NCBI GenBank assembly: GCA_035570235.1
Contig: DATMML010000047.1
Location: forward strand, 1 to 64,000
DNA: 64,000 nucleotides
Direction of reading: 5' to 3'
DNA from: Vicinamibacteria bacterium
GTDB taxonomy: Bacteria > Acidobacteriota > Vicinamibacteria > Fen-336
A program made the translations under genes and the position numbers. This document shows positions 1 to 64,000 of this stretch, one piece after another; position 1 is the first letter of the stretch; the number at the start of each line of letters is the position of its first letter. Below the pieces are notes generated by a model. That model saw only the letters and a program-made list of their open reading frames with translations. It had not been told where the DNA came from and ran no database searches.

Positions 1-2
1 AG

Positions 3-308
3 CGGCTGCACCCCCTCGCCGATCCCGACGCCTCCGCCCTCCTGGGCGAGGCGCTCCGGATGCTCTCGGGCGGGGGCCGGGCCCTCCTCGTGGAGCGGGT
101 CATGGGTGCCCGCGGCCTCCTCGGCCGCCTGCGCGAGCACTGGGGCCGTCCCCCGCGCGCAGCGGAGGACTACCGGCGCCTCTTCCGCCCTCGGGGCCGC
201 ATCGAGAGGTCGGAGACGCTCACGAGCGGGACCAGTCACTACCTTGCGACGGTGCTTGCCAAGGAAGCCCCGCGTGCGGCATCCGGGGCCGCCCGTGAGT
301 CGCTTTGA
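3..308 (+). CDS. C-terminal fragment of an unrecognised protein
   Basis: Open reading frame entering from the left edge and ending in TGA at 306-308. From position 3 to about 210 every codon third base is G or C, as in the genuine genes around it, so this part is very probably coding. It encodes a Leu/Arg-rich helical tail containing LLVERVMGARGLLGRLREHW. After about 210 the third-position bias weakens, so the last 30 or so residues may be a replaced or extended C-terminus. No family can be named from the fragment. Confidence 0.5.
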   Translation, partial: RLHPLADPDASALLGEALRMLSGGGRALLVERVMGARGLLGRLREHWGRPPRAAEDYRRLFRPRGRIERSETLTSGTSHYLATVLAKEAPRAASGAARESL

Positions 309-342
309 CTGTTCCCGATGTCACCAGGTCCGAAGCCATGAG

Positions 343-586
343 ATCGGAGCGCGTGACCGAATGCGACCCCCAGCAGCCGGTTGCGACCGAGCAGAGGCTG
401 CCCAGGGCTATTGGACCTGACTCGGCGTGGAGTTGGTGGTAGCGTGGCATCCTGACTCGCCCCCATGACGGGCGCTACGGCCAGGAGGACCGGAAGTAAA
501 GCACGCGGAGCGTCGAGACCCCGCCGACGTTTGGCGGCCGCCGCGGGAAGCGTGAACGGCACGTTGAGGACGCCGACTCCGAACAA
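343..586 (+). repeat. Dispersed ~240-bp repeat, copy A
   Basis: Shares its full length with two other places in the window: copy B (8627-8865, inverted) and copy C (23567-26010, split by an insertion sequence). The left end starts TCGGAGCGCGTGACCGAA and the right end finishes GACGCCGACTCCGA, so both ends carry the inverted hexamer TCGGAG/CTCCGA. The middle contains the conserved segments GGTTGCGACCGAGCAGAGG and ATGACGGGCGCTACGGCCAG. It contains no open frame shared by all copies. It looks like a MITE-type or other non-coding dispersed element and fills the gene-free stretch 309-598. Confidence 0.8.
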
Positions 587-598
587 AAGAGCTACGGA

Positions 599-1120
599 GT
601 GGTTACGGAATCGCTGCTCATCATCACGGGTGGCATGGGCGCGGGCAAGACGACCGTTCTCGGCGAAGCATCGGACGTCCTCGCCCTGCGCGACATTGCC
701 CATGCGGCCATAGACTTGGACGCCCTCGGGCTTGCCCATCTCCCGTCCACTACCAGCAACGATCGCGTGATGTACCAAAATCTTCAGTCCGTCTGCGACA
801 ACTATGCCTCCCTCGGCGTCAAGCGGCTTTTGCTGGCGCGTGCGATCGAAGACCGTCCCGAGCTCGAACTGTGTCGCAGCGTTGTTTCCGCGACCCAGAC
901 CGTCATCTGCCGCCTTACCGCCAGCGTCGAAACCATGCAGGAGCGCGTCCAGAGGCGCGAATTGGGCGTATCGCAGCGAGACTACGTGGCCCGGGTCACG
1001 AAATTGAGCGTCATCCTGGACCGCGAGCGACTCGAGGATTTCACCGTCACCAGCGAGAATCGCCCGCCAACCGAGGTTGCCCGTGAGATGCTCGTCAAGG
1101 CTCGATGGATTTCACCCTGA
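599..1120 (+). CDS. P-loop (AAA-type) nucleotide kinase-like protein
   Basis: Protein of 173 residues starting with GTG shortly after repeat copy A. Near the N-terminus is a Walker A loop, ITGGMGAGKTT, preceded by a hydrophobic beta strand (SLLIIT). AIDLDALG could hold the Walker B or substrate-binding acidic residues. The overall shape, one short P-loop domain, fits a small-molecule or nucleoside kinase or a shikimate-kinase-like fold. No substrate can be named. Third codon positions are more mixed than in the neighbours, which suggests horizontal acquisition together with the next gene. The upstream Shine-Dalgarno is weak, so the exact start is uncertain. Confidence 0.75.
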   Translation: MVTESLLIITGGMGAGKTTVLGEASDVLALRDIAHAAIDLDALGLAHLPSTTSNDRVMYQNLQSVCDNYASLGVKRLLLARAIEDRPELELCRSVVSATQTVICRLTASVETMQERVQRRELGVSQRDYVARVTKLSVILDRERLEDFTVTSENRPPTEVAREMLVKARWISP

Positions 1121-1153
1121 CCCACTCACCGGGGGCGGGTAGGGGGTCAGGTT
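1118..1153 (+). repeat. Imperfect palindromic boundary sequence, left copy
   Basis: Begins TGACCCACTCACCGGGGGC and ends GTAGGGGGTCAGGTT. It overlaps the stop codon of the preceding kinase-like gene. A shorter relative (TGACCTACTGCCCGGGAGG then TCAGGTT) occurs at 1798-1826. GGTCAGGTT at 1145-1153 also has an inverted partner, AACCTGACC, at 1188-1196. The two copies bracket the NTF2-like gene and may be remnants of mobile-element ends. Confidence 0.4.
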
Positions 1154-1333
1154 CGCGTGATCCGACTCAACATGAAAGCGCGTTGATAACCTGACCACTG
1201 AACAAACCGGGGCCGAGGATAACTTCCGGTTTGCCGACCATCCGGCAGTTTGCTCCATCAATGAATACAAGCGCGTCTACTGTTTCCTTATCGGAAGTTC
1301 AATTTGTCGCCTTCTGAAAACGCGCGAGCGAAC

Positions 1334-1702
1334 TTACTTCTGCGAAGGGGGGTCGACGAAGACGTAAACCGCCATCAGCTTACCGTCCTTCGTTACACCA
1401 ACGTCAGTGCCAGTCAGCCGCTGAGGGTCATCGGGCGGTCCATACGACCAAGGAAGACGACCGACGCCGTGCATAGACTGTCCCGGCCCACGGACCGAGA
1501 ACACATAGCCTTCAAACTGCGTGAAAAGGAGTTCAACAATGGCGTTAAGCTTTTCGACGCCCTCATGGACGCCGCCCGGATCGATAAAGACGCCATTCTT
1601 GTCCCACAGCTCGTCGATTGCCGCGCGACGACTGTCCGCGTCTCTTCCGTTGAAGACCGCCAACAAGTTCCGTTCTATGATCTTCTCAACTGATTGTTCC
1701 AT
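1334..1702 (-). CDS. SnoaL/NTF2-like fold protein
   Basis: Protein of 122 residues with the NTF2-like pattern: an N-terminal helix (SVEKIIERNLLAVFNG), then DELWDKNGVFIDPGG, then strands ending MAVYVFVDPP. This fold is used by SnoaL-type cyclases, ketosteroid-isomerase relatives and many stress proteins, so the reaction cannot be inferred. The ATG is preceded by a good Shine-Dalgarno (TTAGGAGAACGAG). It lies convergent to the P-loop gene and divergent from purD, in a lower-GC patch bracketed by the palindromic repeats at 1118 and 1798. Confidence 0.75.
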   Translation of the reverse strand: MEQSVEKIIERNLLAVFNGRDADSRRAAIDELWDKNGVFIDPGGVHEGVEKLNAIVELLFTQFEGYVFSVRGPGQSMHGVGRLPWSYGPPDDPQRLTGTDVGVTKDGKLMAVYVFVDPPSQK

Positions 1703-1797
1703 CTCGTTCTCCTAAGTCGGTATACCAGAAGTGATCTGCTCTAGATCAGAAAATCGGCTCCGATGGATTCTTCCCGAATGACGGGCTAACCTAAAGC

Positions 1798-1826
1798 TGA
1801 CCTACTGCCCGGGAGGACGTCAGGTT
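1798..1826 (+). repeat. Imperfect palindromic boundary sequence, right copy
   Basis: TGACCTACTGCCCGGGAGG followed by ACGTCAGGTT. It matches the left copy at 1118-1153 in the same orientation apart from an internal deletion of about 7 nt. The rest of the 1703-1894 intergenic stretch shows no other clear signal. Confidence 0.4.
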
Positions 1827-1894
1827 GACAGCCAAAGCTAAGCCGTGTCAGTGTTGGGGGTTAGATTGAACGCAAAACCCTCTTTCTCGCTCCC

Positions 1895-3187
1895 GTGAAG
1901 GTTCTGGTTGTTGGCAACGGCGGCCGGGAGCACGCCCTCGTCTGGAAGATCCGCCAGAGCCCACTGGTCGAGGACGTGTACTGCGCGCCGGGCAACGCCG
2001 GGATCGCGGAGCTCGCGGACTGCGTCCCCATCGACACTTCCAACATCGTGGAGGTGGCAGACTTCGCGCAGACCATCAAAGCCGACTTGACGGTGGTGGG
2101 GCCAGAGCTGCCCCTCGTCCTGGGTATCGGGGACGAGTTCCGACGGCGGGGGCTCTCCGTTTTCGGCCCGGATCGAGCCGCGGCCGAGATCGAGGGCTCG
2201 AAGGCCTTCGCCCGCGAGTTCATGCAGCGGCACAAGATCCCCGCCCCCCGCTACGAGACCTGCGGGTCGCTGGATGAAGCCCAGGCCTTCCTGGGCCGGG
2301 CTCCCTTCGGCTATCCCCTGGTCATCAAGGCGGACGGGCTGGCCTCCGGCAAGGGCACGGTGGTGGCGCAGGACGCCGCGGAGGCGCAGGCCGTAGTCGC
2401 CCAGATGATGACGGACAAGAGGTTCGGCACCGCGGCCGCCAAACTGATCATCGAGGAATTCCTGTCCGGGGAAGAGGTCTCCTTCCTGGTCCTCTCCGAC
2501 GGATCGCGCGTGGTCCCCATGGTGTCGGTGCAGGACCACAAGCGCGCCCTTGACGGCGACCGGGGCCCCAACACGGGGGGCATGGGCACGGTCTCCCCCG
2601 CCACCAACCTTTCCCTGGACGTCCACAAGCAGATCATGCAGGAGATCATCCTGCCCACCATCGGGGGGCTTGCCGGAGAGGGCCGGCGCTTCGTGGGCGT
2701 GCTCTACGCGGGGCTGATGATGACGGACCGCGGCCCCCGGGTCTTGGAGTTCAACGCCCGCTTCGGCGACCCCGAGTGCCAGGCGATCATGCCCCGCATG
2801 CGCTCCGACATCGTGCCCATCCTTCAACAGGCCGCGGAGGGGCAGATCAAGGACACCAAGATCGAGTGGGCTAAGGAGCCCGCGGTGTGCGTGGTGCTGG
2901 CCAGCAAGGGCTACCCCGACAGCCCCGAGACTGGCCAGACGGTCCAGGGCCTGGAGTCGCTGCGGGGCCTGCCCGACGTGTTCGTGTATCACGCGGCCAC
3001 CGCCCAGCGCGACGGCGAGGTCGTGACGGTGGGAGGGCGCGTCCTCGGGATCACGGCCATGGGTGCCAACTTGGATGCCGCGGTGGCACGGGCCTACCAA
3101 GCCGTGCAGAAGGTGTCCTTCCCGGGGATGCACTACCGGAAGGACATCGGCCAGAAGGCCCTGGCTCGCCTGCACGCACCACGCTAA
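1895..3187 (+). CDS. purD: Phosphoribosylamine--glycine ligase (GAR synthetase)
   Basis: Catalyses ATP-dependent joining of glycine to 5-phosphoribosylamine, the second step of de novo purine synthesis. The 430-residue product has the usual family length. It shows the N-terminal nucleotide-like fold VLVVGNGGREHAL, the ATP-grasp region with PLVIKADGLASGKGTVVA, the family signature RFGDPECQAI and the glycine-rich NTGGMGTVSP. The start is GTG at 1895, directly before KVLVVGNGGREH. The other pur genes of the window lie about 24 kb away on the opposite strand, so purD is separated from the main cluster. Confidence 0.97.
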   Translation: MKVLVVGNGGREHALVWKIRQSPLVEDVYCAPGNAGIAELADCVPIDTSNIVEVADFAQTIKADLTVVGPELPLVLGIGDEFRRRGLSVFGPDRAAAEIEGSKAFAREFMQRHKIPAPRYETCGSLDEAQAFLGRAPFGYPLVIKADGLASGKGTVVAQDAAEAQAVVAQMMTDKRFGTAAAKLIIEEFLSGEEVSFLVLSDGSRVVPMVSVQDHKRALDGDRGPNTGGMGTVSPATNLSLDVHKQIMQEIILPTIGGLAGEGRRFVGVLYAGLMMTDRGPRVLEFNARFGDPECQAIMPRMRSDIVPILQQAAEGQIKDTKIEWAKEPAVCVVLASKGYPDSPETGQTVQGLESLRGLPDVFVYHAATAQRDGEVVTVGGRVLGITAMGANLDAAVARAYQAVQKVSFPGMHYRKDIGQKALARLHAPR

Positions 3188-3195
3188 GGGGCCCC

Positions 3196-4989
3196 TTGCG
3201 CCCCGGAGCGACGCAGGCCGGGAACTCCCCTCCCCCGCGGGCCCGCCTGCTCGTCGCCAGCGGCCTGAGCCTGGCTCTGAACCTGACCGGGATCACCTGG
3301 GGCCTCCCCGCCCGCTGGCACCCCGACGAGAAGGCGGATGTGGCCGCCCGCATGGCGCGGGGCGAGGGCCTCGCCCCCGACTCCTTCATCAACCCCTCTC
3401 TCCCCCTCTATGCGATGCTGCCTCCGCTCTGGGTCCAGGACGGGCTCAGCCGGGCGGGGGCGCTCGCGGGCTCCGCCGCCGATCCGCTCCTCCTCGGGCG
3501 CATCCTCTCCGCCGCCGCAGGGGCGGGGGCGGTTTTCCTGCTGGGCGCGGCCGTCGCCCGCACCCACCCCCAGCTGGGCATCCTCCCCGCGCTCCTTCTC
3601 GCCGTCTGCCCGGGGTTCGTGAACCTCTGTCACTTCGCGACCCCCGAGGCCTGGTACCTGCTCGGCGCCAGCGCCACCCTGCTCTTGGCCCTTCGCCATC
3701 TCGGAGGGTGTGCCCCCGCTTGGGCCGTCGGCCTCGCCCTGGGCCTCACCGCGTCCACGAAGTACACCGCGGCCGCCCTTCTCATCCCCGTCCTGGCCGG
3801 GGTCTGGCTCCGCCCCGGGGGGGAAGCCGGCGCCGCCCCGCGCCGGATCGCCCTCTCCCTCGGCCTGGCCGGGATGGCGGTGGGCCTGGCCCTTCTCCTC
3901 CACCCCGGCGCCCTACTGGCCTCCCGCCTGCACCTCGGGGATGTGCGCCTGCTCCATCCCGCTCACGCCCTCCGCTTCGTCCGCAGCGTGGGTTGGGCGG
4001 CCCTCTTGGGAGGAGCCGCGTTCGCGCTCCTGGCCTATTTCTCGAAGGCGCGGCCGGCCGCGGCGCGTCTCGTCCGGATCGAGGTCGTCGCGGTCGGCCT
4101 CTTCGCCCTCGTCGGCTTCCTGATCGGCACGCCCTTCGCGGCCGTGCGGCCCCTCGCCTTCTTGAGCGACCTCGCCTTCAACGACCAGACCCGCTTCGAG
4201 TACAAGGGCCTGGTCGGGGCCTCCACGTCGTTCCTGCCCTACCTGGGCCTGCTCGGCGATGCCCTGACCTGGCCTCTGCTGGCCAGCGCCCTCGCGGGAG
4301 GGCTCGTTCTCGTACAGCGGATCCGGGGCGGCGACCGTCCCGCCCTCGTTCTTCTCTTGGCCGCGCTCACGCCCTACCTGCTGGTGGCCTCGTCGGGGCA
4401 CCAAGCCATGCGCTTCCTGGCCCCGGTGCTGCCCCCCGCGGCCTGGATGGCCGCTCTCGGGCTGCGCGCGCTCGTCTGGCCGAAGGCGCGGCCCTGGTTG
4501 AGCGGGCTCGTGGCCGCCCGGGCCGCCCTCGGGACCCTCCTCGTCCTACGGCTGTTCTTCGTCGACTCCCGGATCCTGGCCACGCGCTGGATCGAGCGGA
4601 ACGTGCCCATGGGCGCCACCCTCGACCTGATCGCGAACAACCCCGGCTACGCCCCCCAGATCCCGGAGGGCTGGGCCCTTCGGCTCGTGCCCACCCTCTC
4701 CCGGGAGATGGCGCCGCCCGAGCGCTTCGCCGAGGCCGCCGCGCGCTACCCCGCGGAGGCGGCCCCTTGGCTCGTCCTCACCGCCTCTTTCTATGAGCGC
4801 TTCCTGGAGCATCCCGAGCAGCGCCCGGAGAGGGCGCGCTTCTTCCGCGAGCTCCTGGAGGGGCGGGGTGGCTTCGAGGTCGCGGCGCGCTTTCGCCAGG
4901 AGGGCTGGCTCCACCCGCCGGCCGAGTTCTTGGACCCCGAGATCGTGATCCTTCGCAAGAACCGGGAAGGCGCGGTCCCTGGGGTTTGA
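3196..4989 (+). CDS. GT39/ArnT-like integral-membrane glycosyltransferase
   Basis: Protein of about 597 residues, mostly hydrophobic helices (ten or more). After the first membrane segment comes WGLPARWHPDEKADV, which matches the periplasmic DE motif of GT-C/PMT-type transferases that use polyprenyl-phosphate sugars. A large C-terminal soluble part follows. The frame stays open back into purD, but the credible start is TTG at 3196, just after the purD stop, with AAGGGG upstream. Earlier in-frame starts lie inside purD. Probably co-transcribed with purD. Donor and acceptor cannot be predicted. Confidence 0.8.
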   Translation: MRPGATQAGNSPPPRARLLVASGLSLALNLTGITWGLPARWHPDEKADVAARMARGEGLAPDSFINPSLPLYAMLPPLWVQDGLSRAGALAGSAADPLLLGRILSAAAGAGAVFLLGAAVARTHPQLGILPALLLAVCPGFVNLCHFATPEAWYLLGASATLLLALRHLGGCAPAWAVGLALGLTASTKYTAAALLIPVLAGVWLRPGGEAGAAPRRIALSLGLAGMAVGLALLLHPGALLASRLHLGDVRLLHPAHALRFVRSVGWAALLGGAAFALLAYFSKARPAAARLVRIEVVAVGLFALVGFLIGTPFAAVRPLAFLSDLAFNDQTRFEYKGLVGASTSFLPYLGLLGDALTWPLLASALAGGLVLVQRIRGGDRPALVLLLAALTPYLLVASSGHQAMRFLAPVLPPAAWMAALGLRALVWPKARPWLSGLVAARAALGTLLVLRLFFVDSRILATRWIERNVPMGATLDLIANNPGYAPQIPEGWALRLVPTLSREMAPPERFAEAAARYPAEAAPWLVLTASFYERFLEHPEQRPERARFFRELLEGRGGFEVAARFRQEGWLHPPAEFLDPEIVILRKNREGAVPGV

Positions 4990-4998
4990 GGGAGGCGA

Positions 4999-6213
4999 CT
5001 AGGAGCCGCCGGCCAGGCCCGGAATCGCGACCTGGAAGCGCAGGACGTCGGCCGCGTTTCCCGCCGGCTTGTCGGGGCGCGGGGTGAGGCCCAGGCCGTC
5101 GATGTCCACGATGCCGGGGAGGAGGATCAGCTCGATCTGGCGTCCCGGCCGCAGCACGTCCCCCGGCTCGACGGTCAAGCTCCGCCTTCCGCCGTCGTAG
5201 GTGACCTTGGCTCCGTCGAACCCGCGGTCGCCGGGCTGGACGCGCCCTGCGTAGCGCAGGATCACCCGGCCCTTGAAGCTCTGCTCGTTCATGTCCTTGC
5301 TGAACTGGACCTGGAAGCGCCCGTCGGTCGGGACGTCGCGGTCCCCGTCGAGGGGCAACGAGAAGACCACCACCGGGGGGACTTTGGGCCGTTCGGGCGG
5401 GGGGGGCGGGGGCGCGACCTGCGCGGTGGGAGTGGGAGCGGACGTCACCTCGACCTGGAGGGCTCTCAAATAGGTCACGCCGCCCGAGGTCTCCGGACGT
5501 CCCACCACCACCACCCATTTTCCGGTATCGCGTTTCAGGCCCGGGTCCAGGTCGAAGCCGATGCCCTTGGGCTTCTTCCCCGTGACCCAGACCGCGAACA
5601 CATCGTCCTTGATGACCCAGTCGGAGGAGTTGTGCTGGCTTCGGACGGGCAGGTCGCCGTAGAGGTTCCGCCCCCGAAACTTGCCCACCACGCGCACGGT
5701 CTGGCCGTCGTGGCCGCCCGGCTTCAAGACCAGGCTCTCCAGCGTCACCGTGCCGGCCTTCTGGAGGGCCTTGGCATCCTTCTCGGGTGGCCCTAGGTAC
5801 TTCCAGAACTGGACTAGGACCAGGCGCCCCGCGGAGTCGCTGGACTCCTGCACGACCCCCGTGATCTGCACCTCCTGCCCGAACCAGCGCTTGGCCTCGG
5901 TCTCGAACTCGAAGCTGACCTCGGACATGGGAAGGATCTCGACCTGCCCCCCGAACGTCCCCCGCAGGGCGAAACCGAATACGCGGCCCTGGAGCCGGGT
6001 CGACATCTCGAGAGTGCCCTTGACCCGCACCGCGCGGTTGGCGTAAGCCGTGGAGCCCAGATTCAACAGATCGTCGACGCTGACATCAACGGGGGTGCCG
6101 TATAGGTAGTCGTATTGGGTTAGGCCCGGCTGCTCTTGGGGTACGGCAACGGTGGGCACCCCCAGGGCCCCCATGGCGAGGGCCAGTGTCCCCGCGCGTC
6201 CCCAAGCCCGCAT
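4999..6213 (-). CDS. Secreted OB-like / bacterial Ig-like (Big_5) domain protein
   Basis: Protein of 404 residues. It has a signal peptide (about residues 1-27), then two segments with an OB-fold-like pattern of alternating strands (about 40-130 and 145-235; for example VRVKGTLEMSTRLQG and TVRVVGKFRGRNLYG). A Pro-rich linker (APPPPPPERPKVPP) follows, then a C-terminal Big_5/SbsA-like domain with DRDVPTDGRFQVQFSKDMN. The last type is common in extracytoplasmic proteins of Acidobacteriota and Planctomycetes. The start is ATG at 6213, directly before the signal peptide; the frame extends further upstream but that part overlaps the promoter region of the next gene. The function is unknown, probably periplasmic or cell-surface. 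Confidence 0.75.
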   Translation of the reverse strand: MRAWGRAGTLALAMGALGVPTVAVPQEQPGLTQYDYLYGTPVDVSVDDLLNLGSTAYANRAVRVKGTLEMSTRLQGRVFGFALRGTFGGQVEILPMSEVSFEFETEAKRWFGQEVQITGVVQESSDSAGRLVLVQFWKYLGPPEKDAKALQKAGTVTLESLVLKPGGHDGQTVRVVGKFRGRNLYGDLPVRSQHNSSDWVIKDDVFAVWVTGKKPKGIGFDLDPGLKRDTGKWVVVVGRPETSGGVTYLRALQVEVTSAPTPTAQVAPPPPPPERPKVPPVVVFSLPLDGDRDVPTDGRFQVQFSKDMNEQSFKGRVILRYAGRVQPGDRGFDGAKVTYDGGRRSLTVEPGDVLRPGRQIELILLPGIVDIDGLGLTPRPDKPAGNAADVLRFQVAIPGLAGGS

Positions 6214-6349
6214 GCCCCAGTATAGGACCGGGAATGGCGGCGGGGTCAAGCGTCCCCGCTTTGCCGTTTGACGCCGCCCGACCCCGTGGTTAACATCCTC
6301 GCGCCTAAACCCCAGCAGCTTCCCGAAGCGGTCAACCACGGAGGATGGC

Positions 6350-8626
6350 ATGGCCCAGGAGAGAGCGGCCCCGCCGGAGGCGTTCAAGCCCTACATCCCC
6401 GACGACACCGTGATCCCGGAGTTCACGTGGCGCGCCGTGATCCTGGGCATGGTCTTCGGGATCATCTTCGGGGCGGTGACGGTGTACGTGGGCCTTCGGG
6501 CCGGCCTCACCGTGGCCGCGTCGATCCCCATCGCCGTGCTCTCCATCAGCCTCCTGCGGGCTCTGGGCCGGGCCACCATCCTCGAGAACAACATCGTGCA
6601 GACCACGGGCTCGGCCGGGGAATCGGTGGCGGGCGGCGTGATCTTCACGCTCCCCGCCCTCATCTTCCTAGGCTTCGACCTCCAGTACTGGCGGATCTTC
6701 ATGCTGGCCCTGATCGGGGGATGGCTCGGGGTGTTCTTCATGATCCCCCTCCGCCGCCAGCTCATCGTCAAGGAGCACGGGAACCTGCAGTATCCCGAGG
6801 GCACCGCCTGCGGGGACGTGCTCATCGCGGGCGACAAGGGGGGATCCTTCGCCAGCCGCGTCTTTCTGGGGCTCGGGCTGGGGGCGCTCTACACCCTTTT
6901 CCAGAACGAGAACATGTTCGCGGCCTGGCCGAGCACCCCGGCCTGGAATCCGGCCGGGTATCCGGGCGCCTCCGTCCGCGCCAACACCACCGCGGAGTAC
7001 ATGGGGGTGGGCTACATCATCGGTCCCCGCATCGCGGGCGTCATCTTCGCGGGGGGCGTCTTCGCCTGGCTCGTGGTCATGCCCGCCATCAAGTTCTTCG
7101 GCGGACACATGCCTACCCCGATCTACCCCGGCACCATTCCCATCCGCGACATGTCGCCGACCCAGCTCTGGCAGACCTACATCCGCCCCATGGGGGCGGG
7201 CGCGGTCGCGGCCTCCGGCCTCATCACCTTGATGAAGACGATCCCGACCATCGTCTCCGCTCTGAAGGCCGGCTTTGCGGACCTCGGTAAGGGAGCGGCG
7301 GCCGCGGCGGGTACGAGGCGCACCGAGCGCGACATGGACATGAGGGTCGCCGCTTTCGGCTCCCTCCTCATCCTGGCCATGATGTGGGCCATGCTCACCT
7401 TCTACCCGGTCGCGAACGCGCCGACCTCCCTCCTCGCCAACCTGGCGGCCGCGGTCTTCGTGGTGGTCTTCGGCTTTCTCTTCGTCACCGTTTCCGCGCG
7501 CATCGTGGGCCTGATCGGGACCTCCGCCAACCCGATCTCGGGCATGGCCATCGCCACCCTCATGGCGACGTGCGCGGTCTTTCTCGCCCTCCACTGGACG
7601 GGGGCGGCCTTCGGCGCCCTCGCCATCAGCATCGGCGGCGTCGTCTGCATCGCCTCCGCGAACGCGGGCAACACCTCCCAGGACCTGAAGACCGGCTTCA
7701 TCGTGGGCGCCACCCCGCGGAACCAGCAGATGAGCCTGCTCATCGGGGTCCTGGTCTCCGTGTTCGTGATCGGGTTCACCCTCATGGGCATGAACCGCGG
7801 CCTCGAACAGTTCCGCGCCTACGCGGGCCGCCAATTCACCCTGGCCGAGCTGCCCTCCGGGGTCGAGGTGCAGCAAAAGCAGTTCGATCGGGCCCAGGTC
7901 CGCTATTCCAGCGAGAGCGGGGAGGTCACGCGGCCCGGCCAGAAGTACGCCCTGCTGAACGCGCTCGGTTCGGCCGACCTGCCGGACGGCAAATACCTCT
8001 ACAACACCGAGACCAACCAGATCGAGGTGACCTGGATCCAGGGCATCGGCTCCGAGCGCGCGGCCGCTCCCCAGGCCCGCCTCATGGCGACCGTGATCAG
8101 CGGCATCCTGAACCAGCGGCTTCCCTGGGGACTGGTCCTGCTGGGCGTGTTCATGGTGATCGGGGTCGAGCTGCTCGGCATCCGGTCCCTCTCCTTCGCG
8201 GTCGGGTTCTATCTGTCCATCGCCACCACCCTGGCCATCTTCACGGGGGGGGTGGTGCGTTGGCTGGTGGAGACGAGCGCCCGCAGGTCGGGGGAAGAGC
8301 ACAAGGAAAGCGACGTCAGCCCGGGTTCGCTCTACGCCAGCGGGCTGATCGCGGCCGGAGGCATCGTGGGTCTGATCGGCATCGCCTTCAACTATATCGA
8401 GACCCAGATGCGCGACGCGGGGAGCTCGGCGGCGGCGGACACCCTCCGCCAGGTCCTGAGCTTCGGGTCCTTCTCGGACAAGGCGGGCGGCATTCACTAC
8501 CGGATCGTGGAGGCGCTCGGCGGTCCGCAGCAGGCCGACCTGATCGCGAACGTGATCGGGGTGGTGACCTTCCTGGGCCTAGCCGCGACGCTCTATCACT
8601 TCGCCCGCAAGCCGCTCGAGACCTAA
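6350..8626 (+). CDS. OPT family oligopeptide transporter
   Basis: Integral-membrane protein of 758 residues with about 14-16 hydrophobic helices. It contains hallmark OPT segments: VTVYVGLRAGLTVAASIPIA, NNIVQTTGSAGESVAGGVIF and the conserved GNLQYPEGTACGDVLIA loop. The family imports small peptides or metal-siderophore complexes by proton symport; bacterial members of this size are generally peptide-type. A soluble insert of about 100 residues (about 480-580) separates the helix blocks. ATG at 6350 follows GGAGGATGGC, a good Shine-Dalgarno. Repeat copy B begins directly after the stop codon. Confidence 0.93.
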   Translation: MAQERAAPPEAFKPYIPDDTVIPEFTWRAVILGMVFGIIFGAVTVYVGLRAGLTVAASIPIAVLSISLLRALGRATILENNIVQTTGSAGESVAGGVIFTLPALIFLGFDLQYWRIFMLALIGGWLGVFFMIPLRRQLIVKEHGNLQYPEGTACGDVLIAGDKGGSFASRVFLGLGLGALYTLFQNENMFAAWPSTPAWNPAGYPGASVRANTTAEYMGVGYIIGPRIAGVIFAGGVFAWLVVMPAIKFFGGHMPTPIYPGTIPIRDMSPTQLWQTYIRPMGAGAVAASGLITLMKTIPTIVSALKAGFADLGKGAAAAAGTRRTERDMDMRVAAFGSLLILAMMWAMLTFYPVANAPTSLLANLAAAVFVVVFGFLFVTVSARIVGLIGTSANPISGMAIATLMATCAVFLALHWTGAAFGALAISIGGVVCIASANAGNTSQDLKTGFIVGATPRNQQMSLLIGVLVSVFVIGFTLMGMNRGLEQFRAYAGRQFTLAELPSGVEVQQKQFDRAQVRYSSESGEVTRPGQKYALLNALGSADLPDGKYLYNTETNQIEVTWIQGIGSERAAAPQARLMATVISGILNQRLPWGLVLLGVFMVIGVELLGIRSLSFAVGFYLSIATTLAIFTGGVVRWLVETSARRSGEEHKESDVSPGSLYASGLIAAGGIVGLIGIAFNYIETQMRDAGSSAAADTLRQVLSFGSFSDKAGGIHYRIVEALGGPQQADLIANVIGVVTFLGLAATLYHFARKPLET

Positions 8627-8865
8627 TCGGAGTCGGCGTCCTCGACGTGCCGTTCACGCTTCCCGCGGCCTCCGCCAAACATCGGCGGGGGTCTCGACGC
8701 TCCACGTGCTTAACCTTCGGCCCTCCTGGCCGTAGCGCCCGTCATGTGGGCGAGTCAGAATGCCGCGCTACCACGAACCGACGCCGAATCAGGTCCAACG
8801 GCCTTGGGCAGCCCCTGCTCGGTCGCAACCGGCTGCCGAGGGTCGCGTTTGATCAAGCGCTCCAG
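8627..8865 (-). repeat. Dispersed ~240-bp repeat, copy B (inverted)
   Basis: Starts immediately after the OPT stop codon with TCGGAGTCGGCGTCCTCGA and runs through GGCCGTAGCGCCCGTCATG and GCTCGGTCGCAACCGGCTG to GCGCTCCAG. It is the reverse orientation of copies A and C, with high similarity along its whole length. The distal end has a degraded terminal hexamer (CTCCAG instead of CTCCGA). It separates the OPT gene from the minus-strand terminator that follows. Confidence 0.8.
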
Positions 8866-8875
8866 CGCGGCCGAC

Positions 8876-8913
8876 AAAAAAACGCCCCGGAGGGCTTTGC
8901 CCACCCTCCGGGG
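8876..8913 (-). terminator. Rho-independent terminator of the minus-strand RNA unit
   Basis: A perfect 10-bp stem, CCCCGGAGGG (8885-8894) and CCCTCCGGGG (8904-8913), with a 9-nt loop. On the minus strand it is followed at once by seven T residues (8876-8882). It is the strongest intrinsic terminator visible in the window and is oriented to end a transcript coming from about 9150. Confidence 0.85.
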
Positions 8914-9087
8914 CCGGTTAGCTGTTGGGATTCGCCAGGTCTTTACGCCTAGCGGCCCCCGCCGGGCGCCACGCGTCCGGTAAGGAGGCATCCAGTTGAA
9001 GGCGCTCTAGTTGGGGCGTGCCTGCATCGCTGCAGCCCCGATGTTCTCTAGTAGCGACGCTCCCAGTTGACTACGCTCGGCCGAGAC

Positions 9088-9129
9088 CTAAGCGTCAGCC
9101 ACCTCGCGGGGTTTAAGGCAACTGTCCAC
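9088..9129 (-). CDS. Possible 13-residue peptide behind an exceptionally long Shine-Dalgarno
   Basis: GTG start at 9129, 7 nt downstream of AAAGGAGG and within reach of a 16-nt anti-16S match; stop TAG at 9088. The peptide would be MDSCLKPREVADA. A second frame starting at GTG 9137 would give 29 residues ending VNWERRY, but its start abuts the Shine-Dalgarno with no spacing. Either peptide could be a leader peptide that controls the structured RNA. Coding capacity cannot be settled from a single sequence. Confidence 0.35.
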   Translation of the reverse strand: MDSCLKPREVADA

Positions 9130-9158
9130 TGGACCACCTCCTTTCTCGCGTGATTGGG

Positions 9159-9188
9159 AGTGTACGAACGCCCCGTGGAGGCTGTCAA
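9159..9188 (-). promoter_or_regulatory. Sigma70-type promoter of the minus-strand RNA unit
   Basis: On the minus strand a perfect -35 box TTGACA (9188-9183), an 18-bp spacer and a -10 box TACACT (9164-9159). Predicted transcription starts near 9152, only about 6 nt before the extended Shine-Dalgarno. Confidence 0.6.
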
Positions 9189-9275
9189 GGGAAAAAGGGC
9201 ACAACCGGTCGGGGTTTCTGAGGAACGGCACCACAAAGCATGGTGTTTGCTCGAGTGTCACGTGATCTTTCACAC

Positions 9276-9304
9276 TTGACACCCCTAGGACCCCATGGTA
9301 CCGT
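9276..9304 (+). promoter_or_regulatory. Possible promoter of the MBL-fold phosphodiesterase gene
   Basis: TTGACA at 9276-9281, a 17-bp spacer and TACCGT at 9299-9304, followed by a leader of about 110 nt before the ATG at 9422. The -35 box is perfect; the -10 box is weak. It points away from the minus-strand promoter at 9159-9188, giving a divergent arrangement. Confidence 0.4.
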
Positions 9305-9421
9305 CGCGCCCACGGGCCATTCCCTCCAACCGCCTACGTATGAGGGACTTCCGGCAGGTTGGTCGGAAACTGGACTCCGCCAGCGCGGCTCCCCCCGGGG
9401 AGGGGCGACGACGACAGCACC

Positions 9422-10183
9422 ATGAAGCTGAGGGTTTTGGGCTGCTACGGCGGCAACATCCCCGGTCACGGGATGACCGCGTTCCTCGTGAATGACACCC
9501 TGGCCATGGACGCGGGGTGGGTGTCGGGAGCCCTCTCGCTCAAGGAACAGGTGAAGGTCAAGGACATCCTGATCTCGCACTCCCACCTCGACCACACCTG
9601 CACCCTGCCCTTCCTCATCGACAACAACTTCAGCGCCCCTGGCTTCGCCTTGCGGATCTACGCGATCCCCGAAGTGATCGCGTCCATGAAGAATCACCTG
9701 TTCAACAACCACACCTGGCCCGACTTCACCAGCCTGCCCAACGACCTGACCCCGGTGCTCAAGCTGGTCGAGATCGTGCCTGAGCATCCCTTCGTGGTGA
9801 ATGGTCTGACCATCCGGGCCGTGCACGTCTCGCACATCGTCCCCACCACCGGCTTCATCCTCGAGGACAAGCGGGGCGCGGTGGCCTTTTCCAGCGACAC
9901 CGGCCCCACCCACCGCTTCTGGGAAGTCTTGAACCGAGTCAAGAAACTGAAGGTGGTGATCACGGAGACGTCCTTCCCCAACGAGCTCCAGGAGCTGGCC
10001 GACGTCTCGGGTCACCTCACCCCCCAGACCCTGGACCGCGAGCTCAAGAAGCTGAAGCACGACGTGCCCGTCTACCTCTACGGAGGGAAGCCGAAGCACC
10101 TGGAGGCCATCAAGCGCCAGGTGAAGGCCCTGAAGCACGCGCGCGTGCGCCTGCTGGTCCAGGGCAAGACATATACGTTCTAG
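9422..10183 (+). CDS. MBL-fold hydrolase, class II cyclic-nucleotide phosphodiesterase-like
   Basis: Protein of 253 residues with the metallo-beta-lactamase signature ISHSHLDHTCTLPFLIDN (HxHxDH). Further metal ligands are probably HVSHIVPTTGF and SSDTGPTHRFW. The HSHLDH block followed by a hydrophobic run, and the compact length, match class II 3',5'-cyclic-nucleotide phosphodiesterases (CpdP/PDE1 type), so hydrolysis of cAMP or cGMP is a reasonable but unproven reading. ATG 9422 begins the conserved MKLRVLGCYGG strand; an in-frame upstream extension to 9359 lacks family-like sequence. Its stop is one base from the convergent ftsX stop. Confidence 0.8.
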   Translation: MKLRVLGCYGGNIPGHGMTAFLVNDTLAMDAGWVSGALSLKEQVKVKDILISHSHLDHTCTLPFLIDNNFSAPGFALRIYAIPEVIASMKNHLFNNHTWPDFTSLPNDLTPVLKLVEIVPEHPFVVNGLTIRAVHVSHIVPTTGFILEDKRGAVAFSSDTGPTHRFWEVLNRVKKLKVVITETSFPNELQELADVSGHLTPQTLDRELKKLKHDVPVYLYGGKPKHLEAIKRQVKALKHARVRLLVQGKTYTF

Positions 10184-10184
10184 C

Positions 10185-11078
10185 TCAGACCCGGACCCGG
10201 CCCAGGCTCACCAGGCTCCCCGCCACCCCCACCGTCATCCCGCCCAGGACCAGAAACAGTCCGAGCTCCGAGGGGAGGGAGATGGCGGCGCGGCCCAGGA
10301 GGTCGGAGGCAGCGGCGAGGTCCCGGGCCACCAAACGGAAAGCCATCCCCAGCAGGCCCACGGCGAGGAGGCCGCCCAGCCCTCCTTGGACCATGCCCTC
10401 CACAATGAAGGGGCCCTTCACGTAGGCCTGGGTCGCGCCCACCAGGCGCATGATGTCGAGCTCGTCCTGCCGGGCGTAGACGGTCAGGCGGATCACGTTC
10501 GATATCGTGAACACCCCGGCCAAGACCAGGATGCCGCCCAGGAACGTGCCCACCCCCCGCACCAGGCGGGCGCCCGTGGCCAGCCGCTCGATCCAGAGGA
10601 GGTCGTACTGCACCTCCTGCACCCCGGGGGCCTTCTCGTAGGCGTGCACGAGGCGCTGCACCTCCGCCGACACCTCGTGGCCCGGTCGCAGCGAGACCTC
10701 GAGCGACGCGGGGAAAGGGTTCTCCCCCAGGTCCTCGGGCAGGGACCGCAGATCGCGGAAGAGGGCGCGAAAGCGCTCGAGGGCCTCGGCCCGGCTGACC
10801 AGCACCACCCCCGCCACCGCGGGGTCCTCCTTGAGCCGGTCCTCCAGGCTCTGGCGGATGCGGTCCTCGATGCGGTCCTCCAGGTAGAAGATGACCTGGA
10901 CCTTCTGGGTCCAGCGCGTCACCACCTGGTTCAGGTTGCTGGCCACGGCCAGGAAGGCGCCGAGCACGAACAGGCTCACGGCGATGGTCCCCACGGAGAG
11001 GGCGTTGATGAGGCGGCTCCGCCAGAGGCTGGTCAGGGCCTCCTGGAAGAAGTAGAGAAGGGCACGCAGCAGGGACAT
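10185..11078 (-). CDS. ftsX: Cell-division ABC-transporter-like permease FtsX
   Basis: Protein of 297 residues with FtsX architecture: a cytoplasmic N-terminus (LRALLYFFQEALTSLWRSRL), TM1, a periplasmic domain of about 110 residues (about 55-165), then three TM helices. The conserved QDELDIMRLVGAT cytoplasmic loop contacts FtsE. With FtsE it activates peptidoglycan hydrolases at the septum. Normally ftsX directly follows ftsE; here ftsE lies 4.2 kb upstream on the same strand (15331-15990). A TATAAT on the minus strand at 11178-11173, about 95 nt upstream, might supply a separate promoter, but no clear -35 box accompanies it. Confidence 0.92.
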   Translation of the reverse strand: MSLLRALLYFFQEALTSLWRSRLINALSVGTIAVSLFVLGAFLAVASNLNQVVTRWTQKVQVIFYLEDRIEDRIRQSLEDRLKEDPAVAGVVLVSRAEALERFRALFRDLRSLPEDLGENPFPASLEVSLRPGHEVSAEVQRLVHAYEKAPGVQEVQYDLLWIERLATGARLVRGVGTFLGGILVLAGVFTISNVIRLTVYARQDELDIMRLVGATQAYVKGPFIVEGMVQGGLGGLLAVGLLGMAFRLVARDLAAASDLLGRAAISLPSELGLFLVLGGMTVGVAGSLVSLGRVRV

Positions 11079-11099
11079 GGTGGAAATCGGGGCGAGAAA

Positions 11100-11330
11100 C
11101 TACCGCGCTCCTGACGCCCCCTTCCCGACCCCGGGCGGGGTCACTGTTCGGGCCACCCCATTTGCGGGGGGGATTATAACCCCCTGCTCAAGCTGCCATC
11201 GCTCTTGCGCCTCCCAACTACGCCGGGACAGCCAGAGCTTGAGCACTTCCACGAGGGGAAGGAACAAGAGGCCGACGATCGCGCCTATGACAACGGGGAG
11301 GGCGATCTCCCACAGCGTGGGTTGATGCAT
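11100..11330 (-). CDS. Small single-pass membrane protein, hypothetical
   Basis: A 76-residue frame whose N-terminal half is one clear transmembrane helix (IALPVVIGAIVGLLFLPLVEVL), followed by a charged segment (RRSWEAQERWQLEQG) and a low-complexity tail. No family is recognised. Start ATG at 11330. It ends 21 bp before the ftsX start and could be co-transcribed with ftsX. The tail overlaps a TATAAT-like box, so the frame may be fortuitously long at its 3' end. Confidence 0.45.
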   Translation of the reverse strand: MHQPTLWEIALPVVIGAIVGLLFLPLVEVLKLWLSRRSWEAQERWQLEQGVIIPPANGVARTVTPPGVGKGASGAR

Positions 11331-11462
11331 AAGACGGCACTCCTGGGAGGGATGACGAGCCAGTCTGCACCCGGGAGGTCGCCCGGCCTGACCAAGCTGC
11401 CGGGCGGGAGGGGTTGCGTGTTCCTGCGTTGCGGAAGGGTAGCGCGCGCCCGTCGGCGTGGC

Positions 11463-11759
11463 TTAGGTACGGGTAGTGGGTCGGTTCGCGAAGGCAGCCG
11501 TGAGTGCGGCTAGGGCAGCGTCGGCAGTCGGGTAGGCTTTTGCCTTATCGGTCGTCGGGTCGGTCTCGTCGAGTTCGGCGATCCACGCGCCGGATTCGGC
11601 GTTACGGGTCTCGATCGTCCAGCCCTTGGGTTTCAACCGTATGCGCACCTCTTCGTGCCCCGGCGGAAGGCCCCGAACGTCATACATGATCGGATCCGTC
11701 GGCGGTTCCTTCCCTTCTCCCCGCCACATGCTGGGGTGAAGACTGAACGTGAGCTTCAT
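11463..11759 (-). CDS. Hypothetical 98-residue protein
   Basis: A soluble, mixed alpha/beta small protein with the segments EEVRIRLKPKGWTIETRN and TADAALAALTAAFANR. No family is recognised. It lies 11 bp downstream of the AlbA_2 gene on the same strand and probably belongs to its transcript. Codon usage is less GC-biased than in the core genes, like the rest of the segment between ftsX and ftsE. Confidence 0.55.
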   Translation of the reverse strand: MKLTFSLHPSMWRGEGKEPPTDPIMYDVRGLPPGHEEVRIRLKPKGWTIETRNAESGAWIAELDETDPTTDKAKAYPTADAALAALTAAFANRPTTRT

Positions 11760-11770
11760 CTGGTTCCCCC

Positions 11771-12988
11771 TTAGAGCAGCCGCCGCACGATCGGCTCCGG
11801 GAAGTGCTGCCGGTGCGCCTCAACCATCACGCCATCAGCATCGAAATAGGGCGACTCTGCTCTTCCGGCCGCCTGGAAAATCTGGTCCAGAATCTCCTTT
11901 GTCGCCCTCCCGATGCTCTTCGTCTCATCGAACCGAACATCGACCGGCGTGGCCCTCAAGAGGAGCGGCTGGACCATCGGGGGGTCATTCCATGGTGTCG
12001 GATCAATCACGAAGGGCTTCGTCGGCCGAAGGAAGTAGGCGAGCCTTACCGGAGCCCAGTAGTTGACGTACTTGCAGACGTATCGCGCCACCATGAGAAG
12101 TTCAACGATCCTGATGATTGCCGGTACCGAGTAAAAAACCATGAGATCCTGGTTTTCGGAGGACCAGCGGAGAGCATCCCGGTCGGACAAGTGCATCACT
12201 CCAGTCCTCAGGACCGCGATGTAGACATCCGCCGTCTGTACGGGCTTGTTGAGCGTCGTCTTACGGTAGCCGTCTGCCATCAACCTTAAGTCCCCGAAGC
12301 GCACGCTGTCATTGAGCCCCACTAAGACTTCGGTCCGCAGTCGTTGACCAAGCGGTTCAATTGTCCGCGGATCAAGAAATGTGGGGCTTGAGTACCACGG
12401 CACCACGATGATCGACTCGTCAAGGGCGCCTCGAACCCTCGCCTCAGCCTCGATTACTTCGCTGAGCTTCGTGTCCAAAGATACCTTCGCCAGAGCGATC
12501 CTCTCGTACTCCTGCCGCACCTCCGGCTCCGTCATCGGCACGGTTCCCTTAGCGTCTCGCTTGTAGTAACGGAAGGTCTCGTAACCGATCACCATGTGTA
12601 GGTCGGCGTAAGAGCGCCGCACCTGAACAATCAGGACGAACCCGCCCTTCGCAATGGCGACCTTCCGCATGGTCGGATAGACCCTAGGGTGTACGCCGTT
12701 CGCAAGCACATCGGCGAGCTGGGAGTCGACAGCTCCGTCGGTGAGCTGCATGATGGCGCTTGCAACCTTTGAACCGTCAGCGAGCTTTTTCTCGGCGACC
12801 CCATAGAGGATCTGCCCGCCGACGGTGTTGGCCATCGCCGAGATGTCCTTCGCGGCCTCGCGCTTCTCCTCCTTCGTATCTAGGGAGAGTTCGCGCTTAA
12901 ACTCAAGGGTGAGATTCTCGGCGACTTGATTCTCCGCGATGCGTCGCAGCGCGGTCTCATCGACCGCCTCCAAGTCGTCAAAGAACAT
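11771..12988 (-). CDS. AlbA_2 (Schlafen-type) putative DNA-binding domain protein
   Basis: Protein of 405 residues. Its N-terminus matches the AlbA_2 domain: ENLTLEFKRELSL (the E-x-K element), then EAAKDISAMANTVGGQILYG and the strand GGFVLIVQVRRS. About 230 further residues follow with no recognised domain. AlbA_2 proteins are found as transcription regulators and in several phage-defence and RNA-cleaving Schlafen-like systems; no catalytic role can be assigned here. ATG 12988 is preceded by GGAGGAGCAACGG, a good Shine-Dalgarno. Mixed third codon positions mark it as acquired DNA inside the split ftsEX region. Confidence 0.75.
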   Translation of the reverse strand: MFFDDLEAVDETALRRIAENQVAENLTLEFKRELSLDTKEEKREAAKDISAMANTVGGQILYGVAEKKLADGSKVASAIMQLTDGAVDSQLADVLANGVHPRVYPTMRKVAIAKGGFVLIVQVRRSYADLHMVIGYETFRYYKRDAKGTVPMTEPEVRQEYERIALAKVSLDTKLSEVIEAEARVRGALDESIIVVPWYSSPTFLDPRTIEPLGQRLRTEVLVGLNDSVRFGDLRLMADGYRKTTLNKPVQTADVYIAVLRTGVMHLSDRDALRWSSENQDLMVFYSVPAIIRIVELLMVARYVCKYVNYWAPVRLAYFLRPTKPFVIDPTPWNDPPMVQPLLLRATPVDVRFDETKSIGRATKEILDQIFQAAGRAESPYFDADGVMVEAHRQHFPEPIVRRLL

Positions 12989-13133
12989 CCGTTGCTCCTC
13001 CACCGTCTTGTCCCCGGGGCACCGCTGTTCCGCCAAGGAGTCGTCTATCGTGGAGCTCGCGTGAAAGCGGCCCTCCTCAACTCATGCTGGCCTGCCGACG
13101 CCGGCGCGGCGAGCGGTGGCCGCGCGGAACCCG

Positions 13134-14081
13134 TCATTCGACTATTCGGAAGGGCGGAACGAAGCGTGAGATATCCTCGCATAGCACGGGGGCCGCGAGT
13201 AGACCAACCTGATTTGTGTCCGTACAGGTTGCTGGTAGAAGCGGATTGGAGCGCTGATCAGTGCTGTGAACGCTGTAGGTCTGTCCCCAAGGCTTAGCAA
13301 GATGGCAGAGGACTCCCGCCCGAACGAAGTTGTAAAACGGATCGGACGTCGCTCTGAGACCACCCAATGGCACAGAGCCGACTAGGTAGTACGGCTGCCC
13401 CGTGCAGTCCGCCGATTGGTAGAAGAACTGCACGACGCCTGCCTGCGGCCTGAAGCCATTCTCCGTAATGGGTACCTGGTAGAGGACGCCGTCGCGAACA
13501 AACGCGACCGTGTCCCCCTCGTTGAGGTTGCCAGCGTTTGGGTCTTTGGACCAGTCGAGTAGATAGGCACCGACGAGTTGCCCGAGGGAGTCAACGACTC
13601 GGATGGCTGGCGGACCAGGGGGACCCTGAGGCCCGGTTGGTCCGGTCGCTCCGGCGGCGCCGGGAGGCCCAACGGGACCAGCAACGCCCTGGGGTCCGGT
13701 GCTGCCCGGGTCGCCCTTGGGACCAGCCGGACCCGGCGGTCCTACCGCGCCGAAGGTCGCATCAAAGACAGCCACGAGAGAAGCCTCGGTATTCAGCACC
13801 GCAAGGAGGTAGCTGCCCGGTGCCGCCGGGCTGGTAAGGTCGACAACGATCGTTGTCGGGTTACCGCTCGTGACCGGAAGTTCGCCGAACGCCGTGAAGA
13901 CGCGGGGCGCGGTCCCAAAGTTGGCACCGACGAGAGTGAGCCGCCGAAGTGCGGCATCGGTCGTCACCGAGTAGATGATCGGCTGCAATGAAGCTTGGGG
14001 TAGAGCCTCCGCTGCAACCGCAAACACGGGGAGCGCCCACACGACTAAGGTCCCAGGACTGAGCCTGACTAGAGCAGCCAT
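13134..14081 (-). CDS. Secreted IPT/TIG-like protein with a collagen-like triple-helix segment
   Basis: Protein of 315 residues. Residues 1-24 are a signal peptide. Residues 30-110 resemble an IPT/TIG immunoglobulin-like domain ([20 protein letters not shown]). Residues 111-158 are sixteen uninterrupted Gly-X-Y triplets rich in Pro (for example [13 protein letters not shown]). The C-terminal 155 residues contain four Cys in [29 protein letters not shown] and PVLCEDIS, which may form disulfides. Probably an exported, possibly trimeric surface protein. It sits in the low-GC segment separating ftsE from ftsX. Confidence 0.75.
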
Positions 14082-14258
14082 CAGTCGCCGCCTTCCTCGG
14101 AGGGAGACCCTGAGTCTACACCCGGGGGGGACTTAGGCTTCTTATCCCCCTACCGGGGCCGGGAGTGATAGCCTTCCATCACACCCAAGGAGAACAAAGC
14201 GGGGGGGAAGCGCCGAGGGCGCGGCCCCCACCTAACGCGTAGGTGATTGGAGGCTCGC

Positions 14259-14534
14259 GTGCGAAAGTTCCTGTGGGGAGTCACCGCTTTCTTTGGTTTC
14301 ATCTCCGGAATCAACCTCGTCAACACGACCATAACGGCGAACGGCGCACCTCAGCAAGCCGCCGGAGCGGCACTCTCGGCAGCCTGGGTCATCGTGCCCT
14401 ACGTGATCTGCCGCGCTTTCGACGCAATGGCGCGGCCGGAGCCCGAGAAGACGGACCGCCAGCAAGAGCCGTTAGCGCCGCCGTCAGCGGGACCGGGACG
14501 TGCAGATGGCGACTATGACCGGAACCTTGAGTGA
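14259..14534 (+). CDS. Small two-helix membrane protein, hypothetical
   Basis: Product of about 91 residues starting GTG at 14259, 5 nt after a GGAGG. It has two predicted membrane segments (FLWGVTAFFGFISGINLV and AGAALSAAWVIVPYVICRAF) and a polar, Pro-rich C-terminus. A TTG at 14247 would add four residues, but the Shine-Dalgarno favours GTG. No function is recognised. It is encoded divergently from the collagen-like gene. Confidence 0.55.
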   Translation: MRKFLWGVTAFFGFISGINLVNTTITANGAPQQAAGAALSAAWVIVPYVICRAFDAMARPEPEKTDRQQEPLAPPSAGPGRADGDYDRNLE

Positions 14535-14673
14535 GCCTGGGCCGCGGTCGGCCTAGGTTGTGCCCGTCTTGTGCCTGTCGCCGGGGTCGGGCCAGGTTGG
14601 ATACGCCGGATCGCTGGGGGGCGGACTCATCGTAAGTCGCTGCTTGTAAGGCCCCGTTGCGCTATGGCGACCT

Positions 14674-14703
14674 TTGAAACCAACGGTGGATCGTAATTAT
14701 AAT
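14674..14703 (+). promoter_or_regulatory. Sigma70-type promoter of udk, predicted leaderless
   Basis: TTGAAA (14674-14679), an 18-bp spacer and a perfect TATAAT (14698-14703). The expected start, 6-8 nt downstream, coincides with the udk ATG at 14712, so the mRNA would have almost no 5' leader. Confidence 0.65.
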
Positions 14704-14711
14704 CCCCCTCC

Positions 14712-15326
14712 ATGTCCGTGCTGGTGGGAATCGCGGGCGGTACGGGGTCGGGCAAGACCTCCTTCGCCCAGAAGCTCCAGATCCGCCTGGGCGCCCCGCG
14801 GTGCCTGATCATCGCCCAGGACTCGTACTACAAGGACGGCAGCTCCCTCGATCGCGCCGCCCAGGCCGCGATCAACTACGACCACCCGGACGCCTTCGAC
14901 ACCTCCCTGCTCGTGCAGGATCTGAGGGATCTCAAAGCGGGACGCCCGGTGCCCTTGCTCACCTATGACCACGCGACCTACGCCAGGCGGGTCCTGCCCG
15001 ATCCCCTGACCTCGCGCCCGGTGATTCTCCTGGAAGGGATCCTGGTCCTGGTGGAGGAGCCGCTGCGCCGGCTCATGGACATCAAGCTCTTCATCGACAC
15101 CGACGCGGATGTCCGCATCCTGCGCCGGCTCCAGCGGGACCTCGGCGAGCGGGGCCGGAGCTTCGAGTCCGTGGGGAAGCAGTACCTGTCCTCCGTCCGC
15201 CCCATGCACCTCGAGTTCGTGGAGCCCTCCAAGCGCTACGCGGATCTCATCATCCCGGAAGGGGCGGAGAACGAGGTGGCGCTGGAGGCGGTGGTGGCCC
15301 GCGTCCAGGCCATGCAGAGGGGCTGA
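14712..15326 (+). CDS. udk: Uridine kinase-type phosphotransferase
   Basis: Protein of 204 residues with the uridine kinase/phosphoribulokinase fold: the P-loop GIAGGTGSGKTSFA, the substrate loop AQDSYYKD, NYDHPDAFDT for nucleoside binding, and LEGILVL as Walker B. It would phosphorylate uridine and cytidine in pyrimidine salvage using ATP or GTP. The length and motif order are those of bacterial Udk. No Shine-Dalgarno is visible before ATG 14712; the promoter position suggests a leaderless transcript. It is convergent with ftsE, 4 bp between stop codons. Confidence 0.9.
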   Translation: MSVLVGIAGGTGSGKTSFAQKLQIRLGAPRCLIIAQDSYYKDGSSLDRAAQAAINYDHPDAFDTSLLVQDLRDLKAGRPVPLLTYDHATYARRVLPDPLTSRPVILLEGILVLVEEPLRRLMDIKLFIDTDADVRILRRLQRDLGERGRSFESVGKQYLSSVRPMHLEFVEPSKRYADLIIPEGAENEVALEAVVARVQAMQRG

Positions 15327-15330
15327 GGCT

Positions 15331-15990
15331 CTAGGACCCCGCCACCACCCGGCCCTTCTCCAGGGCCACCACCCGCTTGCCCATGCGCTGGATCATTTCC
15401 CGGTCGTGGGTGGCCACGAGGACGGTGGTGCCGCGGGCGTTGACCTCCTGGAAGAGGGCCATGATCTCCTGGGCCAGATCCGGGTCCAGGTTCCCGGTCG
15501 GCTCGTCGGCCAAGAGGAGCATGGGCTCGTTGATGAGGGCGCGCGCGATGGCCACCCGCTGCTGCTCCCCCCCCGACAGCTGGAGGGGGTAGGCGTGCAT
15601 CTTGTGGTGCAACCCCACCGCCTTCAGGGCCGCGAAGGCCCGCCGCTTCTGCTCCTTGCTCGGCACGGACAGGATGCGGAGGACGAAGGCCACGTTCTCC
15701 AGGATGGTCTTCCGCTTGAGGAGCTTGAAATCCTGGAAGACGACGCCGATGGAGCGCCGCAGCTCCGGGATCTGCCGGTCGGGAATGGCGGTGATGTTCC
15801 GCCCTCCCACCAGGATCTGCCCCTGGGAGGGAAGCTCCTCGCGAAAGACCAGCTTCAGGAAGGTGGTCTTCCCCGCCCCCGAGGGCCCGGTCAGGAAGCA
15901 GAAGTCGCCCTTCTCGATGTGGAGGGTGACATCAGAGAGGGCGGAGGACTCGCGGTCGTACTGCTTGTACACGTGGAAGGCCTGTATCAT
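15331..15990 (-). CDS. ftsE: Cell-division ATP-binding protein FtsE
   Basis: ABC ATPase of 219 residues with Walker [14 protein letters not shown]-loop [10 protein letters not shown], signature [15 protein letters not shown], Walker [13 protein letters not shown] and the switch His in VATHDRE. The FtsE-typical N-terminus [10 protein letters not shown] and residue spacing distinguish it from LolD. It partners FtsX, which is encoded on the same strand but 4.2 kb downstream instead of adjacent. The upstream alpha/beta hydrolase gene is divergent, so ftsE has its own promoter region in 15991-16060. Confidence 0.93.
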
Positions 15991-16060
15991 GCTGCGTCCG
16001 CGGCGAGGGACGCGGGCATTATACGGCGGTCTCGCTCAGCCGCCCGGGAGCCACAAGGGC

Positions 16061-17038
16061 GTGCCGCCATCCTCCACCTCCCCCTTCCGCCCGCCTCCCT
16101 TCCTGGTCGGCGGGCACCGGCAGACCATCCTCGGCTTCTGGTCCCGGCGCTACCTGGGCTGGCCCCTGCCCGTGGAAGACATGGTGGTGGAGGCGGGCGA
16201 CGACGCCCGCCTGCTCGTGCGCGCGACCTGGCAGCCCGGCCCGCGGGATGAGAGCTCCGCGCTCGTGGTGGTCCATGGCCTGGGCGGTTCCGACCGGTCC
16301 CCCTACACCCTTTCCACCGGCCGGCTGGCCTTCGCGCGCGGCTGGCACGTGCTGCGGGCGAACCTGCGCGGGGCGGGAGACGCGGAGGCCCTCTGTGCGC
16401 GGCTCTACAACGCGGGCCTGGACAGCGATGTGCTCGCGGTGGTGGAGGGGGCGGCGCGGGTCTGCCCACGGATCTCCGTGGTCAGCTTCTCGCTCGGGGC
16501 CAGCATGGCCCTCCTGGCCCTGGGCCGGCATCCAGACCGGCTGCCCGCCGCCCTCCAGGCGGTCGTGGCCGTGTGCCCCCCCCTCGACCTCGCCGCCTGC
16601 GCCGCCGCCTTGGAGCGGCCCCAGAACCGTGTCTACCAGCGCTACTTTCTCAAGAACCTTCGCGCCGCTTACCGGCGGCGCCAGCGCCGACGCCCGGACC
16701 TCTACGAGGCGGGTCGGGAGCGGGGCATCGAGACGATCCGCGCGTACGACGAGGCCATCACCGCCTTCTACGGCGGGTACCGAAGCGCCGACGATTACTA
16801 CGAGCGCTCCAGCGCGGGGCCCTGGCTTGAAGCCATCGGGCGAAGGGCGTTGATCCTGGCCGCGGCCGATGACCCTCTGGTCCCCGCGGAATCGGTGGCG
16901 CGCTGGCCGCTGCCCTCCTCGGGGCTGGTCGAGCGCGAGATGGCCCCGACCGGGGGCCACGTGGGCTTCGTGTCCCGCACCCGCGCGCCCGGCTTCTTCT
17001 GGGCCGCGGAGCGCGCCCTGGACTTTCTCGCCTCCTGA
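16061..17038 (+). CDS. YheT-type alpha/beta hydrolase
   Basis: Protein of 325 residues. The N-terminal FLVGGHRQTILGFWSRR matches the GHxQTI motif of the YheT/EMB8 (UPF0017) branch. Next come the oxyanion strand LVVVHGLGGSDRSPY, the nucleophile elbow VVSFSLGAS, and late acidic and His residues (AADDPLVP, TGGHVGFV). The family contains lipases and esterases of poorly defined substrate. GTG 16061, with AAGGG nearby, is the most sensible start: the frame extends upstream, but only across the antisense of ftsE. It is divergent from ftsE and convergent with the dehydratase gene. Confidence 0.85.
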   Translation: MPPSSTSPFRPPPFLVGGHRQTILGFWSRRYLGWPLPVEDMVVEAGDDARLLVRATWQPGPRDESSALVVVHGLGGSDRSPYTLSTGRLAFARGWHVLRANLRGAGDAEALCARLYNAGLDSDVLAVVEGAARVCPRISVVSFSLGASMALLALGRHPDRLPAALQAVVAVCPPLDLAACAAALERPQNRVYQRYFLKNLRAAYRRRQRRRPDLYEAGRERGIETIRAYDEAITAFYGGYRSADDYYERSSAGPWLEAIGRRALILAAADDPLVPAESVARWPLPSSGLVEREMAPTGGHVGFVSRTRAPGFFWAAERALDFLAS

Positions 17039-17048
17039 TGCGGCTCGT

Positions 17049-18008
17049 TCAGAACGTGCCGGAGAGGACGGCGCAGAACCGGTCGAGGTCGATGTTCCCG
17101 CCGGACACGATGCAGACGATCCTGCTCTTTCCCGCGCCCCCGGAGAGGGCACACGCCACCGGGCAGGCCCCCGCGCCTTCGGCAATGACGCGGTTGCGCT
17201 CCGCCAGCACGCGAACCGCGGCCGCCACCTCGGCCAGGCTCGCCTTGAGGGCGTCGTCGATGAGGCCCCGTACGCGGTCCAGCATCCGGGGGAAGACGGT
17301 CTTGGCGCCGATGCCGTCCACAAAGGAGGGGCGGTATTCGACCACCCGCGGCGCCCCCGCCGCCAGGGCCTCCCGGAGGGGAGCCGCGGTCTCCACCTCG
17401 GCCGCGAAGAGTCGGCAGGCTGGCTTACGGGCCTTCATGGCGGCGGCGATCCCGCAGAAGAGGCCTCCCCCGCCCCAGGGTATGACGAGGGCGTCCACCT
17501 CGGGCAGGTCCTCCAGGACCTCCAGGGCGATGGTGCCGTTTCCCGCCATCACCTGGGGATCGTCGAAGGCGTGGATGAAGGTGCCGGGGAGGCCCGGGTA
17601 ACGCCGCTCCTCGAAGGTCTGCCACCAGCGCTCATAGGAGACCTTGAGGACGCGGCCCCCCAGCCGCTCGATGGCCGCCACCTTGGTGGCGGGGGCGGTG
17701 TCCGGGGCCACCACCGTGCAGGGGATGCCCAGCCGTCGCGCGCAAAAGGCCACCCCCTGGGCCATGTTGCCGGCGGAGGCGGTCAAAACCCCGCGGGAGA
17801 GCTCCTCCGGGCTGAGCCTCGCCATCGCGTTGGCCGCCCCACGGATCTTGAAGGACCCGATGGGCTGCAGGCTCTCGAGCTTGAGGTGGATCTCGGCCGG
17901 GGCCTCGGGCAGGTTCAAGCGCACGAGGGGCGTGCGCGAGGCCACGCCTGCGATGCGCCCCCGGGCCTCGGTAATCTCGTCCAGGCTGGGGATCAGAACT
18001 CCGCCCAC
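17049..18008 (-). CDS. PLP-dependent threonine/serine dehydratase family protein
   Basis: Protein of 319 residues, fold type II PLP enzyme. The PLP lysine is in PIGSFKIRGAANA, the phosphate-binding glycine loop is IPWGGGGLFCGIAA, and the family core LTASAGNMAQGVAF is present. Close relatives are catabolic threonine dehydratases and serine racemases, which remove ammonia from Thr/Ser or interconvert Ser enantiomers. The GTG start (18008) lies inside the end of the upstream OCD-family gene (16-nt overlap), so the two are translationally coupled. No ACT regulatory domain is present, which argues against a biosynthetic IlvA. Confidence 0.85.
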   Translation of the reverse strand: MGGVLIPSLDEITEARGRIAGVASRTPLVRLNLPEAPAEIHLKLESLQPIGSFKIRGAANAMARLSPEELSRGVLTASAGNMAQGVAFCARRLGIPCTVVAPDTAPATKVAAIERLGGRVLKVSYERWWQTFEERRYPGLPGTFIHAFDDPQVMAGNGTIALEVLEDLPEVDALVIPWGGGGLFCGIAAAMKARKPACRLFAAEVETAAPLREALAAGAPRVVEYRPSFVDGIGAKTVFPRMLDRVRGLIDDALKASLAEVAAAVRVLAERNRVIAEGAGACPVACALSGGAGKSRIVCIVSGGNIDLDRFCAVLSGTF

Positions 18009-18979
18009 GTCCCCACCCCCGTCTCGCGGGCCCGCCGATCGACGTGGGCGGCGGCGGCCAGGTCCTCCACGGCCAGGCCCAGCGACTTGAAGAGCGTGAT
18101 CTCCTCCCCCGAGGTGCGGCCGGGGGCGGAGCCCAAGAGGAGCTCGCCGATCTCGGCCCGTATGTGGTCCGGTCCGATCGCGCCCTCCTTTAGCGCAAAG
18201 AGGTAGTCCCCCGACTCGTTCAGCGTCGACTCCCGGCGGTCCACGAAGAGTCGGGCGGCGGCCATGGTGGCCGCGTCCACCTCCCGGCGGGTGGGAAGGC
18301 TGGCCCCCACCACGTTCAGGTGCGCCCCCGCCGCCACCCACCTCCGCTGGACCACCGGCTCCGCGGCGCTGGTGGCGGTGACGATCAGGTCCGCCCCCTT
18401 GAGCGCGGCTTCCACACTCGCCACCGCCTCGATGGGGAAGGGGTGGCACCCGGCCATCTCTTCCGCGAAGGCTTGGGCGGAGGCCAGCCGCCGGCTCGCC
18501 ACCCGGACCCGCCGGAGGCTCCGCACTTCCGCCATGGCCTTGAGGTGCGACCGCGCTTGGACCCCGGCCCCGAGGATGGCGAGGTCACCCGCGTCCTCCC
18601 GGGCCAGGAGGCGGGTGGCGACGCCGGACACGGCCGCGGTCCGGATGGCGGTCACCGCGGACGCGTTCATCAGGGCTTGGAGCTCCCCCGTCTCCCCGCT
18701 GTAGAGCAGCACGCTGCCCTGGTGGGCGTCCTTCCCCGCCTCCACGTTCTTCGGAAAGACTCCCACCGCCTTCAGGCCGAAGGCGGGCCTCGCCCCCCCC
18801 TGGTAGGCGGGCATCAAGGCCATGAGCCCGGCCGCGCCCGGGGGGCGAACGATCATGCGCAACGGCTGGTGGGCCTCTCCGCGCGCGAGGCCGAGGAGGG
18901 CCACGGCCATGATGTCGATGCATTCCCCCATGGGAAGAAGTTTCTCCACCTCGGCCTGGCTCAAGATCAGGATCTTCAT
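17993..18979 (-). CDS. Ornithine cyclodeaminase / mu-crystallin family protein
   Basis: Protein of 328 residues with the OCD/mu-crystallin pattern: N-terminal ILSQAEVEKLLPMGECI, the substrate-binding ALMNASAVTAIRTAAVSGVA, and a Rossmann dinucleotide motif DLAILGAGVQARSHLKA. The family includes ornithine cyclodeaminase, alanine dehydrogenase and ketimine reductases. Pairing with a threonine/serine dehydratase-type gene suggests joint amino-acid catabolism, perhaps reduction or release of imine intermediates, but this is inference. The ATG at 18979 overlaps the end of the TesA-like gene by 4 nt. Confidence 0.88.
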   Translation of the reverse strand: MKILILSQAEVEKLLPMGECIDIMAVALLGLARGEAHQPLRMIVRPPGAAGLMALMPAYQGGARPAFGLKAVGVFPKNVEAGKDAHQGSVLLYSGETGELQALMNASAVTAIRTAAVSGVATRLLAREDAGDLAILGAGVQARSHLKAMAEVRSLRRVRVASRRLASAQAFAEEMAGCHPFPIEAVASVEAALKGADLIVTATSAAEPVVQRRWVAAGAHLNVVGASLPTRREVDAATMAAARLFVDRRESTLNESGDYLFALKEGAIGPDHIRAEIGELLLGSAPGRTSGEEITLFKSLGLAVEDLAAAAHVDRRARETGVGTWAEF

Positions 18980-19656
18980 GGGGCCTTATCTTGGCTCAAC
19001 CCCGAGCCGGAGGGGGCGCCCCCGGACGGTGTCCCTAAGAGCAGGGGCCGGAGGGCCATCCAGACCGTCTCCGCCACGCGCCTCTGCCCCTCCGCGGTGG
19101 GATGGATGCCGTCCGCCTGGTTCAAGGACGGGATTCCCGCGACTCCCTCCAGCAGGAAGGGGATGAGCACGGCGTCGTTCTTCTTCGCGAGCTCAGGAAA
19201 GACCGCGCGGTACCGGCGGCCGTACTCGGGGCCGTAGTTGGGGAGGGCCAGCATGCCCGCCAGCACCAGCCGGGGCGGGGGCGACTGCCGGCGGGCCCGA
19301 TCAAAGATGGCCTGGATGTTGGCGCGGGTCGCTTCCGGATCCTGGCCGCGCAGGCCGTCGTTGCCGCCCGTCTCCAGCACCAGCACGTCGACTCTCGTGC
19401 GCAGCAGCCATTCCAGGCGGCGCAGGGCCCCCGCCGAGGTCTCGCCGCTCACGCCCGCGTTCACGGCCCGGTAGCGAAGGCCGGCCGCGTCCAGCTTGGC
19501 CTGGATCAAGGCCGGATAGGCCTGGGCGGGATCCTCCAGGCCGTAGCCGGCGGTGAGGCTCGTGCCCAGGAAGAGGATGATGCGAGGGGTGGGAGCGGGC
19601 TCGGGGCGCGCGGGGGCGGCGAGGAGCGCGAGGAAGAGGGCGTTTCTGGCTATCAT
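18976..19656 (-). CDS. tesA: SGNH-type arylesterase / acyl-CoA thioesterase I (TesA-like)
   Basis: Protein of 226 residues with a cleavable N-terminal signal sequence (ALFLALLAAPARPEPA). The SGNH blocks are FLGTSLTAGYGL (catalytic Ser), NAGVSGETSAGAL (Gly), LETGGNDGLRG (Asn) and ADGIHPTAEGQR (Asp/His). E. coli TesA is a periplasmic multifunctional thioesterase/lysophospholipase. The adjacent divergent ATPase-permease pair is the same arrangement as E. coli tesA-ybbA-ybbP, which strengthens the name. It overlaps the OCD gene by 4 nt. The divergent promoter region is only 33 bp. Confidence 0.88.
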   Translation of the reverse strand: MIARNALFLALLAAPARPEPAPTPRIILFLGTSLTAGYGLEDPAQAYPALIQAKLDAAGLRYRAVNAGVSGETSAGALRRLEWLLRTRVDVLVLETGGNDGLRGQDPEATRANIQAIFDRARRQSPPPRLVLAGMLALPNYGPEYGRRYRAVFPELAKKNDAVLIPFLLEGVAGIPSLNQADGIHPTAEGQRRVAETVWMALRPLLLGTPSGGAPSGSGLSQDKAP

Positions 19657-19689
19657 GCTTGAGGGGGAGAGGGGGCCGGAGCCTTGTCC

Positions 19690-20391
19690 ATGCTGCGCTG
19701 CGAGTCGCTGACCAAGACGTACTCGTCCGGGGGGCACGAGCTCGCTGTCCTGAAAAGTATCACGTTCTCGCTGGAGGCCGGCGGCTTCCTGGCCGTGGCG
19801 GGCCCCTCGGGCAGTGGGAAGACCACCCTCCTCGGCCTCCTGGCCGGCCTCGACCGGCCCACCCAGGGCGACGTGTGGCTGGACGGCCAGGACCTCTCCT
19901 CCCTCAGCGAGGACGAGCGGGCCCGTCTGCGGGGAGAGAAGGTGGGCTTCGTCTTTCAATCCTTCCATCTGATCCCGACCCTGACCGCGCGCGAGAACAT
20001 CCAGGTGCCCCTCGAGCTTCGGGGCGAGGAGGCCCGCGACCGGGCCGAGGAGCTGCTGGCCCGGGTGGGACTGGCCGACCGCGGCCACCACTACCCCGCC
20101 CAGCTCTCCGGGGGAGAACAGCAGCGCGTGGCTCTGGCCCGCGCGTTCAGCCACCGCCCCCGCATCCTGTTCGCGGACGAGCCCACCGGCAACCTGGACG
20201 CCGCCACCGGGGCCACCGTCATCGACCTCATGGCGGAGATGAACCGGGAGCTGGGCACCACTCTCGTGCTCGTGACCCACGACCACGACCTCGCGGCCCG
20301 CGCCCGCCGCGTGATCCGCCTGGCGGACGGCGCCATGGTGGCCGACACGGCTTCCCCCGCGGTCCGGCCGGCCGCCCCGCCCCAGCTTTGA
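19690..20391 (+). CDS. ybbA: ABC transporter ATPase, YbbA-like
   Basis: Protein of 233 residues: Walker A GPSGSGKTTLLG, Q-loop VGFVFQSFHLIP, signature [15 protein letters not shown], Walker [15 protein letters not shown], and the H-loop LVTHDHD. The LolD/MacB/YbbA subfamily typically drives mechanotransmission-type transporters. Start ATG 19690; a TTG at 19684 would add two residues. The gene ends in TTGA, overlapping the TTG start of the permease. Orientation and neighbourhood (divergent tesA) match YbbA. Confidence 0.9.
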   Translation: MLRCESLTKTYSSGGHELAVLKSITFSLEAGGFLAVAGPSGSGKTTLLGLLAGLDRPTQGDVWLDGQDLSSLSEDERARLRGEKVGFVFQSFHLIPTLTARENIQVPLELRGEEARDRAEELLARVGLADRGHHYPAQLSGGEQQRVALARAFSHRPRILFADEPTGNLDAATGATVIDLMAEMNRELGTTLVLVTHDHDLAARARRVIRLADGAMVADTASPAVRPAAPPQL

Positions 20392-22964
20392 AGGGCCTCG
20401 GCTTCGTCCTGGCCATGGCCGGGCGGGAGAGCCGCGCCTCCTTCCGCCGCATCAGTCTGATCGTGTCCGCCATCATGGTCGGGGTGGGGGCGCTCGTGGC
20501 CATCAACTCCTTCACCGCGAACCTGCAGGACTCCGTGCGGCGGCAGGCCAAGGCCCTGCTCGGTGCGGACCTCGCCGTCTCCAGCGCGGCCCGCTTCTCG
20601 GCCACGACCCTCGCCCTGCTCGAGGAGCTCAAGGGGGCGGCCGGGGCGCGGGGCGCCGCGGCCGAGGCGCGGGTCACGAGCTTCGCGGCCATGGCCTACG
20701 TGCCCCGGACATCGGGCACGCGCCTGGTGCAGGTGGCGGCGGTGGAGCCCGGCTACCCCTTCTACGGCGAGATCGAGACCGCGCCCCCCGGGGAATGGGG
20801 CCGGCTCCCTGAGGATGCGGGCGCGCTCGTGGACCCCTCGCTCCTCACCGCCCTGGGGGCGCGCGTGGGGGACACCCTCGCCCTCGGGGAGGCCCGGTTC
20901 CTGATCCGCGGCACCGTCCTGAACGTGCCCGGCGACGTGGGGGTGCGCTCGGCCTTCGGACCCCGCGTCTTCATCCCCGCCGGCCGCGTGGAGGAGACGG
21001 GCCTCCTGACCTTCGGTTCCCGCGGCCGCTACGAGGCCTTCTTCAAGCTCCCCGAGGGAGCCGACGCCCAGCGCCTGGCCGAGCTCTACCGCACGCCCCT
21101 GAACGCGGAGCGCGTCAACCTCCGCACCGTGTCCGAGGACCAGCGCCGGCTGAACGACACCTTGACCCGCCTGGGCCGCTACCTCGGGCTCGTGGCCCTG
21201 GTCGCCCTGCTTCTGGGCGGGCTGGGGGTGGCGAGCGCGGTCCACGTCTTCGTGCGGAACAAGATGGAGACGGTGGCCGTGCTCCGCTGCCTGGGGGCCA
21301 GCGGGGGCCGGGTCCTGGCCGTGTACCTCGTGCAGTCGGCGGCGATCGGCCTTCTGGGCAGCCTGGCCGGAGCCCTCCTGGGGGTGCTCGTCCAGTTCGC
21401 CTTGCCCCGGGTCCTGGGCGGGTTCCTGCCCGTGGACGTCCGCATCGCCCCCTCCTGGCCGGCGATCCTGGGCGGGGTCGCGCTCGGGCTTTGGGTAGCT
21501 ACGGTCTTCTCTCTTCTGCCCCTGCTTGCGGTGCGGCACGTGTCGCCCCTCGTGGTCCTGAGGCGGGCCTACGAGGACAGCTCTCCTCCCCCCCGAACCC
21601 TCGGGCGGGGCCTAGCCCGGCTGGCCGTGGCCCTAAGCGTGGTGGCCCTGGCCGTGCTCCAGGCGGGTCGGCTGGTCCCGGGACTGGCCTTCGCGGCCGG
21701 CGCGGGGGTCGCCCTCTTGGGCCTCTGGCTGGCCGCCCTCGCCCTCACCCGCGCGGTCCGCCGCTTCTTCCCCACCCGCCTGCCCTACCTCTGGCGCCAG
21801 GGCCTGGCCAACCTCTACCGCCCCCACAACCAGACGGTCACGGTCGTGCTGGCTCTCGGCTTCGGGACCTTCCTGCTGAGCACGCTCCTGCTCGTCCAGC
21901 ACAACCTGCTCCGCGACCTGCGCGTGGACGGGGGGCGGGCGCGTCCGAACCTCGTGCTCTTCGACATCCAGCCGGACCAGCGCCCCGCGGTCGAGGCAAA
22001 GATGAAGGAGGCCGGCCTGCCCCTGGGGCCGGCCGTGCCCATCGTCCCCATGCGGATCCTCTCCGTGAAGGGCCGCGTCGTGACGCAGGTGCTGGGCGCG
22101 CCGGGCTCGGCGGAGGCGGTGCGCGGACGCTGGGCCTTCCGGCGCGAATACCGCAGCACCCACCGCGACACCCTCGAGCCTTCGGAGCATACGGTAGGGG
22201 GGCGCTTCTGGGACCCCGGCGCGGGGCGCGGGCCCGTCGAGGGCGCCCCCGTTCCGATCTCGATGGAAACGGGGGTGGCCAAGGAGCTGGGGGTGGGCGT
22301 GGGCGACGAGATCGTGTGGGACGTGCAGGGCGTGCCCGTACCCTCCCGGGTCGCGAGCCTGCGCGAGGTGGAGTGGGTGCGCTTCGAGCCCAACTTCTTT
22401 GTAGTGTTTCCCGAGGGCCCGCTGGACGAGGCCCCCCAGACCTACGTCATGCTGAGCCGGATCGAGGACCCCGGGCGGCGGGCGACGTTCCAGCGCGGTA
22501 TCGTGGAGGCCTTTCCCAACATCTCCGCCCTCGACCTCTCGCTGGTGCAGCAGGCGGTGGAGGCGATCCTGGCCCGGGTGGCCTGGGCGCTGCGCTTCAT
22601 GGCCCTCTTCAGCCTGGCCGCAGGGGCGGTGGTGCTCCTGGGGGCCCTGGCCGCCAGCCGCCACCAGCGCATCCGCGAGGGCGTGCTCCTCCGCACCCTG
22701 GGGGCGACCCGGGCCCAGGTCCTGCGCGTGCTCATCGCCGAGTACATGAGCCTGGGCGTGCTCGCCTCCCTGATCGCTCTGCTGCTCTCCTGCGCAGCGG
22801 GCTGGGCTCTGGTGCGGTTCGGCTTCGACACCGGCTTCCATCTGCCCGGGCCGGCCCTCGTCGGCCTCGCTCTCGGGGTGGTCGTCCTCACCCTGGGGGT
22901 CGGCCTCTGGAGCAGCACCGAGGTCTTCCGTCGGACGCCGCTCGAGGTTCTGCGGGCGGAGTGA
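20388..22964 (+). CDS. ybbP: Large ABC permease with two FtsX domains, YbbP-like
   Basis: Protein of about 858 residues. An N-terminal TM and a periplasmic domain (about 30-230) are followed by an FtsX block (LGLVALVALLLGGLGVASAV and next helices), a central membrane pair, a second large periplasmic domain (about 470-690) and a C-terminal FtsX block (GVLLRTLGATRAQVLRVLIA). This double-FtsX layout of about 800 residues is that of E. coli YbbP. TTG 20388 overlaps the ybbA stop; ATG 20415 is an alternative start nine codons later. With YbbA it probably forms an inner-membrane machine acting on lipids or lipoproteins; the substrate is unknown. Confidence 0.88.
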   Translation: MKGLGFVLAMAGRESRASFRRISLIVSAIMVGVGALVAINSFTANLQDSVRRQAKALLGADLAVSSAARFSATTLALLEELKGAAGARGAAAEARVTSFAAMAYVPRTSGTRLVQVAAVEPGYPFYGEIETAPPGEWGRLPEDAGALVDPSLLTALGARVGDTLALGEARFLIRGTVLNVPGDVGVRSAFGPRVFIPAGRVEETGLLTFGSRGRYEAFFKLPEGADAQRLAELYRTPLNAERVNLRTVSEDQRRLNDTLTRLGRYLGLVALVALLLGGLGVASAVHVFVRNKMETVAVLRCLGASGGRVLAVYLVQSAAIGLLGSLAGALLGVLVQFALPRVLGGFLPVDVRIAPSWPAILGGVALGLWVATVFSLLPLLAVRHVSPLVVLRRAYEDSSPPPRTLGRGLARLAVALSVVALAVLQAGRLVPGLAFAAGAGVALLGLWLAALALTRAVRRFFPTRLPYLWRQGLANLYRPHNQTVTVVLALGFGTFLLSTLLLVQHNLLRDLRVDGGRARPNLVLFDIQPDQRPAVEAKMKEAGLPLGPAVPIVPMRILSVKGRVVTQVLGAPGSAEAVRGRWAFRREYRSTHRDTLEPSEHTVGGRFWDPGAGRGPVEGAPVPISMETGVAKELGVGVGDEIVWDVQGVPVPSRVASLREVEWVRFEPNFFVVFPEGPLDEAPQTYVMLSRIEDPGRRATFQRGIVEAFPNISALDLSLVQQAVEAILARVAWALRFMALFSLAAGAVVLLGALAASRHQRIREGVLLRTLGATRAQVLRVLIAEYMSLGVLASLIALLLSCAAGWALVRFGFDTGFHLPGPALVGLALGVVVLTLGVGLWSSTEVFRRTPLEVLRAE

Positions 22965-22970
22965 GGGGCC

Positions 22971-23567
22971 TCAGGGCTTCTTGACCGTCACCGTCATCTC
23001 CACGCGGTCGCGGGCCCGGTCTCCGTCCACCGGCGTCTGCCCGATCCGGTCCGCCACCTCCTGGCCTGCGATGACTTGCCCGTAGACGGTGTACTGACCG
23101 GTGAGGGACGGCTGGTCCGCGAGGCAGACGAAGAACTGTGTTCCCGCGCTGTCCGGGCTCGAGGGGCGCCGGACGGCGGCCACCGTGCCCCGAGTCAGGG
23201 GCCGGGAGGAGAACTCCGCCTTCAGCAGGCCCAGGCCGCCCGTGCCGTAGCGGGCGCTCTGGCTCTTGTCCTTGGAGAGGGGATCCCCGCCCTGGATGAT
23301 CCCGCCCGCGATGATCCGGTGGAACGTGGTGCCGTTGTAGCCGCCCGCCTTCGCGGTCTTCACGAACAGCTGGACGTGGCTCGGGGCGAGCTCGGGCAGG
23401 AGTTTGATCGTGAACGATCCGAGGCTGGTCTCGACCACCGCTTCCGTCTCCGGGGGCAGGGGCTCGGGCGCCTTGGGCGTCGTCGCGGGCGGGCCCGCGA
23501 CGACGGAGGCGGCCGCGGCCAGGGTGACCGCGGCCAGGAAGGGGGCTCGACCCCCGCCCTCACTCAT
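22971..23567 (-). CDS. Cyclophilin-type peptidyl-prolyl isomerase, exported
   Basis: Protein of 198 residues with an N-terminal signal-like helix (FLAAVTLAAAASVVAG) and a Pro-rich linker. The cyclophilin domain contains YNGTTFHRIIAGGIIQGGDP (catalytic FHR) and SAGTQFFVCLADQPSL, and the final strand is KP-terminated. A periplasmic proline isomerase or folding helper. The best start is ATG 23567; its first base touches the end of repeat copy C, so the upstream control region of this gene lies within the repeat. The frame continues 35 codons upstream through the repeat, but those codons have no cyclophilin counterpart. Confidence 0.9.
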   Translation of the reverse strand: MSEGGGRAPFLAAVTLAAAASVVAGPPATTPKAPEPLPPETEAVVETSLGSFTIKLLPELAPSHVQLFVKTAKAGGYNGTTFHRIIAGGIIQGGDPLSKDKSQSARYGTGGLGLLKAEFSSRPLTRGTVAAVRRPSSPDSAGTQFFVCLADQPSLTGQYTVYGQVIAGQEVADRIGQTPVDGDRARDRVEMTVTVKKP

Positions 23568-23737
23568 CGGAGCGCTCGACCGAACGCGACGCCCAACCGC
23601 CGGTTGCGACCGAGCAGAGGCTGCCCAAGGCAATTGGACCTGACTCGGCGTCGGCTCGTGGTACCGGGGCATCCTGCCTCGCCCACATGACGGGCGCTAC
23701 GGCCAGGAGGGCCGAAAGTCAAGCACATGGAGCGTCG
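23567..23737 (+). repeat. Dispersed ~240-bp repeat, copy C, left part
   Basis: Same orientation as copy A. It starts TCGGAGCGCTCGACCGAAC and runs through GGTTGCGACCGAGCAGAGG to CACATGGAGCGTCG. It is cut by the insertion sequence at 23738 and resumes after 25934 (right part to about 26010). With the element removed, the two parts add up to about 240 bp, the same as the intact copies. Confidence 0.8.
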
Positions 23738-23746
23738 GGTAGTGTC

Positions 23747-24583
23747 TCAGTTTGAGGGCCGATCCAAAAGGGCCACGATTTCAGCCAAAGACCAGACATG
23801 ATCGGAGACGCCGGCCTCCATCGCCGGGGTCACCCGGAGCGTGGAATGGACGCGCCCAAAGTTGTAGTAGAGGGTGTAGAGCGACACGGCCGCCTCGTGA
23901 TTCTCGGCCTTCTTGGAGAAGGCATTGGTTAGCCGGGTGAACCGTCGCATGCTCATCCGCATCGTGAGATTCTGGCGTTCGATGTAGGACGTGGAGATGT
24001 GGGCGGGATCGGGGTCGCCCGAGATGGCCGTGCGCTTGCAGCCGGTGCAGACGGGCGGGCTGTAACGGCGCTGTCCCTCGGGAGCCTCGCCGTAGAGCTT
24101 CACGAGTTGGGCAAAGTCCACGTCCATCCCGAAGGCACCCTCTACGGCCTCTAGGTACGCCTTGTGGCCGTCTGTGGTGAGTTGCACGCGGGTCGCCAGC
24201 CGGGAGGCTACGTCCTCCATGAATACCGTGGCGTAGCCTGCGTCACGGCCGCCGATCAGCCAGGAGACGATTAGCTTGGAGTCCGCATCCATCGCGGTCC
24301 AGGTCCACATGTCGCCGGCTTTGCCTTGGGCCTTCATGGTCTCCGGGGCGTTCTTTTCCTTGGCATAGACGAAGGACCAAATCTCATCACACTGGATGCG
24401 CTTGGAGCGGAGGTTGACCAGCGTCTCTCGCTGGTAGCGGTCGCATGCTACGCCCAGGTCGGCTAGGAGCTTCATGACGGTATTGATGGCAACGCCCGTC
24501 ATGCGGGCCGTGGACCGAAGGCTGTTGCCCTCGACTAGGGCCGCCACGACCGCCGCCCGCTTCTCTTGGCTTAGCCTGTTCAT
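23747..24583 (-). CDS. IS1-family-like DDE transposase
   Basis: Protein of 278 residues. The N-terminal helix-turn-helix (EGNSLRSTARMTGVAINTVM) precedes the DDE domain: the first Asp in IQCDEIWSFV, the second in QLTTDGHKAYLEAV, the Glu in TSYIERQNLTMRM. C-terminal NFGRVHSTLRVTPAM is typical of IS1/ISXO2-like enzymes. The stop codon lies inside the left inverted repeat, as is common in this family. The frame is intact with all three acidic residues, so the element could be active. The ATG at 24583 coincides with the predicted transcription start, suggesting a leaderless message. Confidence 0.92.
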   Translation of the reverse strand: MNRLSQEKRAAVVAALVEGNSLRSTARMTGVAINTVMKLLADLGVACDRYQRETLVNLRSKRIQCDEIWSFVYAKEKNAPETMKAQGKAGDMWTWTAMDADSKLIVSWLIGGRDAGYATVFMEDVASRLATRVQLTTDGHKAYLEAVEGAFGMDVDFAQLVKLYGEAPEGQRRYSPPVCTGCKRTAISGDPDPAHISTSYIERQNLTMRMSMRRFTRLTNAFSKKAENHEAAVSLYTLYYNFGRVHSTLRVTPAMEAGVSDHVWSLAEIVALLDRPSN

Positions 24584-24589
24584 ACCCCT

Positions 24590-24618
24590 AATATATGCTT
24601 GAGCGGCTCAAGCGTCAA
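24590..24618 (-). promoter_or_regulatory. Transposase promoter with a palindromic operator in its spacer
   Basis: On the minus strand TTGACG (24618-24613), a 17-bp spacer and TATATT (24595-24590). The spacer holds the perfect inverted repeat CTTGAG-CCG-CTCAAG (24612-24598), well placed for a repressor. The predicted start falls on the transposase ATG (24583). Confidence 0.65.
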
Positions 24619-24883
24619 GTACTTCTTTTGATGTTTGTGTGCAGCTTCCGTAACGAACAAACCGGCGAACCAGGGACGAAGTTTCGGGCGAACTATGCCA
24701 TTGACTTAGCGGTCCGGTTCGCATACGCTTCGTGTGGGAAAAAGTTTGGCGGGGGCCTCGGAACCTTCTCAGGGGTCGAACCGAAGCCTCCCGCCAGGGA
24801 AGGAACGGCTATGTCACGTTTGGCGCCCGGAAAAAGGGCGGACGGTTAAGGAAACTCCGTCAGAAACCCCAGCTTGACGCCGT
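24619..24883. other. Non-coding leader region inside the insertion sequence
   Basis: Between the transposase promoter and the hairpin at 24884. An 84-codon open frame (24595-24849, plus strand) exists but begins inside the transposase promoter, has no Shine-Dalgarno and no recognisable features. No convincing gene is seen here. Confidence 0.5.
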
Positions 24884-24910
24884 GGGCACGGGAACCAAAA
24901 CCCCGTGCCC
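24884..24910 (+). terminator. GC-rich hairpin followed by CTTTT
   Basis: GGGCACGGG (24884-24892) and CCCGTGCCC (24902-24910) form a 9-bp perfect stem with a 9-nt A-rich loop, followed by CTTTTCC. It could end transcription arriving from the left or act as an attenuator before the winged-helix-like gene. The U tract is short. Confidence 0.5.
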
Positions 24911-24969
24911 CTTTTCCAGACTCCAGGGGGAGTCTATACGATAAAGCCACGCATTTCAAGGGGTTTCCG

Positions 24970-25380
24970 ATGAAGAGCATGGACCAAACCGAGCGGATAA
25001 TCGCTGAGCTGGAAGCCGAACGCGCCGAGTTGGATGCGGCGATTGCGGTACTCCGACGAAAGCTTAGACCTGTCTGGCGACCCGCGTCCGGCTCGACCGC
25101 CCCTGAGGGAGCGGCCAAGGCCCCAAGAGGGCCCCAGAGGCTACCTTTCCGGAGGCTCAGCGTGCCCGAGGCGCTCCGTATGTACGCCGCCAATGGAGCC
25201 AGCGGGGCTCAGGCCCCGCGAGAGATCGGCGAAGCCCTCAGGGCGGGGGGGATCAAGAGTAGGTCCCCTCACTACACGAGCATCATCAGGACGACCCTCA
25301 GGAGGCTCGGCACCGAACTCGGCTGGAAGAAGCTTGAAGATGGTCGCTGGGAGCCGATGCCCCCCCAGTCGAGCCCCTAA
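24970..25380 (+). CDS. Passenger protein: coiled coil plus winged-helix-like domain
   Basis: Protein of 136 residues starting at ATG 24970 with AAGGGG 6-8 nt upstream. The N-terminus (QTERIIAELEAERAELDAAI) is a short coiled coil. The C-terminal 70 residues (EALRMYAANGASGAQAPREI, then YTSIIRTTLRRLG) look like a winged-helix or HTH unit with a tIIRTTLRRL recognition-like helix. Possibly a DNA-binding regulator. It lies inside the insertion sequence, between two strong hairpins, so it is passenger DNA and a candidate regulator of transposition. Confidence 0.65.
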   Translation: MKSMDQTERIIAELEAERAELDAAIAVLRRKLRPVWRPASGSTAPEGAAKAPRGPQRLPFRRLSVPEALRMYAANGASGAQAPREIGEALRAGGIKSRSPHYTSIIRTTLRRLGTELGWKKLEDGRWEPMPPQSSP

Positions 25381-25388
25381 AAGACGAA

Positions 25389-25414
25389 GGGCCCAGCGCT
25401 GCAACGCCGGGCCC
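25389..25414 (+). terminator. Hairpin downstream of the passenger gene
   Basis: GGGCCCAGCG (25389-25398) and CGCCGGGCCC (25405-25414) pair with one mismatch around a 6-nt loop, 9 nt after the passenger gene stop. There is no U tract on the plus strand. On the minus strand the hairpin is followed by TTCGTCTTTT, so it may serve both directions. Confidence 0.4.
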
Positions 25415-25522
25415 CCAGACCCCCCAGTCCTAGAACCAAGGAGGCTGATTGATCTCTCTACCAACATACTAGCCCACAAAACCCCATTGTCAACTACAAG
25501 ATATGGGGGTTAGTCCGCCAAA

Positions 25523-25611
25523 GCCGGGGTACGGAAGCGGTCAAACTGAAGGTCCCTGCAAGGCCCTGTCTCCTAGAGACTTCAGGGGTTCGAATCCCCT
25601 CCCCGGCTCCA
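25523..25611 (+). tRNA. tRNA-like sequence, class II shape, anomalous anticodon arm
   Basis: An 89-nt sequence with a perfect 7-bp acceptor stem (GCCGGGG/CCCCGGC), discriminator T and an encoded CCA end. It has a D-arm with AAGCGGT in the loop, a long variable arm (GTCTC-CTA-GAGAC) and a canonical T-arm (AGGGG-TTCGAAT-CCCCT). The anticodon arm is irregular: AGGTCC and GGCCCT pair with one mismatch around a 6-nt loop CTGCAA, or give two mismatches with a 7-nt loop. In the second folding the triplet after T33 would be GCA (Cys), which agrees with U73, but class II tRNAs are normally Ser, Leu, Tyr or Sec. It may be an unusual tRNA, a decayed one or a tRNA mimic carried by the insertion sequence. 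Confidence 0.6.
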
Positions 25612-25857
25612 ACGGGCCTTTGCTGCCCGCCGAGCGATGGCCTTCCGTCTGGCTGCACTCAGGGCCCTAGCTCTGGCTGGACCCCCCTTCCGGCCGCCCC
25701 GACGACCTAGGGCGGTCATAACGGCACTGATAGCCTCGGAACTGGGCTCCGGGGGGGCCTGAGGGGGCCCGGGGAATGATTCGTCCCCCGTAGCCTGGCG
25801 CATGACCCTCAGGGCTGATTGTGTACCATCTTCCTCTTGCTTGACCCGCTTTGGCAT
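25582..25857 (-). CDS. Small basic GRKGG-repeat protein
   Basis: A 91-residue frame. The C-terminal half LGRRGGRKGGPARARALSAA followed by RRKAIARRAAKARW matches a short Gly/Lys/Arg-rich domain seen in many bacterial hypothetical proteins (histone-H1-like composition). This part is probably genuine. The last residues (SRGGDSNP) are encoded by the antisense of the tRNA-like T-arm and acceptor stem, so the stop codon lies inside the tRNA-like sequence. The upstream Shine-Dalgarno is not obvious. Passenger of the insertion sequence; possibly nucleic-acid binding. Confidence 0.55.
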   Translation of the reverse strand: MPKRVKQEEDGTQSALRVMRQATGDESFPGPPQAPPEPSSEAISAVMTALGRRGGRKGGPARARALSAARRKAIARRAAKARWSRGGDSNP

Positions 25858-25942
25858 GCCTCAAAGATAGGCATAGGCGGGGCCATCCGTCAAGGGCTCA
25901 GGGCTTTTTCGGGCTTTCAAACTGAGACACTACCGAGCGTCG

Positions 25943-26010
25943 AGACCACCGCTTACGTTTTGCGGACGCCGCGGGAGGCGTGAAGGGCACATTCATGACG
26001 CCTACTCCGA
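25943..26010 (+). repeat. Dispersed ~240-bp repeat, copy C, right part
   Basis: Continues copy C after the insertion sequence: AGACCACCGCTTACGTTTTG then GCGTGAAGGGCACATTCATG, ending TACTCCGA. The terminal CTCCGA overlaps the stop codon of the minus-strand PfkB gene. In copy B the same end directly follows the stop codon of the OPT gene. Confidence 0.75.
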
Positions 26011-26871
26011 CCATTCTCCCTCGCCTTCTTCGAGGAGGTGCTCGCGCGCGGCCAGCCGGCGAAGGACGTCGTCTCGGTCGCCCAGGGTGGACGTGCCCAC
26101 GCCCTCGACCACGCAGGAAGCGGCACAGGTCGCGAACACGGCCGCCTCCAGGGGATCTCCTGCCTCATGGTAGCGCATTAGGAAAGCAGCCGCGAAGACG
26201 TCGCCCGCCCCCGTGGGGTCCACCTCCGGCCGGGGGTAGGCGGGGACTTCCTGCGCGCCCGCGCGCGTGAACAGGGTGAGGCCCTGCCAGCCGCGCGTGC
26301 AGGCCACGATCGGCACCTGAGCCAGGAACTCCCCCGCCCGCGCCGCCCCCCCCGGGAGGTCCTCCTCGGAGAGGAAGAGCACGTGGACGCCCTCGAGGTC
26401 GCGCGCGGGATCGGCCCAGTCGCGGGCGGAGACGCGGCCGTCGCGATCGAAGTCGCGCAGCCAGCCCTGGGCGATGGCCCCCACGCAGCCGGCCGCGAAG
26501 GCGGGGACGAGCGATCCCTTGATCTCCCCCGCCACCGGGCCCAGGAGCAGCACCTCGGGATCGCGCCAGTCGTCGGGAAGGGACAGGAGCTCGAGGTCGT
26601 CGGCGCGGGCGAAGAGGACCTGCTGCCGCGCGCCGTCCTCGTCGTAGGAGTTCCCGAAGCGCGTGGTGGCGGGCGCGGGTTTAACGAAAGCGGCGACCCC
26701 GGGCAGGTCGCGGGCGGGGTCGAAGTCCAGGGGGCTGGCCGAGGTCAGGACGGCCGCCGTCCAGCCCAGGCGGCGGGCGGCGAGGGCCGCGTAGGAGGCG
26801 CTTCCCCCCAGGACGTCGCCCCCCTCCCGCCGGTCCCAGGTCACGTGTCCGACGGCCAGGAAGCGGGGCAA
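26002..26871 (-). CDS. PfkB-family carbohydrate/nucleoside kinase
   Basis: Protein of 289 residues with the ribokinase fold. It has an N-terminal sugar-binding GGSASYAALAARRLGW and the PfkB signature 2, VDPTGAGDVFAAAFLMRY, with the catalytic Asp of the GAGD anion hole. PfkB enzymes phosphorylate sugars, inositols or nucleosides; the exact substrate is not evident. The gene follows purF by 7 bp and is probably in the same transcript, which would suit a nucleoside or ribose-related substrate (inference). The stop codon TAG is shared with the terminal CTCCGA of repeat copy C. Confidence 0.85.
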   Translation of the reverse strand: MPRFLAVGHVTWDRREGGDVLGGSASYAALAARRLGWTAAVLTSASPLDFDPARDLPGVAAFVKPAPATTRFGNSYDEDGARQQVLFARADDLELLSLPDDWRDPEVLLLGPVAGEIKGSLVPAFAAGCVGAIAQGWLRDFDRDGRVSARDWADPARDLEGVHVLFLSEEDLPGGAARAGEFLAQVPIVACTRGWQGLTLFTRAGAQEVPAYPRPEVDPTGAGDVFAAAFLMRYHEAGDPLEAAVFATCAASCVVEGVGTSTLGDRDDVLRRLAAREHLLEEGEGEWSE

Positions 26872-26878
26872 GAGGGGC

Positions 26879-28333
26879 CTAGCCCCGCACCTTCTCGAAG
26901 AGCCGGAGCTGGGAGCTGTCGGGCTGGGAGACGGCCACCGGGTAGCGGCCGGAGAAGCAGGCCGTGCAGTGGCGGGTTTGGCCCGGGTCTTCCACGGCCT
27001 TCAGCAGGCCCTCGTGGGACAGGTAGGCGAGGCTGTCCGCCGCGATGTACTGCCGGATCTCCTCCAGCGAGTGTCGGCTCGCGATCAGCTCGCTCTTCAA
27101 GGGGGTGTCGATCCCGTAGTAGCAGGGTCCGGTGGTGGGGGGGCTGCTGATGCGCACATGGACCTCGCGCGCTCCCGCCCCCCGGACCATGCCCACGATC
27201 TTGCGGGAGGTGGTCCCCCGCACGATGGAGTCGTCGATGAGCACCACCCGCTTCCCTTCCAGGACGCTCTTCACCGGGTTCAGCTTGACCTTCACCCCGA
27301 AGGAGCGGATGGACTGCTTGGGCTCGATGAAGGTGCGCCCGACATAATGGTTGCGGATGAGGCCCCACTGGAAGGGCAGGCCGCTCTCCTGGGCGTAGCC
27401 CAAGGCGGCCCCCATCCCGCTGTCGGGCACAGGCACCACGATGTCGGCGGGGGCGGGGGCCTCGCGGGCGAGCTGCCGGCCCAGGAGCAACCGGGAGAGG
27501 AGGACGTTCCGGCCGAAGACCTGGCTGTCCGGACGCGCGAAGTAGACGTGCTCGAAGATGCACTGGCTAGGCGGCTCGGGCGGGAAGGGGTGGAAGGAGC
27601 GCACCCCCTGCTCGTCGATCACCAGGAGCTCGCCCGGCTCGACGTCCCGCACGTACTGGGCGTCGATCAGGTCGAGGGCGCAGGTCTCGGAGCAAATGAT
27701 GGTGGCCCCGTCCAGCCGCCCCAGCACCAGGGGCCGGAAGCCCCAGGGGTCGCGGGCCGCCACCAGGGCCTCGGGGGTGAGGAAGAGCAGCGAGAACGCC
27801 CCCATCACCTTGGAGAGGCTGGCCGCGATCGCGTCCTCCAGGCGCTCGCGGTGGCTGCGCGCGTAGAGGTGCAGGATCACCTCCGTGTCGGAGGTGGACT
27901 GGAAGATCGAGCCCGCTGCCTCCAGCTCCTGCCGGAGGATGGCCGCGTTCACCAGGTTCCCGTTGTGGCCGAGGGCGATGGTCCCCCGATGGCATTCGAT
28001 AAGGATGGGCTGGGCGTTGGCGGCCACCGTGTCCCCGGCCGTCGAGTAGCGCACGTGGCCCATCGCCCGGTCCCCCTCCAGGGTGGACAGACGGGCATCG
28101 GTGAAGACGTCGTTGACGAGCCCCATGCCCTTCTCGATGCGCAAGAGGGCGCCGTCGCTGGCCACGATCCCCGCCGACTCCTGCCCCCGGTGCTGGAGCG
28201 CATAGAGACCGAGATAGGCCAGGTGGGCGGCCTCGGGGTGGCCGAAGATGCCAAAGAGGCCGCAGCGGTCGTGAAAGTGGTCGTCGTCGGCGCGGCGAGC
28301 CCGGTCCTTGGGGTTCTCGCCTCCTGGCGGCAT
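26879..28333 (-). CDS. purF: Amidophosphoribosyltransferase
   Basis: Commits PRPP to purine synthesis by glutamine-dependent formation of phosphoribosylamine. The 484-residue protein has a propeptide of 23 residues before the catalytic Cys24 ([11 protein letters not shown]), as in the Bacillus-type enzyme. The glutaminase part shows [13 protein letters not shown] and GHNGNLVN. The PRPP-binding loop [13 protein letters not shown] lies in the phosphoribosyl domain. Cysteines in [16 protein letters not shown] and [10 protein letters not shown] are placed as in Fe4S4-containing PurF. It lies between purL and the PfkB gene, same strand. Confidence 0.96.
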
Positions 28334-28388
28334 GGCCGCATGGTAGCCGATTCCAGCGCGCCAGGGGCGGAGGGCGGAGCCTTGGGGG

Positions 28389-30620
<2,232 letters not shown>

Positions 30621-30699
30621 TCTAACCGGCAGGAGGCGATGTGGATCTGGCCCCGGTTTTTTGGGTACCATCATCGAGGGGAGCGCCCCCGCGGCGCCC

Positions 30700-31929
30700 A
30701 TGAACTACATCCACCTCGCCATCCCCGTCTTCTTCCTCCTCATCGGGCTCGAGCTCGTTCTAGCCCGGATCGTGGAGAAGGACTACTACCGGCTCTCCGA
30801 CTCCATTAACGACCTCTCCTGCGGGATCATCCAGCAGGTGCTGGACGTGTTCCTGAAGACGGTTCTCTTTGCGGGCTACCTCTACCTCTACGGACACTAT
30901 CGGGTCTTCACCCTCCCCACGAGATCGCTCCCGACCTGGGTGGCCGGCTTCCTGGGGGTCGACCTGCTTTACTACTGGTTCCACCGCTGGAGCCACGAGA
31001 TGAACGCGGGCTGGGCGGCGCACATCGTCCACCACCAGAGCGAGGAGTACAACCTCGCGGTGGCCCTCCGGCAGGGCGCGTTTCAGGGCTCGTTCTCCTG
31101 GATCTTCTACCTCCCCCTGGCCCTGCTCGGGCTCCCCCCGCTGCTGTTCTTGACCGTATCCTCTTTCAACACCCTCTATCAGTTCTGGATTCACACCCGG
31201 ACCATCGGCCGGCTGGGTCCCCTGGAGTGGGTCCTCAACACCCCCTCCCACCATCGCGTGCACCACGGGCGGAACCCGAAGTACATCGACCGCAACCATG
31301 GGGGCACCCTGATCGTCTGGGACCGGCTGTTCGGGTCCTTCCAGGCCGAGGAGGAGGAGCCGGTCTACGGGATCACGACTCCGCTTCGCAGCTGGAACCC
31401 GCTCTGGGCCAACCTCCACTACTGGGTCGACCTCTTCGCCAAGGCGCGCCGAGCCCGGCGGCTCCGCGACTCCTTTCGGCTCTTCCTGAAGCCGCCGGGG
31501 TGGCATCCCGAGGAGTTGGGCGGCTTTCTGGCCGCCCCCGAGGTGGACCCCCAGACCTACCACAAGTACGACACCCCCGCCCCGCTCGGCCTGCGGCTCT
31601 ACGTGCTCGGGCAGTTCGTCCTCGTCAACCTGGCTGCTCTCGCGTTCCTATTCCGAGAGAGCGGGATGGGCGCCCTCCCGCGCTCGGGGGCGGGCCTGGC
31701 CATCGTCGTCACCCTGGCTGGACTCGGGGGTCTGCTCGACCGGCGGGCCTGGGCCTACTGGCTGGAGGCCATCCGCCTGGTCGGCCTGGCCGCGCTTTGC
31801 GCCGCCCTCCTTCCCGCCCCGGCCTGGGCGGCGGCGGGCACAACCCTCGCGCTCATCGCCCTTGGCTGGCTCCTCGCCTACCGGCGCGTCTTTCTGCCAG
31901 CCTCGACCGCGCCCGCCCGCGCCGCCTGA
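30700..31929 (+). CDS. Sterol desaturase / fatty-acid hydroxylase superfamily membrane protein
   Basis: Protein of 409 residues with several membrane helices and the His-box set of the superfamily: [19 protein letters not shown] and [20 protein letters not shown]. These ligate a di-iron centre that hydroxylates or desaturates lipids. The extended C-terminal membrane region and the EYN segment resemble alkylglycerol monooxygenase (TMEM195-like) bacterial relatives. Start ATG 30700, where the first helix begins. It interrupts the purine cluster on the opposite strand. Confidence 0.9.
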
Positions 31930-32040
31930 ATCGGTTGCGAGCTAGGCCTCCCCTCGGCTGGAGCGTAGACGAAGACAAAAAAAACCACCGACCCCGCACA
32001 AAAGCCGTGCTAGGATCAAATTTGGACGGCAGGTAGCGAA

Positions 32041-32385
32041 GTGACGGCCCTCCCTCAGGGTCACCGAATGGTCAAGGTCTGCGCCTGGTGCCAGAAGTAC
32101 CTCGGAGTCGCCGATTCTGAGGACCCGCTCTCGATTAGCCACGGCATCTGTCCCACCTGCGTGGCCCGCCAGCAGCAGGGGGAGATGCCCACCCTGGTGA
32201 TCCCCGAGAAATGGGCGGACACCTTGCCCCTCATGGAGGCTCTGCTCCGGGGAACACCCGAGATCCGGGTGGTCGTGGAGCGGCGGGTCGGCAGTCGCCG
32301 CCGCCCCCATTCCTCCTCGAGCGAGCCCGAGGATCGTCGCCGGCTCTCGGACCGGCGGCAGAGCGACGGGATGCTGCTGATCTGA
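32041..32385 (+). CDS. Small CxxC...CxxC protein, hypothetical
   Basis: Protein of 114 residues with CAWCQKYLG and HGICPTC, a likely zinc-ribbon of four Cys. The C-terminal tail is strongly basic with ERRVGSRRR and EDRRRLSDRR, motifs common in short Acidobacteria/Deltaproteobacteria proteins, sometimes next to receiver or PilZ-type regulators. GTG 32041 has only a weak GCGAA upstream; ATG 32068 is an alternative that begins directly before VKVCAWC. No function is known. It sits between the desaturase-like gene and convergent purQ. Confidence 0.65.
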   Translation: MTALPQGHRMVKVCAWCQKYLGVADSEDPLSISHGICPTCVARQQQGEMPTLVIPEKWADTLPLMEALLRGTPEIRVVVERRVGSRRRPHSSSSEPEDRRRLSDRRQSDGMLLI

Positions 32386-32398
32386 CGGATCCGACGAT

Positions 32399-33094
32399 CT
32401 AGACCGTCTGCAGCGCCCGCACCAGCGCCTCGAGGATGCGGCGGCCGTCCGTCGAGCCGAGCTCCGGCTCCGAGGCCCGCTCCGGGTGGGGCATGAGGCC
32501 CACCACGTTGCGGGCCCGGTTGCAGACGCCGGCGATGGCCCGGGAGCTGCCGTTCACGTTGGCCGCATCCTCCAGTCGGCCGTCCTTCGTCGTGTATCGG
32601 AAGACCACGCCGCCCTCCCCTTCCAGACGGTCCAGCTCCTCGTCCGGCAGGTAGAAGTTCCCTTCCCCGTGCGCGATGGGCATGGTGAGGACGGTGCCCT
32701 CGGCCAGGCCCGCGGTCATGGGGGTGTCGCTGCGCTCGACGCGGACGTGCACGGGCAAGGACAGGAACTTGAGGCCCCGGTTGCGCAGCATCGCCCCCGG
32801 GAGCAGTCCCGCCTCTTGGAGGATCTGGAAGCCGTTGCAGACGCCGAGCACGGGCCCGCCCCTCTCCGCGAATTCGCCCACCGCCCGCATCACGGGGCTA
32901 AAGCGGGCGATGGCCCCCGTGCGGAGATAGTCGCCGTAGGCGAAGCCGCCCGGGAGGACTACGGCATCGAGGCCGGAGAGATCGGTGTCCTTGTGCCAGA
33001 CGAAACGAGCCTCCTGGCCGCAGACGTCCTTCAGGACGTAGTACGTGTCGTGGTCGCAGTTCGAGCCGGGAAACACCACCACTCCGACTCTCAT
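32399..33094 (-). CDS. purQ: Phosphoribosylformylglycinamidine synthase, glutaminase subunit PurQ
   Basis: Class I glutamine amidotransferase of 231 residues supplying ammonia to PurL. It starts [19 protein letters not shown]; the catalytic Cys is in [15 protein letters not shown]; the His-Glu pair is in [22 protein letters not shown] is also conserved. The start overlaps the purS stop by 4 nt, giving a coupled purS-purQ unit on the minus strand. Confidence 0.96.
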
Positions 33095-33336
33095 GCCTCG
33101 ACCTCCACGCGGTAGCCCTCCATCACCGGGTTGGAGAGGACGCGACGCGCGATCTCCTCCGCCGCCGCCCGCGCCTCCTCCCCGCCCAGGCCTTCGAAGG
33201 CCACCTCGAAGTACTTTCCTTGGCGGACATCGGCCACCCCCCGGTAGCCCAGGGATTGAAGAGCGTCGTGGATGGTCTTGCCCTGGGGGTCGAAGACCGA
33301 TTTCTTGAGCGTCACGTAGACACGGGCTTTGATCAT
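33091..33336 (-). CDS. purS: Phosphoribosylformylglycinamidine synthase subunit PurS
   Basis: Protein of 81 residues bridging PurQ and PurL. It has the typical [17 protein letters not shown] start, with the conserved YVTLK and DPQG, and ends near [12 protein letters not shown] dimeric ferredoxin-like fold is expected. It overlaps purQ by 4 nt and follows the MscS-like gene by 12 bp. Confidence 0.95.
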
Positions 33337-33348
33337 CGCGCTGACCTC

Positions 33349-34410
33349 CTAACGGGCCGTCTCCGAGAGGATACGGCGGACAGGGACGGGGATCTCGATC
33401 CCCGCCCCGCGCAGGAGGCGGTAGGCCTCCTCGTGGACCTGGCTGCGGGCGAGCCCCTGCTGGGTATAGTCCCGGGTCCAGAACACCAGCTGGAAGTTGA
33501 CGGAGAAGTCGGCGAAGCGCGAGACCAGCACCTGGGGAGCCCGGTCCTGGTCCACGTACTCCGAGGAGAGGGCGGCCTCGCGCAGGATGCGCTTCGCCTG
33601 GGCGAGGTCGCTTCCCCAGGCCAGGCCGACCTCCAGGCGGGTGGCGATGGCGCGGGAGGGCCGGCTCAGGTTGATCAGCCGATCCTTGGTGAGCGAGTTG
33701 TTGGGCACGATCAGGAAGGTGTCATCAAGGGTGCGGATCTGGGTGGCCCGCATGCCGATCGTCTCCACGTCGCCCACCTCCCCGGTGGCGAGCTGGATGC
33801 GGTCTCCGATCCTGAAGGGCCGGTCCAGCATGAGGGTGAACCCCGCGAACATGTTGGCCAGGGTGTCTTGGGCGGCCAGGCCCAGGGCCAGCGAGCCCAC
33901 CCCCAGCGACACCACCAGGGACTGCACGTTCACCCCGAAGTGGTTGAGGATCGCGATCAGGCCCAGGACCAGGATGACGAGGCGGCCCAGCTTGGACAGG
34001 AGGGGACCGAACTCGGTGGCCAGGACCTCCCCCCGGCGCGACTCGGTCGAGTACCAGGCGAGGAGGACGCGGTAGGCGCGTATCAGGGCGAGGCTCACCA
34101 GGGCCACGGCCAGGGCGTAGAGCGCCTGATCCAACCTGTCGATCCATGGCCCGGGAGCCGGCAGGCGATGGAGGGCAGCGTAGGCCCCGATGAGGAAGAG
34201 GGCGTAGGTCAGCGGCCGTTTCAGGCCCTTGATCGCCCTCTCGTCCAGGGGCCGGGCCGTCCGCCGGGCCGCCCGGGCCAGCATGCGGCCGAGGAGGAAA
34301 GACAGGAAGCGGGCCCCCAAGTAGGAGCCGAGGAGGATCCCCGCGCTTGCCAGCAGCCCCTCGAGCGCTCCCCCCGAGGTGGAGAGGCTCATGCGCTCGT
34401 CCCCGGCCAC
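33349..34410 (-). CDS. Small-conductance mechanosensitive channel (MscS family)
   Basis: Protein of 353 residues with three to five membrane helices. The pore helix [20 protein letters not shown] leads into [18 protein letters not shown], the MscS beta domain core, followed by [20 protein letters not shown]. It opens under hypo-osmotic membrane tension. Two starts are possible: ATG 34410 (22-nt overlap with purB) or ATG 34392 (ATGA overlap with the purB stop). It lies between purB and purS, same strand, so it is probably transcribed with the purine genes. Confidence 0.9.
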
Positions 34411-35717
34411 GGCTCCTCCCCCGCTCCCCGGAAGACCCGCGCGAACACCGCGTCCACATGCGTCAGGTAGCCCTCGGAGCGGAAGATCTCCGCGATCTCC
34501 TCGTCCTTCAGGATGGCCCGCACCTCCGGGTCTTGGGAGACGCGCGCCCGGAAGTCCCCCTCCGTCTTCCAGGCCTCCATGGCGTGGGCCTGCACGATGC
34601 GGTAGGCCTCCTCCCGCCGCATCCCCCGCGCCGTGAGCTCCAGGAGAAGACGGCCCGAGAAGACGAGACCGCGGGTGGACTCCAGGTTCGCCCGCATGCG
34701 TTCGGCGTGGACGACGAGGCCCCGTACGATCCCCGTGAACCGCCGCAGCATGTGGTCGAGGGCGAGGAAGCTGTCGGGGATGATGACCCGCTCCACCGAG
34801 GAGTGGCTGATGTCCCGCTCGTGCCAGAGCGCGATGTTCTCCATCGCGGCCAGGGAGTTGGTGCGCACCAATCGGGCCAGGCCCGCCACCTGCTCGGAGC
34901 CCACCGGGTTGCGCTTGTGGGGCATGGAGGAAGAGCCTTTTTGCACGGCCCCGAAGGGCTCCTCGACCTCCCGCACCTCCGTCTTCTGCAGGGCGCGGAC
35001 CTCGGTCGCGAACTTCTCCAGGCTGGCCGCGAGCAGGGCGAGGGTGGTCATCACCTCCGCGTGGCGGTCCCGCTGCAGGATCTGCGACGAGACGGGGGCG
35101 GGCTCCAGGCCCAGCCGGGAGCAGACCGCCTCCTCCACCTCCGGGGGCAGGTACGAGAAGGTGCCCACCGGGCCCGAGAGCTTGCCCACCGCGATCGTGC
35201 GGCGGGCCCGGGCCAGCCGGCGCCGGTGGCGGACGAGCTCCGCGTACCAGAGGGCGAGCTTCAAGCCGAAGGTCATGGGCTCGGCATGCACGCCGTGGGT
35301 GCGCCCGATCATGGGGGTGTGCCGGTGCTCCTGCGCGCGGTCGGAAACCGCGGCCAGGAGAGCGTCGAGGTCCTCCCGGATGAGGTCGCAGGCGTCCCGC
35401 ATGAGGAGACCGAGAGCGGTGTCCACTACGTCGGAGGAGGTCAGACCGTAGTGGAGCCAGCGCCCCTGGGGACCCACGCTCTCCGCCACGTTGGAGACGA
35501 AAGCGATCACGTCGTGCTGGACTTCCTTCTCGAGGGCGTCGATGCGCGCGGGGTCGAAGCGCGCCTTCTCTTTGATGGCGAGGAAGGCTTCCTTCGGTAC
35601 CACCCCGCGCTCGGCCAGGACCTCGGTGGCCGCGAGCTCGACCCGGAGCCAGGCTCCGAAGCGGCTCTCGTCGGACCAGAGGTGCGCCATCTCGGGCCGC
35701 GAATACCGCGGGATCAC
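34389..35717 (-). CDS. purB: Adenylosuccinate lyase
   Basis: Catalyses fumarate release in two purine steps (SAICAR to AICAR; adenylosuccinate to AMP). Protein of 442 residues; family signature SSSMPHKRNPVGSEQ, N-terminal IPRYSRPEM, and HYGLTSSDVVDTAL with the catalytic His region RTHGVHAEPMTFG. GTG 35717 (reading VIPRYSRPEM) is the start, because PurB proteins begin at this point. It is the first gene of the minus-strand run purB-mscS-purS-purQ. Confidence 0.96.
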   Translation of the reverse strand: MIPRYSRPEMAHLWSDESRFGAWLRVELAATEVLAERGVVPKEAFLAIKEKARFDPARIDALEKEVQHDVIAFVSNVAESVGPQGRWLHYGLTSSDVVDTALGLLMRDACDLIREDLDALLAAVSDRAQEHRHTPMIGRTHGVHAEPMTFGLKLALWYAELVRHRRRLARARRTIAVGKLSGPVGTFSYLPPEVEEAVCSRLGLEPAPVSSQILQRDRHAEVMTTLALLAASLEKFATEVRALQKTEVREVEEPFGAVQKGSSSMPHKRNPVGSEQVAGLARLVRTNSLAAMENIALWHERDISHSSVERVIIPDSFLALDHMLRRFTGIVRGLVVHAERMRANLESTRGLVFSGRLLLELTARGMRREEAYRIVQAHAMEAWKTEGDFRARVSQDPEVRAILKDEEIAEIFRSEGYLTHVDAVFARVFRGAGEEPWPGTSA

Positions 35718-35816
35718 GGGGTCGAGTCTATCATCGCTGGCCGCCCATCTTTGCCGGGGATCACGCGGGAGGCAAGGGGCGGCGCCGTTCCGGCCACGCC
35801 CCCCCCACCCGGGTAT

Positions 35817-37529
35817 ATGCTTGCTCTGCCTGGGATGGAGTCCTTGCGCCGGCGGACCGGCCCCGACGGGAAAGACCGCGTGCTCGTCCCCTACCGCGGG
35901 ACCGCGCTCCTGAACCACCCCCTGTATAACAAATCCACCGCCTTCACCCACGAGGAGCGCCTGGCCTTCGGCCTCGAGGGCCTCCTCCCCGACGTCGTGA
36001 GCAGCATGGAGCAGCAGGCCCGCCGGGCCTACGGCAACATCGTGGCCAAGCAGAGCCCGCTCGAGCGCTACATCGGCCTGGGCGCGCTCCACGATCGCAA
36101 CGAGCACCTCTATTTTCGGGTGCTCCTGGACCACCTGGAGGAGTTCCTGCCCGTGGTCTACACCCCGACCGTGGGCCTCGCCTGCCAGCAGTACAGCCGT
36201 ATCTTCCGCCGGCCCCGCGGCCTGTGGATCACCCCTGCCCACCGGGGACGGGTGGCGGAGGCCTTGGCGAACGCGCCCTTCGAGGACGTGCGCCTCATCG
36301 TGGTCACCGACAACGAGCGCATCCTGGGCCTGGGCGACCAGGGGGCGGGCGGCATGGGCATCCCCCTGGGGAAGCTCTCCCTCTATACCGCGGCCGCGGG
36401 GATCCCCCCCTGGCAGACCCTGCCCGTCAGCCTGGATGTCGGCACCGACAACCCCGCCCTCCTGGGGGACGACCTCTACATCGGCCGGCGCCACCCCCGG
36501 CTTCGGGGCCCGGACTACGAGCAGGTGGTGGACGAGTTCGTGCGCGCGGTCAAGGCGCGCTTCCCCCGCGCCCTCCTGCAGTGGGAGGACTTCAAGCAGG
36601 CCAACGCGTTCAAGCTCCTCGAACGCTACCGCCGCGAGCTGCCCTCCTTCAACGACGACATCCAGGGCACGGCGGCGGTGGCGGTGGCAGGGCTGAAGGC
36701 GGGGGCCCGGGCCGCGGGCCGGCCCTTCGCGGAGGAGCGGGTGCTCATCGTGGGCGCGGGGGCGGCCGGGGTGGGCATCGCCCGCCTCATCCGGAGCGCC
36801 CTTGAGAAGGCCGGGGTGGGGGGCGACGAGCTGCCGCGGTCGGTCGCCCTCTTCGACGTCGAGGGGCTGCTCGTGGACGCCCCCGAGGACTACCGCCGGG
36901 CGCTGTCCTGGCCGGCGGCGCTGGCCCGGGCCCATGGTCTGGCCCCGGGCGCGGACCTGCTCACCACTGTTCGCGCCCTAAGGCCGACCGCCCTCATCGG
37001 CGTCTCCGGGGCCGCGGGCGCGTTCTCGGAGGACGTGGTACGGGCCATGGCCGCCCAGGTGGAGCGGCCGCTGGTCCTGCCCCTCTCCAATCCCACCAGC
37101 CAATCCGAGGCCCGGCCCGCGGACGTGATCGCGTGGACGGATGGGCGGGCCCTCGTCGCCACCGGAAGCCCGTTCGATTCCGTCTCCAGGGGGGGCCGGA
37201 CCCATCGCATAGGCCAGGGCAACAACGTCTTCGTCTTCCCCGGGATCGGGCTGGGGGCGCTCGTTTCCGAGGCCCGGGAGGTCACCGAGCCCATGTTCGC
37301 CGCCGCGGCCGAGAGCCTGGCCGCCCAGGTGCGGGACGAGCACCTCCGGGAGGGGAGGCTCTTCCCGCCCGTAGGGGATCTGCGGTCGGTCACGGCGCGG
37401 GTGGCGGAGGCGGTGGTCCGCGAGGCCCGGGACTCCGGCCTCGGCCGCGGCTTTCGCGACGCCGAGATCGCCCCCGCCGTGGCCGCCGCCATGTGGGAGC
37501 CAAGCTACCCGCTCCTGGAGCCGGCCTAG
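35817..37529 (+). CDS. maeA: NAD-type malic enzyme (malate dehydrogenase, oxaloacetate-decarboxylating)
   Basis: Oxidative decarboxylation of malate to pyruvate. The product of about 570 residues aligns over its whole length with E. coli MaeA: RGTALLNHPLYNKSTAF, VVYTPTVGLACQQYS, the malic-enzyme signature FNDDIQGTAAVAVAG, and the dinucleotide loop VLIVGAGAAGVGIARLI. LSNPTSQSEA and WTDGRALVATGSPF are also conserved. ATG 35817 or ATG 35835 may be the start. It is divergent from purB. The large-subunit type without a C-terminal phosphotransacetylase domain indicates the NAD-linked class. Confidence 0.93.
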   Translation: MLALPGMESLRRRTGPDGKDRVLVPYRGTALLNHPLYNKSTAFTHEERLAFGLEGLLPDVVSSMEQQARRAYGNIVAKQSPLERYIGLGALHDRNEHLYFRVLLDHLEEFLPVVYTPTVGLACQQYSRIFRRPRGLWITPAHRGRVAEALANAPFEDVRLIVVTDNERILGLGDQGAGGMGIPLGKLSLYTAAAGIPPWQTLPVSLDVGTDNPALLGDDLYIGRRHPRLRGPDYEQVVDEFVRAVKARFPRALLQWEDFKQANAFKLLERYRRELPSFNDDIQGTAAVAVAGLKAGARAAGRPFAEERVLIVGAGAAGVGIARLIRSALEKAGVGGDELPRSVALFDVEGLLVDAPEDYRRALSWPAALARAHGLAPGADLLTTVRALRPTALIGVSGAAGAFSEDVVRAMAAQVERPLVLPLSNPTSQSEARPADVIAWTDGRALVATGSPFDSVSRGGRTHRIGQGNNVFVFPGIGLGALVSEAREVTEPMFAAAAESLAAQVRDEHLREGRLFPPVGDLRSVTARVAEAVVREARDSGLGRGFRDAEIAPAVAAAMWEPSYPLLEPA

Positions 37530-37533
37530 GCCG

Positions 37534-38358
37534 TCACCACAGGCGAAGTTGTCCCCGGGCGCGCTCCCCCTCCCCCGGCCGAGCCACCTCGATCCATTCC
37601 GTGCCCAGGGGGTCGGTCAGGCGGAGCTTGACCTCGGTCCGACCCCGACGCCGCAGGGACTGCTCCGCGGCCATCCGGGCCACCTCGGGGTGGTTGTTCG
37701 TCTGCGAGAGGTGGGCGAGCACGACCGTCCGGCACGCCCCCCCCAGGCCGTCGGCCAGATAACGGGCCACGTCGCCGTTGGAGAGGTGCCCGGAGAGGCC
37801 CAGGATGCGCTCCTTCAAGGACCAGGGGTAGGGCCCGCCCCGCAGCATGTCGGGGTCGTAGTTGGACTCCAGGAGGAGGGCGTCGCAGCCGCGGAACGCC
37901 TCCACCAGGCTCCGGTTCACGTGGCCGAGGTCGGTGGCGTGCCCGAGGGAGACCCCGCCCGCGGAGACCACGAAGGCTAGAGGCTCCGCCGCGTCGTGGG
38001 GGATGGAGACCCCCTGCACGGTGAGGGCGCCCACGCGACGGGGGGCCGTCGCCTCCAGCACGTCGTAGCCCGCGATATCGGTCGCTCCCAAGCCGGCCGC
38101 CGCGTAGGTCCCCCGCGAGCCGCACAGCCGCACCCCCCAATTCGCGGAGAAGGCGGCCGCGCCCCGGATGTGGTCGGAGTGCTCGTGGGAGATCACGATC
38201 GCGGCCAGGGAGTCGGGCTCCACCCCCGCGGACTGCAGCCGCTCGGCCAGGGCGCGCGGGCCGAGGCCAGCGTCGATCAGGATGCGGGTGCCGCCCCCCT
38301 CCACCAGGGTGGCGTTGCCGGAGCTGCCCGACCCGATGACCCGGAAGCGGAGCTTCAA
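37534..38358 (-). CDS. MBL-fold hydrolase, WalJ/YycJ-like
   Basis: Protein of 274 residues beginning FRVIGSGSSGNATLVEGG, typical of the YycJ/WalJ branch. The metal motif is ISHEHSDHIRGA (HxHxDH), with further ligands in GHATDLGHV, LLLESNYDPDML, SGHLSNGDVA and LAHLSQTNNHPE. Homologues have 5'-3' exonuclease activity linked to cell-wall stress and DNA repair; the role here is inferred only. It is separated by 7 bp from the upstream M16 peptidase gene, suggesting one operon. Convergent with the malic-enzyme gene. Confidence 0.85.
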   Translation of the reverse strand: MKLRFRVIGSGSSGNATLVEGGGTRILIDAGLGPRALAERLQSAGVEPDSLAAIVISHEHSDHIRGAAAFSANWGVRLCGSRGTYAAAGLGATDIAGYDVLEATAPRRVGALTVQGVSIPHDAAEPLAFVVSAGGVSLGHATDLGHVNRSLVEAFRGCDALLLESNYDPDMLRGGPYPWSLKERILGLSGHLSNGDVARYLADGLGGACRTVVLAHLSQTNNHPEVARMAAEQSLRRRGRTEVKLRLTDPLGTEWIEVARPGEGERARGQLRLW

Positions 38359-38365
38359 AAACCCC

Positions 38366-39631
38366 CTACAAGCGGAGCTGCGCCGCGCGTGGTCGGTAAC
38401 CCTTCAGGTTCCCGAGCACGCTCACGGTCAGGCGGCCGGCGAAGATCTCGTTCGCGATCCTCTGCACGTCGTGGCCGCCCACCGCCTCGATCCCGGCGGT
38501 GAGCTCGTCCAACTCGAAGTGGCGGCCGAAGTAGATCTCCTGCCGGGCCAGGTGGCTCATGCGGCTGCCCGTGTTCTCGAGGGAGAGCATGAGGCTGCCC
38601 TTCAGGTGATCCTTGGACCGGCGTAGCTCGGCCTCGGGCAGGAGCTCGCCCTTGAGGCGCCGGAACTCCTCCCGGGTCAGACGGACCACCTCCTCCACGG
38701 AATCGAGGCCGGTGCCCGCGTACACGGTCAGGCTCCCCGCGTCGGAGTAGGAGGTGACGCCGGAGGAGATCGAGTACACGAGCCCCCTCTTCTCGCGGAT
38801 GTTCTGGAAGAGGCGGGAGGACATGCTCCCCCCCAGGACCGTGTTCAGGATGTAGCCCGCGTAGCGGTCGGGATGGGTCTGGGGGTACGCGGGCGCACCC
38901 AGACACAGGTGGACCTGCTCCAGCTCTTTCTTGGCCCGGGTCACGACCCGGGCCGCCGGCTTGGGGGCGTGTCCGTTGGCCGGGGTCCGGCGGAGCACGA
39001 GTGTCCCGAAGTGCCGCCTTACGAGGGCGGCGGTCACGCCGTGGTCAAGGTTCCCGGCCGCCGCGATGAGCATGTTTCCGGGGTGATAGACCTGCCGGAA
39101 GAAGGTGGCCAGATCCTCGCGGTGGAAGCCCCCCACGCTTTTCTTGGTGCCCAGGATGGGCCGCCCCAGGGGGTGGTTGGGCCAGAAGGCCTCCGTGAAG
39201 AGCTCCATCACGAGGTCGTCGGGAGTGTCCTCCACCATGTTGATCTCCTCGAAGATGACCTTTTTCTCCTTGGTCAACTCCCGGGGATCGAAGAGGGGGT
39301 TCATGACGACGTCGCCCAGGATGTCCACCGCCCTCGGCAGGTGGTCGTCCAAGACCTTCAGGTGGAAGGAGGCGTACTCCTTGGCCGTGAAGGCGTCCAT
39401 GTAGCCGCCGATCGAGTCCACCTCGGAGGCGATGGCCTCCGCCGTCCGGTTCTTGGTCCCCTTGAAGACCATGTGCTCGATGAAGTGGCTGATGCCGGTC
39501 TGCTCGGGGGTCTCGTGGCGGCTGCCCCGCTTCAGCCAGACCCCGATGGCCACGCTCCGCACGTGGGGCATGGACTCCGTGATCAGGGTCAGGCCGTTCT
39601 CGAGGATCTCCTTGACGATCACAACCGGCAC
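38366..39631 (-). CDS. M16-family zinc peptidase (processing-peptidase-like)
   Basis: Protein of 421 residues. The inverted zinc motif HFIEHMVFKGT (HxxEH) is followed by the distal Glu in EVIFEEINM-type sequence (KKVIFEEINMVEDTP). The second half contains GGSMSSRLFQNIREKRGLVY, conserved in PqqL/mitochondrial-processing-peptidase-like proteins. It has no signal peptide, so it is cytosolic as written. Two M16 domains (about 1-200 and 210-421) form the usual clamshell. It probably degrades or trims peptides. Same strand as the MBL-fold gene downstream. Confidence 0.92.
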   Translation of the reverse strand: MPVVIVKEILENGLTLITESMPHVRSVAIGVWLKRGSRHETPEQTGISHFIEHMVFKGTKNRTAEAIASEVDSIGGYMDAFTAKEYASFHLKVLDDHLPRAVDILGDVVMNPLFDPRELTKEKKVIFEEINMVEDTPDDLVMELFTEAFWPNHPLGRPILGTKKSVGGFHREDLATFFRQVYHPGNMLIAAAGNLDHGVTAALVRRHFGTLVLRRTPANGHAPKPAARVVTRAKKELEQVHLCLGAPAYPQTHPDRYAGYILNTVLGGSMSSRLFQNIREKRGLVYSISSGVTSYSDAGSLTVYAGTGLDSVEEVVRLTREEFRRLKGELLPEAELRRSKDHLKGSLMLSLENTGSRMSHLARQEIYFGRHFELDELTAGIEAVGGHDVQRIANEIFAGRLTVSVLGNLKGYRPRAAQLRL

Positions 39632-39687
39632 GATACCACAGGGCGGGGCCTCTCCCGGGCGTGCTAGACTGCGGCGCGGGAACGAGC

Positions 39688-40077
39688 GTGGACGACTCCG
39701 ACTACCACCGCTACGTCCGGATCAACCTCCCCCACGCCCGCACGATCTTGCTGCGCATCGGCCGTAGCCTGGAGGCCCTGGGGGCCTTTGGGGAGGCGGG
39801 AAACGGCGGGGCCCTGGGGTTGCACGGCGCGTTCGAGTCGCTCGAGCGCGCCCTGCGAGAGTTCGACGAGGACCCTCCCGCTGAGCTCGCCCTGCGCGGG
39901 GCCGACGCCGCCGCACAGCAGGGCCGGAGCCTGGTGGCGGCGATCCTCGCCACGCCGTGCCGGAGTGACCGCCTCGGCCAGCACGTGCGCAACCTGTTCG
40001 AGTGCCTAGGCCTGGCCCAGGAGGGAGCCGACCTCTCCCTCCAGTGCGGGGAGCACCCGGACTCGCCCATGCGGTGA
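39688..40077 (+). CDS. Hypothetical helical protein
   Basis: Product of about 129 residues from GTG 39688. It is strongly helical and Ala/Leu/Glu-rich (INLPHARTILLRIGRSLEAL, FESLERALREFDEDPP), without membrane segments or known motifs. Third codon positions are GC-rich as in real genes. The stop overlaps the GTG start of the next membrane protein (GTGA), so both are likely translated together. An in-frame start at 39661 is possible. Confidence 0.6.
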   Translation: MDDSDYHRYVRINLPHARTILLRIGRSLEALGAFGEAGNGGALGLHGAFESLERALREFDEDPPAELALRGADAAAQQGRSLVAAILATPCRSDRLGQHVRNLFECLGLAQEGADLSLQCGEHPDSPMR

Positions 40078-41603
40078 GCCCGGAGCAAGGCCGGCCGCGG
40101 TCTCGGTTCCTGGGCGCGGTGCACCTCGCCGGCCCCGCCCGCTCGGCGCTCCTGGCCGCGGCCACCATTCTCGTCCTCCTGGCCATCGCCACGGACGCGA
40201 TCCCTCTCCTGCGGGGCCCCGCTCCCTACCCTCCGGAATGGCAGTGGGCGTACCGCGAGTCTCCGGGGAGCGGCCGGCTCCTTCCCGCGCTTGCCGCCGC
40301 CGCCGGCCTGCTCGGCCTGCTCGCCCTCTCGGGCTCCGCCTGGGCCCGGCGCGGGCCGCGCCGCGCCGCCCTTCTGCTTCTCCCCGCGGCCGCCGCGCTC
40401 GGCTGGCTCTTCCAGCTCGGCCTCCTGGACCTTGAGCCTGCGGGCGCCCTCCCCACCCTTCTCGCCCGCACGGTCTCCAGAACCCACACCTCGTACTACA
40501 CGGTCGCGGTCTCCCCCGAGGCCCGGGACCCGTGGGAGCTTCTCCGCCGCTACGCCTCCCTCCTCCCCACGTTCCGCAGCGCCGCGAAGCACGCCGCCAC
40601 CCACCCCCCCGGACCCGTCCTCTACTATCGGGGCCTCGTTGCGCTGTGCGAGGCCTCGCCACCGCTCACCGCCCTCCTTCTGCGCTCCCTGCCCGAGGAT
40701 CGGGAACCCAAAGCGCCCGCGGCCCGCGCGGCCGCCCTCCTGGGCGCGCTTCTGCTCGGCCTCCTCGGTGCCGCGACCGGCCTGCCCGTGGCTTGGCTGG
40801 CCGCGCGCCTCGCGGGCGATACCCTGGCCGGCGTTCGGGTGGGGGTGCTCTGGAGCCTGCTGCCCGGGCCGGCCCTGTTCGTCCCCCAGTTCGACCAGGC
40901 CCTGACCCTGCCCGTCACCCTCGCGGCCGCGCTCCTCATCGGGGCCCTCGGCGCGGACACGCTCGCCCGGGCCCTCCTTCCCGCCCTGACCGCGGGGCTC
41001 CTCGGGGGGATCGCACTTTTTCTCTCCTACGGTTCCGGGGCCTTCCTGCTCCTGGGCGGGCTTGCCGCCCTCGCCCTTGATCGATACCCCCGGTGGAGGG
41101 GGCTCCTCCTTTGCGGTCTTGCCGCCTCAACCGCCCTCGGCCTCCTCGCCCTCAGCGCGATGGTCGGCTACGAGCCGCTGCGGGCCGCGGCCACCGCGCT
41201 CGCCATCCACCGCGAGGTCTACACGCGACCGCGCAGCTACGCGCTCTGGCTCCTCTTCAACCCCCTGGACCTGGCCCTCTTCCTGGGGGTGCCCGTGACC
41301 CTGCTGGGCCTCTCCCGTCTGCGCTCCGCTCTCGGCGGCCCGCCCGCCGGGCCCGCGGGGGCGGGGGGACGCCTGACCCTGGCGATGGCGGGCGGGCTCT
41401 CCCTCCTCGTGCTCTCCGGCGTCACTCGCGGCGAGGTGGGGCGGATCTGGATGCCCCTCATGCCGCTGCTCCTGGTTTCGGCCCTGGCCCGCCCGGCGGG
41501 CGTGGACGGCGAGACCGCGGGCCCCGGACGGAGCTTGGCGCTGCTTCTGGGGCTCCTCCTCGCCGCGCTCTGCATCACCATGCGGGTCTTCTGGGCGCTC
41601 TAG
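40074..41603 (+). CDS. Polytopic membrane protein, possible GT-C glycosyltransferase
   Basis: Protein of about 509 residues with roughly 11-12 hydrophobic helices. The long periplasmic loop after the second to fourth helices contains SRTHTSYYTVAVSPEARDPW and AAKHAATHPPGPVLYYRG, a HPPGP element seen in some GT39-like and EpsG-like membrane transferases. There is no clear DE catalytic pair. GTG 40074 overlaps the preceding stop. The N-terminus is weakly conserved, so the start is moderately certain. Confidence 0.65.
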   Translation: MSPEQGRPRSRFLGAVHLAGPARSALLAAATILVLLAIATDAIPLLRGPAPYPPEWQWAYRESPGSGRLLPALAAAAGLLGLLALSGSAWARRGPRRAALLLLPAAAALGWLFQLGLLDLEPAGALPTLLARTVSRTHTSYYTVAVSPEARDPWELLRRYASLLPTFRSAAKHAATHPPGPVLYYRGLVALCEASPPLTALLLRSLPEDREPKAPAARAAALLGALLLGLLGAATGLPVAWLAARLAGDTLAGVRVGVLWSLLPGPALFVPQFDQALTLPVTLAAALLIGALGADTLARALLPALTAGLLGGIALFLSYGSGAFLLLGGLAALALDRYPRWRGLLLCGLAASTALGLLALSAMVGYEPLRAAATALAIHREVYTRPRSYALWLLFNPLDLALFLGVPVTLLGLSRLRSALGGPPAGPAGAGGRLTLAMAGGLSLLVLSGVTRGEVGRIWMPLMPLLLVSALARPAGVDGETAGPGRSLALLLGLLLAALCITMRVFWAL

Positions 41604-41675
41604 CACCCTTGACTTGAGAGAGGACCCTGGAATAGCGTGCTCCTCCGCGCCCCCTTCTTAGAAGGAGAAAACTCC

Positions 41676-44600
41676 ATGCATCCAGCCGCCCTCCGCCTCC
41701 GGATCGCCGTCGCCGCGCTCGTCCTCGTCCTTCCCGCCTGGAGCGGGGCCGCCCCCGTCAAGGCCAAGGAGAAGCCGGCCCCATCCACGGTGTCCGCGGA
41801 TACGCTGAAGGGCCTGGCCTTCCGCAGCATCGGGCCCGCCATCATGGGCGGACGCATCGACGATTTTGCGGTGGTGGAGTCGCACCCCTCGACGTTCTAT
41901 GTGGGGACGGCCTCGGGGGGAGTCTTCAAGACCGTGAACAACGGGATCACTTTCGAGCCCGTGTTCGATGACCAGGACGTCTCCACCATCGGAGCCCTGG
42001 CCCTGGCTCCCTCCGACCCCTCCATCCTCTACGTGGGGACCGGCGAGGCCAACAACCGCCAGTCCTCCTCCTGGGGGGACGGCGTCCACAAGACCATGGA
42101 CGGCGGGAAGACCTGGACCCACGCCGGTCTCAAGGACAGCCACCACATCGGGCGCCTGGTCGTGGACCCCAAGAACCCGGATGTGGTCTACGCGGCCGTG
42201 CTCGGCCATCTCTGGGGCCCGAGCAAGGAGCGCGGGCTCTTCAAGACCACGGACGGCGGGAAGACCTGGACCAACACCAAGGCCATCGACGAGGACACCG
42301 GCTTCGTGGACGTGGCCATGGACCCCGAGAGCCCCCAGACCCTCTACGCCGCCTCCTACCAGCGGCGGCGCACCCCCTTCGGCTACAACGGGGGCGGCCC
42401 CGGCAGCGCCCTCTGGAAGACGGTGGACGGTGGCACGACCTGGAGGAAGCTGACCAAGGGCCTCCCCTCGGAGGGGGACATCGGCCGCCTCGGGGTCGCC
42501 GTCTACCGCCAGGATCCCCGGATCGTCTACGCCCTCGTGGAGCACGCGAAGGAGGGCGGCTTCTACCGCTCGGAGGACAAAGGCGAGTCGTGGTCCAAGG
42601 TCTCTCCCACCAACCCGCGGCCGTCGTACTACAGCCAGGTCCACGTGGACCCCAACAACGACCAGCGGATCTGGGTGCTGGGGGCCCCCATGTTCAACTC
42701 GGAGGACGGGGGAAAGACGTTCAAGAGCGACGTCGTCCAGAAGATCCACGGCGACTTCCACGCCCTGTGGATCGACCCCGCGAACTCCGACCACATGCTG
42801 GCCGGCAGCGACGGCGGGATCCACGCCTCCTACGACCGCGGCCGCTCCTGGGACTACCTGAACACGGTTGCCCTTGGCCAGTTCTACGAGGTGAGCCTCG
42901 ACGACCAGAAGCCGTACCACGTCTACGGCGGTCTCCAGGACAACGGGAGCTGGACCGGGCCCAGCCGCACCCTCTACCAGCAAGGGATCGGCAACGAGGA
43001 TTGGGTCCGGGTGGGGGGCGGGGACGGATTCTACTGCGTGGTGGATCCCGCGGACCACGACACCGTCTACGTGGAGAGCCAGGACGGCAACGTTCAGCGC
43101 CTGGACCTCCGAACCTTCGAGCGCCGCGTGATCCGCCCCGAGCCCCCGGAAGGAAAGAAGTACCGCTTCAACTGGAACTCCCCCATCCTCGTCTCCAGCC
43201 ACGACCACGACTCCATCTACTACGGCGGAAACCACCTCTTCGGGTCGCGGGATCGGGGGGAAACCTGGACCCTCGTCACCCCCGACCTCACCAACGCCGC
43301 CGAGCGCGATTCCATGACCATCTTCGGGAAGACGGCCAAGAGCATGCTCTCGCGCAACGACGGCACCGTCTCCTTCGGAACCATCACCACCATCGCCCAG
43401 TCCCCGCTGAAGGCGGGCATCCTGTGGGTGGGGACGGACGATGGAAACCTGCAGGTCTCCAAGGACGGGGGGGGGAGCTGGACCAGCGTGAGCGCCAAGG
43501 TGCCGGGAGTGCCCAAGGGGACCTACGTGAGCCGCGTGGAGACGAGCCGCACCGGCGAGGGGACGGCCTACGTATCCTTCGACGGCCATCGCGCCAACGA
43601 CTTCAGCGCCTACCTCTTCCGGACCGACGACTTCGGACAGACCTGGAGATCCCTCTCCGGTGGGATCCCTCCCGGGGGGACGATTCACGTGGTTCGTGAG
43701 CATCCCAAGAGCCCGGATCTCCTCTTCGTGGGCACGGAGTACGGCCTCTGGCTGAGTTTCAACCAGGGCGGGAGTTGGGTGAAGGTGAAGGGCGGGGGCC
43801 TGCCCACCGTCCCCGTGTACGATATTCAGATCCATCCCCGCGACAACGACCTCGTCCTCGCCACCCATGGACGGGGGATCTTCGTTCTCGACGACCTCAC
43901 CCCCCTCCAGCAGCTCACCGGGGACGCCCTCGCCTCGGACCTCCACCTCTTCGGCATCCGGCCCGCCACCGAATACCGGGTCTACCAGCACAAGGGGAAC
44001 ACGGGGCACAAGACGCTCCTCGCCTCCAACCCCCCCGAGGGCGCCCTCATCAGCTACTCGCTCAAGACCAAGCCCGGCGAGAAGGACGAGGTGAAGATCA
44101 CGGTGAGCGACGCCGCCGGCACCGTCCTGCGCGAGCTCAAAGGCCCGAAGGAGGCGGGGCTCAACCGCACGAATTGGGACCTGCGCCACGAGCCGCCGGT
44201 CAAACCCGAGCCGGGGGTGAGTGAGTTCTTCGGACCGCCGCGCGGCCCCCTCGTCCCCCCCGCCACCTACACGGTCAAGGTCGGCCTCGGCGCCGCCACC
44301 GCCACCCAGACCGTGGCCGTGGAAGAGGACCCCCGGATAAAGGCCGGCGAGGCCGATCGCAAGGCCTGGTACGAGGCCTGCCGGGCCGCGGCCCGGCTCT
44401 GGACCCAGGCCGACGCCGCCAACCGGGCCGTCGAAGCCCTGAAGAAGCAGCTCAAGGAGCTGGAGGAGTCCCTCAAGAAGGACGCGCGCGCGACCGAAGC
44501 CGTGAAGTCCGCGGCCAAGGCTCTCACCGAAAAGCTGGAGCCGCTGGCCAAGAGGATCAACCGCCAGGAGCCCCTGGGCTTCGCGGGCGCGCCCCTGGCC

Positions 44601-44831
44601 GAGGACCCGGATCCCCTCCTCGCCCGGGCCCGGGGGCTCTACCTTGCGTTCAGCGCCGCCACCGCGCCCCCCACCGCCCAGCACCGCGAGGGCCTGGCCC
44701 GGGTCACGAAGGAGCTGGGGGAGGCCGTGGCCGCCGTCAACGGGCTCCTGGAGGGCGACGTGCCCGCCCTGAATCGGCTCATGCTGGAGAGCGGTATGGG
44801 CAAGATCGACGGCGGCCAGAAGATCCCCTGA
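41676..44831 (+). CDS. Exported sortilin/VPS10-like beta-propeller protein with Asp-boxes
   Basis: Protein of 1051 residues. It has a signal peptide (about 1-25, ending SGAAP) and then about 700 residues of beta-propeller. At least nine Asp-box or BNR repeats are visible (KTMDGGKTW, KTTDGGKTW, KTVDGGTTW, RSEDKGESW, ASYDRGRSW, GSRDRGETW, VSKDGGGSW, RTDDFGQTW). The last 250 residues are a beta domain plus a charged helical region (ALKKQLKELEESLKKDAR). Such large propellers are abundant in Acidobacteriota and Bacteroidota; roles in glycan binding or as glycosidase-like proteins have been proposed, but no catalytic residues are evident. ATG 41676 follows GAAGGAGAAAA, a strong Shine-Dalgarno. Confidence 0.88.
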   Translation: MHPAALRLRIAVAALVLVLPAWSGAAPVKAKEKPAPSTVSADTLKGLAFRSIGPAIMGGRIDDFAVVESHPSTFYVGTASGGVFKTVNNGITFEPVFDDQDVSTIGALALAPSDPSILYVGTGEANNRQSSSWGDGVHKTMDGGKTWTHAGLKDSHHIGRLVVDPKNPDVVYAAVLGHLWGPSKERGLFKTTDGGKTWTNTKAIDEDTGFVDVAMDPESPQTLYAASYQRRRTPFGYNGGGPGSALWKTVDGGTTWRKLTKGLPSEGDIGRLGVAVYRQDPRIVYALVEHAKEGGFYRSEDKGESWSKVSPTNPRPSYYSQVHVDPNNDQRIWVLGAPMFNSEDGGKTFKSDVVQKIHGDFHALWIDPANSDHMLAGSDGGIHASYDRGRSWDYLNTVALGQFYEVSLDDQKPYHVYGGLQDNGSWTGPSRTLYQQGIGNEDWVRVGGGDGFYCVVDPADHDTVYVESQDGNVQRLDLRTFERRVIRPEPPEGKKYRFNWNSPILVSSHDHDSIYYGGNHLFGSRDRGETWTLVTPDLTNAAERDSMTIFGKTAKSMLSRNDGTVSFGTITTIAQSPLKAGILWVGTDDGNLQVSKDGGGSWTSVSAKVPGVPKGTYVSRVETSRTGEGTAYVSFDGHRANDFSAYLFRTDDFGQTWRSLSGGIPPGGTIHVVREHPKSPDLLFVGTEYGLWLSFNQGGSWVKVKGGGLPTVPVYDIQIHPRDNDLVLATHGRGIFVLDDLTPLQQLTGDALASDLHLFGIRPATEYRVYQHKGNTGHKTLLASNPPEGALISYSLKTKPGEKDEVKITVSDAAGTVLRELKGPKEAGLNRTNWDLRHEPPVKPEPGVSEFFGPPRGPLVPPATYTVKVGLGAATATQTVAVEEDPRIKAGEADRKAWYEACRAAARLWTQADAANRAVEALKKQLKELEESLKKDARATEAVKSAAKALTEKLEPLAKRINRQEPLGFAGAPLAEDPDPLLARARGLYLAFSAATAPPTAQHREGLARVTKELGEAVAAVNGLLEGDVPALNRLMLESGMGKIDGGQKIP

Positions 44832-44995
44832 GCGCTTCCGGGGGGCGGCCGCACTTTTTTCGGCGACTCGAGCGGCACCCTATGCTTCACGACCGCCGCA
44901 CCCGATAACATCGTGGAAGTCCTGAGCGCGGAGCCCTGCATTCGATGCTCGAGTCGTTGCACTCCGCTGCGCTAGAGGGCAGCGGCGGGGCGACC

Positions 44996-45838
44996 ATGGC
45001 CAAGCAAAGCAAGGACAAGGATGGGGACCGGATTCCGACCTCCGCCCCGTCGCCGGTCAAGTGGGAGCGTGCCGACGCCTACGAGCAATTCGTCGGCCGC
45101 TGGAGCCGTCAGGTGGCGCCAGAGTTTCTTTCCTGGCTGAGCATCCCGCCTGAGCGACGCTGGCTGGACGTTGGCTGTGGCACCGGAGTGCTCTGCGCCG
45201 CCATTCTGGAGAGGTGCTCGCCGTCGACGGTGACGGGGGTCGAACCGTCGGAGCAGTTTTTCGTGAAGGCGGAGGAGCAACTCGCGGGCCGGGCCGCCCT
45301 TCACCGTGGCAGCGCGGCCGAGATCCCCCTCGACGATGCCCAAGTCGACGTGACGGTCTCGGGCTTGGTGCTGAACTTCGTGCCCGACGCCCCTGCCGCC
45401 CTCGCGGAAATGGCACGGGTGACGGTCAGAGGGGGAACGATCGCGGCCTACGTCTGGGACTACGCGGGAAAAATGGAGCTGATGCGTCTCTTCTGGGATG
45501 CCGCGGTCTCAATCGACCCGGACGCCGCGAAGCTGGATCAGGGAGTCCGCTTTCCATTGTGCCGTCCGCAGGCTCTCGCGGAGCTCTTTGCGGGCACGGG
45601 TTTGGGCCGAGTCGAGGTAACGGCAATCGACATCGCCACGCCCTTTGCGAGTTTCGAGGACTATTGGCGCCCGTTCCTAGGCGGGCAGGGCCCGGCGCCC
45701 GCGTACGCCATGGCCCTGGGCGAGGCCGCACGGGCAGCCCTCCGCGACCGCATTCGGGAGCTCATGCCCCTGGGGGCCGATGGTTCGATCTCACTCGTCG
45801 CTCGGGCCTGGGCGGTTCGTGGAGTCGCTCTCAGTTAG
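44996..45838 (+). CDS. SAM-dependent class I methyltransferase
   Basis: Protein of 280 residues with the Rossmann-type motif I RWLDVGCGTGVLCAAI, motif II around TVTGVEPSEQF and the post-motif SGLVLNFVPD, in the pattern of the Methyltransf_11/UbiE-like group. The N-terminal 30 residues are charged and disordered. Start ATG 44996 follows a GC-rich leader; an in-frame ATG at 44945 would add 17 residues. Its third positions are slightly less GC-biased than the neighbours. The substrate is unknown. The 44832-44995 spacer shows no obvious promoter. Confidence 0.85.
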   Translation: MAKQSKDKDGDRIPTSAPSPVKWERADAYEQFVGRWSRQVAPEFLSWLSIPPERRWLDVGCGTGVLCAAILERCSPSTVTGVEPSEQFFVKAEEQLAGRAALHRGSAAEIPLDDAQVDVTVSGLVLNFVPDAPAALAEMARVTVRGGTIAAYVWDYAGKMELMRLFWDAAVSIDPDAAKLDQGVRFPLCRPQALAELFAGTGLGRVEVTAIDIATPFASFEDYWRPFLGGQGPAPAYAMALGEAARAALRDRIRELMPLGADGSISLVARAWAVRGVALS

Positions 45839-45900
45839 GGCCCTGGACGGCGATTCATTCGACGCACAACTGCTGGATGGCTCTGCTCCCGATGTCAGCG

Positions 45901-47067
45901 TCAACGCTGCCGTGACCTGTGGGGGGGCAGCGTTTCTGGGGACTCCGCCCGCCCCATCTCCCCCACCACCGGGGCCAGGCTCTCCGCGGCCAGGCGGTGG
46001 GCGATCTCGTTGGGGTGGCGGTCCACGGGATGGACCCAGAAGGTCTCGCTCCGGCGGCCCAGGAAGACGGACAGCAGATCGTGGTGGGCGATCCCCGCCT
46101 GCAGGCAGAAGCGGCGGATCGTCTCGTGGATGGGGCGGAAGGGATACCCTCCCTCCAGGCCCACGAAGAGAGGCCAGGGGGCGACCAGGAACCGCCCACC
46201 GCCCTCCTGGACCCGCTGGTTCATCTCCCGTATGTAGCGCTCAGTCTGCTCCCAGCCCCCGCGGTTGGCCGGGCCGTACATGTCCAGATACCAGCGCGTG
46301 GTCTCGCGCCCCACCCGCCAGGAGGTGACCCGATCCGTGACCAGGGTAAGAAGCCGCGACCGGAAGAGGCTGGGCTCGACCTCCAGGTCATCAGTCTGCC
46401 GACCGCGATCCAGGATCCAATCGTTGACGTATGTCTGGCGGGCGTGGAAGCTCTCCGACTGTTCGGGGTCGTTCAAGACCATCGCGTAGACGAGGACGTC
46501 CGGCTTGTAGGGCAGGATCTCCTCGAAGGCCTGATAGATGGCAGGGAAGTCCGTCCCCCGCCGTCCGCAGTTCCGCACCTCCCAACCCCCGGGCTCGGCG
46601 GCGTTCAACAGGCGCTCCAGCTGGCGCACGCAGGTATCGGGCTCCTTCACCCCCTGCCCCTCCGTGAAGGAGTCGCCGAGCACCATCACCCGGCGTACCC
46701 CGGGGCGCTTGGGGCCCAAAGGGGCGTCGCGGAAGCGCAGCGCGTTGTAGCGCGACTCCACCGCCCAGGGGGCCCGCCGCGCCACGGCGTCGAAGCGGAG
46801 AGGGGCCACCGAGAGGTAGCGCTCGCGGCTTTCGGGCTGGCGGAGGTCGATATCGAAATAGCCCCGCGGGTTGGTGGGATAGCAGTCGAGGAGCAGCGTC
46901 CAGCGGGCGTTGGCCATGCGGCCCATCATCTGGAAGCGATCGGGAACGAAGCCGAGGACCCTAAGGCCGAGCTCGAGGACGAGGAGGACGGCCACGATCG
47001 AGACGAAGGAGAGGAGCAGGCCGAGCAGGGCCTCGCGGGCGCGGAAGGGCGTAGCGGGCGTGCTCAC
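45901..47067 (-). CDS. Membrane-anchored SGNH hydrolase-like protein (second of a pair)
   Basis: Protein of 388 residues with one N-terminal membrane anchor (LLGLLLSFVSIVAVLLVLEL). SGNH-type blocks are VMVLGDSFTEGQGV (Ser), NCGRRGTDF (Gly), AMVLNDPEQS (Asn-Asp) and HPVDRHPNEIAHRLAAESL (Asp/His). The family includes O-acetyl transferases and esterases of polysaccharides. GTG 47067 overlaps the stop of the membrane glycosyltransferase by 4 nt. A paralogous SGNH gene is on the other side of that gene. The frame remains open far upstream, but that is antisense or out-of-frame sequence of the glycosyltransferase gene. Confidence 0.82.
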   Translation of the reverse strand: MSTPATPFRAREALLGLLLSFVSIVAVLLVLELGLRVLGFVPDRFQMMGRMANARWTLLLDCYPTNPRGYFDIDLRQPESRERYLSVAPLRFDAVARRAPWAVESRYNALRFRDAPLGPKRPGVRRVMVLGDSFTEGQGVKEPDTCVRQLERLLNAAEPGGWEVRNCGRRGTDFPAIYQAFEEILPYKPDVLVYAMVLNDPEQSESFHARQTYVNDWILDRGRQTDDLEVEPSLFRSRLLTLVTDRVTSWRVGRETTRWYLDMYGPANRGGWEQTERYIREMNQRVQEGGGRFLVAPWPLFVGLEGGYPFRPIHETIRRFCLQAGIAHHDLLSVFLGRRSETFWVHPVDRHPNEIAHRLAAESLAPVVGEMGRAESPETLPPHRSRQR

Positions 47068-48818
47068 GGCCAGTTGAAATCGGCCCGGTAGATCAGGATG
47101 GAGTACCCGACCTCGTCCAGCGGACGCTGGGCTCGGAAGTGCTCCATGAGCGGGCGGTCCTCGGGGTCCAGGTAGACGCCCTGGAGGTTGGTGGCGCTCA
47201 CGGCCACGATGTCGCCCCGCCGGACCTCGCGCGTCACCCGCACGGGGTGGGGGGCCATGTAGCCGGGGAGGATCTCCGCGTCGATGCCGTAGTAGGCGGG
47301 GTCCGCGCTGCCGAAATAGGAGAGCTTGATCTTCGGAATCCCCCGGGCATCCAGGTAGGCCTTCAGGCCCTTCAGGTCCTGACCCCAGTCCAGGTTCGAG
47401 TCCACGAGCCAGCGATAGCCGTTGCGCGGCCCCCCCGCGATCTCGTTGAAGTAGGCGAGGTAGTGCGGGTGGACGCGCAGGGTGCCGAGGGCGTACCAGG
47501 CGCAGAGCGCGCCCAGGATCACCGCCCCCGCCGCGGGCGCGCGGGAGCGGCCGAGCACGCCCACCGCCCGCCCCGCGGCCACGAAGAGGAAGGGATAGAT
47601 CGGGAGGAGGTGCCGGTGCCCGATGTCGATGCTGCGGGTGAAGGTGAGGCCCAGGTAGAGAAGCACAGGCAGGAAGAGGAAGGCCTCGCTCAGGAGGGGA
47701 CCGCGCCGGCTGAAGAGGAGGGCGGCCAGGAGGAGCAGGCCCAAGGGGATGGGCGTCTTCAGGGCGAGGGTGGCCAGGAAGTAATAGGGAAAACCCTCCT
47801 CCGAGAGCCGGCCGGCCAGAAACGCGGGCCGGGCCTCGGAGTGCCGGAAGACGAACCGAAGACCGCGGAGGTAGTCCTCGGGGAGGAGGCCCCAATGCTC
47901 GGCCGCACCCGCGAGGCCCCTCACCAGGGAGGACCGCGGCTCGGCGAGGGTGGATCGCATCGCCTCCCTCACCGAGGGATCGGGGGAGATCGCGAAGCGG
48001 AAGCCGTAGGTGGCCCAGAGCACGATCCCGGCCAGGAGGCCCACGCCCGCGAGCAGGAGCGCCACGTGGCCGAGCCGCGCCCAACGGCCGGTCGGGCTCC
48101 AGCCGAGGTCGGAAGGCATCGGCTCCCGAGAGAGGGCGGCTACGAGCCCGAGCACGGCCAGGATGGGCAGAACCACGAGTCCCGAGAACTTGGTGGCCAG
48201 GGCGGCCCCGACCGCGCATCCGGCCAGAAGGATCCGGACGTTCGTGGCCCGCTCGAGAAGGCGCTCGAAGGCCATGACGGACAGGAAGAGGAAGAGGGCC
48301 ACCCCGAGGTCGGTGGTCACGATCTGGCCATGGGCGAGGACGTCGGGGGAGAGCAGGCAGAGGAAAAACGCGAGGGCCGCCGCGGGCCCGCCGTAGCGTC
48401 GCCGCGCCCAGGAGAATACGGCCAGACAGAGCAGGCACCCCAGGGCCACCACGGGGAGGCGGCCCCAGAAAAGCAGCTGGTCGCCATCGTTCCAGCGGTA
48501 GAGGAAGCGCTTGCCGAACTCCCACTGCCGGGCCGTGGCCCACGCCTCGTCGTCCGTCTTGAGCTTCGGCTGGAGGAAGAGCAGCGGCGTGGCGGCCAGG
48601 AGCTTGATGAGGGGCGGCTGCTCGGGGTTCAGCCGGTGGTCCCCGAGCGTCAGGTAGGTAAAGCCCGCGGGCAGGTGAGCCCCTTCGTCGAAGGTGGCCG
48701 ACTTCTGGCGCGCGCTCCCGATGGCCAGGCCCGCGTAGAGCACGAGCCCGGCCGCCACCGCGAGCGCCGACCAGGGATGGAACCGGCGCTCGCGGGGGAC
48801 GAACACGGCTCCGCTCAT
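47064..48818 (-). CDS. GT39/PMT-like integral-membrane glycosyltransferase
   Basis: Protein of 584 residues. After the first helix comes SATFDEGAHLPAGFTYL, with the conserved DE and H of dolichyl-phosphate-type transferases, then LNPEQPPLIKLLAATPL, another family signature. About ten helices follow, with the soluble C-terminus WLVDSNLDWGQDLKGLKAYL. It probably transfers a sugar from a polyprenyl carrier on the periplasmic side. Overlaps of 4 nt on both sides with the two SGNH genes make a tight three-gene operon. Confidence 0.88.
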   Translation of the reverse strand: MSGAVFVPRERRFHPWSALAVAAGLVLYAGLAIGSARQKSATFDEGAHLPAGFTYLTLGDHRLNPEQPPLIKLLAATPLLFLQPKLKTDDEAWATARQWEFGKRFLYRWNDGDQLLFWGRLPVVALGCLLCLAVFSWARRRYGGPAAALAFFLCLLSPDVLAHGQIVTTDLGVALFLFLSVMAFERLLERATNVRILLAGCAVGAALATKFSGLVVLPILAVLGLVAALSREPMPSDLGWSPTGRWARLGHVALLLAGVGLLAGIVLWATYGFRFAISPDPSVREAMRSTLAEPRSSLVRGLAGAAEHWGLLPEDYLRGLRFVFRHSEARPAFLAGRLSEEGFPYYFLATLALKTPIPLGLLLLAALLFSRRGPLLSEAFLFLPVLLYLGLTFTRSIDIGHRHLLPIYPFLFVAAGRAVGVLGRSRAPAAGAVILGALCAWYALGTLRVHPHYLAYFNEIAGGPRNGYRWLVDSNLDWGQDLKGLKAYLDARGIPKIKLSYFGSADPAYYGIDAEILPGYMAPHPVRVTREVRRGDIVAVSATNLQGVYLDPEDRPLMEHFRAQRPLDEVGYSILIYRADFNWP

Positions 48819-49819
48819 CGAGCCTTGGCCGGGGCGGGGTCCCCCGGCACCACTTCGTCGATGGCCTTGAGGAGGGCGCTGGCGGCGATGCGGTGGGCGA
48901 TCTCGTTCGGGTGTTCGTCCTCCGTCCCGTTCACGACCAGGATGTCCCAGCGCAGGCCGCGGTAGCGTGGCAGCAGGTCGACCACCTTGGCCCCCGCCTC
49001 CGCGGCCGCGCGCGCGACTTGGGCGTGGATCTCCGGGAACGGGTAGCTCTCGTCCAGAGGGTTGCCGAAGAGAGGGAAGATGAGAACCACGAAGGGAATG
49101 CCCCGCTCGCGGCAGAGGCCGCCCATCGTCCGGAGTGCTCGCTGGCCGGCGATCCAGCCCGGGTAATCGGCGGCATACATCGACTTGTACCCGGCGATGC
49201 GCCGCCTGTTCTCGAGGGTGGCCCAGACTCTCGTGCTGACCAGGCGATAAAGCGCGGAGCGGTCGAAGAGGCGGAGCGAACCGGTCTTCTGCTCCCTCTT
49301 GTCCACGAGCCAGTCCTCGACCCGCCGCGCCTCCGCCGCATTCTCGTCCTCGCTGTCGTTGAGCACGTAGCCCAGGGCCACCGCGTCGGGTTCGTAGGCC
49401 AGGCCCTCGGACGCCAGCTGGGCCCCCTCCCCTACGGAGTTCATCCCCGGCTGGGCCAGACTCACCACCTGCCAGGGGGTGCGTCGGCGGCGGCTGAGGG
49501 TGCGCTCCACGCGCTGGCCGTAGGTGTCGTCGAACTCCACCCCCACCCCCCAGGCGAAGGAGTCGCCCAGGGAGACGACCCGCCGCACTCCGGGTGGCTT
49601 GGCCAGGGTCCGTTCGAAGTCGCGATAGCCTCGGGAGTTGATGGGACGACGCTCGCGCCGGTCGGTGTCCACGCGCGGGTAGGGGGAGGGTCGGGGATCG
49701 GCGGCCCCCGTGAGGCGGACGACAACCTCCGCCAGCACCAGAAAGAAGACAACGCTGAAGAGGAGGAGGAGCACTTCGCCGCGCCGGGAGGGCGCGAGCG
49801 GGGAGGCGGGCGCGGACAC
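48815..49819 (-). CDS. Membrane-anchored SGNH hydrolase-like protein (first of a pair)
   Basis: Protein of 334 residues with an N-terminal anchor (VLLLLFSVVFFLVLAEVVVR). Catalytic blocks are VVSLGDSFAWGVGV, AQPGMNSVGEGAQL, GYVLNDSEDEN and TEDEHPNEIAHRIAASALL. It resembles the downstream SGNH protein in the GDSF block and the HPNEIAHR C-terminus, so the two are probably diverged duplicates. GTG 49819 lies directly before the anchor. First gene of the minus-strand operon; divergent from the outer-membrane-protein gene. Confidence 0.82.
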   Translation of the reverse strand: MSAPASPLAPSRRGEVLLLLFSVVFFLVLAEVVVRLTGAADPRPSPYPRVDTDRRERRPINSRGYRDFERTLAKPPGVRRVVSLGDSFAWGVGVEFDDTYGQRVERTLSRRRRTPWQVVSLAQPGMNSVGEGAQLASEGLAYEPDAVALGYVLNDSEDENAAEARRVEDWLVDKREQKTGSLRLFDRSALYRLVSTRVWATLENRRRIAGYKSMYAADYPGWIAGQRALRTMGGLCRERGIPFVVLIFPLFGNPLDESYPFPEIHAQVARAAAEAGAKVVDLLPRYRGLRWDILVVNGTEDEHPNEIAHRIAASALLKAIDEVVPGDPAPAKAR

Positions 49820-49889
49820 GCCCTCATCATAAGCGAGGGGCCTCAAAGCCGCGGCGCCGGCCGCCACGTGATATGCTCCCCGCGTCGCC

Positions 49890-51260
49890 ATGCGACGGCC
49901 CCCCCCTCCGGCGTGCCGCGGCTCGCTGCGGGGCCCCGCCCAGAGCTTCCGCCGTCGAGCCGCCTTGATCGCGGTGGCGCTCTGGATGGGGCAGGCCGCT
50001 TCCACGCTCGCGCAGAACACCCTCGGCCAAGACGAGAACGACCTCACGGGACGCGCGAACCCGATCCAGGGCGCGGGGGCGCGTGCCCTCGGCATGGGGG
50101 GGGCGTTCCTGGCCCGCGCGGACGACGCCACCGCCGCCTCCTGGAACCCCGCCGGCCTCAGCTACCTGCGCCGTCCGGAGGTGACGGTGGTCGGGAACCA
50201 CGCCGCGATCGACGGCCACAAGACGGTGACCGCGCTGGAGGACAATCAGTTCCGAAGCGACACCCTGGACTTCGCCGCCCTCACCTATCCCTTGCATTTG
50301 GGGAGCGTTTCCGGCGCGGCCCAGGTGAGCTACCAGCGGGTGATCCCCTTCAGCGGCACGCGCATAATCACTCGGCTGCCCCAAACCATCTCGATCGACG
50401 CCCACGGGGGCTTCGACGTGATTGCCCTCGGCACCGGACTCCAGATCACGCGCCATCTGCGGGTGGGGGGCACGCTCAACCGCTGGACCAGCGGCTACCA
50501 CCAGAACCTCACCCGCAACCCGGCGGCCGAAGGCGAAAAGATCCGTCAACTGGAGCTCAACCTGGATTTTGGGGGCTGGAACACGAACCTGGGTGCCATC
50601 TGGTCGCCGGTGGAGGACGTGAACCTGGCCGCGGTCTTCAAGACGTCCTTCACGGGAGACATCCGTCTGGCCCGGATGCGGACCGACACCTTCTCCAACC
50701 CACCCGCCGTTACTACCAACGCCTATGCGAGCGGCGACGTGAGGCTGGACTTCCCCGCCGCTGTGGGCTTTGGCGCTTCCTGGCGGCCCCGCAGCCCCCT
50801 CACCATCTCCGCGGACTACACGCGCTCCTACTGGTCGGGGGCCTATATCCACAACTACTTCACCCTGCCGCCCACCCCGGCCCCCGTTGGGGGGGCGTCC
50901 TCCCCTTCTCCCCCTCCCACGACGTTCGCCCGCCTGCCCTGGCCCCAGCTCGCGGTCGCCCAGAGCGACACCGAGCAGATCCGCGGGGGCGTCGAGTACG
51001 TGGTGCTGGCGGGGAAGTTCAAGGTTCCGCTCCGCGTCGGCTACTTCAGCGACCAGCAGCTCGCGCAGGCCGCCGACGGAAGCGCTCCCCGCTTCAACTC
51101 CTGGACGGCGGGGACCGGGCTCATCATTGGTCCCATACTCTTCGACGTCGCCTACCTCTATCAGTCGGGGGCCTTCTTCGACCTCAACGGCGTGCGGAAC
51201 TCGATCACGACCAAGCGGTTCGTGGCCTCCATGATCTACCGCTACGGCGGGCTTCCCTGA
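49890..51260 (+). CDS. OmpP1/FadL/TodX-type outer-membrane protein
   Basis: Protein of 456 residues with a long N-terminal signal (AALIAVALWMGQAASTLAQ). Soon after comes QGAGARALGMGGAFLARADD with ATAASWNPAGLSYL, the hallmark of the FadL/OmpP1 family: the plug segment with the conserved NPAG. The remainder alternates amphipathic strands as in a 14-strand barrel and ends near RFVASMIYRYGG. It would allow diffusion of long-chain fatty acids or other hydrophobic compounds across the outer membrane. This is direct evidence for a diderm envelope. Confidence 0.88.
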   Translation: MRRPPPPACRGSLRGPAQSFRRRAALIAVALWMGQAASTLAQNTLGQDENDLTGRANPIQGAGARALGMGGAFLARADDATAASWNPAGLSYLRRPEVTVVGNHAAIDGHKTVTALEDNQFRSDTLDFAALTYPLHLGSVSGAAQVSYQRVIPFSGTRIITRLPQTISIDAHGGFDVIALGTGLQITRHLRVGGTLNRWTSGYHQNLTRNPAAEGEKIRQLELNLDFGGWNTNLGAIWSPVEDVNLAAVFKTSFTGDIRLARMRTDTFSNPPAVTTNAYASGDVRLDFPAAVGFGASWRPRSPLTISADYTRSYWSGAYIHNYFTLPPTPAPVGGASSPSPPPTTFARLPWPQLAVAQSDTEQIRGGVEYVVLAGKFKVPLRVGYFSDQQLAQAADGSAPRFNSWTAGTGLIIGPILFDVAYLYQSGAFFDLNGVRNSITTKRFVASMIYRYGGLP

Positions 51261-51329
51261 ACCTGCGCCGCTCGGCGCACACGGGCGGAGACGCCGGCCA
51301 AAACCCCCCGATACCGTAGAATCGACGGC

Positions 51330-53162
51330 ATGGCGTCCGAGAAGCCGCCGCTCGCCTCCGTGGGGGCGGTGCGCGAGGAGCTGAAACGCCTGGGCTATCT
51401 CGAGAGCGGCCTGGATCGCTTCGTCCTGGCCGGGGCCGGAGGCCCCTCCCCCCTCTCCGCCTCGCTGTCGGTCGCCCGGCGGGTGGGCATAGCCGGCGGC
51501 ATCCTTTTCGGCCTCGCCTCCGCCCTGGCCGCAGTCGGACTGGATCGCCGCCTGCTCGCGGAGCCGCAGGACCTGGCCGTGCTCACCCTCTACTTGGTCG
51601 TGGCCTTCGGGACCACGAGCGCGCTGGCCGCCTTGCTCGGAGGGCTCACCGCGGCCCGGGCGGGCCGGCGCCCGGGGCCCGGCCTCGCCCGCAACGTCGG
51701 CCTCGGCCTCGGTCTCTTGGGGTTGCTCTACCTCGGGCTCTGGTGGCGTTCGCATCTGCTCGGGGCCCCTCTCCTCGCCCAGGCCACGGCCCTCCTCCTG
51801 GGACTCGGCTTGAGCCTGGTCCTGGGTCGCTTCGGCTCCCTGGCCGCGGTGGCCGTCCTCTCCGCGGGCGGGGTCGCCGACCGCCTGCCCCCGGCCAGCT
51901 TGTCCCGTCGGCACATGGTCCCCCTCCTCGTCGGGGCCGCCGTCTTCTATGCGGGGGGCGTGGCCGCCGCCGCCTACTTCGGCCGCGCGAACGCCCCCTC
52001 CGGCCCCGACTACACGGTGGTGCCCACGGGGCTCAGGGTGCGGGTGCTGGGCATCGACGGCCTGGAGCGGCGCATGACGGAGCAGCTCCTGGGGCGCGGA
52101 GAGATGCCGCATCTGCGGGCCCTGCTCGCCACGGCCGCCCAGGGCCGGCTCCGGGCCGAGCCCGAGCGGGTTCCCGCCCTCGTGTGGACCACCATCGCCA
52201 CCGGCCGGGGCGCGGCGGCCCACGGCATCCAGTCCGCGGACGCGCGCCGCATCCCCGGGCTGCGCACGCCGGTCAGCTTGGACACGACCAGCAACCCCTT
52301 CGTCTCCGCCCTGGGCCGGGCCACCGATCTCCTGCGGCTCACGCGGGCCGAGCCCCCCACCTCCGTGCTGCGCGGGATCAAGACCTTCTGGAACGTGGCG
52401 TCGGAGAAGGGCCTGCGCGTGGGCATCGTGAACTGGTGGGCCACCTGGCCCGCGGAGAGCGTCAACGGCTACCTCGTCTCCGATCGTGCGTTCTTCAAGC
52501 TGGAGAAGGGTGGTCCGCCCGACCGCGAGGTGTACCCGCCCGCGGCCTTCGATCGCGTGCGCGCGCTCTTGCCCGACGAGGCGGACCGGCCGCGCCGCCT
52601 CGACCGCTTCTCCCTGGCCGCGGCCGGTGCGCTCCGGGGCGCCGACCCTCCCGATCTGGACGCCCTCTACCTGCCCGGCCTCGACATCTTCACCATGCAG
52701 CAGATCGGAGACGCCCCCGGGGCGGACCTGGCCGACCTGGACACGCGCCTGGCCGCGATCCGTGACTACTATCGGTTCCTCGACGGGAGGATCGGGGAAG
52801 GGGCCGGGGACCTTGGGGGACGGGACGTCTTCGTGCTCGTGGCCGACCCCGGGCGACTGGCCCGCGCCCACGGCCCCGCCGAGGGGATGCTCGCGATCGT
52901 GGGGGGCCCGGTCCAGACCACCGACCTCGGCCTCGTTTCCGAGCGCGACCTGGCCCCGACCGTGCTCCACCTCCTCGGCCTGCCCGTGAGCCGCGAGCTG
53001 GACGGCCGCGTGCTGGAGGAGGTGCTCGCTCCCGCCTTCCGGGCTCAGCATCCCCTGCGCTTCGTGGCCGCCTACGGCCGGCGGGCGGCACCGCACGCCG
53101 CGCAGAGCGACTTCGACGGGCAGATGCTCGAGGAGCTCCGGAGCCTGGGCTACATCAAGTAG
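51330..53162 (+). CDS. Membrane-anchored alkaline-phosphatase-superfamily (type I phosphodiesterase) protein
   Basis: Protein of 610 residues. The first 30 residues are soluble (VREELKRLGYLESG), followed by five to six membrane helices (about 50-210). A phosphodiesterase/nucleotide-pyrophosphatase-like domain follows with VLGIDGLERRM (metal Asp) and ALVWTTIATGRGAAAHGI (nucleophile Thr, then the GxxxxxHGI block). YLPGLDIFTMQQIGD and GPAEGMLAIVGGPVQ also lie in this domain. The protein ends LEELRSLGYIK, echoing its own N-terminus. Possible roles are phosphate transfer or hydrolysis on lipids or glycans; the substrate is unknown. Convergent 8-nt overlap with the NFACT-R gene. Confidence 0.85.
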   Translation: MASEKPPLASVGAVREELKRLGYLESGLDRFVLAGAGGPSPLSASLSVARRVGIAGGILFGLASALAAVGLDRRLLAEPQDLAVLTLYLVVAFGTTSALAALLGGLTAARAGRRPGPGLARNVGLGLGLLGLLYLGLWWRSHLLGAPLLAQATALLLGLGLSLVLGRFGSLAAVAVLSAGGVADRLPPASLSRRHMVPLLVGAAVFYAGGVAAAAYFGRANAPSGPDYTVVPTGLRVRVLGIDGLERRMTEQLLGRGEMPHLRALLATAAQGRLRAEPERVPALVWTTIATGRGAAAHGIQSADARRIPGLRTPVSLDTTSNPFVSALGRATDLLRLTRAEPPTSVLRGIKTFWNVASEKGLRVGIVNWWATWPAESVNGYLVSDRAFFKLEKGGPPDREVYPPAAFDRVRALLPDEADRPRRLDRFSLAAAGALRGADPPDLDALYLPGLDIFTMQQIGDAPGADLADLDTRLAAIRDYYRFLDGRIGEGAGDLGGRDVFVLVADPGRLARAHGPAEGMLAIVGGPVQTTDLGLVSERDLAPTVLHLLGLPVSRELDGRVLEEVLAPAFRAQHPLRFVAAYGRRAAPHAAQSDFDGQMLEELRSLGYIK

Positions 53163-53559
53163 CGTCTCCGCCCTCGTCCCCCTCCCCCAGGGGGCGCGGG
53201 TACACGCGCACCGACGTCCACCGCTTGAGCCGCACCTCGCCGGGAGCGAAGCCTTTGGGCTTGCTCACGTCCGCCACCTGGCAGAGGTGGACCGACACCT
53301 TACCGCGGGCGCCCTTGGCCTTGGAGTGCCAGGCCGCGAGCTCCGCCGCCCGTTCCTTGACCGCGCGGGGGAGCTCCGGCAGTTTCTCGGGATTGCGGAC
53401 CACGACGTGACTGCCTGCCGGACCCGCCACGTGGAGCCAGAAGTCGTGGGGCTCGGCCTCCCCGAAGGTGAGGGCGTCGTTCTCCCGGTCGCCCTTGCCC
53501 ACGAGCACGGTGAAGCCGTCCACCTCCAGCGTCCGGAAACCCCGACCCTTGCTCGCCAT
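53155..53559 (-). CDS. Stand-alone NFACT-R (DUF814) domain protein
   Basis: Protein of 134 residues. It matches the NFACT-R domain with GFTVLVGKGDRENDALTF, then DFWLHVAGPAGSHVVVRNPE, the conserved WLHv...GSHVVvR core, and VSVHLCQVADVSKPKG. In RqcH/Rqc2 and FbpA-type proteins this domain sits at the C-terminus of a multidomain ribosome-rescue factor. Here it occurs alone. Start ATG 53559. It overlaps the convergent phosphodiesterase-like gene by 8 nt. A role in RNA or ribosome handling is suggested by family only. Confidence 0.85.
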   Translation of the reverse strand: MASKGRGFRTLEVDGFTVLVGKGDRENDALTFGEAEPHDFWLHVAGPAGSHVVVRNPEKLPELPRAVKERAAELAAWHSKAKGARGKVSVHLCQVADVSKPKGFAPGEVRLKRWTSVRVYPRPLGEGDEGGDAT

Positions 53560-53626
53560 GGCCTCCCTCGCCGCCTCCGGCCGACATGCTACAGTGCCGG
53601 CCTGTTTGCTAGAAGGTGAAAGTGCC

Positions 53627-55063
53627 ATGAGCGAGTTCGATCTCACTCCCCAGGAGGTGCGGCGCCTCGGCTACCTCGCCGCGGATGCGGTGGCGGGGCA
53701 CCGAGAGGAGCTCATCCCCCGGCCCGTCTTCGGCAAGGTGGGGACGAAGGCCGCGCTCTTCGAAGAGCCCCTGCCCGAAGAGGGGATGGGGGTCGAGCCC
53801 CTGCTGGCCTTCGTGCGCGAACACATCCTCGGCTACCCCTTCGGCAACTCGCACCCGCGCTTCTTCGGCTTCATCAACTCCACCGCCGACCCCCTGGGCA
53901 CCATCGCCGACTACCTGGCCTCGGCCATGAACTCGAACTGCTGGGGAGGCGATCACGCCGCCATCCACGTCGAGGACCGGGCCCTTCGCTGGCTGGCCGA
54001 GATAGTGGGCCTGCCTAAAACCGCGGAGGGCATCCTGACCTCCGGGGGGTCCATGGCCAACTTCACGGCCCTGGCCGCGGCAAGGCGCGCGGTGGCCCCC
54101 ACCATTCGCGAGGAGGGACCCCGCCTGGGCCCCCCCCTCGTGGTCTACGCCTCCGAGGAGGTCCACAACTGCGTGGATAAGGCGGTGGATCTCCTGGGCC
54201 TCGGCACCCGCCAGCTCCGCAAGATCCCGACCGACGAGCGCTTCCGCATCCGGGTCGACATGCTGAAGGAGGCGGTGGCCCAGGACCGCAGGGCCGGCCT
54301 CGCCCCCGCGATCGTAGTCGGCAACGCCGGCACCGTGAACACGGGGGCCATCGATCCCCTGGAGGAGCTGGCCGACTTCTGCGGAAAAGAGTCGCTCTGG
54401 TTCCACGTGGACGGGGCCTACGGGGCCATGGCCCGGATCTCTCCCGCCCTCCGCCCGCTCTTCGCCGGCCTGGAGCGGGCGGACTCCGTGGCCGCCGATC
54501 CTCACAAGTGGCTCTACGTTCCCTACGAGGCGGGGGCGGCGCTGGTGCGGGAGGGGGGGCGGCTCAAAGACGCCTTCTCCAAGCCCGCGGCGTACCTCGT
54601 CCACGACCCCGAGAGCCCCCTGCAGGGGCCCGTCCTCTTCAACGAGCGGGGGCCCGAGCTCAGCCGCGGCTTCAAGGCCCTAAAGGTGTGGATGGGCCTG
54701 AAGCGCCACGGCCGGCGCGGGTACGCGGCCGCGGTCGAGCGCGACGTGAGGCTCACCCGCTTCCTGGCCGAGGAGGTGGACGGCCAGGAGGACTTCGAGC
54801 GGCTTTCCGAGCCCGTGCTCTCCATCGCCAACTTCCGGTACCGGCCGCAGGGCCGGGGGCTCTCCGAGGAGCAGCTCAACCGCCTGAACCGGCGGATCGC
54901 GAACCGTCTGGTGGCGAGCGGCTCCTTCCTCCTCGCCCCCACCCTGCTCAAGGGCCGGACCTCGCTCCGCGTCTGCATCGTGAATTTCCGCACCACCGAG
55001 GATGACCTGCGCGCGCTCCTAAGAGAGGCGGCGAGGGCGGGGAAGGAGCTCCTGGCGGAGTAG
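53627..55063 (+). CDS. Group II PLP-dependent decarboxylase (aromatic-L-amino-acid / glutamate type)
   Basis: Protein of 478 residues. The PLP lysine is in SVAADPHKWLYVPYEAG, the substrate-aromatic loop in YPFGNSHPRFFGFINST, and the cofactor-binding blocks are LTSGGSMANFTALAAAR and WFHVDGAYGAMA. These are the features of aromatic amino-acid and related decarboxylases (AADC, tyrosine, tryptophan). ATG 53627 is preceded by AGAAGGTGAAAG. It would convert an L-amino acid to the amine with CO2 release; which amino acid cannot be told. Convergent with the M20 peptidase. Confidence 0.9.
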   Translation: MSEFDLTPQEVRRLGYLAADAVAGHREELIPRPVFGKVGTKAALFEEPLPEEGMGVEPLLAFVREHILGYPFGNSHPRFFGFINSTADPLGTIADYLASAMNSNCWGGDHAAIHVEDRALRWLAEIVGLPKTAEGILTSGGSMANFTALAAARRAVAPTIREEGPRLGPPLVVYASEEVHNCVDKAVDLLGLGTRQLRKIPTDERFRIRVDMLKEAVAQDRRAGLAPAIVVGNAGTVNTGAIDPLEELADFCGKESLWFHVDGAYGAMARISPALRPLFAGLERADSVAADPHKWLYVPYEAGAALVREGGRLKDAFSKPAAYLVHDPESPLQGPVLFNERGPELSRGFKALKVWMGLKRHGRRGYAAAVERDVRLTRFLAEEVDGQEDFERLSEPVLSIANFRYRPQGRGLSEEQLNRLNRRIANRLVASGSFLLAPTLLKGRTSLRVCIVNFRTTEDDLRALLREAARAGKELLAE

Positions 55064-55065
55064 GC

Positions 55066-56616
55066 TCATTCCCTCCAGAGCTCGCCCAGCCGGGCCAGGA
55101 GGGTCGCATAGACCTCGATGCCGTCCCACAGGTTCTGCAGGCGCAGATTCTCGTTGGCGGCGTGCTGGTTGTCGTCGTGGTTGGCGATGGGGACCCCGAT
55201 CACGGGCGCGCCCAGCACCTCCGGGAACAGGTACATGGGGATGCTGCCCCCCAGGGTGGGCAGCTTGACGATGGGCCCGCCCGCGCCTTCCTCGACCGCA
55301 CCCACCACCGCCCGCGAGAAGGGTTGGTCGAGAGAGGTCCGGTAGGAGGGGTAGCCCGATCCCCACTGCACGCGGACGAGCCGGGCCTGGGTCCGCCGGG
55401 TCTCGAGGTTGGGCGCGTCGGAAACGACGGCGAAGCCCGCCGCGCGCAGGTGGGCCTCGAAGAGCTCGCGCACACGGGCCGGTGTCTGGTCGGGCACGAG
55501 GCGGAAATCAAGGGAGGCCGTGGCCTCGGAGGGGATGGCGTTGGCGGTGCGCGCGCCCACGTGGCCGGACTGGATCCCCCGCACGTTCAAGGCGGGGAGC
55601 ATCACGCGCTCGGCGAGTGGCGCCCCCTGGCCCTCGGTCTCGGCCAGGGCCAGCTCGTGGCGCAGTGCGGCATCCACGTCCGGGAGCTCGGCCAGGGCCC
55701 GGGTCTCGGCCTCGGTGCGCGGACGGACATCGTCGTAGAAGCCGGCGATCCGGATGCGTCCGCCGGGGTCCTTGAGCCCGGCCAAGAGGTGGGCCAGGGA
55801 GAGGGCCGGGTTCACCGCCCAGTTGCCGTAGTGGCCGCTGTGCAGCGGCCGGAGGGGCCCGTAGACGGTCAGCTCGACGTCGGTGACGCCCCGGGCCCCG
55901 AAGAAGACCTGCATCCGCCGGGTCTGGTGGACGGGCCCGTCGCAAAGGATCCAGCCGTCGGCGGCGAGGAGTTCCCGGTTCCGCTCCAGCACCGCCCGGA
56001 GGTGGGGCGAGCCCGCCTCCTCCTCCCCCTCGAAGAGGAACTTGACGTTGACGGAGGAGGGTATCCCGGCGGCGGCGAGGGCATCGAGAGCCGCCCAGAA
56101 GCCGACGATGGGCGCCTTGTCGTCTCCGCTCCCGCGCCCGTAGAGGCGCCACTCGCCCCCCGGGGGCCCCGGGAGCGCGGAGAGGTCCACCTCGCGGCCC
56201 CCCTCCTCGAGGGGACGATCCCGCAGCACGGGCCTAAACGGCTCTCCCGCCCATTCGCGGGGATCCACGGGCTGGCCGTCGTAGTGGGCGTACACGCCGA
56301 GCGTGCGGCGCGCTCCCTCCCGCCGAAGCTCGCCATAGACAACGGGCGGCCCGCCTTCTCCGTTCAAGAGCCGGGCCTTGACCCCGCGCGCGGCGAGGCG
56401 CTCCACGATGAGGTCGGCGTTTTTCTGGATGTTGGGACCGTCGGAGGCCACGTTAGGGATCGAGAGCAGGGCCGCGAACTCGCGCAGGATCGCGGGCCCT
56501 TCCTTCCTGACGTGCGCCCGCACCGCCCTGCGGAGGGCCCCCGGCTCGTTCGCCTTCGCCCCCGGGAGGGCGGCGCCCATCAAGACGAGCAGGAGCCCCA
56601 CCGGCATGGTCTTCAT
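55066..56616 (-). CDS. Exported M20-family metallopeptidase
   Basis: Protein of 516 residues with a signal peptide (VGLLLVLMGAALPGAKA). Metal and catalytic motifs are TLGVYAHYDGQP (His-Asp), YGRGSGDDKAPIVGFW (bridging Asp) and VKFLFEGEEEAGSPHL (catalytic and metal Glu), with the late metal ligand in GVPIANHDDNQHAANEN. Dipeptidase/CNDP-like carboxypeptidase of the M20 family, probably periplasmic. The stop lies two bases from the decarboxylase stop. It is 4 bp downstream of the LytS-like kinase gene, same strand. Confidence 0.9.
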   Translation of the reverse strand: MKTMPVGLLLVLMGAALPGAKANEPGALRRAVRAHVRKEGPAILREFAALLSIPNVASDGPNIQKNADLIVERLAARGVKARLLNGEGGPPVVYGELRREGARRTLGVYAHYDGQPVDPREWAGEPFRPVLRDRPLEEGGREVDLSALPGPPGGEWRLYGRGSGDDKAPIVGFWAALDALAAAGIPSSVNVKFLFEGEEEAGSPHLRAVLERNRELLAADGWILCDGPVHQTRRMQVFFGARGVTDVELTVYGPLRPLHSGHYGNWAVNPALSLAHLLAGLKDPGGRIRIAGFYDDVRPRTEAETRALAELPDVDAALRHELALAETEGQGAPLAERVMLPALNVRGIQSGHVGARTANAIPSEATASLDFRLVPDQTPARVRELFEAHLRAAGFAVVSDAPNLETRRTQARLVRVQWGSGYPSYRTSLDQPFSRAVVGAVEEGAGGPIVKLPTLGGSIPMYLFPEVLGAPVIGVPIANHDDNQHAANENLRLQNLWDGIEVYATLLARLGELWRE

Positions 56617-56620
56617 CCTT

Positions 56621-57691
56621 TCAGGGAGCCGCGGTGAGGCGGGCGGGAAGGCTCACCTCCACCCGGAAGATCTTCCCGTCATCGCGCACGTCCAGCCCCC
56701 CTTCGTTCCCGTAGAGGGCGGCCAAGCGTCGCCGGACGTTGTCGAGACCGAGCCCCGTCCCCTTGCGCCGCGGCGCCTCCGGGTCCCGCGGGTTCTCGAC
56801 GGCGAGCTCCAGCCGGCCGCCGCGGCGGCGGGCTTCGATGGTCACCGTCCCCCCGTCGATGAGCTGGGCCAAGCCATGGGTGACCGCGTTCTCCACCAGC
56901 GGCTGCAGGAGGAGGGGGGGCACCAGGCACGGCAAGGCGTCCTCGTCCACCTGCCGCACGCAGGCCAGGCGGGGACCGAAGCGCACCCGCTCGATGGCGA
57001 GCAGGCCCTCGGCCAGCCCCACCTCCTCGGAGAGCGGGATGCGATCCTTCGCCCCCAGGGTGAGGCTCGTCCTCAGGAAGTCCGCGAGAAGCACGCACAT
57101 CCGCCGGGCCCCCTCGGGGTTGGTGCCGGTCAAGGCGCTGATGGAGTTGAGGCTGTTGAAGAGGAAATGGGGGTGGATCTGCGCGCGCAGGGCCCGAAGC
57201 TCGGCGTCCCGCGAGAGGATCTGGAACTCCAGGGCCTGGGCCTCCGCGCGCCTAGACTCCTCGAAGGCCGCGAGCAGGTAGTGGAGCGCGGCCACGAGCA
57301 GGTAGAGGACGATGCCCATCCCGAGGAGCAATGGTCCGGCGGCGGCGGCGCGGGCCGTGAGTTTCTCGGAGAACAGTCCGGTCCAGTCGAGCAGCCCCCC
57401 CCAGGCCCGCGCGGCCAGGAGCAGCAGGCACGCGGAGAGCAAGGCCGCCGCGGCCTGGGCGCCGGCCAGGCGGGCGAGGAGGGTTTTCCCCAGGGGCGCC
57501 GACTGGCAGACCCAGAAGGCCCCCAGGCAGGCGAAGCCGTAGAAGAACGATAGGGGCAGCGCGAGGGCGAGGGCTTCCGTCCAGGAGAAGTTTCCGGTCA
57601 GGGCCAGAAGCCCCGCCAGCAGCACCGCCAGAAGCTCCCAGACGGTGATGTAGGCGAGCAGCCGCTGCCTCTCCGCCAGAAGCGGGTGCAT
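56621..57691 (-). CDS. LytS/YpdA-type sensor histidine kinase
   Basis: Protein of 356 residues. Four N-terminal membrane helices (about 10-140) and a short coiled coil are followed by the His_kinase block LRAQIHPHFLFNSLNSISAL, with the phosphoacceptor His around residue 175. The ATP-binding segments are LLLQPLVENAVTHGL (N box) and GTGLGLDNVRRRLAALYG (G box). This kinase class normally pairs with a LytTR response regulator. The only LytTR protein nearby is the kinase-REC fusion encoded divergently 1.1 kb away. It lies 6 bp downstream of the LiaF-like gene. Confidence 0.92.
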   Translation of the reverse strand: MHPLLAERQRLLAYITVWELLAVLLAGLLALTGNFSWTEALALALPLSFFYGFACLGAFWVCQSAPLGKTLLARLAGAQAAAALLSACLLLLAARAWGGLLDWTGLFSEKLTARAAAAGPLLLGMGIVLYLLVAALHYLLAAFEESRRAEAQALEFQILSRDAELRALRAQIHPHFLFNSLNSISALTGTNPEGARRMCVLLADFLRTSLTLGAKDRIPLSEEVGLAEGLLAIERVRFGPRLACVRQVDEDALPCLVPPLLLQPLVENAVTHGLAQLIDGGTVTIEARRRGGRLELAVENPRDPEAPRRKGTGLGLDNVRRRLAALYGNEGGLDVRDDGKIFRVEVSLPARLTAAP

Positions 57692-57697
57692 GGCCGA

Positions 57698-58522
57698 CTA
57701 GTTCTTGACCTCGACGCCCCCCATGATCGCGAGACCGGTCAGGACCAAGCGCTTCTTGGCCTCGAGCGGACGGCGGGTCTTGTCCTCGAAGCCGCCGAGG
57801 AGGGCGAGACCGCGGTTGTCCACGGCCCAGTCGTCGGGGACCCGGATCTCGACGCCGCCCATGAAGACGAAGAGGTCGAACATGACCGCTCCCTCCTTCA
57901 TCGAAGCCTCGCGCAGATCGATCTCGCAGCCCCCCATGAGGGCGAAGGCGTCGCCCCCCTGGAAGTCCTGGGCATTGCTGCCCCGCTTGACCCCGCCCAT
58001 GATCACGAAGGCGCTGAGGCGCGAGGGGAAGTCGTCCCCCGGGATCGCGGAGTGAAGCTCACCGACGGAGGAACGAAGGCTGTCCTGGATCGAGGAGTGG
58101 ACGCTCTGCTCGATGGAGGAGCGGATCTTGTCCTTGAGGGCATCCGCGGCCGCCGCTCGCTCGACCCGCGGCGGAGCCAGCGCCCTCCAGGCCATGCTGG
58201 CCCCCACCGCCAGGAGGAGCAGCGGGAAGATCAGCCGGTGGCTGAGAAGCCCGAAGGTCGCCAGGAGCAAAAAGACCCCCAAAACCATCAGGCCCACCCC
58301 CGCCGGCCGCCCGCACTCCTGCCGCGACTGGACCATCCGGGCCAGACCGACCGCGACCAGGACCAGCGGCCAGAAGCGCCAGAACTGCCCCGCGTTCACG
58401 AGGCCCAGGTTATCGAGGGTCAGCAGGAGCCCGACCGCCATGACCGAGAAGCCGATGACCAGGCGGGGAGAGATGCGGGTACCCTCTCCGAACCCGGCTC
58501 CTCCCTCCCGGTCGCGTCCCAT
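57698..58522 (-). CDS. LiaF-like membrane protein (DUF5668 plus LiaF C-terminal beta domain)
   Basis: Protein of 274 residues. Four N-terminal membrane helices (VIGFSVMAVGLLLTLDNLGL, FWRFWPLVLVAVGLA and two more) are followed by a repetitive beta domain. Its motif recurs as FVIMGGVKRGS, FALMGGCEIDL, FVFMGGVEIRVP, LALLGGFEDKT and LAIMGGVEVKN. This matches the LiaF/VraT C-terminal fold, which inhibits or tunes cell-envelope sensor kinases. ATG 58522 has a strong GGAGGGAGAAAAGGG. Followed by the histidine-kinase gene; a sensory partner role is plausible. Confidence 0.88.
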   Translation of the reverse strand: MGRDREGGAGFGEGTRISPRLVIGFSVMAVGLLLTLDNLGLVNAGQFWRFWPLVLVAVGLARMVQSRQECGRPAGVGLMVLGVFLLLATFGLLSHRLIFPLLLLAVGASMAWRALAPPRVERAAAADALKDKIRSSIEQSVHSSIQDSLRSSVGELHSAIPGDDFPSRLSAFVIMGGVKRGSNAQDFQGGDAFALMGGCEIDLREASMKEGAVMFDLFVFMGGVEIRVPDDWAVDNRGLALLGGFEDKTRRPLEAKKRLVLTGLAIMGGVEVKN

Positions 58523-58750
58523 CCCTTTTCTCCCTCCTACCCCATAACTTACGCCGCGGGGGCCGCGCGGGGAACTGCTTATCGGCCAACCCACGGCCGC
58601 GACCGGCGAGCAGCCGGGATTTCTCGTCTAGAATCTTGTGGGGGATGTCCTCGAGGCCATGAAGGGCGGCGCCGGAGTGCTTCACGCGCGGGCCGAGAAG
58701 GGGTACGGGGGGAGGGGCGTCCGGCAGCGAGGCCGCCCCCATGGGGCTCC
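58523..58750. promoter_or_regulatory. Divergent control region between the LiaF-like and kinase-LytTR genes
   Basis: A 228-bp non-coding stretch shared by two divergent signalling genes. No perfect -10/-35 pair is seen; TCTAGAATCTTG at 58626-58637 is the most AT-rich part. If the LytTR domain controls its own locus, its paired direct-repeat sites should lie here, but none is evident by eye. Confidence 0.35.
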
Positions 58751-60388
58751 ATGATCGGCCGCACCCTGTCCCATTACACGATCCTGGCCGAGATCGGCCA
58801 CGGCGGCATGGGCGCGGTCTACCGCGCGATGGACAGCCGCCTCGGCCGCGAGGTGGCCCTCAAGATCCTGGCCCCCGGCCCAAAGGACGATCCCGAGCGC
58901 GAGCGCCGCTTGCGCCAGGAGGCCCAGGCCGCGGCCTCCCTCACCCACCCGGCCATCTCGGTGGTCTACGAGATCGACCAGGCGGAGGGCTACACCTTCA
59001 TCGCCATGGAGCTGATCCGCGGGGAGCCGCTCGCCGCCCTCATTGGACGCGGGCCCCTCCCGCCCTCCCGCGCCCTCGAGCTCGCGCTCGAGGTGGCGGA
59101 GGGACTCGCGGAGGCCCACGCCCGGGGAATCGTCCACCGCGACCTCAAGCCCTCCAACGTGATGGTGACGGAGTCGGGCCGGGTCAAGATCATCGACTTC
59201 GGCCTGGCCAAACTGACCTCGGGCGGCGACGCCCTCGACAGCGGGGCGGTGACCCCGCCCCGGGGCCAGACCGACCCCGGCCGCATCATCGGGACCGCCG
59301 CCTACATGTCTCCCGAGCAGGTCCGGGGCGGGAAGGTGGATCCCCGGAGCGACATCTTCAGCTTTGGCGTGCTCCTCCACGAAATGCTGACCGGGGTGCG
59401 CGCCTTCCAGCGGGAGACGGGTGTCGAGAGCCTGAGCGCGGTGCTCCGGGATCCCCCGCCCCGGCTCTCCGGCCTCGACCTCGGCGAGGCCCAGCCCGAG
59501 ATGGACCGCATCCTGGGCAAGTGCCTGGCCAAGGACCGGGAAGATCGCTACCAGGGAGCGCGCGACCTGGCCGTCGACCTGCGCGCCCTACAACGGCGGC
59601 TGGCCGCGGGGCCGGCCGCACCCCCGCCCTCCCCCGCCCACCCTCCCCGCCAGGGCCTGGGGGTCGTGATCGTGGACGACGAGGAACCTGCGCGCGCGAT
59701 CCTCCGCGAGTACCTGGCCGCACAGGCCGGGGTCGAGATCCTGGCCGAGTGCCGGAACGGGTTCGAGGCCGTCAAGGCGGTGGCCGAGCTCCAGCCGGAC
59801 CTCGTCTTCCTGGACATCCAGATGCCGAAGCTGGACGGTTTCGAGGTCTTGGAGCTGATCGGCCGGGAGGTGGCGGTCATCTTCGTCACTGCCTTCGACG
59901 AGCACGCGGTGCGGGCCTTCGAGGTCAACGCGGTCGACTACCTGCTGAAGCCCGTGAGCGCGGATCGCTTCACGGCCGCCCTCGATCGCGCGCGCCAGCG
60001 GGTGCTGGCCTCCCGGCCGACCCCGGTCGCGGAGGTCCTGGCCGCCGTCCAGCCCCCCGACCGCGCGCGGGAGCGGATCCTGGTCCGGCAGGGACCCAAG
60101 GTGCACGTGATCCCGGTGGAGAGGCTGGACTACGCCGAGGCCCAGGACGATTACGTCTGCCTGCACACGGAGGGGAAAGCGCTCCTGAAACAGCAGACCC
60201 TGGGCGAACTGGAAATGAGCCTGGACTCCGCTCGCTTCGTCCGGATCCACCGGTCGTTTCTCGTGAACGTGGAGCGCCTGGCCAAGATCGAGAGCGACAG
60301 CAAGGAAGCTCGGACGGCGGTGCTCCAGGACGGCACGCGGCTGCCGGTGAGCCGCACCGGCTTCTCCCGGCTCAAGGGCCTGCTCTAA
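58751..60388 (+). CDS. Fused Hanks-type Ser/Thr kinase, receiver (REC) and LytTR DNA-binding protein
   Basis: Protein of 545 residues with three domains. The kinase (about 9-285) has the Gly loop EIGHGGMGAVYRA (16-21), Lys38 in VALKIL, the catalytic loop IVHRDLKPSNVMV (Asp131), IIDFGLAK (Asp149) and GTAAYMSPEQV. After a Pro-rich linker (285-302) comes REC: acidic pair in VVIVDDEEPA (309-310), phospho-Asp355 in LVFLDIQMPK, Lys400 in DYLLKPV. LytTR (about 440-545) has AQDDYVCLHTEGKALLKQQT and FVRIHRSFLVNVERL. All key residues are intact. There is no membrane helix. ATG 58751 begins the canonical IGRTLSHYTILAEIG. It lies divergent from the LiaF-like and LytS-like genes. Confidence 0.93.
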   Translation: MIGRTLSHYTILAEIGHGGMGAVYRAMDSRLGREVALKILAPGPKDDPERERRLRQEAQAAASLTHPAISVVYEIDQAEGYTFIAMELIRGEPLAALIGRGPLPPSRALELALEVAEGLAEAHARGIVHRDLKPSNVMVTESGRVKIIDFGLAKLTSGGDALDSGAVTPPRGQTDPGRIIGTAAYMSPEQVRGGKVDPRSDIFSFGVLLHEMLTGVRAFQRETGVESLSAVLRDPPPRLSGLDLGEAQPEMDRILGKCLAKDREDRYQGARDLAVDLRALQRRLAAGPAAPPPSPAHPPRQGLGVVIVDDEEPARAILREYLAAQAGVEILAECRNGFEAVKAVAELQPDLVFLDIQMPKLDGFEVLELIGREVAVIFVTAFDEHAVRAFEVNAVDYLLKPVSADRFTAALDRARQRVLASRPTPVAEVLAAVQPPDRARERILVRQGPKVHVIPVERLDYAEAQDDYVCLHTEGKALLKQQTLGELEMSLDSARFVRIHRSFLVNVERLAKIESDSKEARTAVLQDGTRLPVSRTGFSRLKGLL

Positions 60389-61187
60389 GTCGGAAGGGGT
60401 AAGCGAGCTGGCCGAGGAGGCCTGGGGGCACCTCCTCCCGGTCTAGGCCGAACCGCTCCGGCTGCCGGCCCCTAGGCAGATAGAACGTGCCGAAAGCGAG
60501 GTCGAGGAAGGGAAAGAGGCCCGCGAAGTTCTTGTCCCGCCCCTCTTCCTCGCAGGTGTGGTGCCAGCGGTGGAAAGCGGGGCTGGCGAGCAGGTAGCGC
60601 ACGGGCCCGAACGTCCAGGGGACGTTCGCGTGGAGCAAGATCGCGTAGAAGGTCAGGAACGGCACGTAGCCGGCCAGGACTCCGGCCGAGAAGCCGAGGA
60701 GCAGGAGGGGGATCACCGCCGTCACCCGGGACAAGAGGTCGTTCACCGGGTGGAGGCGCACGGAGGACAGCCAGTCGAGCTCCTTGGAGCCATGGTGGAC
60801 GGCATGGAAGGGCCAGAGCCAGCGGCCGTGGAAGAGGCGATGAGTCCAGTAGCCGATCAAGTCTCCCAGGAGCAGCACTTCCAGCACCTGGAGCACGGCC
60901 GGCTGGCCGGAAGCCAGGCGGGTGGGGGAAAACACGAAGGCCTGGATGTGCGCCCGGTCGAGGGGCACCCCCGCCAGCAGAGCCAGGAGCACCACCGCCA
61001 CCATCACTCCGGCCCGGGTGACCCCTCGGGTCACGAGGGGAGTGAAGAACCAATAGGCCAGGTCCGTGAGGAAGCCCCGTCGCCGCAGGGGCTGTCCCCG
61101 AACCGCGGGGAAGAGGCGCTCCAGCGGCCACAGCACGGCGCCGAGCAGGAGCAGCCCGAGCACGACCCCGCCGAGCGAGGGCCCCAT
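60372..61187 (-). CDS. Sterol desaturase / fatty-acid hydroxylase superfamily membrane protein (second)
   Basis: Protein of 271 residues with about four to five membrane helices and the His boxes YWTHRLFHGRWLW, FHAVHHGSKELDW and FHRWHHTCEEEG. It is shorter than the superfamily member at 30700 and of the classical ERG3/CrtZ-like length. Presumed di-iron lipid hydroxylase or desaturase. Its 3' end overlaps that of the kinase-LytTR gene by 17 nt (convergent). Confidence 0.9.
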   Translation of the reverse strand: MGPSLGGVVLGLLLLGAVLWPLERLFPAVRGQPLRRRGFLTDLAYWFFTPLVTRGVTRAGVMVAVVLLALLAGVPLDRAHIQAFVFSPTRLASGQPAVLQVLEVLLLGDLIGYWTHRLFHGRWLWPFHAVHHGSKELDWLSSVRLHPVNDLLSRVTAVIPLLLLGFSAGVLAGYVPFLTFYAILLHANVPWTFGPVRYLLASPAFHRWHHTCEEEGRDKNFAGLFPFLDLAFGTFYLPRGRQPERFGLDREEVPPGLLGQLAYPFRLRAGP

Positions 61188-61330
61188 AGTCCTGATCTTA
61201 GGACAGCGCCGGCGGGAGCGGGGTTGGGGGATTCTGGGAGGCGGGGACGCTGCGGTCCCCCGCCGGGGACGATCCTTAGGCCTCGATCGGTTTCAAACCA
61301 TTGCCCCCCTTGCGGTATCTCAAGGGTTGC

Positions 61331-61942
61331 GTGAGACTTCTGGCCCGTTCTGGAGGAGCCGGCGTCGCCAGCGGGGGAGGCTTTATCCGGGTCGGGGCGG
61401 AGGAGGACCGGCAAGCCGACGAGCGGCGCCTCGTGCGCCAGGCCCAAGCCGGGGACCTCTCCGCCTTCGAGGGGCTCTACCGGGCGAACGAGCGCCGAGT
61501 GTACGCTCTGTGCTTCCGGATGTCGTCGGATCCCTCGCTGGCGGAGGAGCTCACCCAGGAGGTGTTCGTGCGCGCGTGGCAGAAGCTGGGCTCGTTCCGG
61601 GGAGAGAGCGCGTTCTCGTCCTGGCTCTACCCCCTGGCCGTGAACGTGGCCCTATCGGAACGGCGCTCCCGCCGCAGGCGGACATCACGCGTGATGATCA
61701 CGGACGACCTCACGCCCTTCGACGTGCCCCGTCCGGGGAAGCGGCCGGGACCCGAGGCCGGCTTCGACCTCGAGAGGGCCATGGCCGGGCTGCCCCCGGG
61801 GGCGCGGGCAGTCTTCGTGCTCCATGACGTGGAGGGTTACCGCCACCAGGAGATCGCCGCCCTCCTGGGCCTGGCGGAGGGAACGTCCAAGGCCCAGCTC
61901 CACCGGGCCCGTAAGCTCTTGCGAGAGGCGCTCGGAGAATGA
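61331..61942 (+). CDS. ECF-type RNA polymerase sigma factor
   Basis: Product of about 203 residues. Region 2 is LSAFEGLYRANERRVYALCF followed by AEELTQEVFVRAWQKLGSFR. Region 4 is YRHQEIAALLGLAEGTSKAQ with LHRARKLLRE. Several starts are possible in frame: TTG 61301 and GTG 61331, the latter 30 residues before region 2. The stop overlaps the anti-sigma start (ATGA), a standard sigma/anti-sigma pairing. The 61188-61330 spacer shows no evident autoregulatory ECF promoter. Confidence 0.9.
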   Translation: MRLLARSGGAGVASGGGFIRVGAEEDRQADERRLVRQAQAGDLSAFEGLYRANERRVYALCFRMSSDPSLAEELTQEVFVRAWQKLGSFRGESAFSSWLYPLAVNVALSERRSRRRRTSRVMITDDLTPFDVPRPGKRPGPEAGFDLERAMAGLPPGARAVFVLHDVEGYRHQEIAALLGLAEGTSKAQLHRARKLLREALGE

Positions 61943-62580
61943 ACTGCGCGGAGGCCGAGGACCGGCTCGACGACTACGTGGACGGCTCCCTGCCCGAGGC
62001 CGAGTTCCAGGAGATGGAGCTGCACCTCGCGGGCTGTCCTCCCTGCCGGGAGCAGGACAGGCGGCTGCGCGCGGTGCTGGCCCAGGCGGCGGCCCTCCCC
62101 AAGACGCTCTCCCCCGCCCGCGACCTCTGGCCGGGAATCGCGGGGAGGATCGAGGGACAAAGGCGCGCTCCCCTGCGCGGCTGGCGGCCGATCGGCCTGG
62201 CCGCGGCCGCGGCCGTGGCCATCGCCCTGGGGGCCACGCTTTTCCCGCGCCCGGGGCCCCCCGTCGCTCCGGCCCCGCCCCCCGGTCTGCCCGTGGCCGT
62301 CTCCCCGGGCAGCGACGCTCTCCCGGAGGTCGAGGCCGACTATGCGCGGGCCACCACCGCGCTCCTGGCCGCCTTGAGCGAGCGCCCGAGCTCCCTCTCC
62401 TCCGAGACCCTGGCCAGCGTGCAGAAGAACCTGGACGTGATCGACCGCGCCCTGGCTGAGGTACGGGAGGCGCTTCGGAAGGACCCCGACAACGGCGAGC
62501 TGACCCACATGCTGGTCGCCACGCATCGCAAGAAATTGGACGTGCTGCGACGGGTGGTCAGGCTCTCGACGCAGCTCTAA
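61939..62580 (+). CDS. Zinc-finger (zf-HC2) anti-sigma factor with one membrane helix
   Basis: Protein of 213 residues. The N-terminal putative zinc-finger MNCAEAEDRLDDYVDGSL, then MELHLAGCPPCREQD, holds the HxxxCxxC zinc motif that binds ECF sigma factors. A membrane helix (PIGLAAAAAVAIALGATLF) lies at about residues 75-93. The C-terminal periplasmic part is helical (TLASVQKNLDVIDRALAEV). It would sequester the upstream sigma factor until an envelope signal arrives. The 4-nt overlap supports coupled expression. Confidence 0.88.
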   Translation: MNCAEAEDRLDDYVDGSLPEAEFQEMELHLAGCPPCREQDRRLRAVLAQAAALPKTLSPARDLWPGIAGRIEGQRRAPLRGWRPIGLAAAAAVAIALGATLFPRPGPPVAPAPPPGLPVAVSPGSDALPEVEADYARATTALLAALSERPSSLSSETLASVQKNLDVIDRALAEVREALRKDPDNGELTHMLVATHRKKLDVLRRVVRLSTQL

Positions 62581-62597
62581 GAAGGACTGAGCAGCCC

Positions 62598-63470
62598 ATG
62601 AGAACCCACATCCTTGCCCTTTCCCTCACCCTGGCCGCGGGAGCGGCCGTCGCCCAGACCTCCATGGACCAGCGGCGTCCGGCCGCTCCCGACGGTCTGG
62701 TGGAGATCGAGAACTCCGCCGGCTCCATTCGGGTCATCGGCTGGAACCGCAACGAGGTCGCGGTCTCGGGCACCCTGGGCCGGCGGGCCAGTGGCCTCGA
62801 GTTCTCGGGCGACCCCCACCGCACCCGCATCGAAGTCCAGGCGGAGGGGAACCCCCACGCCGTGCACGCCGACCTCGAGGTCCATGTCCCCGCGGGCAGC
62901 CGTCTGGAGATCGACTCTTACGCGGCCAGCATCACCATCACCGACGTAACGGGGGCGGTGAAGGCGGAGACCGTGAACGGCAGCATCTCCATGACGGGGG
63001 GATCGAAGGAGGTGAACCTCCAGACCGTGAACGGGAGCGTGGAGGTGACGAGCCCGGCCAACCGCGTCCACGCGGAGTCGGTGAATGGCGCGGTCACGGT
63101 GCGGGACGCGAGCGGGGAGGTGGACGCCTCCACCGTGAACGGCCGCCTGGTGGTGGTGGGGGGCACCTTCCAGCGCGCGCGCCTGGAGACGGTCTCCGGG
63201 AGCCTGCGCTTCGAGGGCGACCTCGCCAAGAAGGCCACCCTGGACGCGGAGACGGTGAGCGGCAGCGTGGAAGTGGTCCTGCCCGCGGGGGTCGCCGCCG
63301 ACTTTTCGGTCTCCACCTTCAGCGGCGACATCGAGAACGAGCTGGGGCCTGCGGCCCAGAAGAGCAGCCGCTACACGAGCGAGAAGAGCCTGAGCTTCAG
63401 CACGGGGGCGGGCGGGGCGAAGGTGTCCGTGCAGACCCTGAGTGGTTCGATTCGGCTCCGCAAGCGCTAA
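62598..63470 (+). CDS. DUF4097 exported beta-helix protein
   Basis: Protein of 290 residues with a signal peptide (AALSL-type; ILALSLTLAAGAAVAQ). A right-handed beta-solenoid-like repeat recurs about every 18-22 residues with the motif VNGS or VNGxV (AETVNGSISM, QTVNGSVEVT, ESVNGAVTV, STVNGRLVVV, ETVSGSLRF, ETVSGSVEVV, QTLSGSIRL). This is the DUF4097 adhesin-like family, often located beside ECF or zf-HC2 genes in Acidobacteriota, as here. Function unknown; likely periplasmic. It is 17 bp downstream of the anti-sigma gene and probably in the same operon. Confidence 0.88.
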   Translation: MRTHILALSLTLAAGAAVAQTSMDQRRPAAPDGLVEIENSAGSIRVIGWNRNEVAVSGTLGRRASGLEFSGDPHRTRIEVQAEGNPHAVHADLEVHVPAGSRLEIDSYAASITITDVTGAVKAETVNGSISMTGGSKEVNLQTVNGSVEVTSPANRVHAESVNGAVTVRDASGEVDASTVNGRLVVVGGTFQRARLETVSGSLRFEGDLAKKATLDAETVSGSVEVVLPAGVAADFSVSTFSGDIENELGPAAQKSSRYTSEKSLSFSTGAGGAKVSVQTLSGSIRLRKR

Positions 63471-63498
63471 ACCCAAGAAAAGAGCGAGGAGAGAAGCG

Positions 63499-64000
63499 AT
63501 GAGCCTCAAGCCGATGTTGACCCTGGGCCTTTCCGCTGTCCTGGCCGGGCCCGTCTTCGGGGCGGATTTTCACTGGCAGGGCAAGATCGCCGCGGGGGCG
63601 ACGGTCGAGATCAAGGGCGTCAACGGGGGTATCGAAGCCTCCGCCGCCCCTGGCAGCGAGGTCGAGGTGACGGCGGTCAAGCATGCGCGGCACAGCGACC
63701 CCGCCGAGGTCGAAATCAAGGTTGTAGAGCACGAGGGGGGCGTCACCATCTGCGCGGTGTACCCCAGCCCCAGTTCCACCCCCAACGAATGCCAGCCCGG
63801 ATCCGGTGGGCGCATGCACACCCAGAACAACGACACGAGCGTGGATTTCACGGTCAAGGTCCCGGCGGGCGCGCGCTTCGTCGCCCGCACCGTGAACGGG
63901 GGCATCGAGGCCGAGGCTCTCTCCGGGGACGCCGAGGCCTACACCGTGAACGGTGGCATCAAGGTGCAGGCCGGCGGCCATGTCCACGGTGAGACCGTCA
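63499..64000 (+). CDS. DUF4097-type exported protein, 3' end cut by window edge
   Basis: At least 167 residues from ATG 63499 (upstream GAGGAGAGAAG, a strong Shine-Dalgarno). Signal peptide LTLGLSAVLAGPVFGA, then the same repeating VNGG motif (EIKGVNGGIEASA, ARTVNGGIEAEAL, AYTVNGGIKVQAG). It has a Cys pair in VTICAVYP and STPNECQPGSG not found in the upstream paralogue. A tandem paralogue of the preceding gene, likely part of the sigma/anti-sigma operon. It continues beyond position 64000. Confidence 0.85.
   Translation, partial: MSLKPMLTLGLSAVLAGPVFGADFHWQGKIAAGATVEIKGVNGGIEASAAPGSEVEVTAVKHARHSDPAEVEIKVVEHEGGVTICAVYPSPSSTPNECQPGSGGRMHTQNNDTSVDFTVKVPAGARFVARTVNGGIEAEALSGDAEAYTVNGGIKVQAGGHVHGETV

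Follow-up and report, generated by a model that had tools for sequence, protein, structure and literature searches.

Positions 8876–9188 of the window (the whole 64,000-nucleotide stretch of DNA analyzed here) encode on the minus strand a free-standing RNA of ~275 nt, the homology of which to the actinobacterial RNA Ms_IGR-5 is well supported. We consider, with moderate confidence, that this RNA would serve as a ribosome-gated switch or decoy, for which the act of translating a short open reading frame, and not the peptide produced, would constitute the function. The RNA family is ancient and poorly studied.

Transcription Unit in the Window

The −35 and −10 boxes, Shine–Dalgarno (SD) sequence, 13-codon GTG ORF, and terminator were all located on the minus strand where a preliminary description of 8876–9188 had placed them, and its view that the region is a unit of its own, comprising a genuine short ORF and a structured RNA, was borne out. 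The promoter, with a −35 box TTGACA (9183–9188) and a −10 box TACACT (9159–9164) separated by an 18-nt spacer, agrees with the consensus at 10 of 12 positions; four sites of this quality are present in the first 20 kb of the window, versus 1.2 in shuffles. The best sigma-70-like site of the same 20 kb is on the plus strand at 14674–14703 (TTGAAA-18-TATAAT; 11/12). Based on the −10 spacing and the position where the match to Rfam family RF02471 begins, the 5′ end of the RNA is predicted at ~9151; in the same-family homologues the predicted start is 6–7 nt past the −10 box.

The SD of the window copy is AGAAAGGAGGTGGTCC. The micro-ORF (9088–9129) encodes MDSCLKPREVADA in 13 codons from a GTG start to a TAG stop (GTG GAC AGT TGC CTT AAA CCC CGC GAG GTG GCT GAC GCT TAG; 9129–9088), and contains an internal SD-like GAGGTG (9100–9105) exactly 9 nt before the stop. 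The 5′ strand of hairpin H2 (CAGTTGCC) is at 9117–9124 (97% of cells paired, with one-sided changes only); H2 competes with a long-range helix, P3, for GGTGGCTG, the P3 5′ strand within the last ORF codons (9096–9103). Hairpin H3, which lies over the stop codon (ACGCTT at 9090–9095, partner 9078–9073), is weak, with 87.5% of cells paired. A ~52-nt insertion with a GC-rich hairpin (9002–9053) is confined to the copy in the window and is absent from all seven sister copies. Further downstream are an anti-SD AACTGGATGCCTCC (8984–8997) that would pair with the SD and start codon (helix H1), hairpin H5 (GCTAGG at 8948–8953, partner CCTGGC at 8939–8934; 100% of cells paired), a conserved unpaired AATCCC motif (8927–8932) that is present in most loci of the wider set, and the P3 3′ strand CAGCTAACC with one bulged base (8916–8924). 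The unit ends in an intrinsic terminator with a hairpin and U tract (8877–8914), the stem of which (8914–8884) has 12 pairs, 10 of them G–C, followed by seven T. The folding energy of the window RNA is unremarkable by itself (z = −1.9).

The unit was found in seven further genomes of the same bacterial family, giving eight copies with the window. The 5′ 65 nt are near-invariant, the in-frame ORF is kept, and all eight copies have promoter boxes of the form TTGAC[ACT] and TACACT or TAAACT; among the eight sequences, two compensated pairs occur in the terminator stem and one in H5. The unit is therefore more than a chance assembly, given that the seven same-family genomes retain the 5′ end, the promoter boxes, the ORF, and a compensated terminator. 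Six of the seven homologues are flanked by OPT transporter and metallo-hydrolase genes, as in the window. For the seventh (L008), neither an OPT transporter nor a metallo-hydrolase gene was matched, which suggests that movement of the RNA is not tied to these flanking genes.

All eight copies have the anti-SD in the form ACUGGAU(N)GCCUCC downstream of the ORF, and in predicted folding of the window family the SD and start codon are closed by it in the free RNA with a pairing probability of 0.87–1.0. A family-wide anti-SD was rejected: SD accessibility across 149 loci equals that of shuffles, and only the bacterial family of the window has the anti-SD, so that the predicted masking of the SD is a feature of that family only.

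Homology to RF02471 (Ms_IGR-5)

No Rfam family was matched anywhere in the window at gathering thresholds. In a relaxed search, RF02471 (Ms_IGR-5) was matched with 30.4 bits (E 5e-5 in 831 bases), below its curated gathering cut-off of 45 bits, with model positions 1–184 aligned end to end and co-linearly at 8877–9151. The match is unique in the 5.7-Mb genome; the model also matched all seven sister loci (18.8–30.5 bits) and three other Acidobacteriota (39.3–43.8 bits). As in Ms_IGR-5 of Mycobacterium smegmatis (ncMSMEG15794c), the shared blocks are in co-linear order: a 5′ segment ACRC..GAAAGGAGGUGGUCC with the SD, GAGGUGGCUG, GAAUYCC, and a terminator hairpin; both are also free-standing intergenic genes. 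The window RNA is therefore well supported by these alignments as a remote homologue of RF02471 that lies below formal membership. The preliminary description had recognized no known RNA family here, which does not hold in view of this homology; it had also named a hit to an already named RNA class as evidence against a new RNA, and such a hit exists in part, as homology to RF02471 that scores under 45 bits.

Certain differences from Ms_IGR-5 are apparent. The window RNA has extra hairpins and the anti-SD, its terminator is simple whereas the actinobacterial one is branched, and a GGAC/GUCC pseudoknot is not evident in the window family. The Rfam entry for RF02471 is restricted to Actinobacteria and assigns no function, whereas the window copy is from Acidobacteriota. 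The entry shows neither the ORF nor P3, and draws the SD as paired with the end of the ORF; this SD/ORF-end helix is 80% paired across our set, and a switch between it and P3 is possible.

Transcription has been reported for Ms_IGR-5 in M. smegmatis (PMC10454040) and for its homologues in Streptomyces lividans (PMC8079986) and Streptomyces avermitilis (PMC8780764). Ribosome footprints were found on the homologues in Mycobacterium abscessus and M. smegmatis (PMC4974804); these are no proof of translation, because many ncRNAs give ribosome-type footprints, as the authors of that study caution (PMC4974804). In the open-licence literature we found no description of an ORF, 16S complementarity, or function for Ms_IGR-5, and papers on small ORFs and sRNAs of M. 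tuberculosis in the Rv0813c region do not describe this RNA.

The Caulobacter sRNA CC2171 (RF01867) has GAAAGGAGGUGAUCCAGUG near its 5′ end and a GUG at the same place as in the window RNA. RF01867 was aligned to 9078–9153 (minus strand), with 18.7 bits in the window and 18.7–24.7 bits when the sister loci are included; these scores are far under the cut-off of 75 bits, and identity with CC2171 is therefore unconvincing. RF01867 had no match in the genome of the window at E 0.001, and among the controls only Caulobacter gave a match. CC2171 could possibly be an alphaproteobacterial branch of the same idea.

Breadth of the Family

A search pattern constructed from the common blocks (AAGGAGGTGRTC-N22..52-GAGGTG-N9-TAG) matched at least 119 stretches in genome contigs. 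Among the matches listed, the record titles name about twelve bacterial groups: Actinobacteria, Acidobacteria, Rokubacteria, Deltaproteobacteria, Myxococcales, Nitrospirae, Nitrospinae, Krumholzibacteria, Zixibacteria, Sumerlaeota, Leptospirales, and Spirochaetia. Records that are alone in representing a phylum are MAGs, and thus contamination of single records is possible. In Acidobacteriota, 41 of 396 genomes match, once each (versus two for a reversed control pattern), as do 8/96 genomes of Myxococcota and 10/80 of Actinomycetota (control zero in both). Genomes that match the pattern exactly have a single copy of the RNA. A search with RF02471, which does not depend on the pattern, gave a single location in each of 11 out of 20 genomes that bear the pattern, scoring above the cut-off in four, including Zixibacteria. 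The exact pattern had no match in viral contigs, and no similar DNA was found on plasmids. Judged by these matches, the putative family is far wider than the actinobacterial entry in Rfam.

Complementarity to the 16S rRNA 3′ Tail

At 9130–9146 the window RNA carries AGAAAGGAGGTGGTCCA, which is the complement (with one G.U) of the complete 16S rRNA 3′ tail, and provides at least 14 bp of complementarity at the 5′ end. Pairing was scored against the general bacterial 16S 3′ end (GGCTGGATCACCTCCTTTCT); a 16S 3′ end was not found in the assembly to which the window belongs. Contiguous pairing including G.U has a median of 17 bp and is at least 14 bp in 153/153 loci, although 12 SD bases of this complement are fixed by the search pattern. 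At the free positions −3, −1, and +13, mostly A or G is opposite U, with 86%, 99%, and 89% paired, respectively. In contrast, 207 GGAGG-bearing gene starts from the same loci have a median of 6 and a maximum of 13. The preliminary description was therefore justified in regarding this SD as stronger than that of most genes (17 versus a gene median of 6). Comparison across loci shows the predicted RNA 5′ end to be complementary to the entire 16S 3′ tail; to our knowledge, almost no RNAs have the anti-SD of the ribosome as their partner.

A Conserved Frame with a Nearly Neutral Peptide

The search pattern does not impose a frame from start to stop, yet 139 of 153 distinct loci have an ATG, GTG, or TTG 7–12 nt after GGAGG that is in frame with the stop, with no stop between; such frames occur in the other two registers in 0/153 loci, and shuffling of the middle gave 12 in-frame starts on average and at most 23. 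The ORF is 12–20 codons long. By eye, the 14 exceptions mostly have CTG, or an ATG slightly further off. Five loci (L030, L045, L107, L116, and L143, Acidimicrobiia included) have no ATG, GTG, or TTG and have an in-frame CTG at SD spacing, which suggests that CTG may be a natural start codon in these loci, downstream of a 17-bp SD.

Allowing TRR at the stop position gave 34 matches in 237 Acidobacteriota genomes; among the 33 listed in full, the stop is TAG in 28, TAA in four, and TGA in one, and none have TGG. Selection thus maintains a stop at precisely 9 nt past GAGGUG. The idea that only UAG is used, as in a sensor of RF1, is weakened by the real UAA and UGA variants. Since the frame is conserved (139/153 versus 0) and the stops interchange without sense codons, translation itself is under selection.

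These same features bear on the possibility that the RNA does nothing but bind the 16S tail, with the ORF a by-product, for example to shield the anti-SD from nucleases or to block 30S subunits during stress. The 17-bp complementarity exceeds that of any gene SD in the same loci, and a MazF toxin of M. tuberculosis is reportedly able to remove the anti-SD (as given in the title of a study); such a binder is nevertheless a distinctly improbable explanation, given the conserved start-to-stop frame and the interchange of stops.

The residues encoded by the ORF are under little constraint. In close pairs, single-base codon changes in the N-terminal part comprise 172 synonymous and 495 non-synonymous changes (dN/dS-like ratio 0.79), and those in the C-terminal part 119 and 176, respectively (0.66); the N-terminal residues vary freely. 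Comparison across loci thus shows the predicted peptide to be nearly neutral and hardly conserved, and the conservation of the C-terminal codons is attributable to RNA pairing there. GC accounts for 0.46 of third codon positions in the ORF, versus ~0.69 of the genomes. No other codon approaches AGT (Ser) in frequency (81/896; ORF codons 2 to −7 in 153 loci). The AGT excess and low third-position GC could reflect selection that either keeps the start unstructured or favors slow codons.

The RNA might alternatively be the mRNA of a conserved trans-acting micro-peptide (C-terminus REVAxx), with the RNA structure merely shielding the message. Such a message would be expected to have a conserved in-frame ORF, a strong SD, and a promoter and terminator of its own, as is the case here, and E-V is near the C-terminus in every locus read; however, in most loci the search pattern itself dictates E-V, the codons that are conserved are those overlapping P3, the GGAC pseudoknot strand, and GAGGUG, and both the dN/dS-like ratios and the free variation in N-terminal residues and in length are at odds with a functional peptide, which we regard as rather improbable.

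A Covarying Long-Range Helix

P3 is formed by GGUGNNNNN in the last ORF codons and NNNNNCACC just before the terminator. In the wide set, pair 7 occurs as UA, UG, CG, GC, and GU, and pair 5 as GU, GC, AU, and UA. Among 129 anchored loci, 103 have at least 8/9 P3 pairs with at most one bulge, versus at most 86 in 500 shuffles that carry no correction for relatedness; the pairing is lost when the partner is shifted. In the window, P3 is GGUGGCUG/CAGCUAACC, with 8 pairs and one bulge, and 97% of cells are paired in the eight homologues. P3 is nearly invariant among these close homologues, and its support consequently rests on the wider set. In nested folding of the window copy P3 hardly forms, even with the SD blocked. 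By comparison of loci, P3 is a covarying, predicted long-range helix that joins the last ORF codons to bases beside the terminator.

A second contact is likely in most actinobacterial loci, where a GGAC in the ORF would pair with GUCC of the terminator apical loop: GUCC is in a loop in 63/82 loci with GGAC, versus 4/44 loci with a different 4-mer. GGAC is absent from the window family.

The single-stranded AAUCCC conserved between H5 and P3 could instead be the seed of a classical trans-acting base-pairing sRNA, as could the loops, with the ORF being secondary (a dual-function sRNA). This would accord with an independent unit that has its own terminator, and with the origin of Ms_IGR-5 in an Hfq-based sRNA screen, to judge from the title of a reference cited in PMC10454040. 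Nevertheless, conservation is strongest at the 16S-complementary 5′ end and in the ORF frame, and not in a variable seed, which makes a base-pairing sRNA unlikely.

Genomic Context

The nearest downstream gene, identified with a simple gene finder, shares the strand of the RNA in 33 of 73 loci and lies on the opposite strand in 40; in the window, a convergent OPT transporter gene on the plus strand comes next. The most frequent neighbors are Aminotran_4 upstream (11/49) and a THAP4/nitrobindin gene downstream (14/57), a synteny that we attribute to actinobacterial loci; no other neighbor family is dominant across loci. In Actinobacteria (L028–L107), the RNA is often flanked by an aminotransferase class IV gene on one side and a convergent THAP4/nitrobindin gene on the other, which we take to be of the M. 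tuberculosis Rv0812 and Rv0813c types, respectively. Since both neighbors and orientation vary, the RNA is free-standing.

Leader-peptide attenuators comprise a short ORF that overlaps alternative helices and is followed by a terminator, and on paper the ORF, alternative helices, and terminator of the present RNA look alike. If the RNA were a leader of a neighboring gene, with ORF translation deciding termination, a co-oriented downstream gene would be needed; instead, there is none in the window, neighbors and their orientation are random across loci with no dominant family outside Actinobacteria, and P3 has no overlap with the terminator stem. We therefore consider an attenuator extremely improbable.

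tmRNA is likewise a structured RNA with a short frame that engages ribosomes. The window RNA shares the structure and the short frame, but has no tRNA-like domain or tag, and begins with an ordinary SD and start codon. ARAGORN identified no tmRNA in the window, and only a tRNA-Ala at 25523–25611.

Proposed Mechanism and Significance

Under the favored reading of a ribosome-gated switch or decoy, the RNA would capture 30S subunits unusually strongly via pairing with the whole 16S tail; in the bacterial family of the window, the downstream anti-SD would close this capture site in the free RNA. The ribosome would then run along the short frame, stripping P3 open, and terminate with GAGGUG in the SD position, which is at the normal SD distance from the P-site codon at the stop, such that the ribosome could be held or slowed. 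Upon its release the RNA would reclose. The ribosome itself would thus be the ligand, and the RNA would sense or buffer initiating ribosomes. AAUCCC may be a site for a second partner if the RNA functions as a scaffold, as an alternative to a decoy or a sensor. Of the roles offered in the preliminary description, a ribosome-directed RNA is the one favored by the 16S-tail complementarity, the conserved frame, and the near-neutral peptide, as read from comparative sequence data.

More tentatively, there could be a hitherto unrecognized pan-phylum class of ribosome-gated RNAs, each of which would pair with the entire 16S 3′ tail and be translated through a content-free micro-ORF, the stop of which is in register with an internal SD, while ribosome transit would switch a long-range helix; the cell would thereby read or buffer its supply of initiating ribosomes, and Ms_IGR-5 would be the actinobacterial branch.

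An orphan actinobacterial sRNA is hereby placed in a family common to about a dozen bacterial groups, of which the 17-bp 16S match, the peptide-free frame, and P3 are sharply testable parts. Its range is much wider than the Rfam entry indicates, and neither the ORF nor the covarying helix is described in the sources searched. If the proposed mechanism is true, the RNA would directly sense or buffer translation capacity, and would do so in the genetically tractable mycobacteria and streptomycetes as well.
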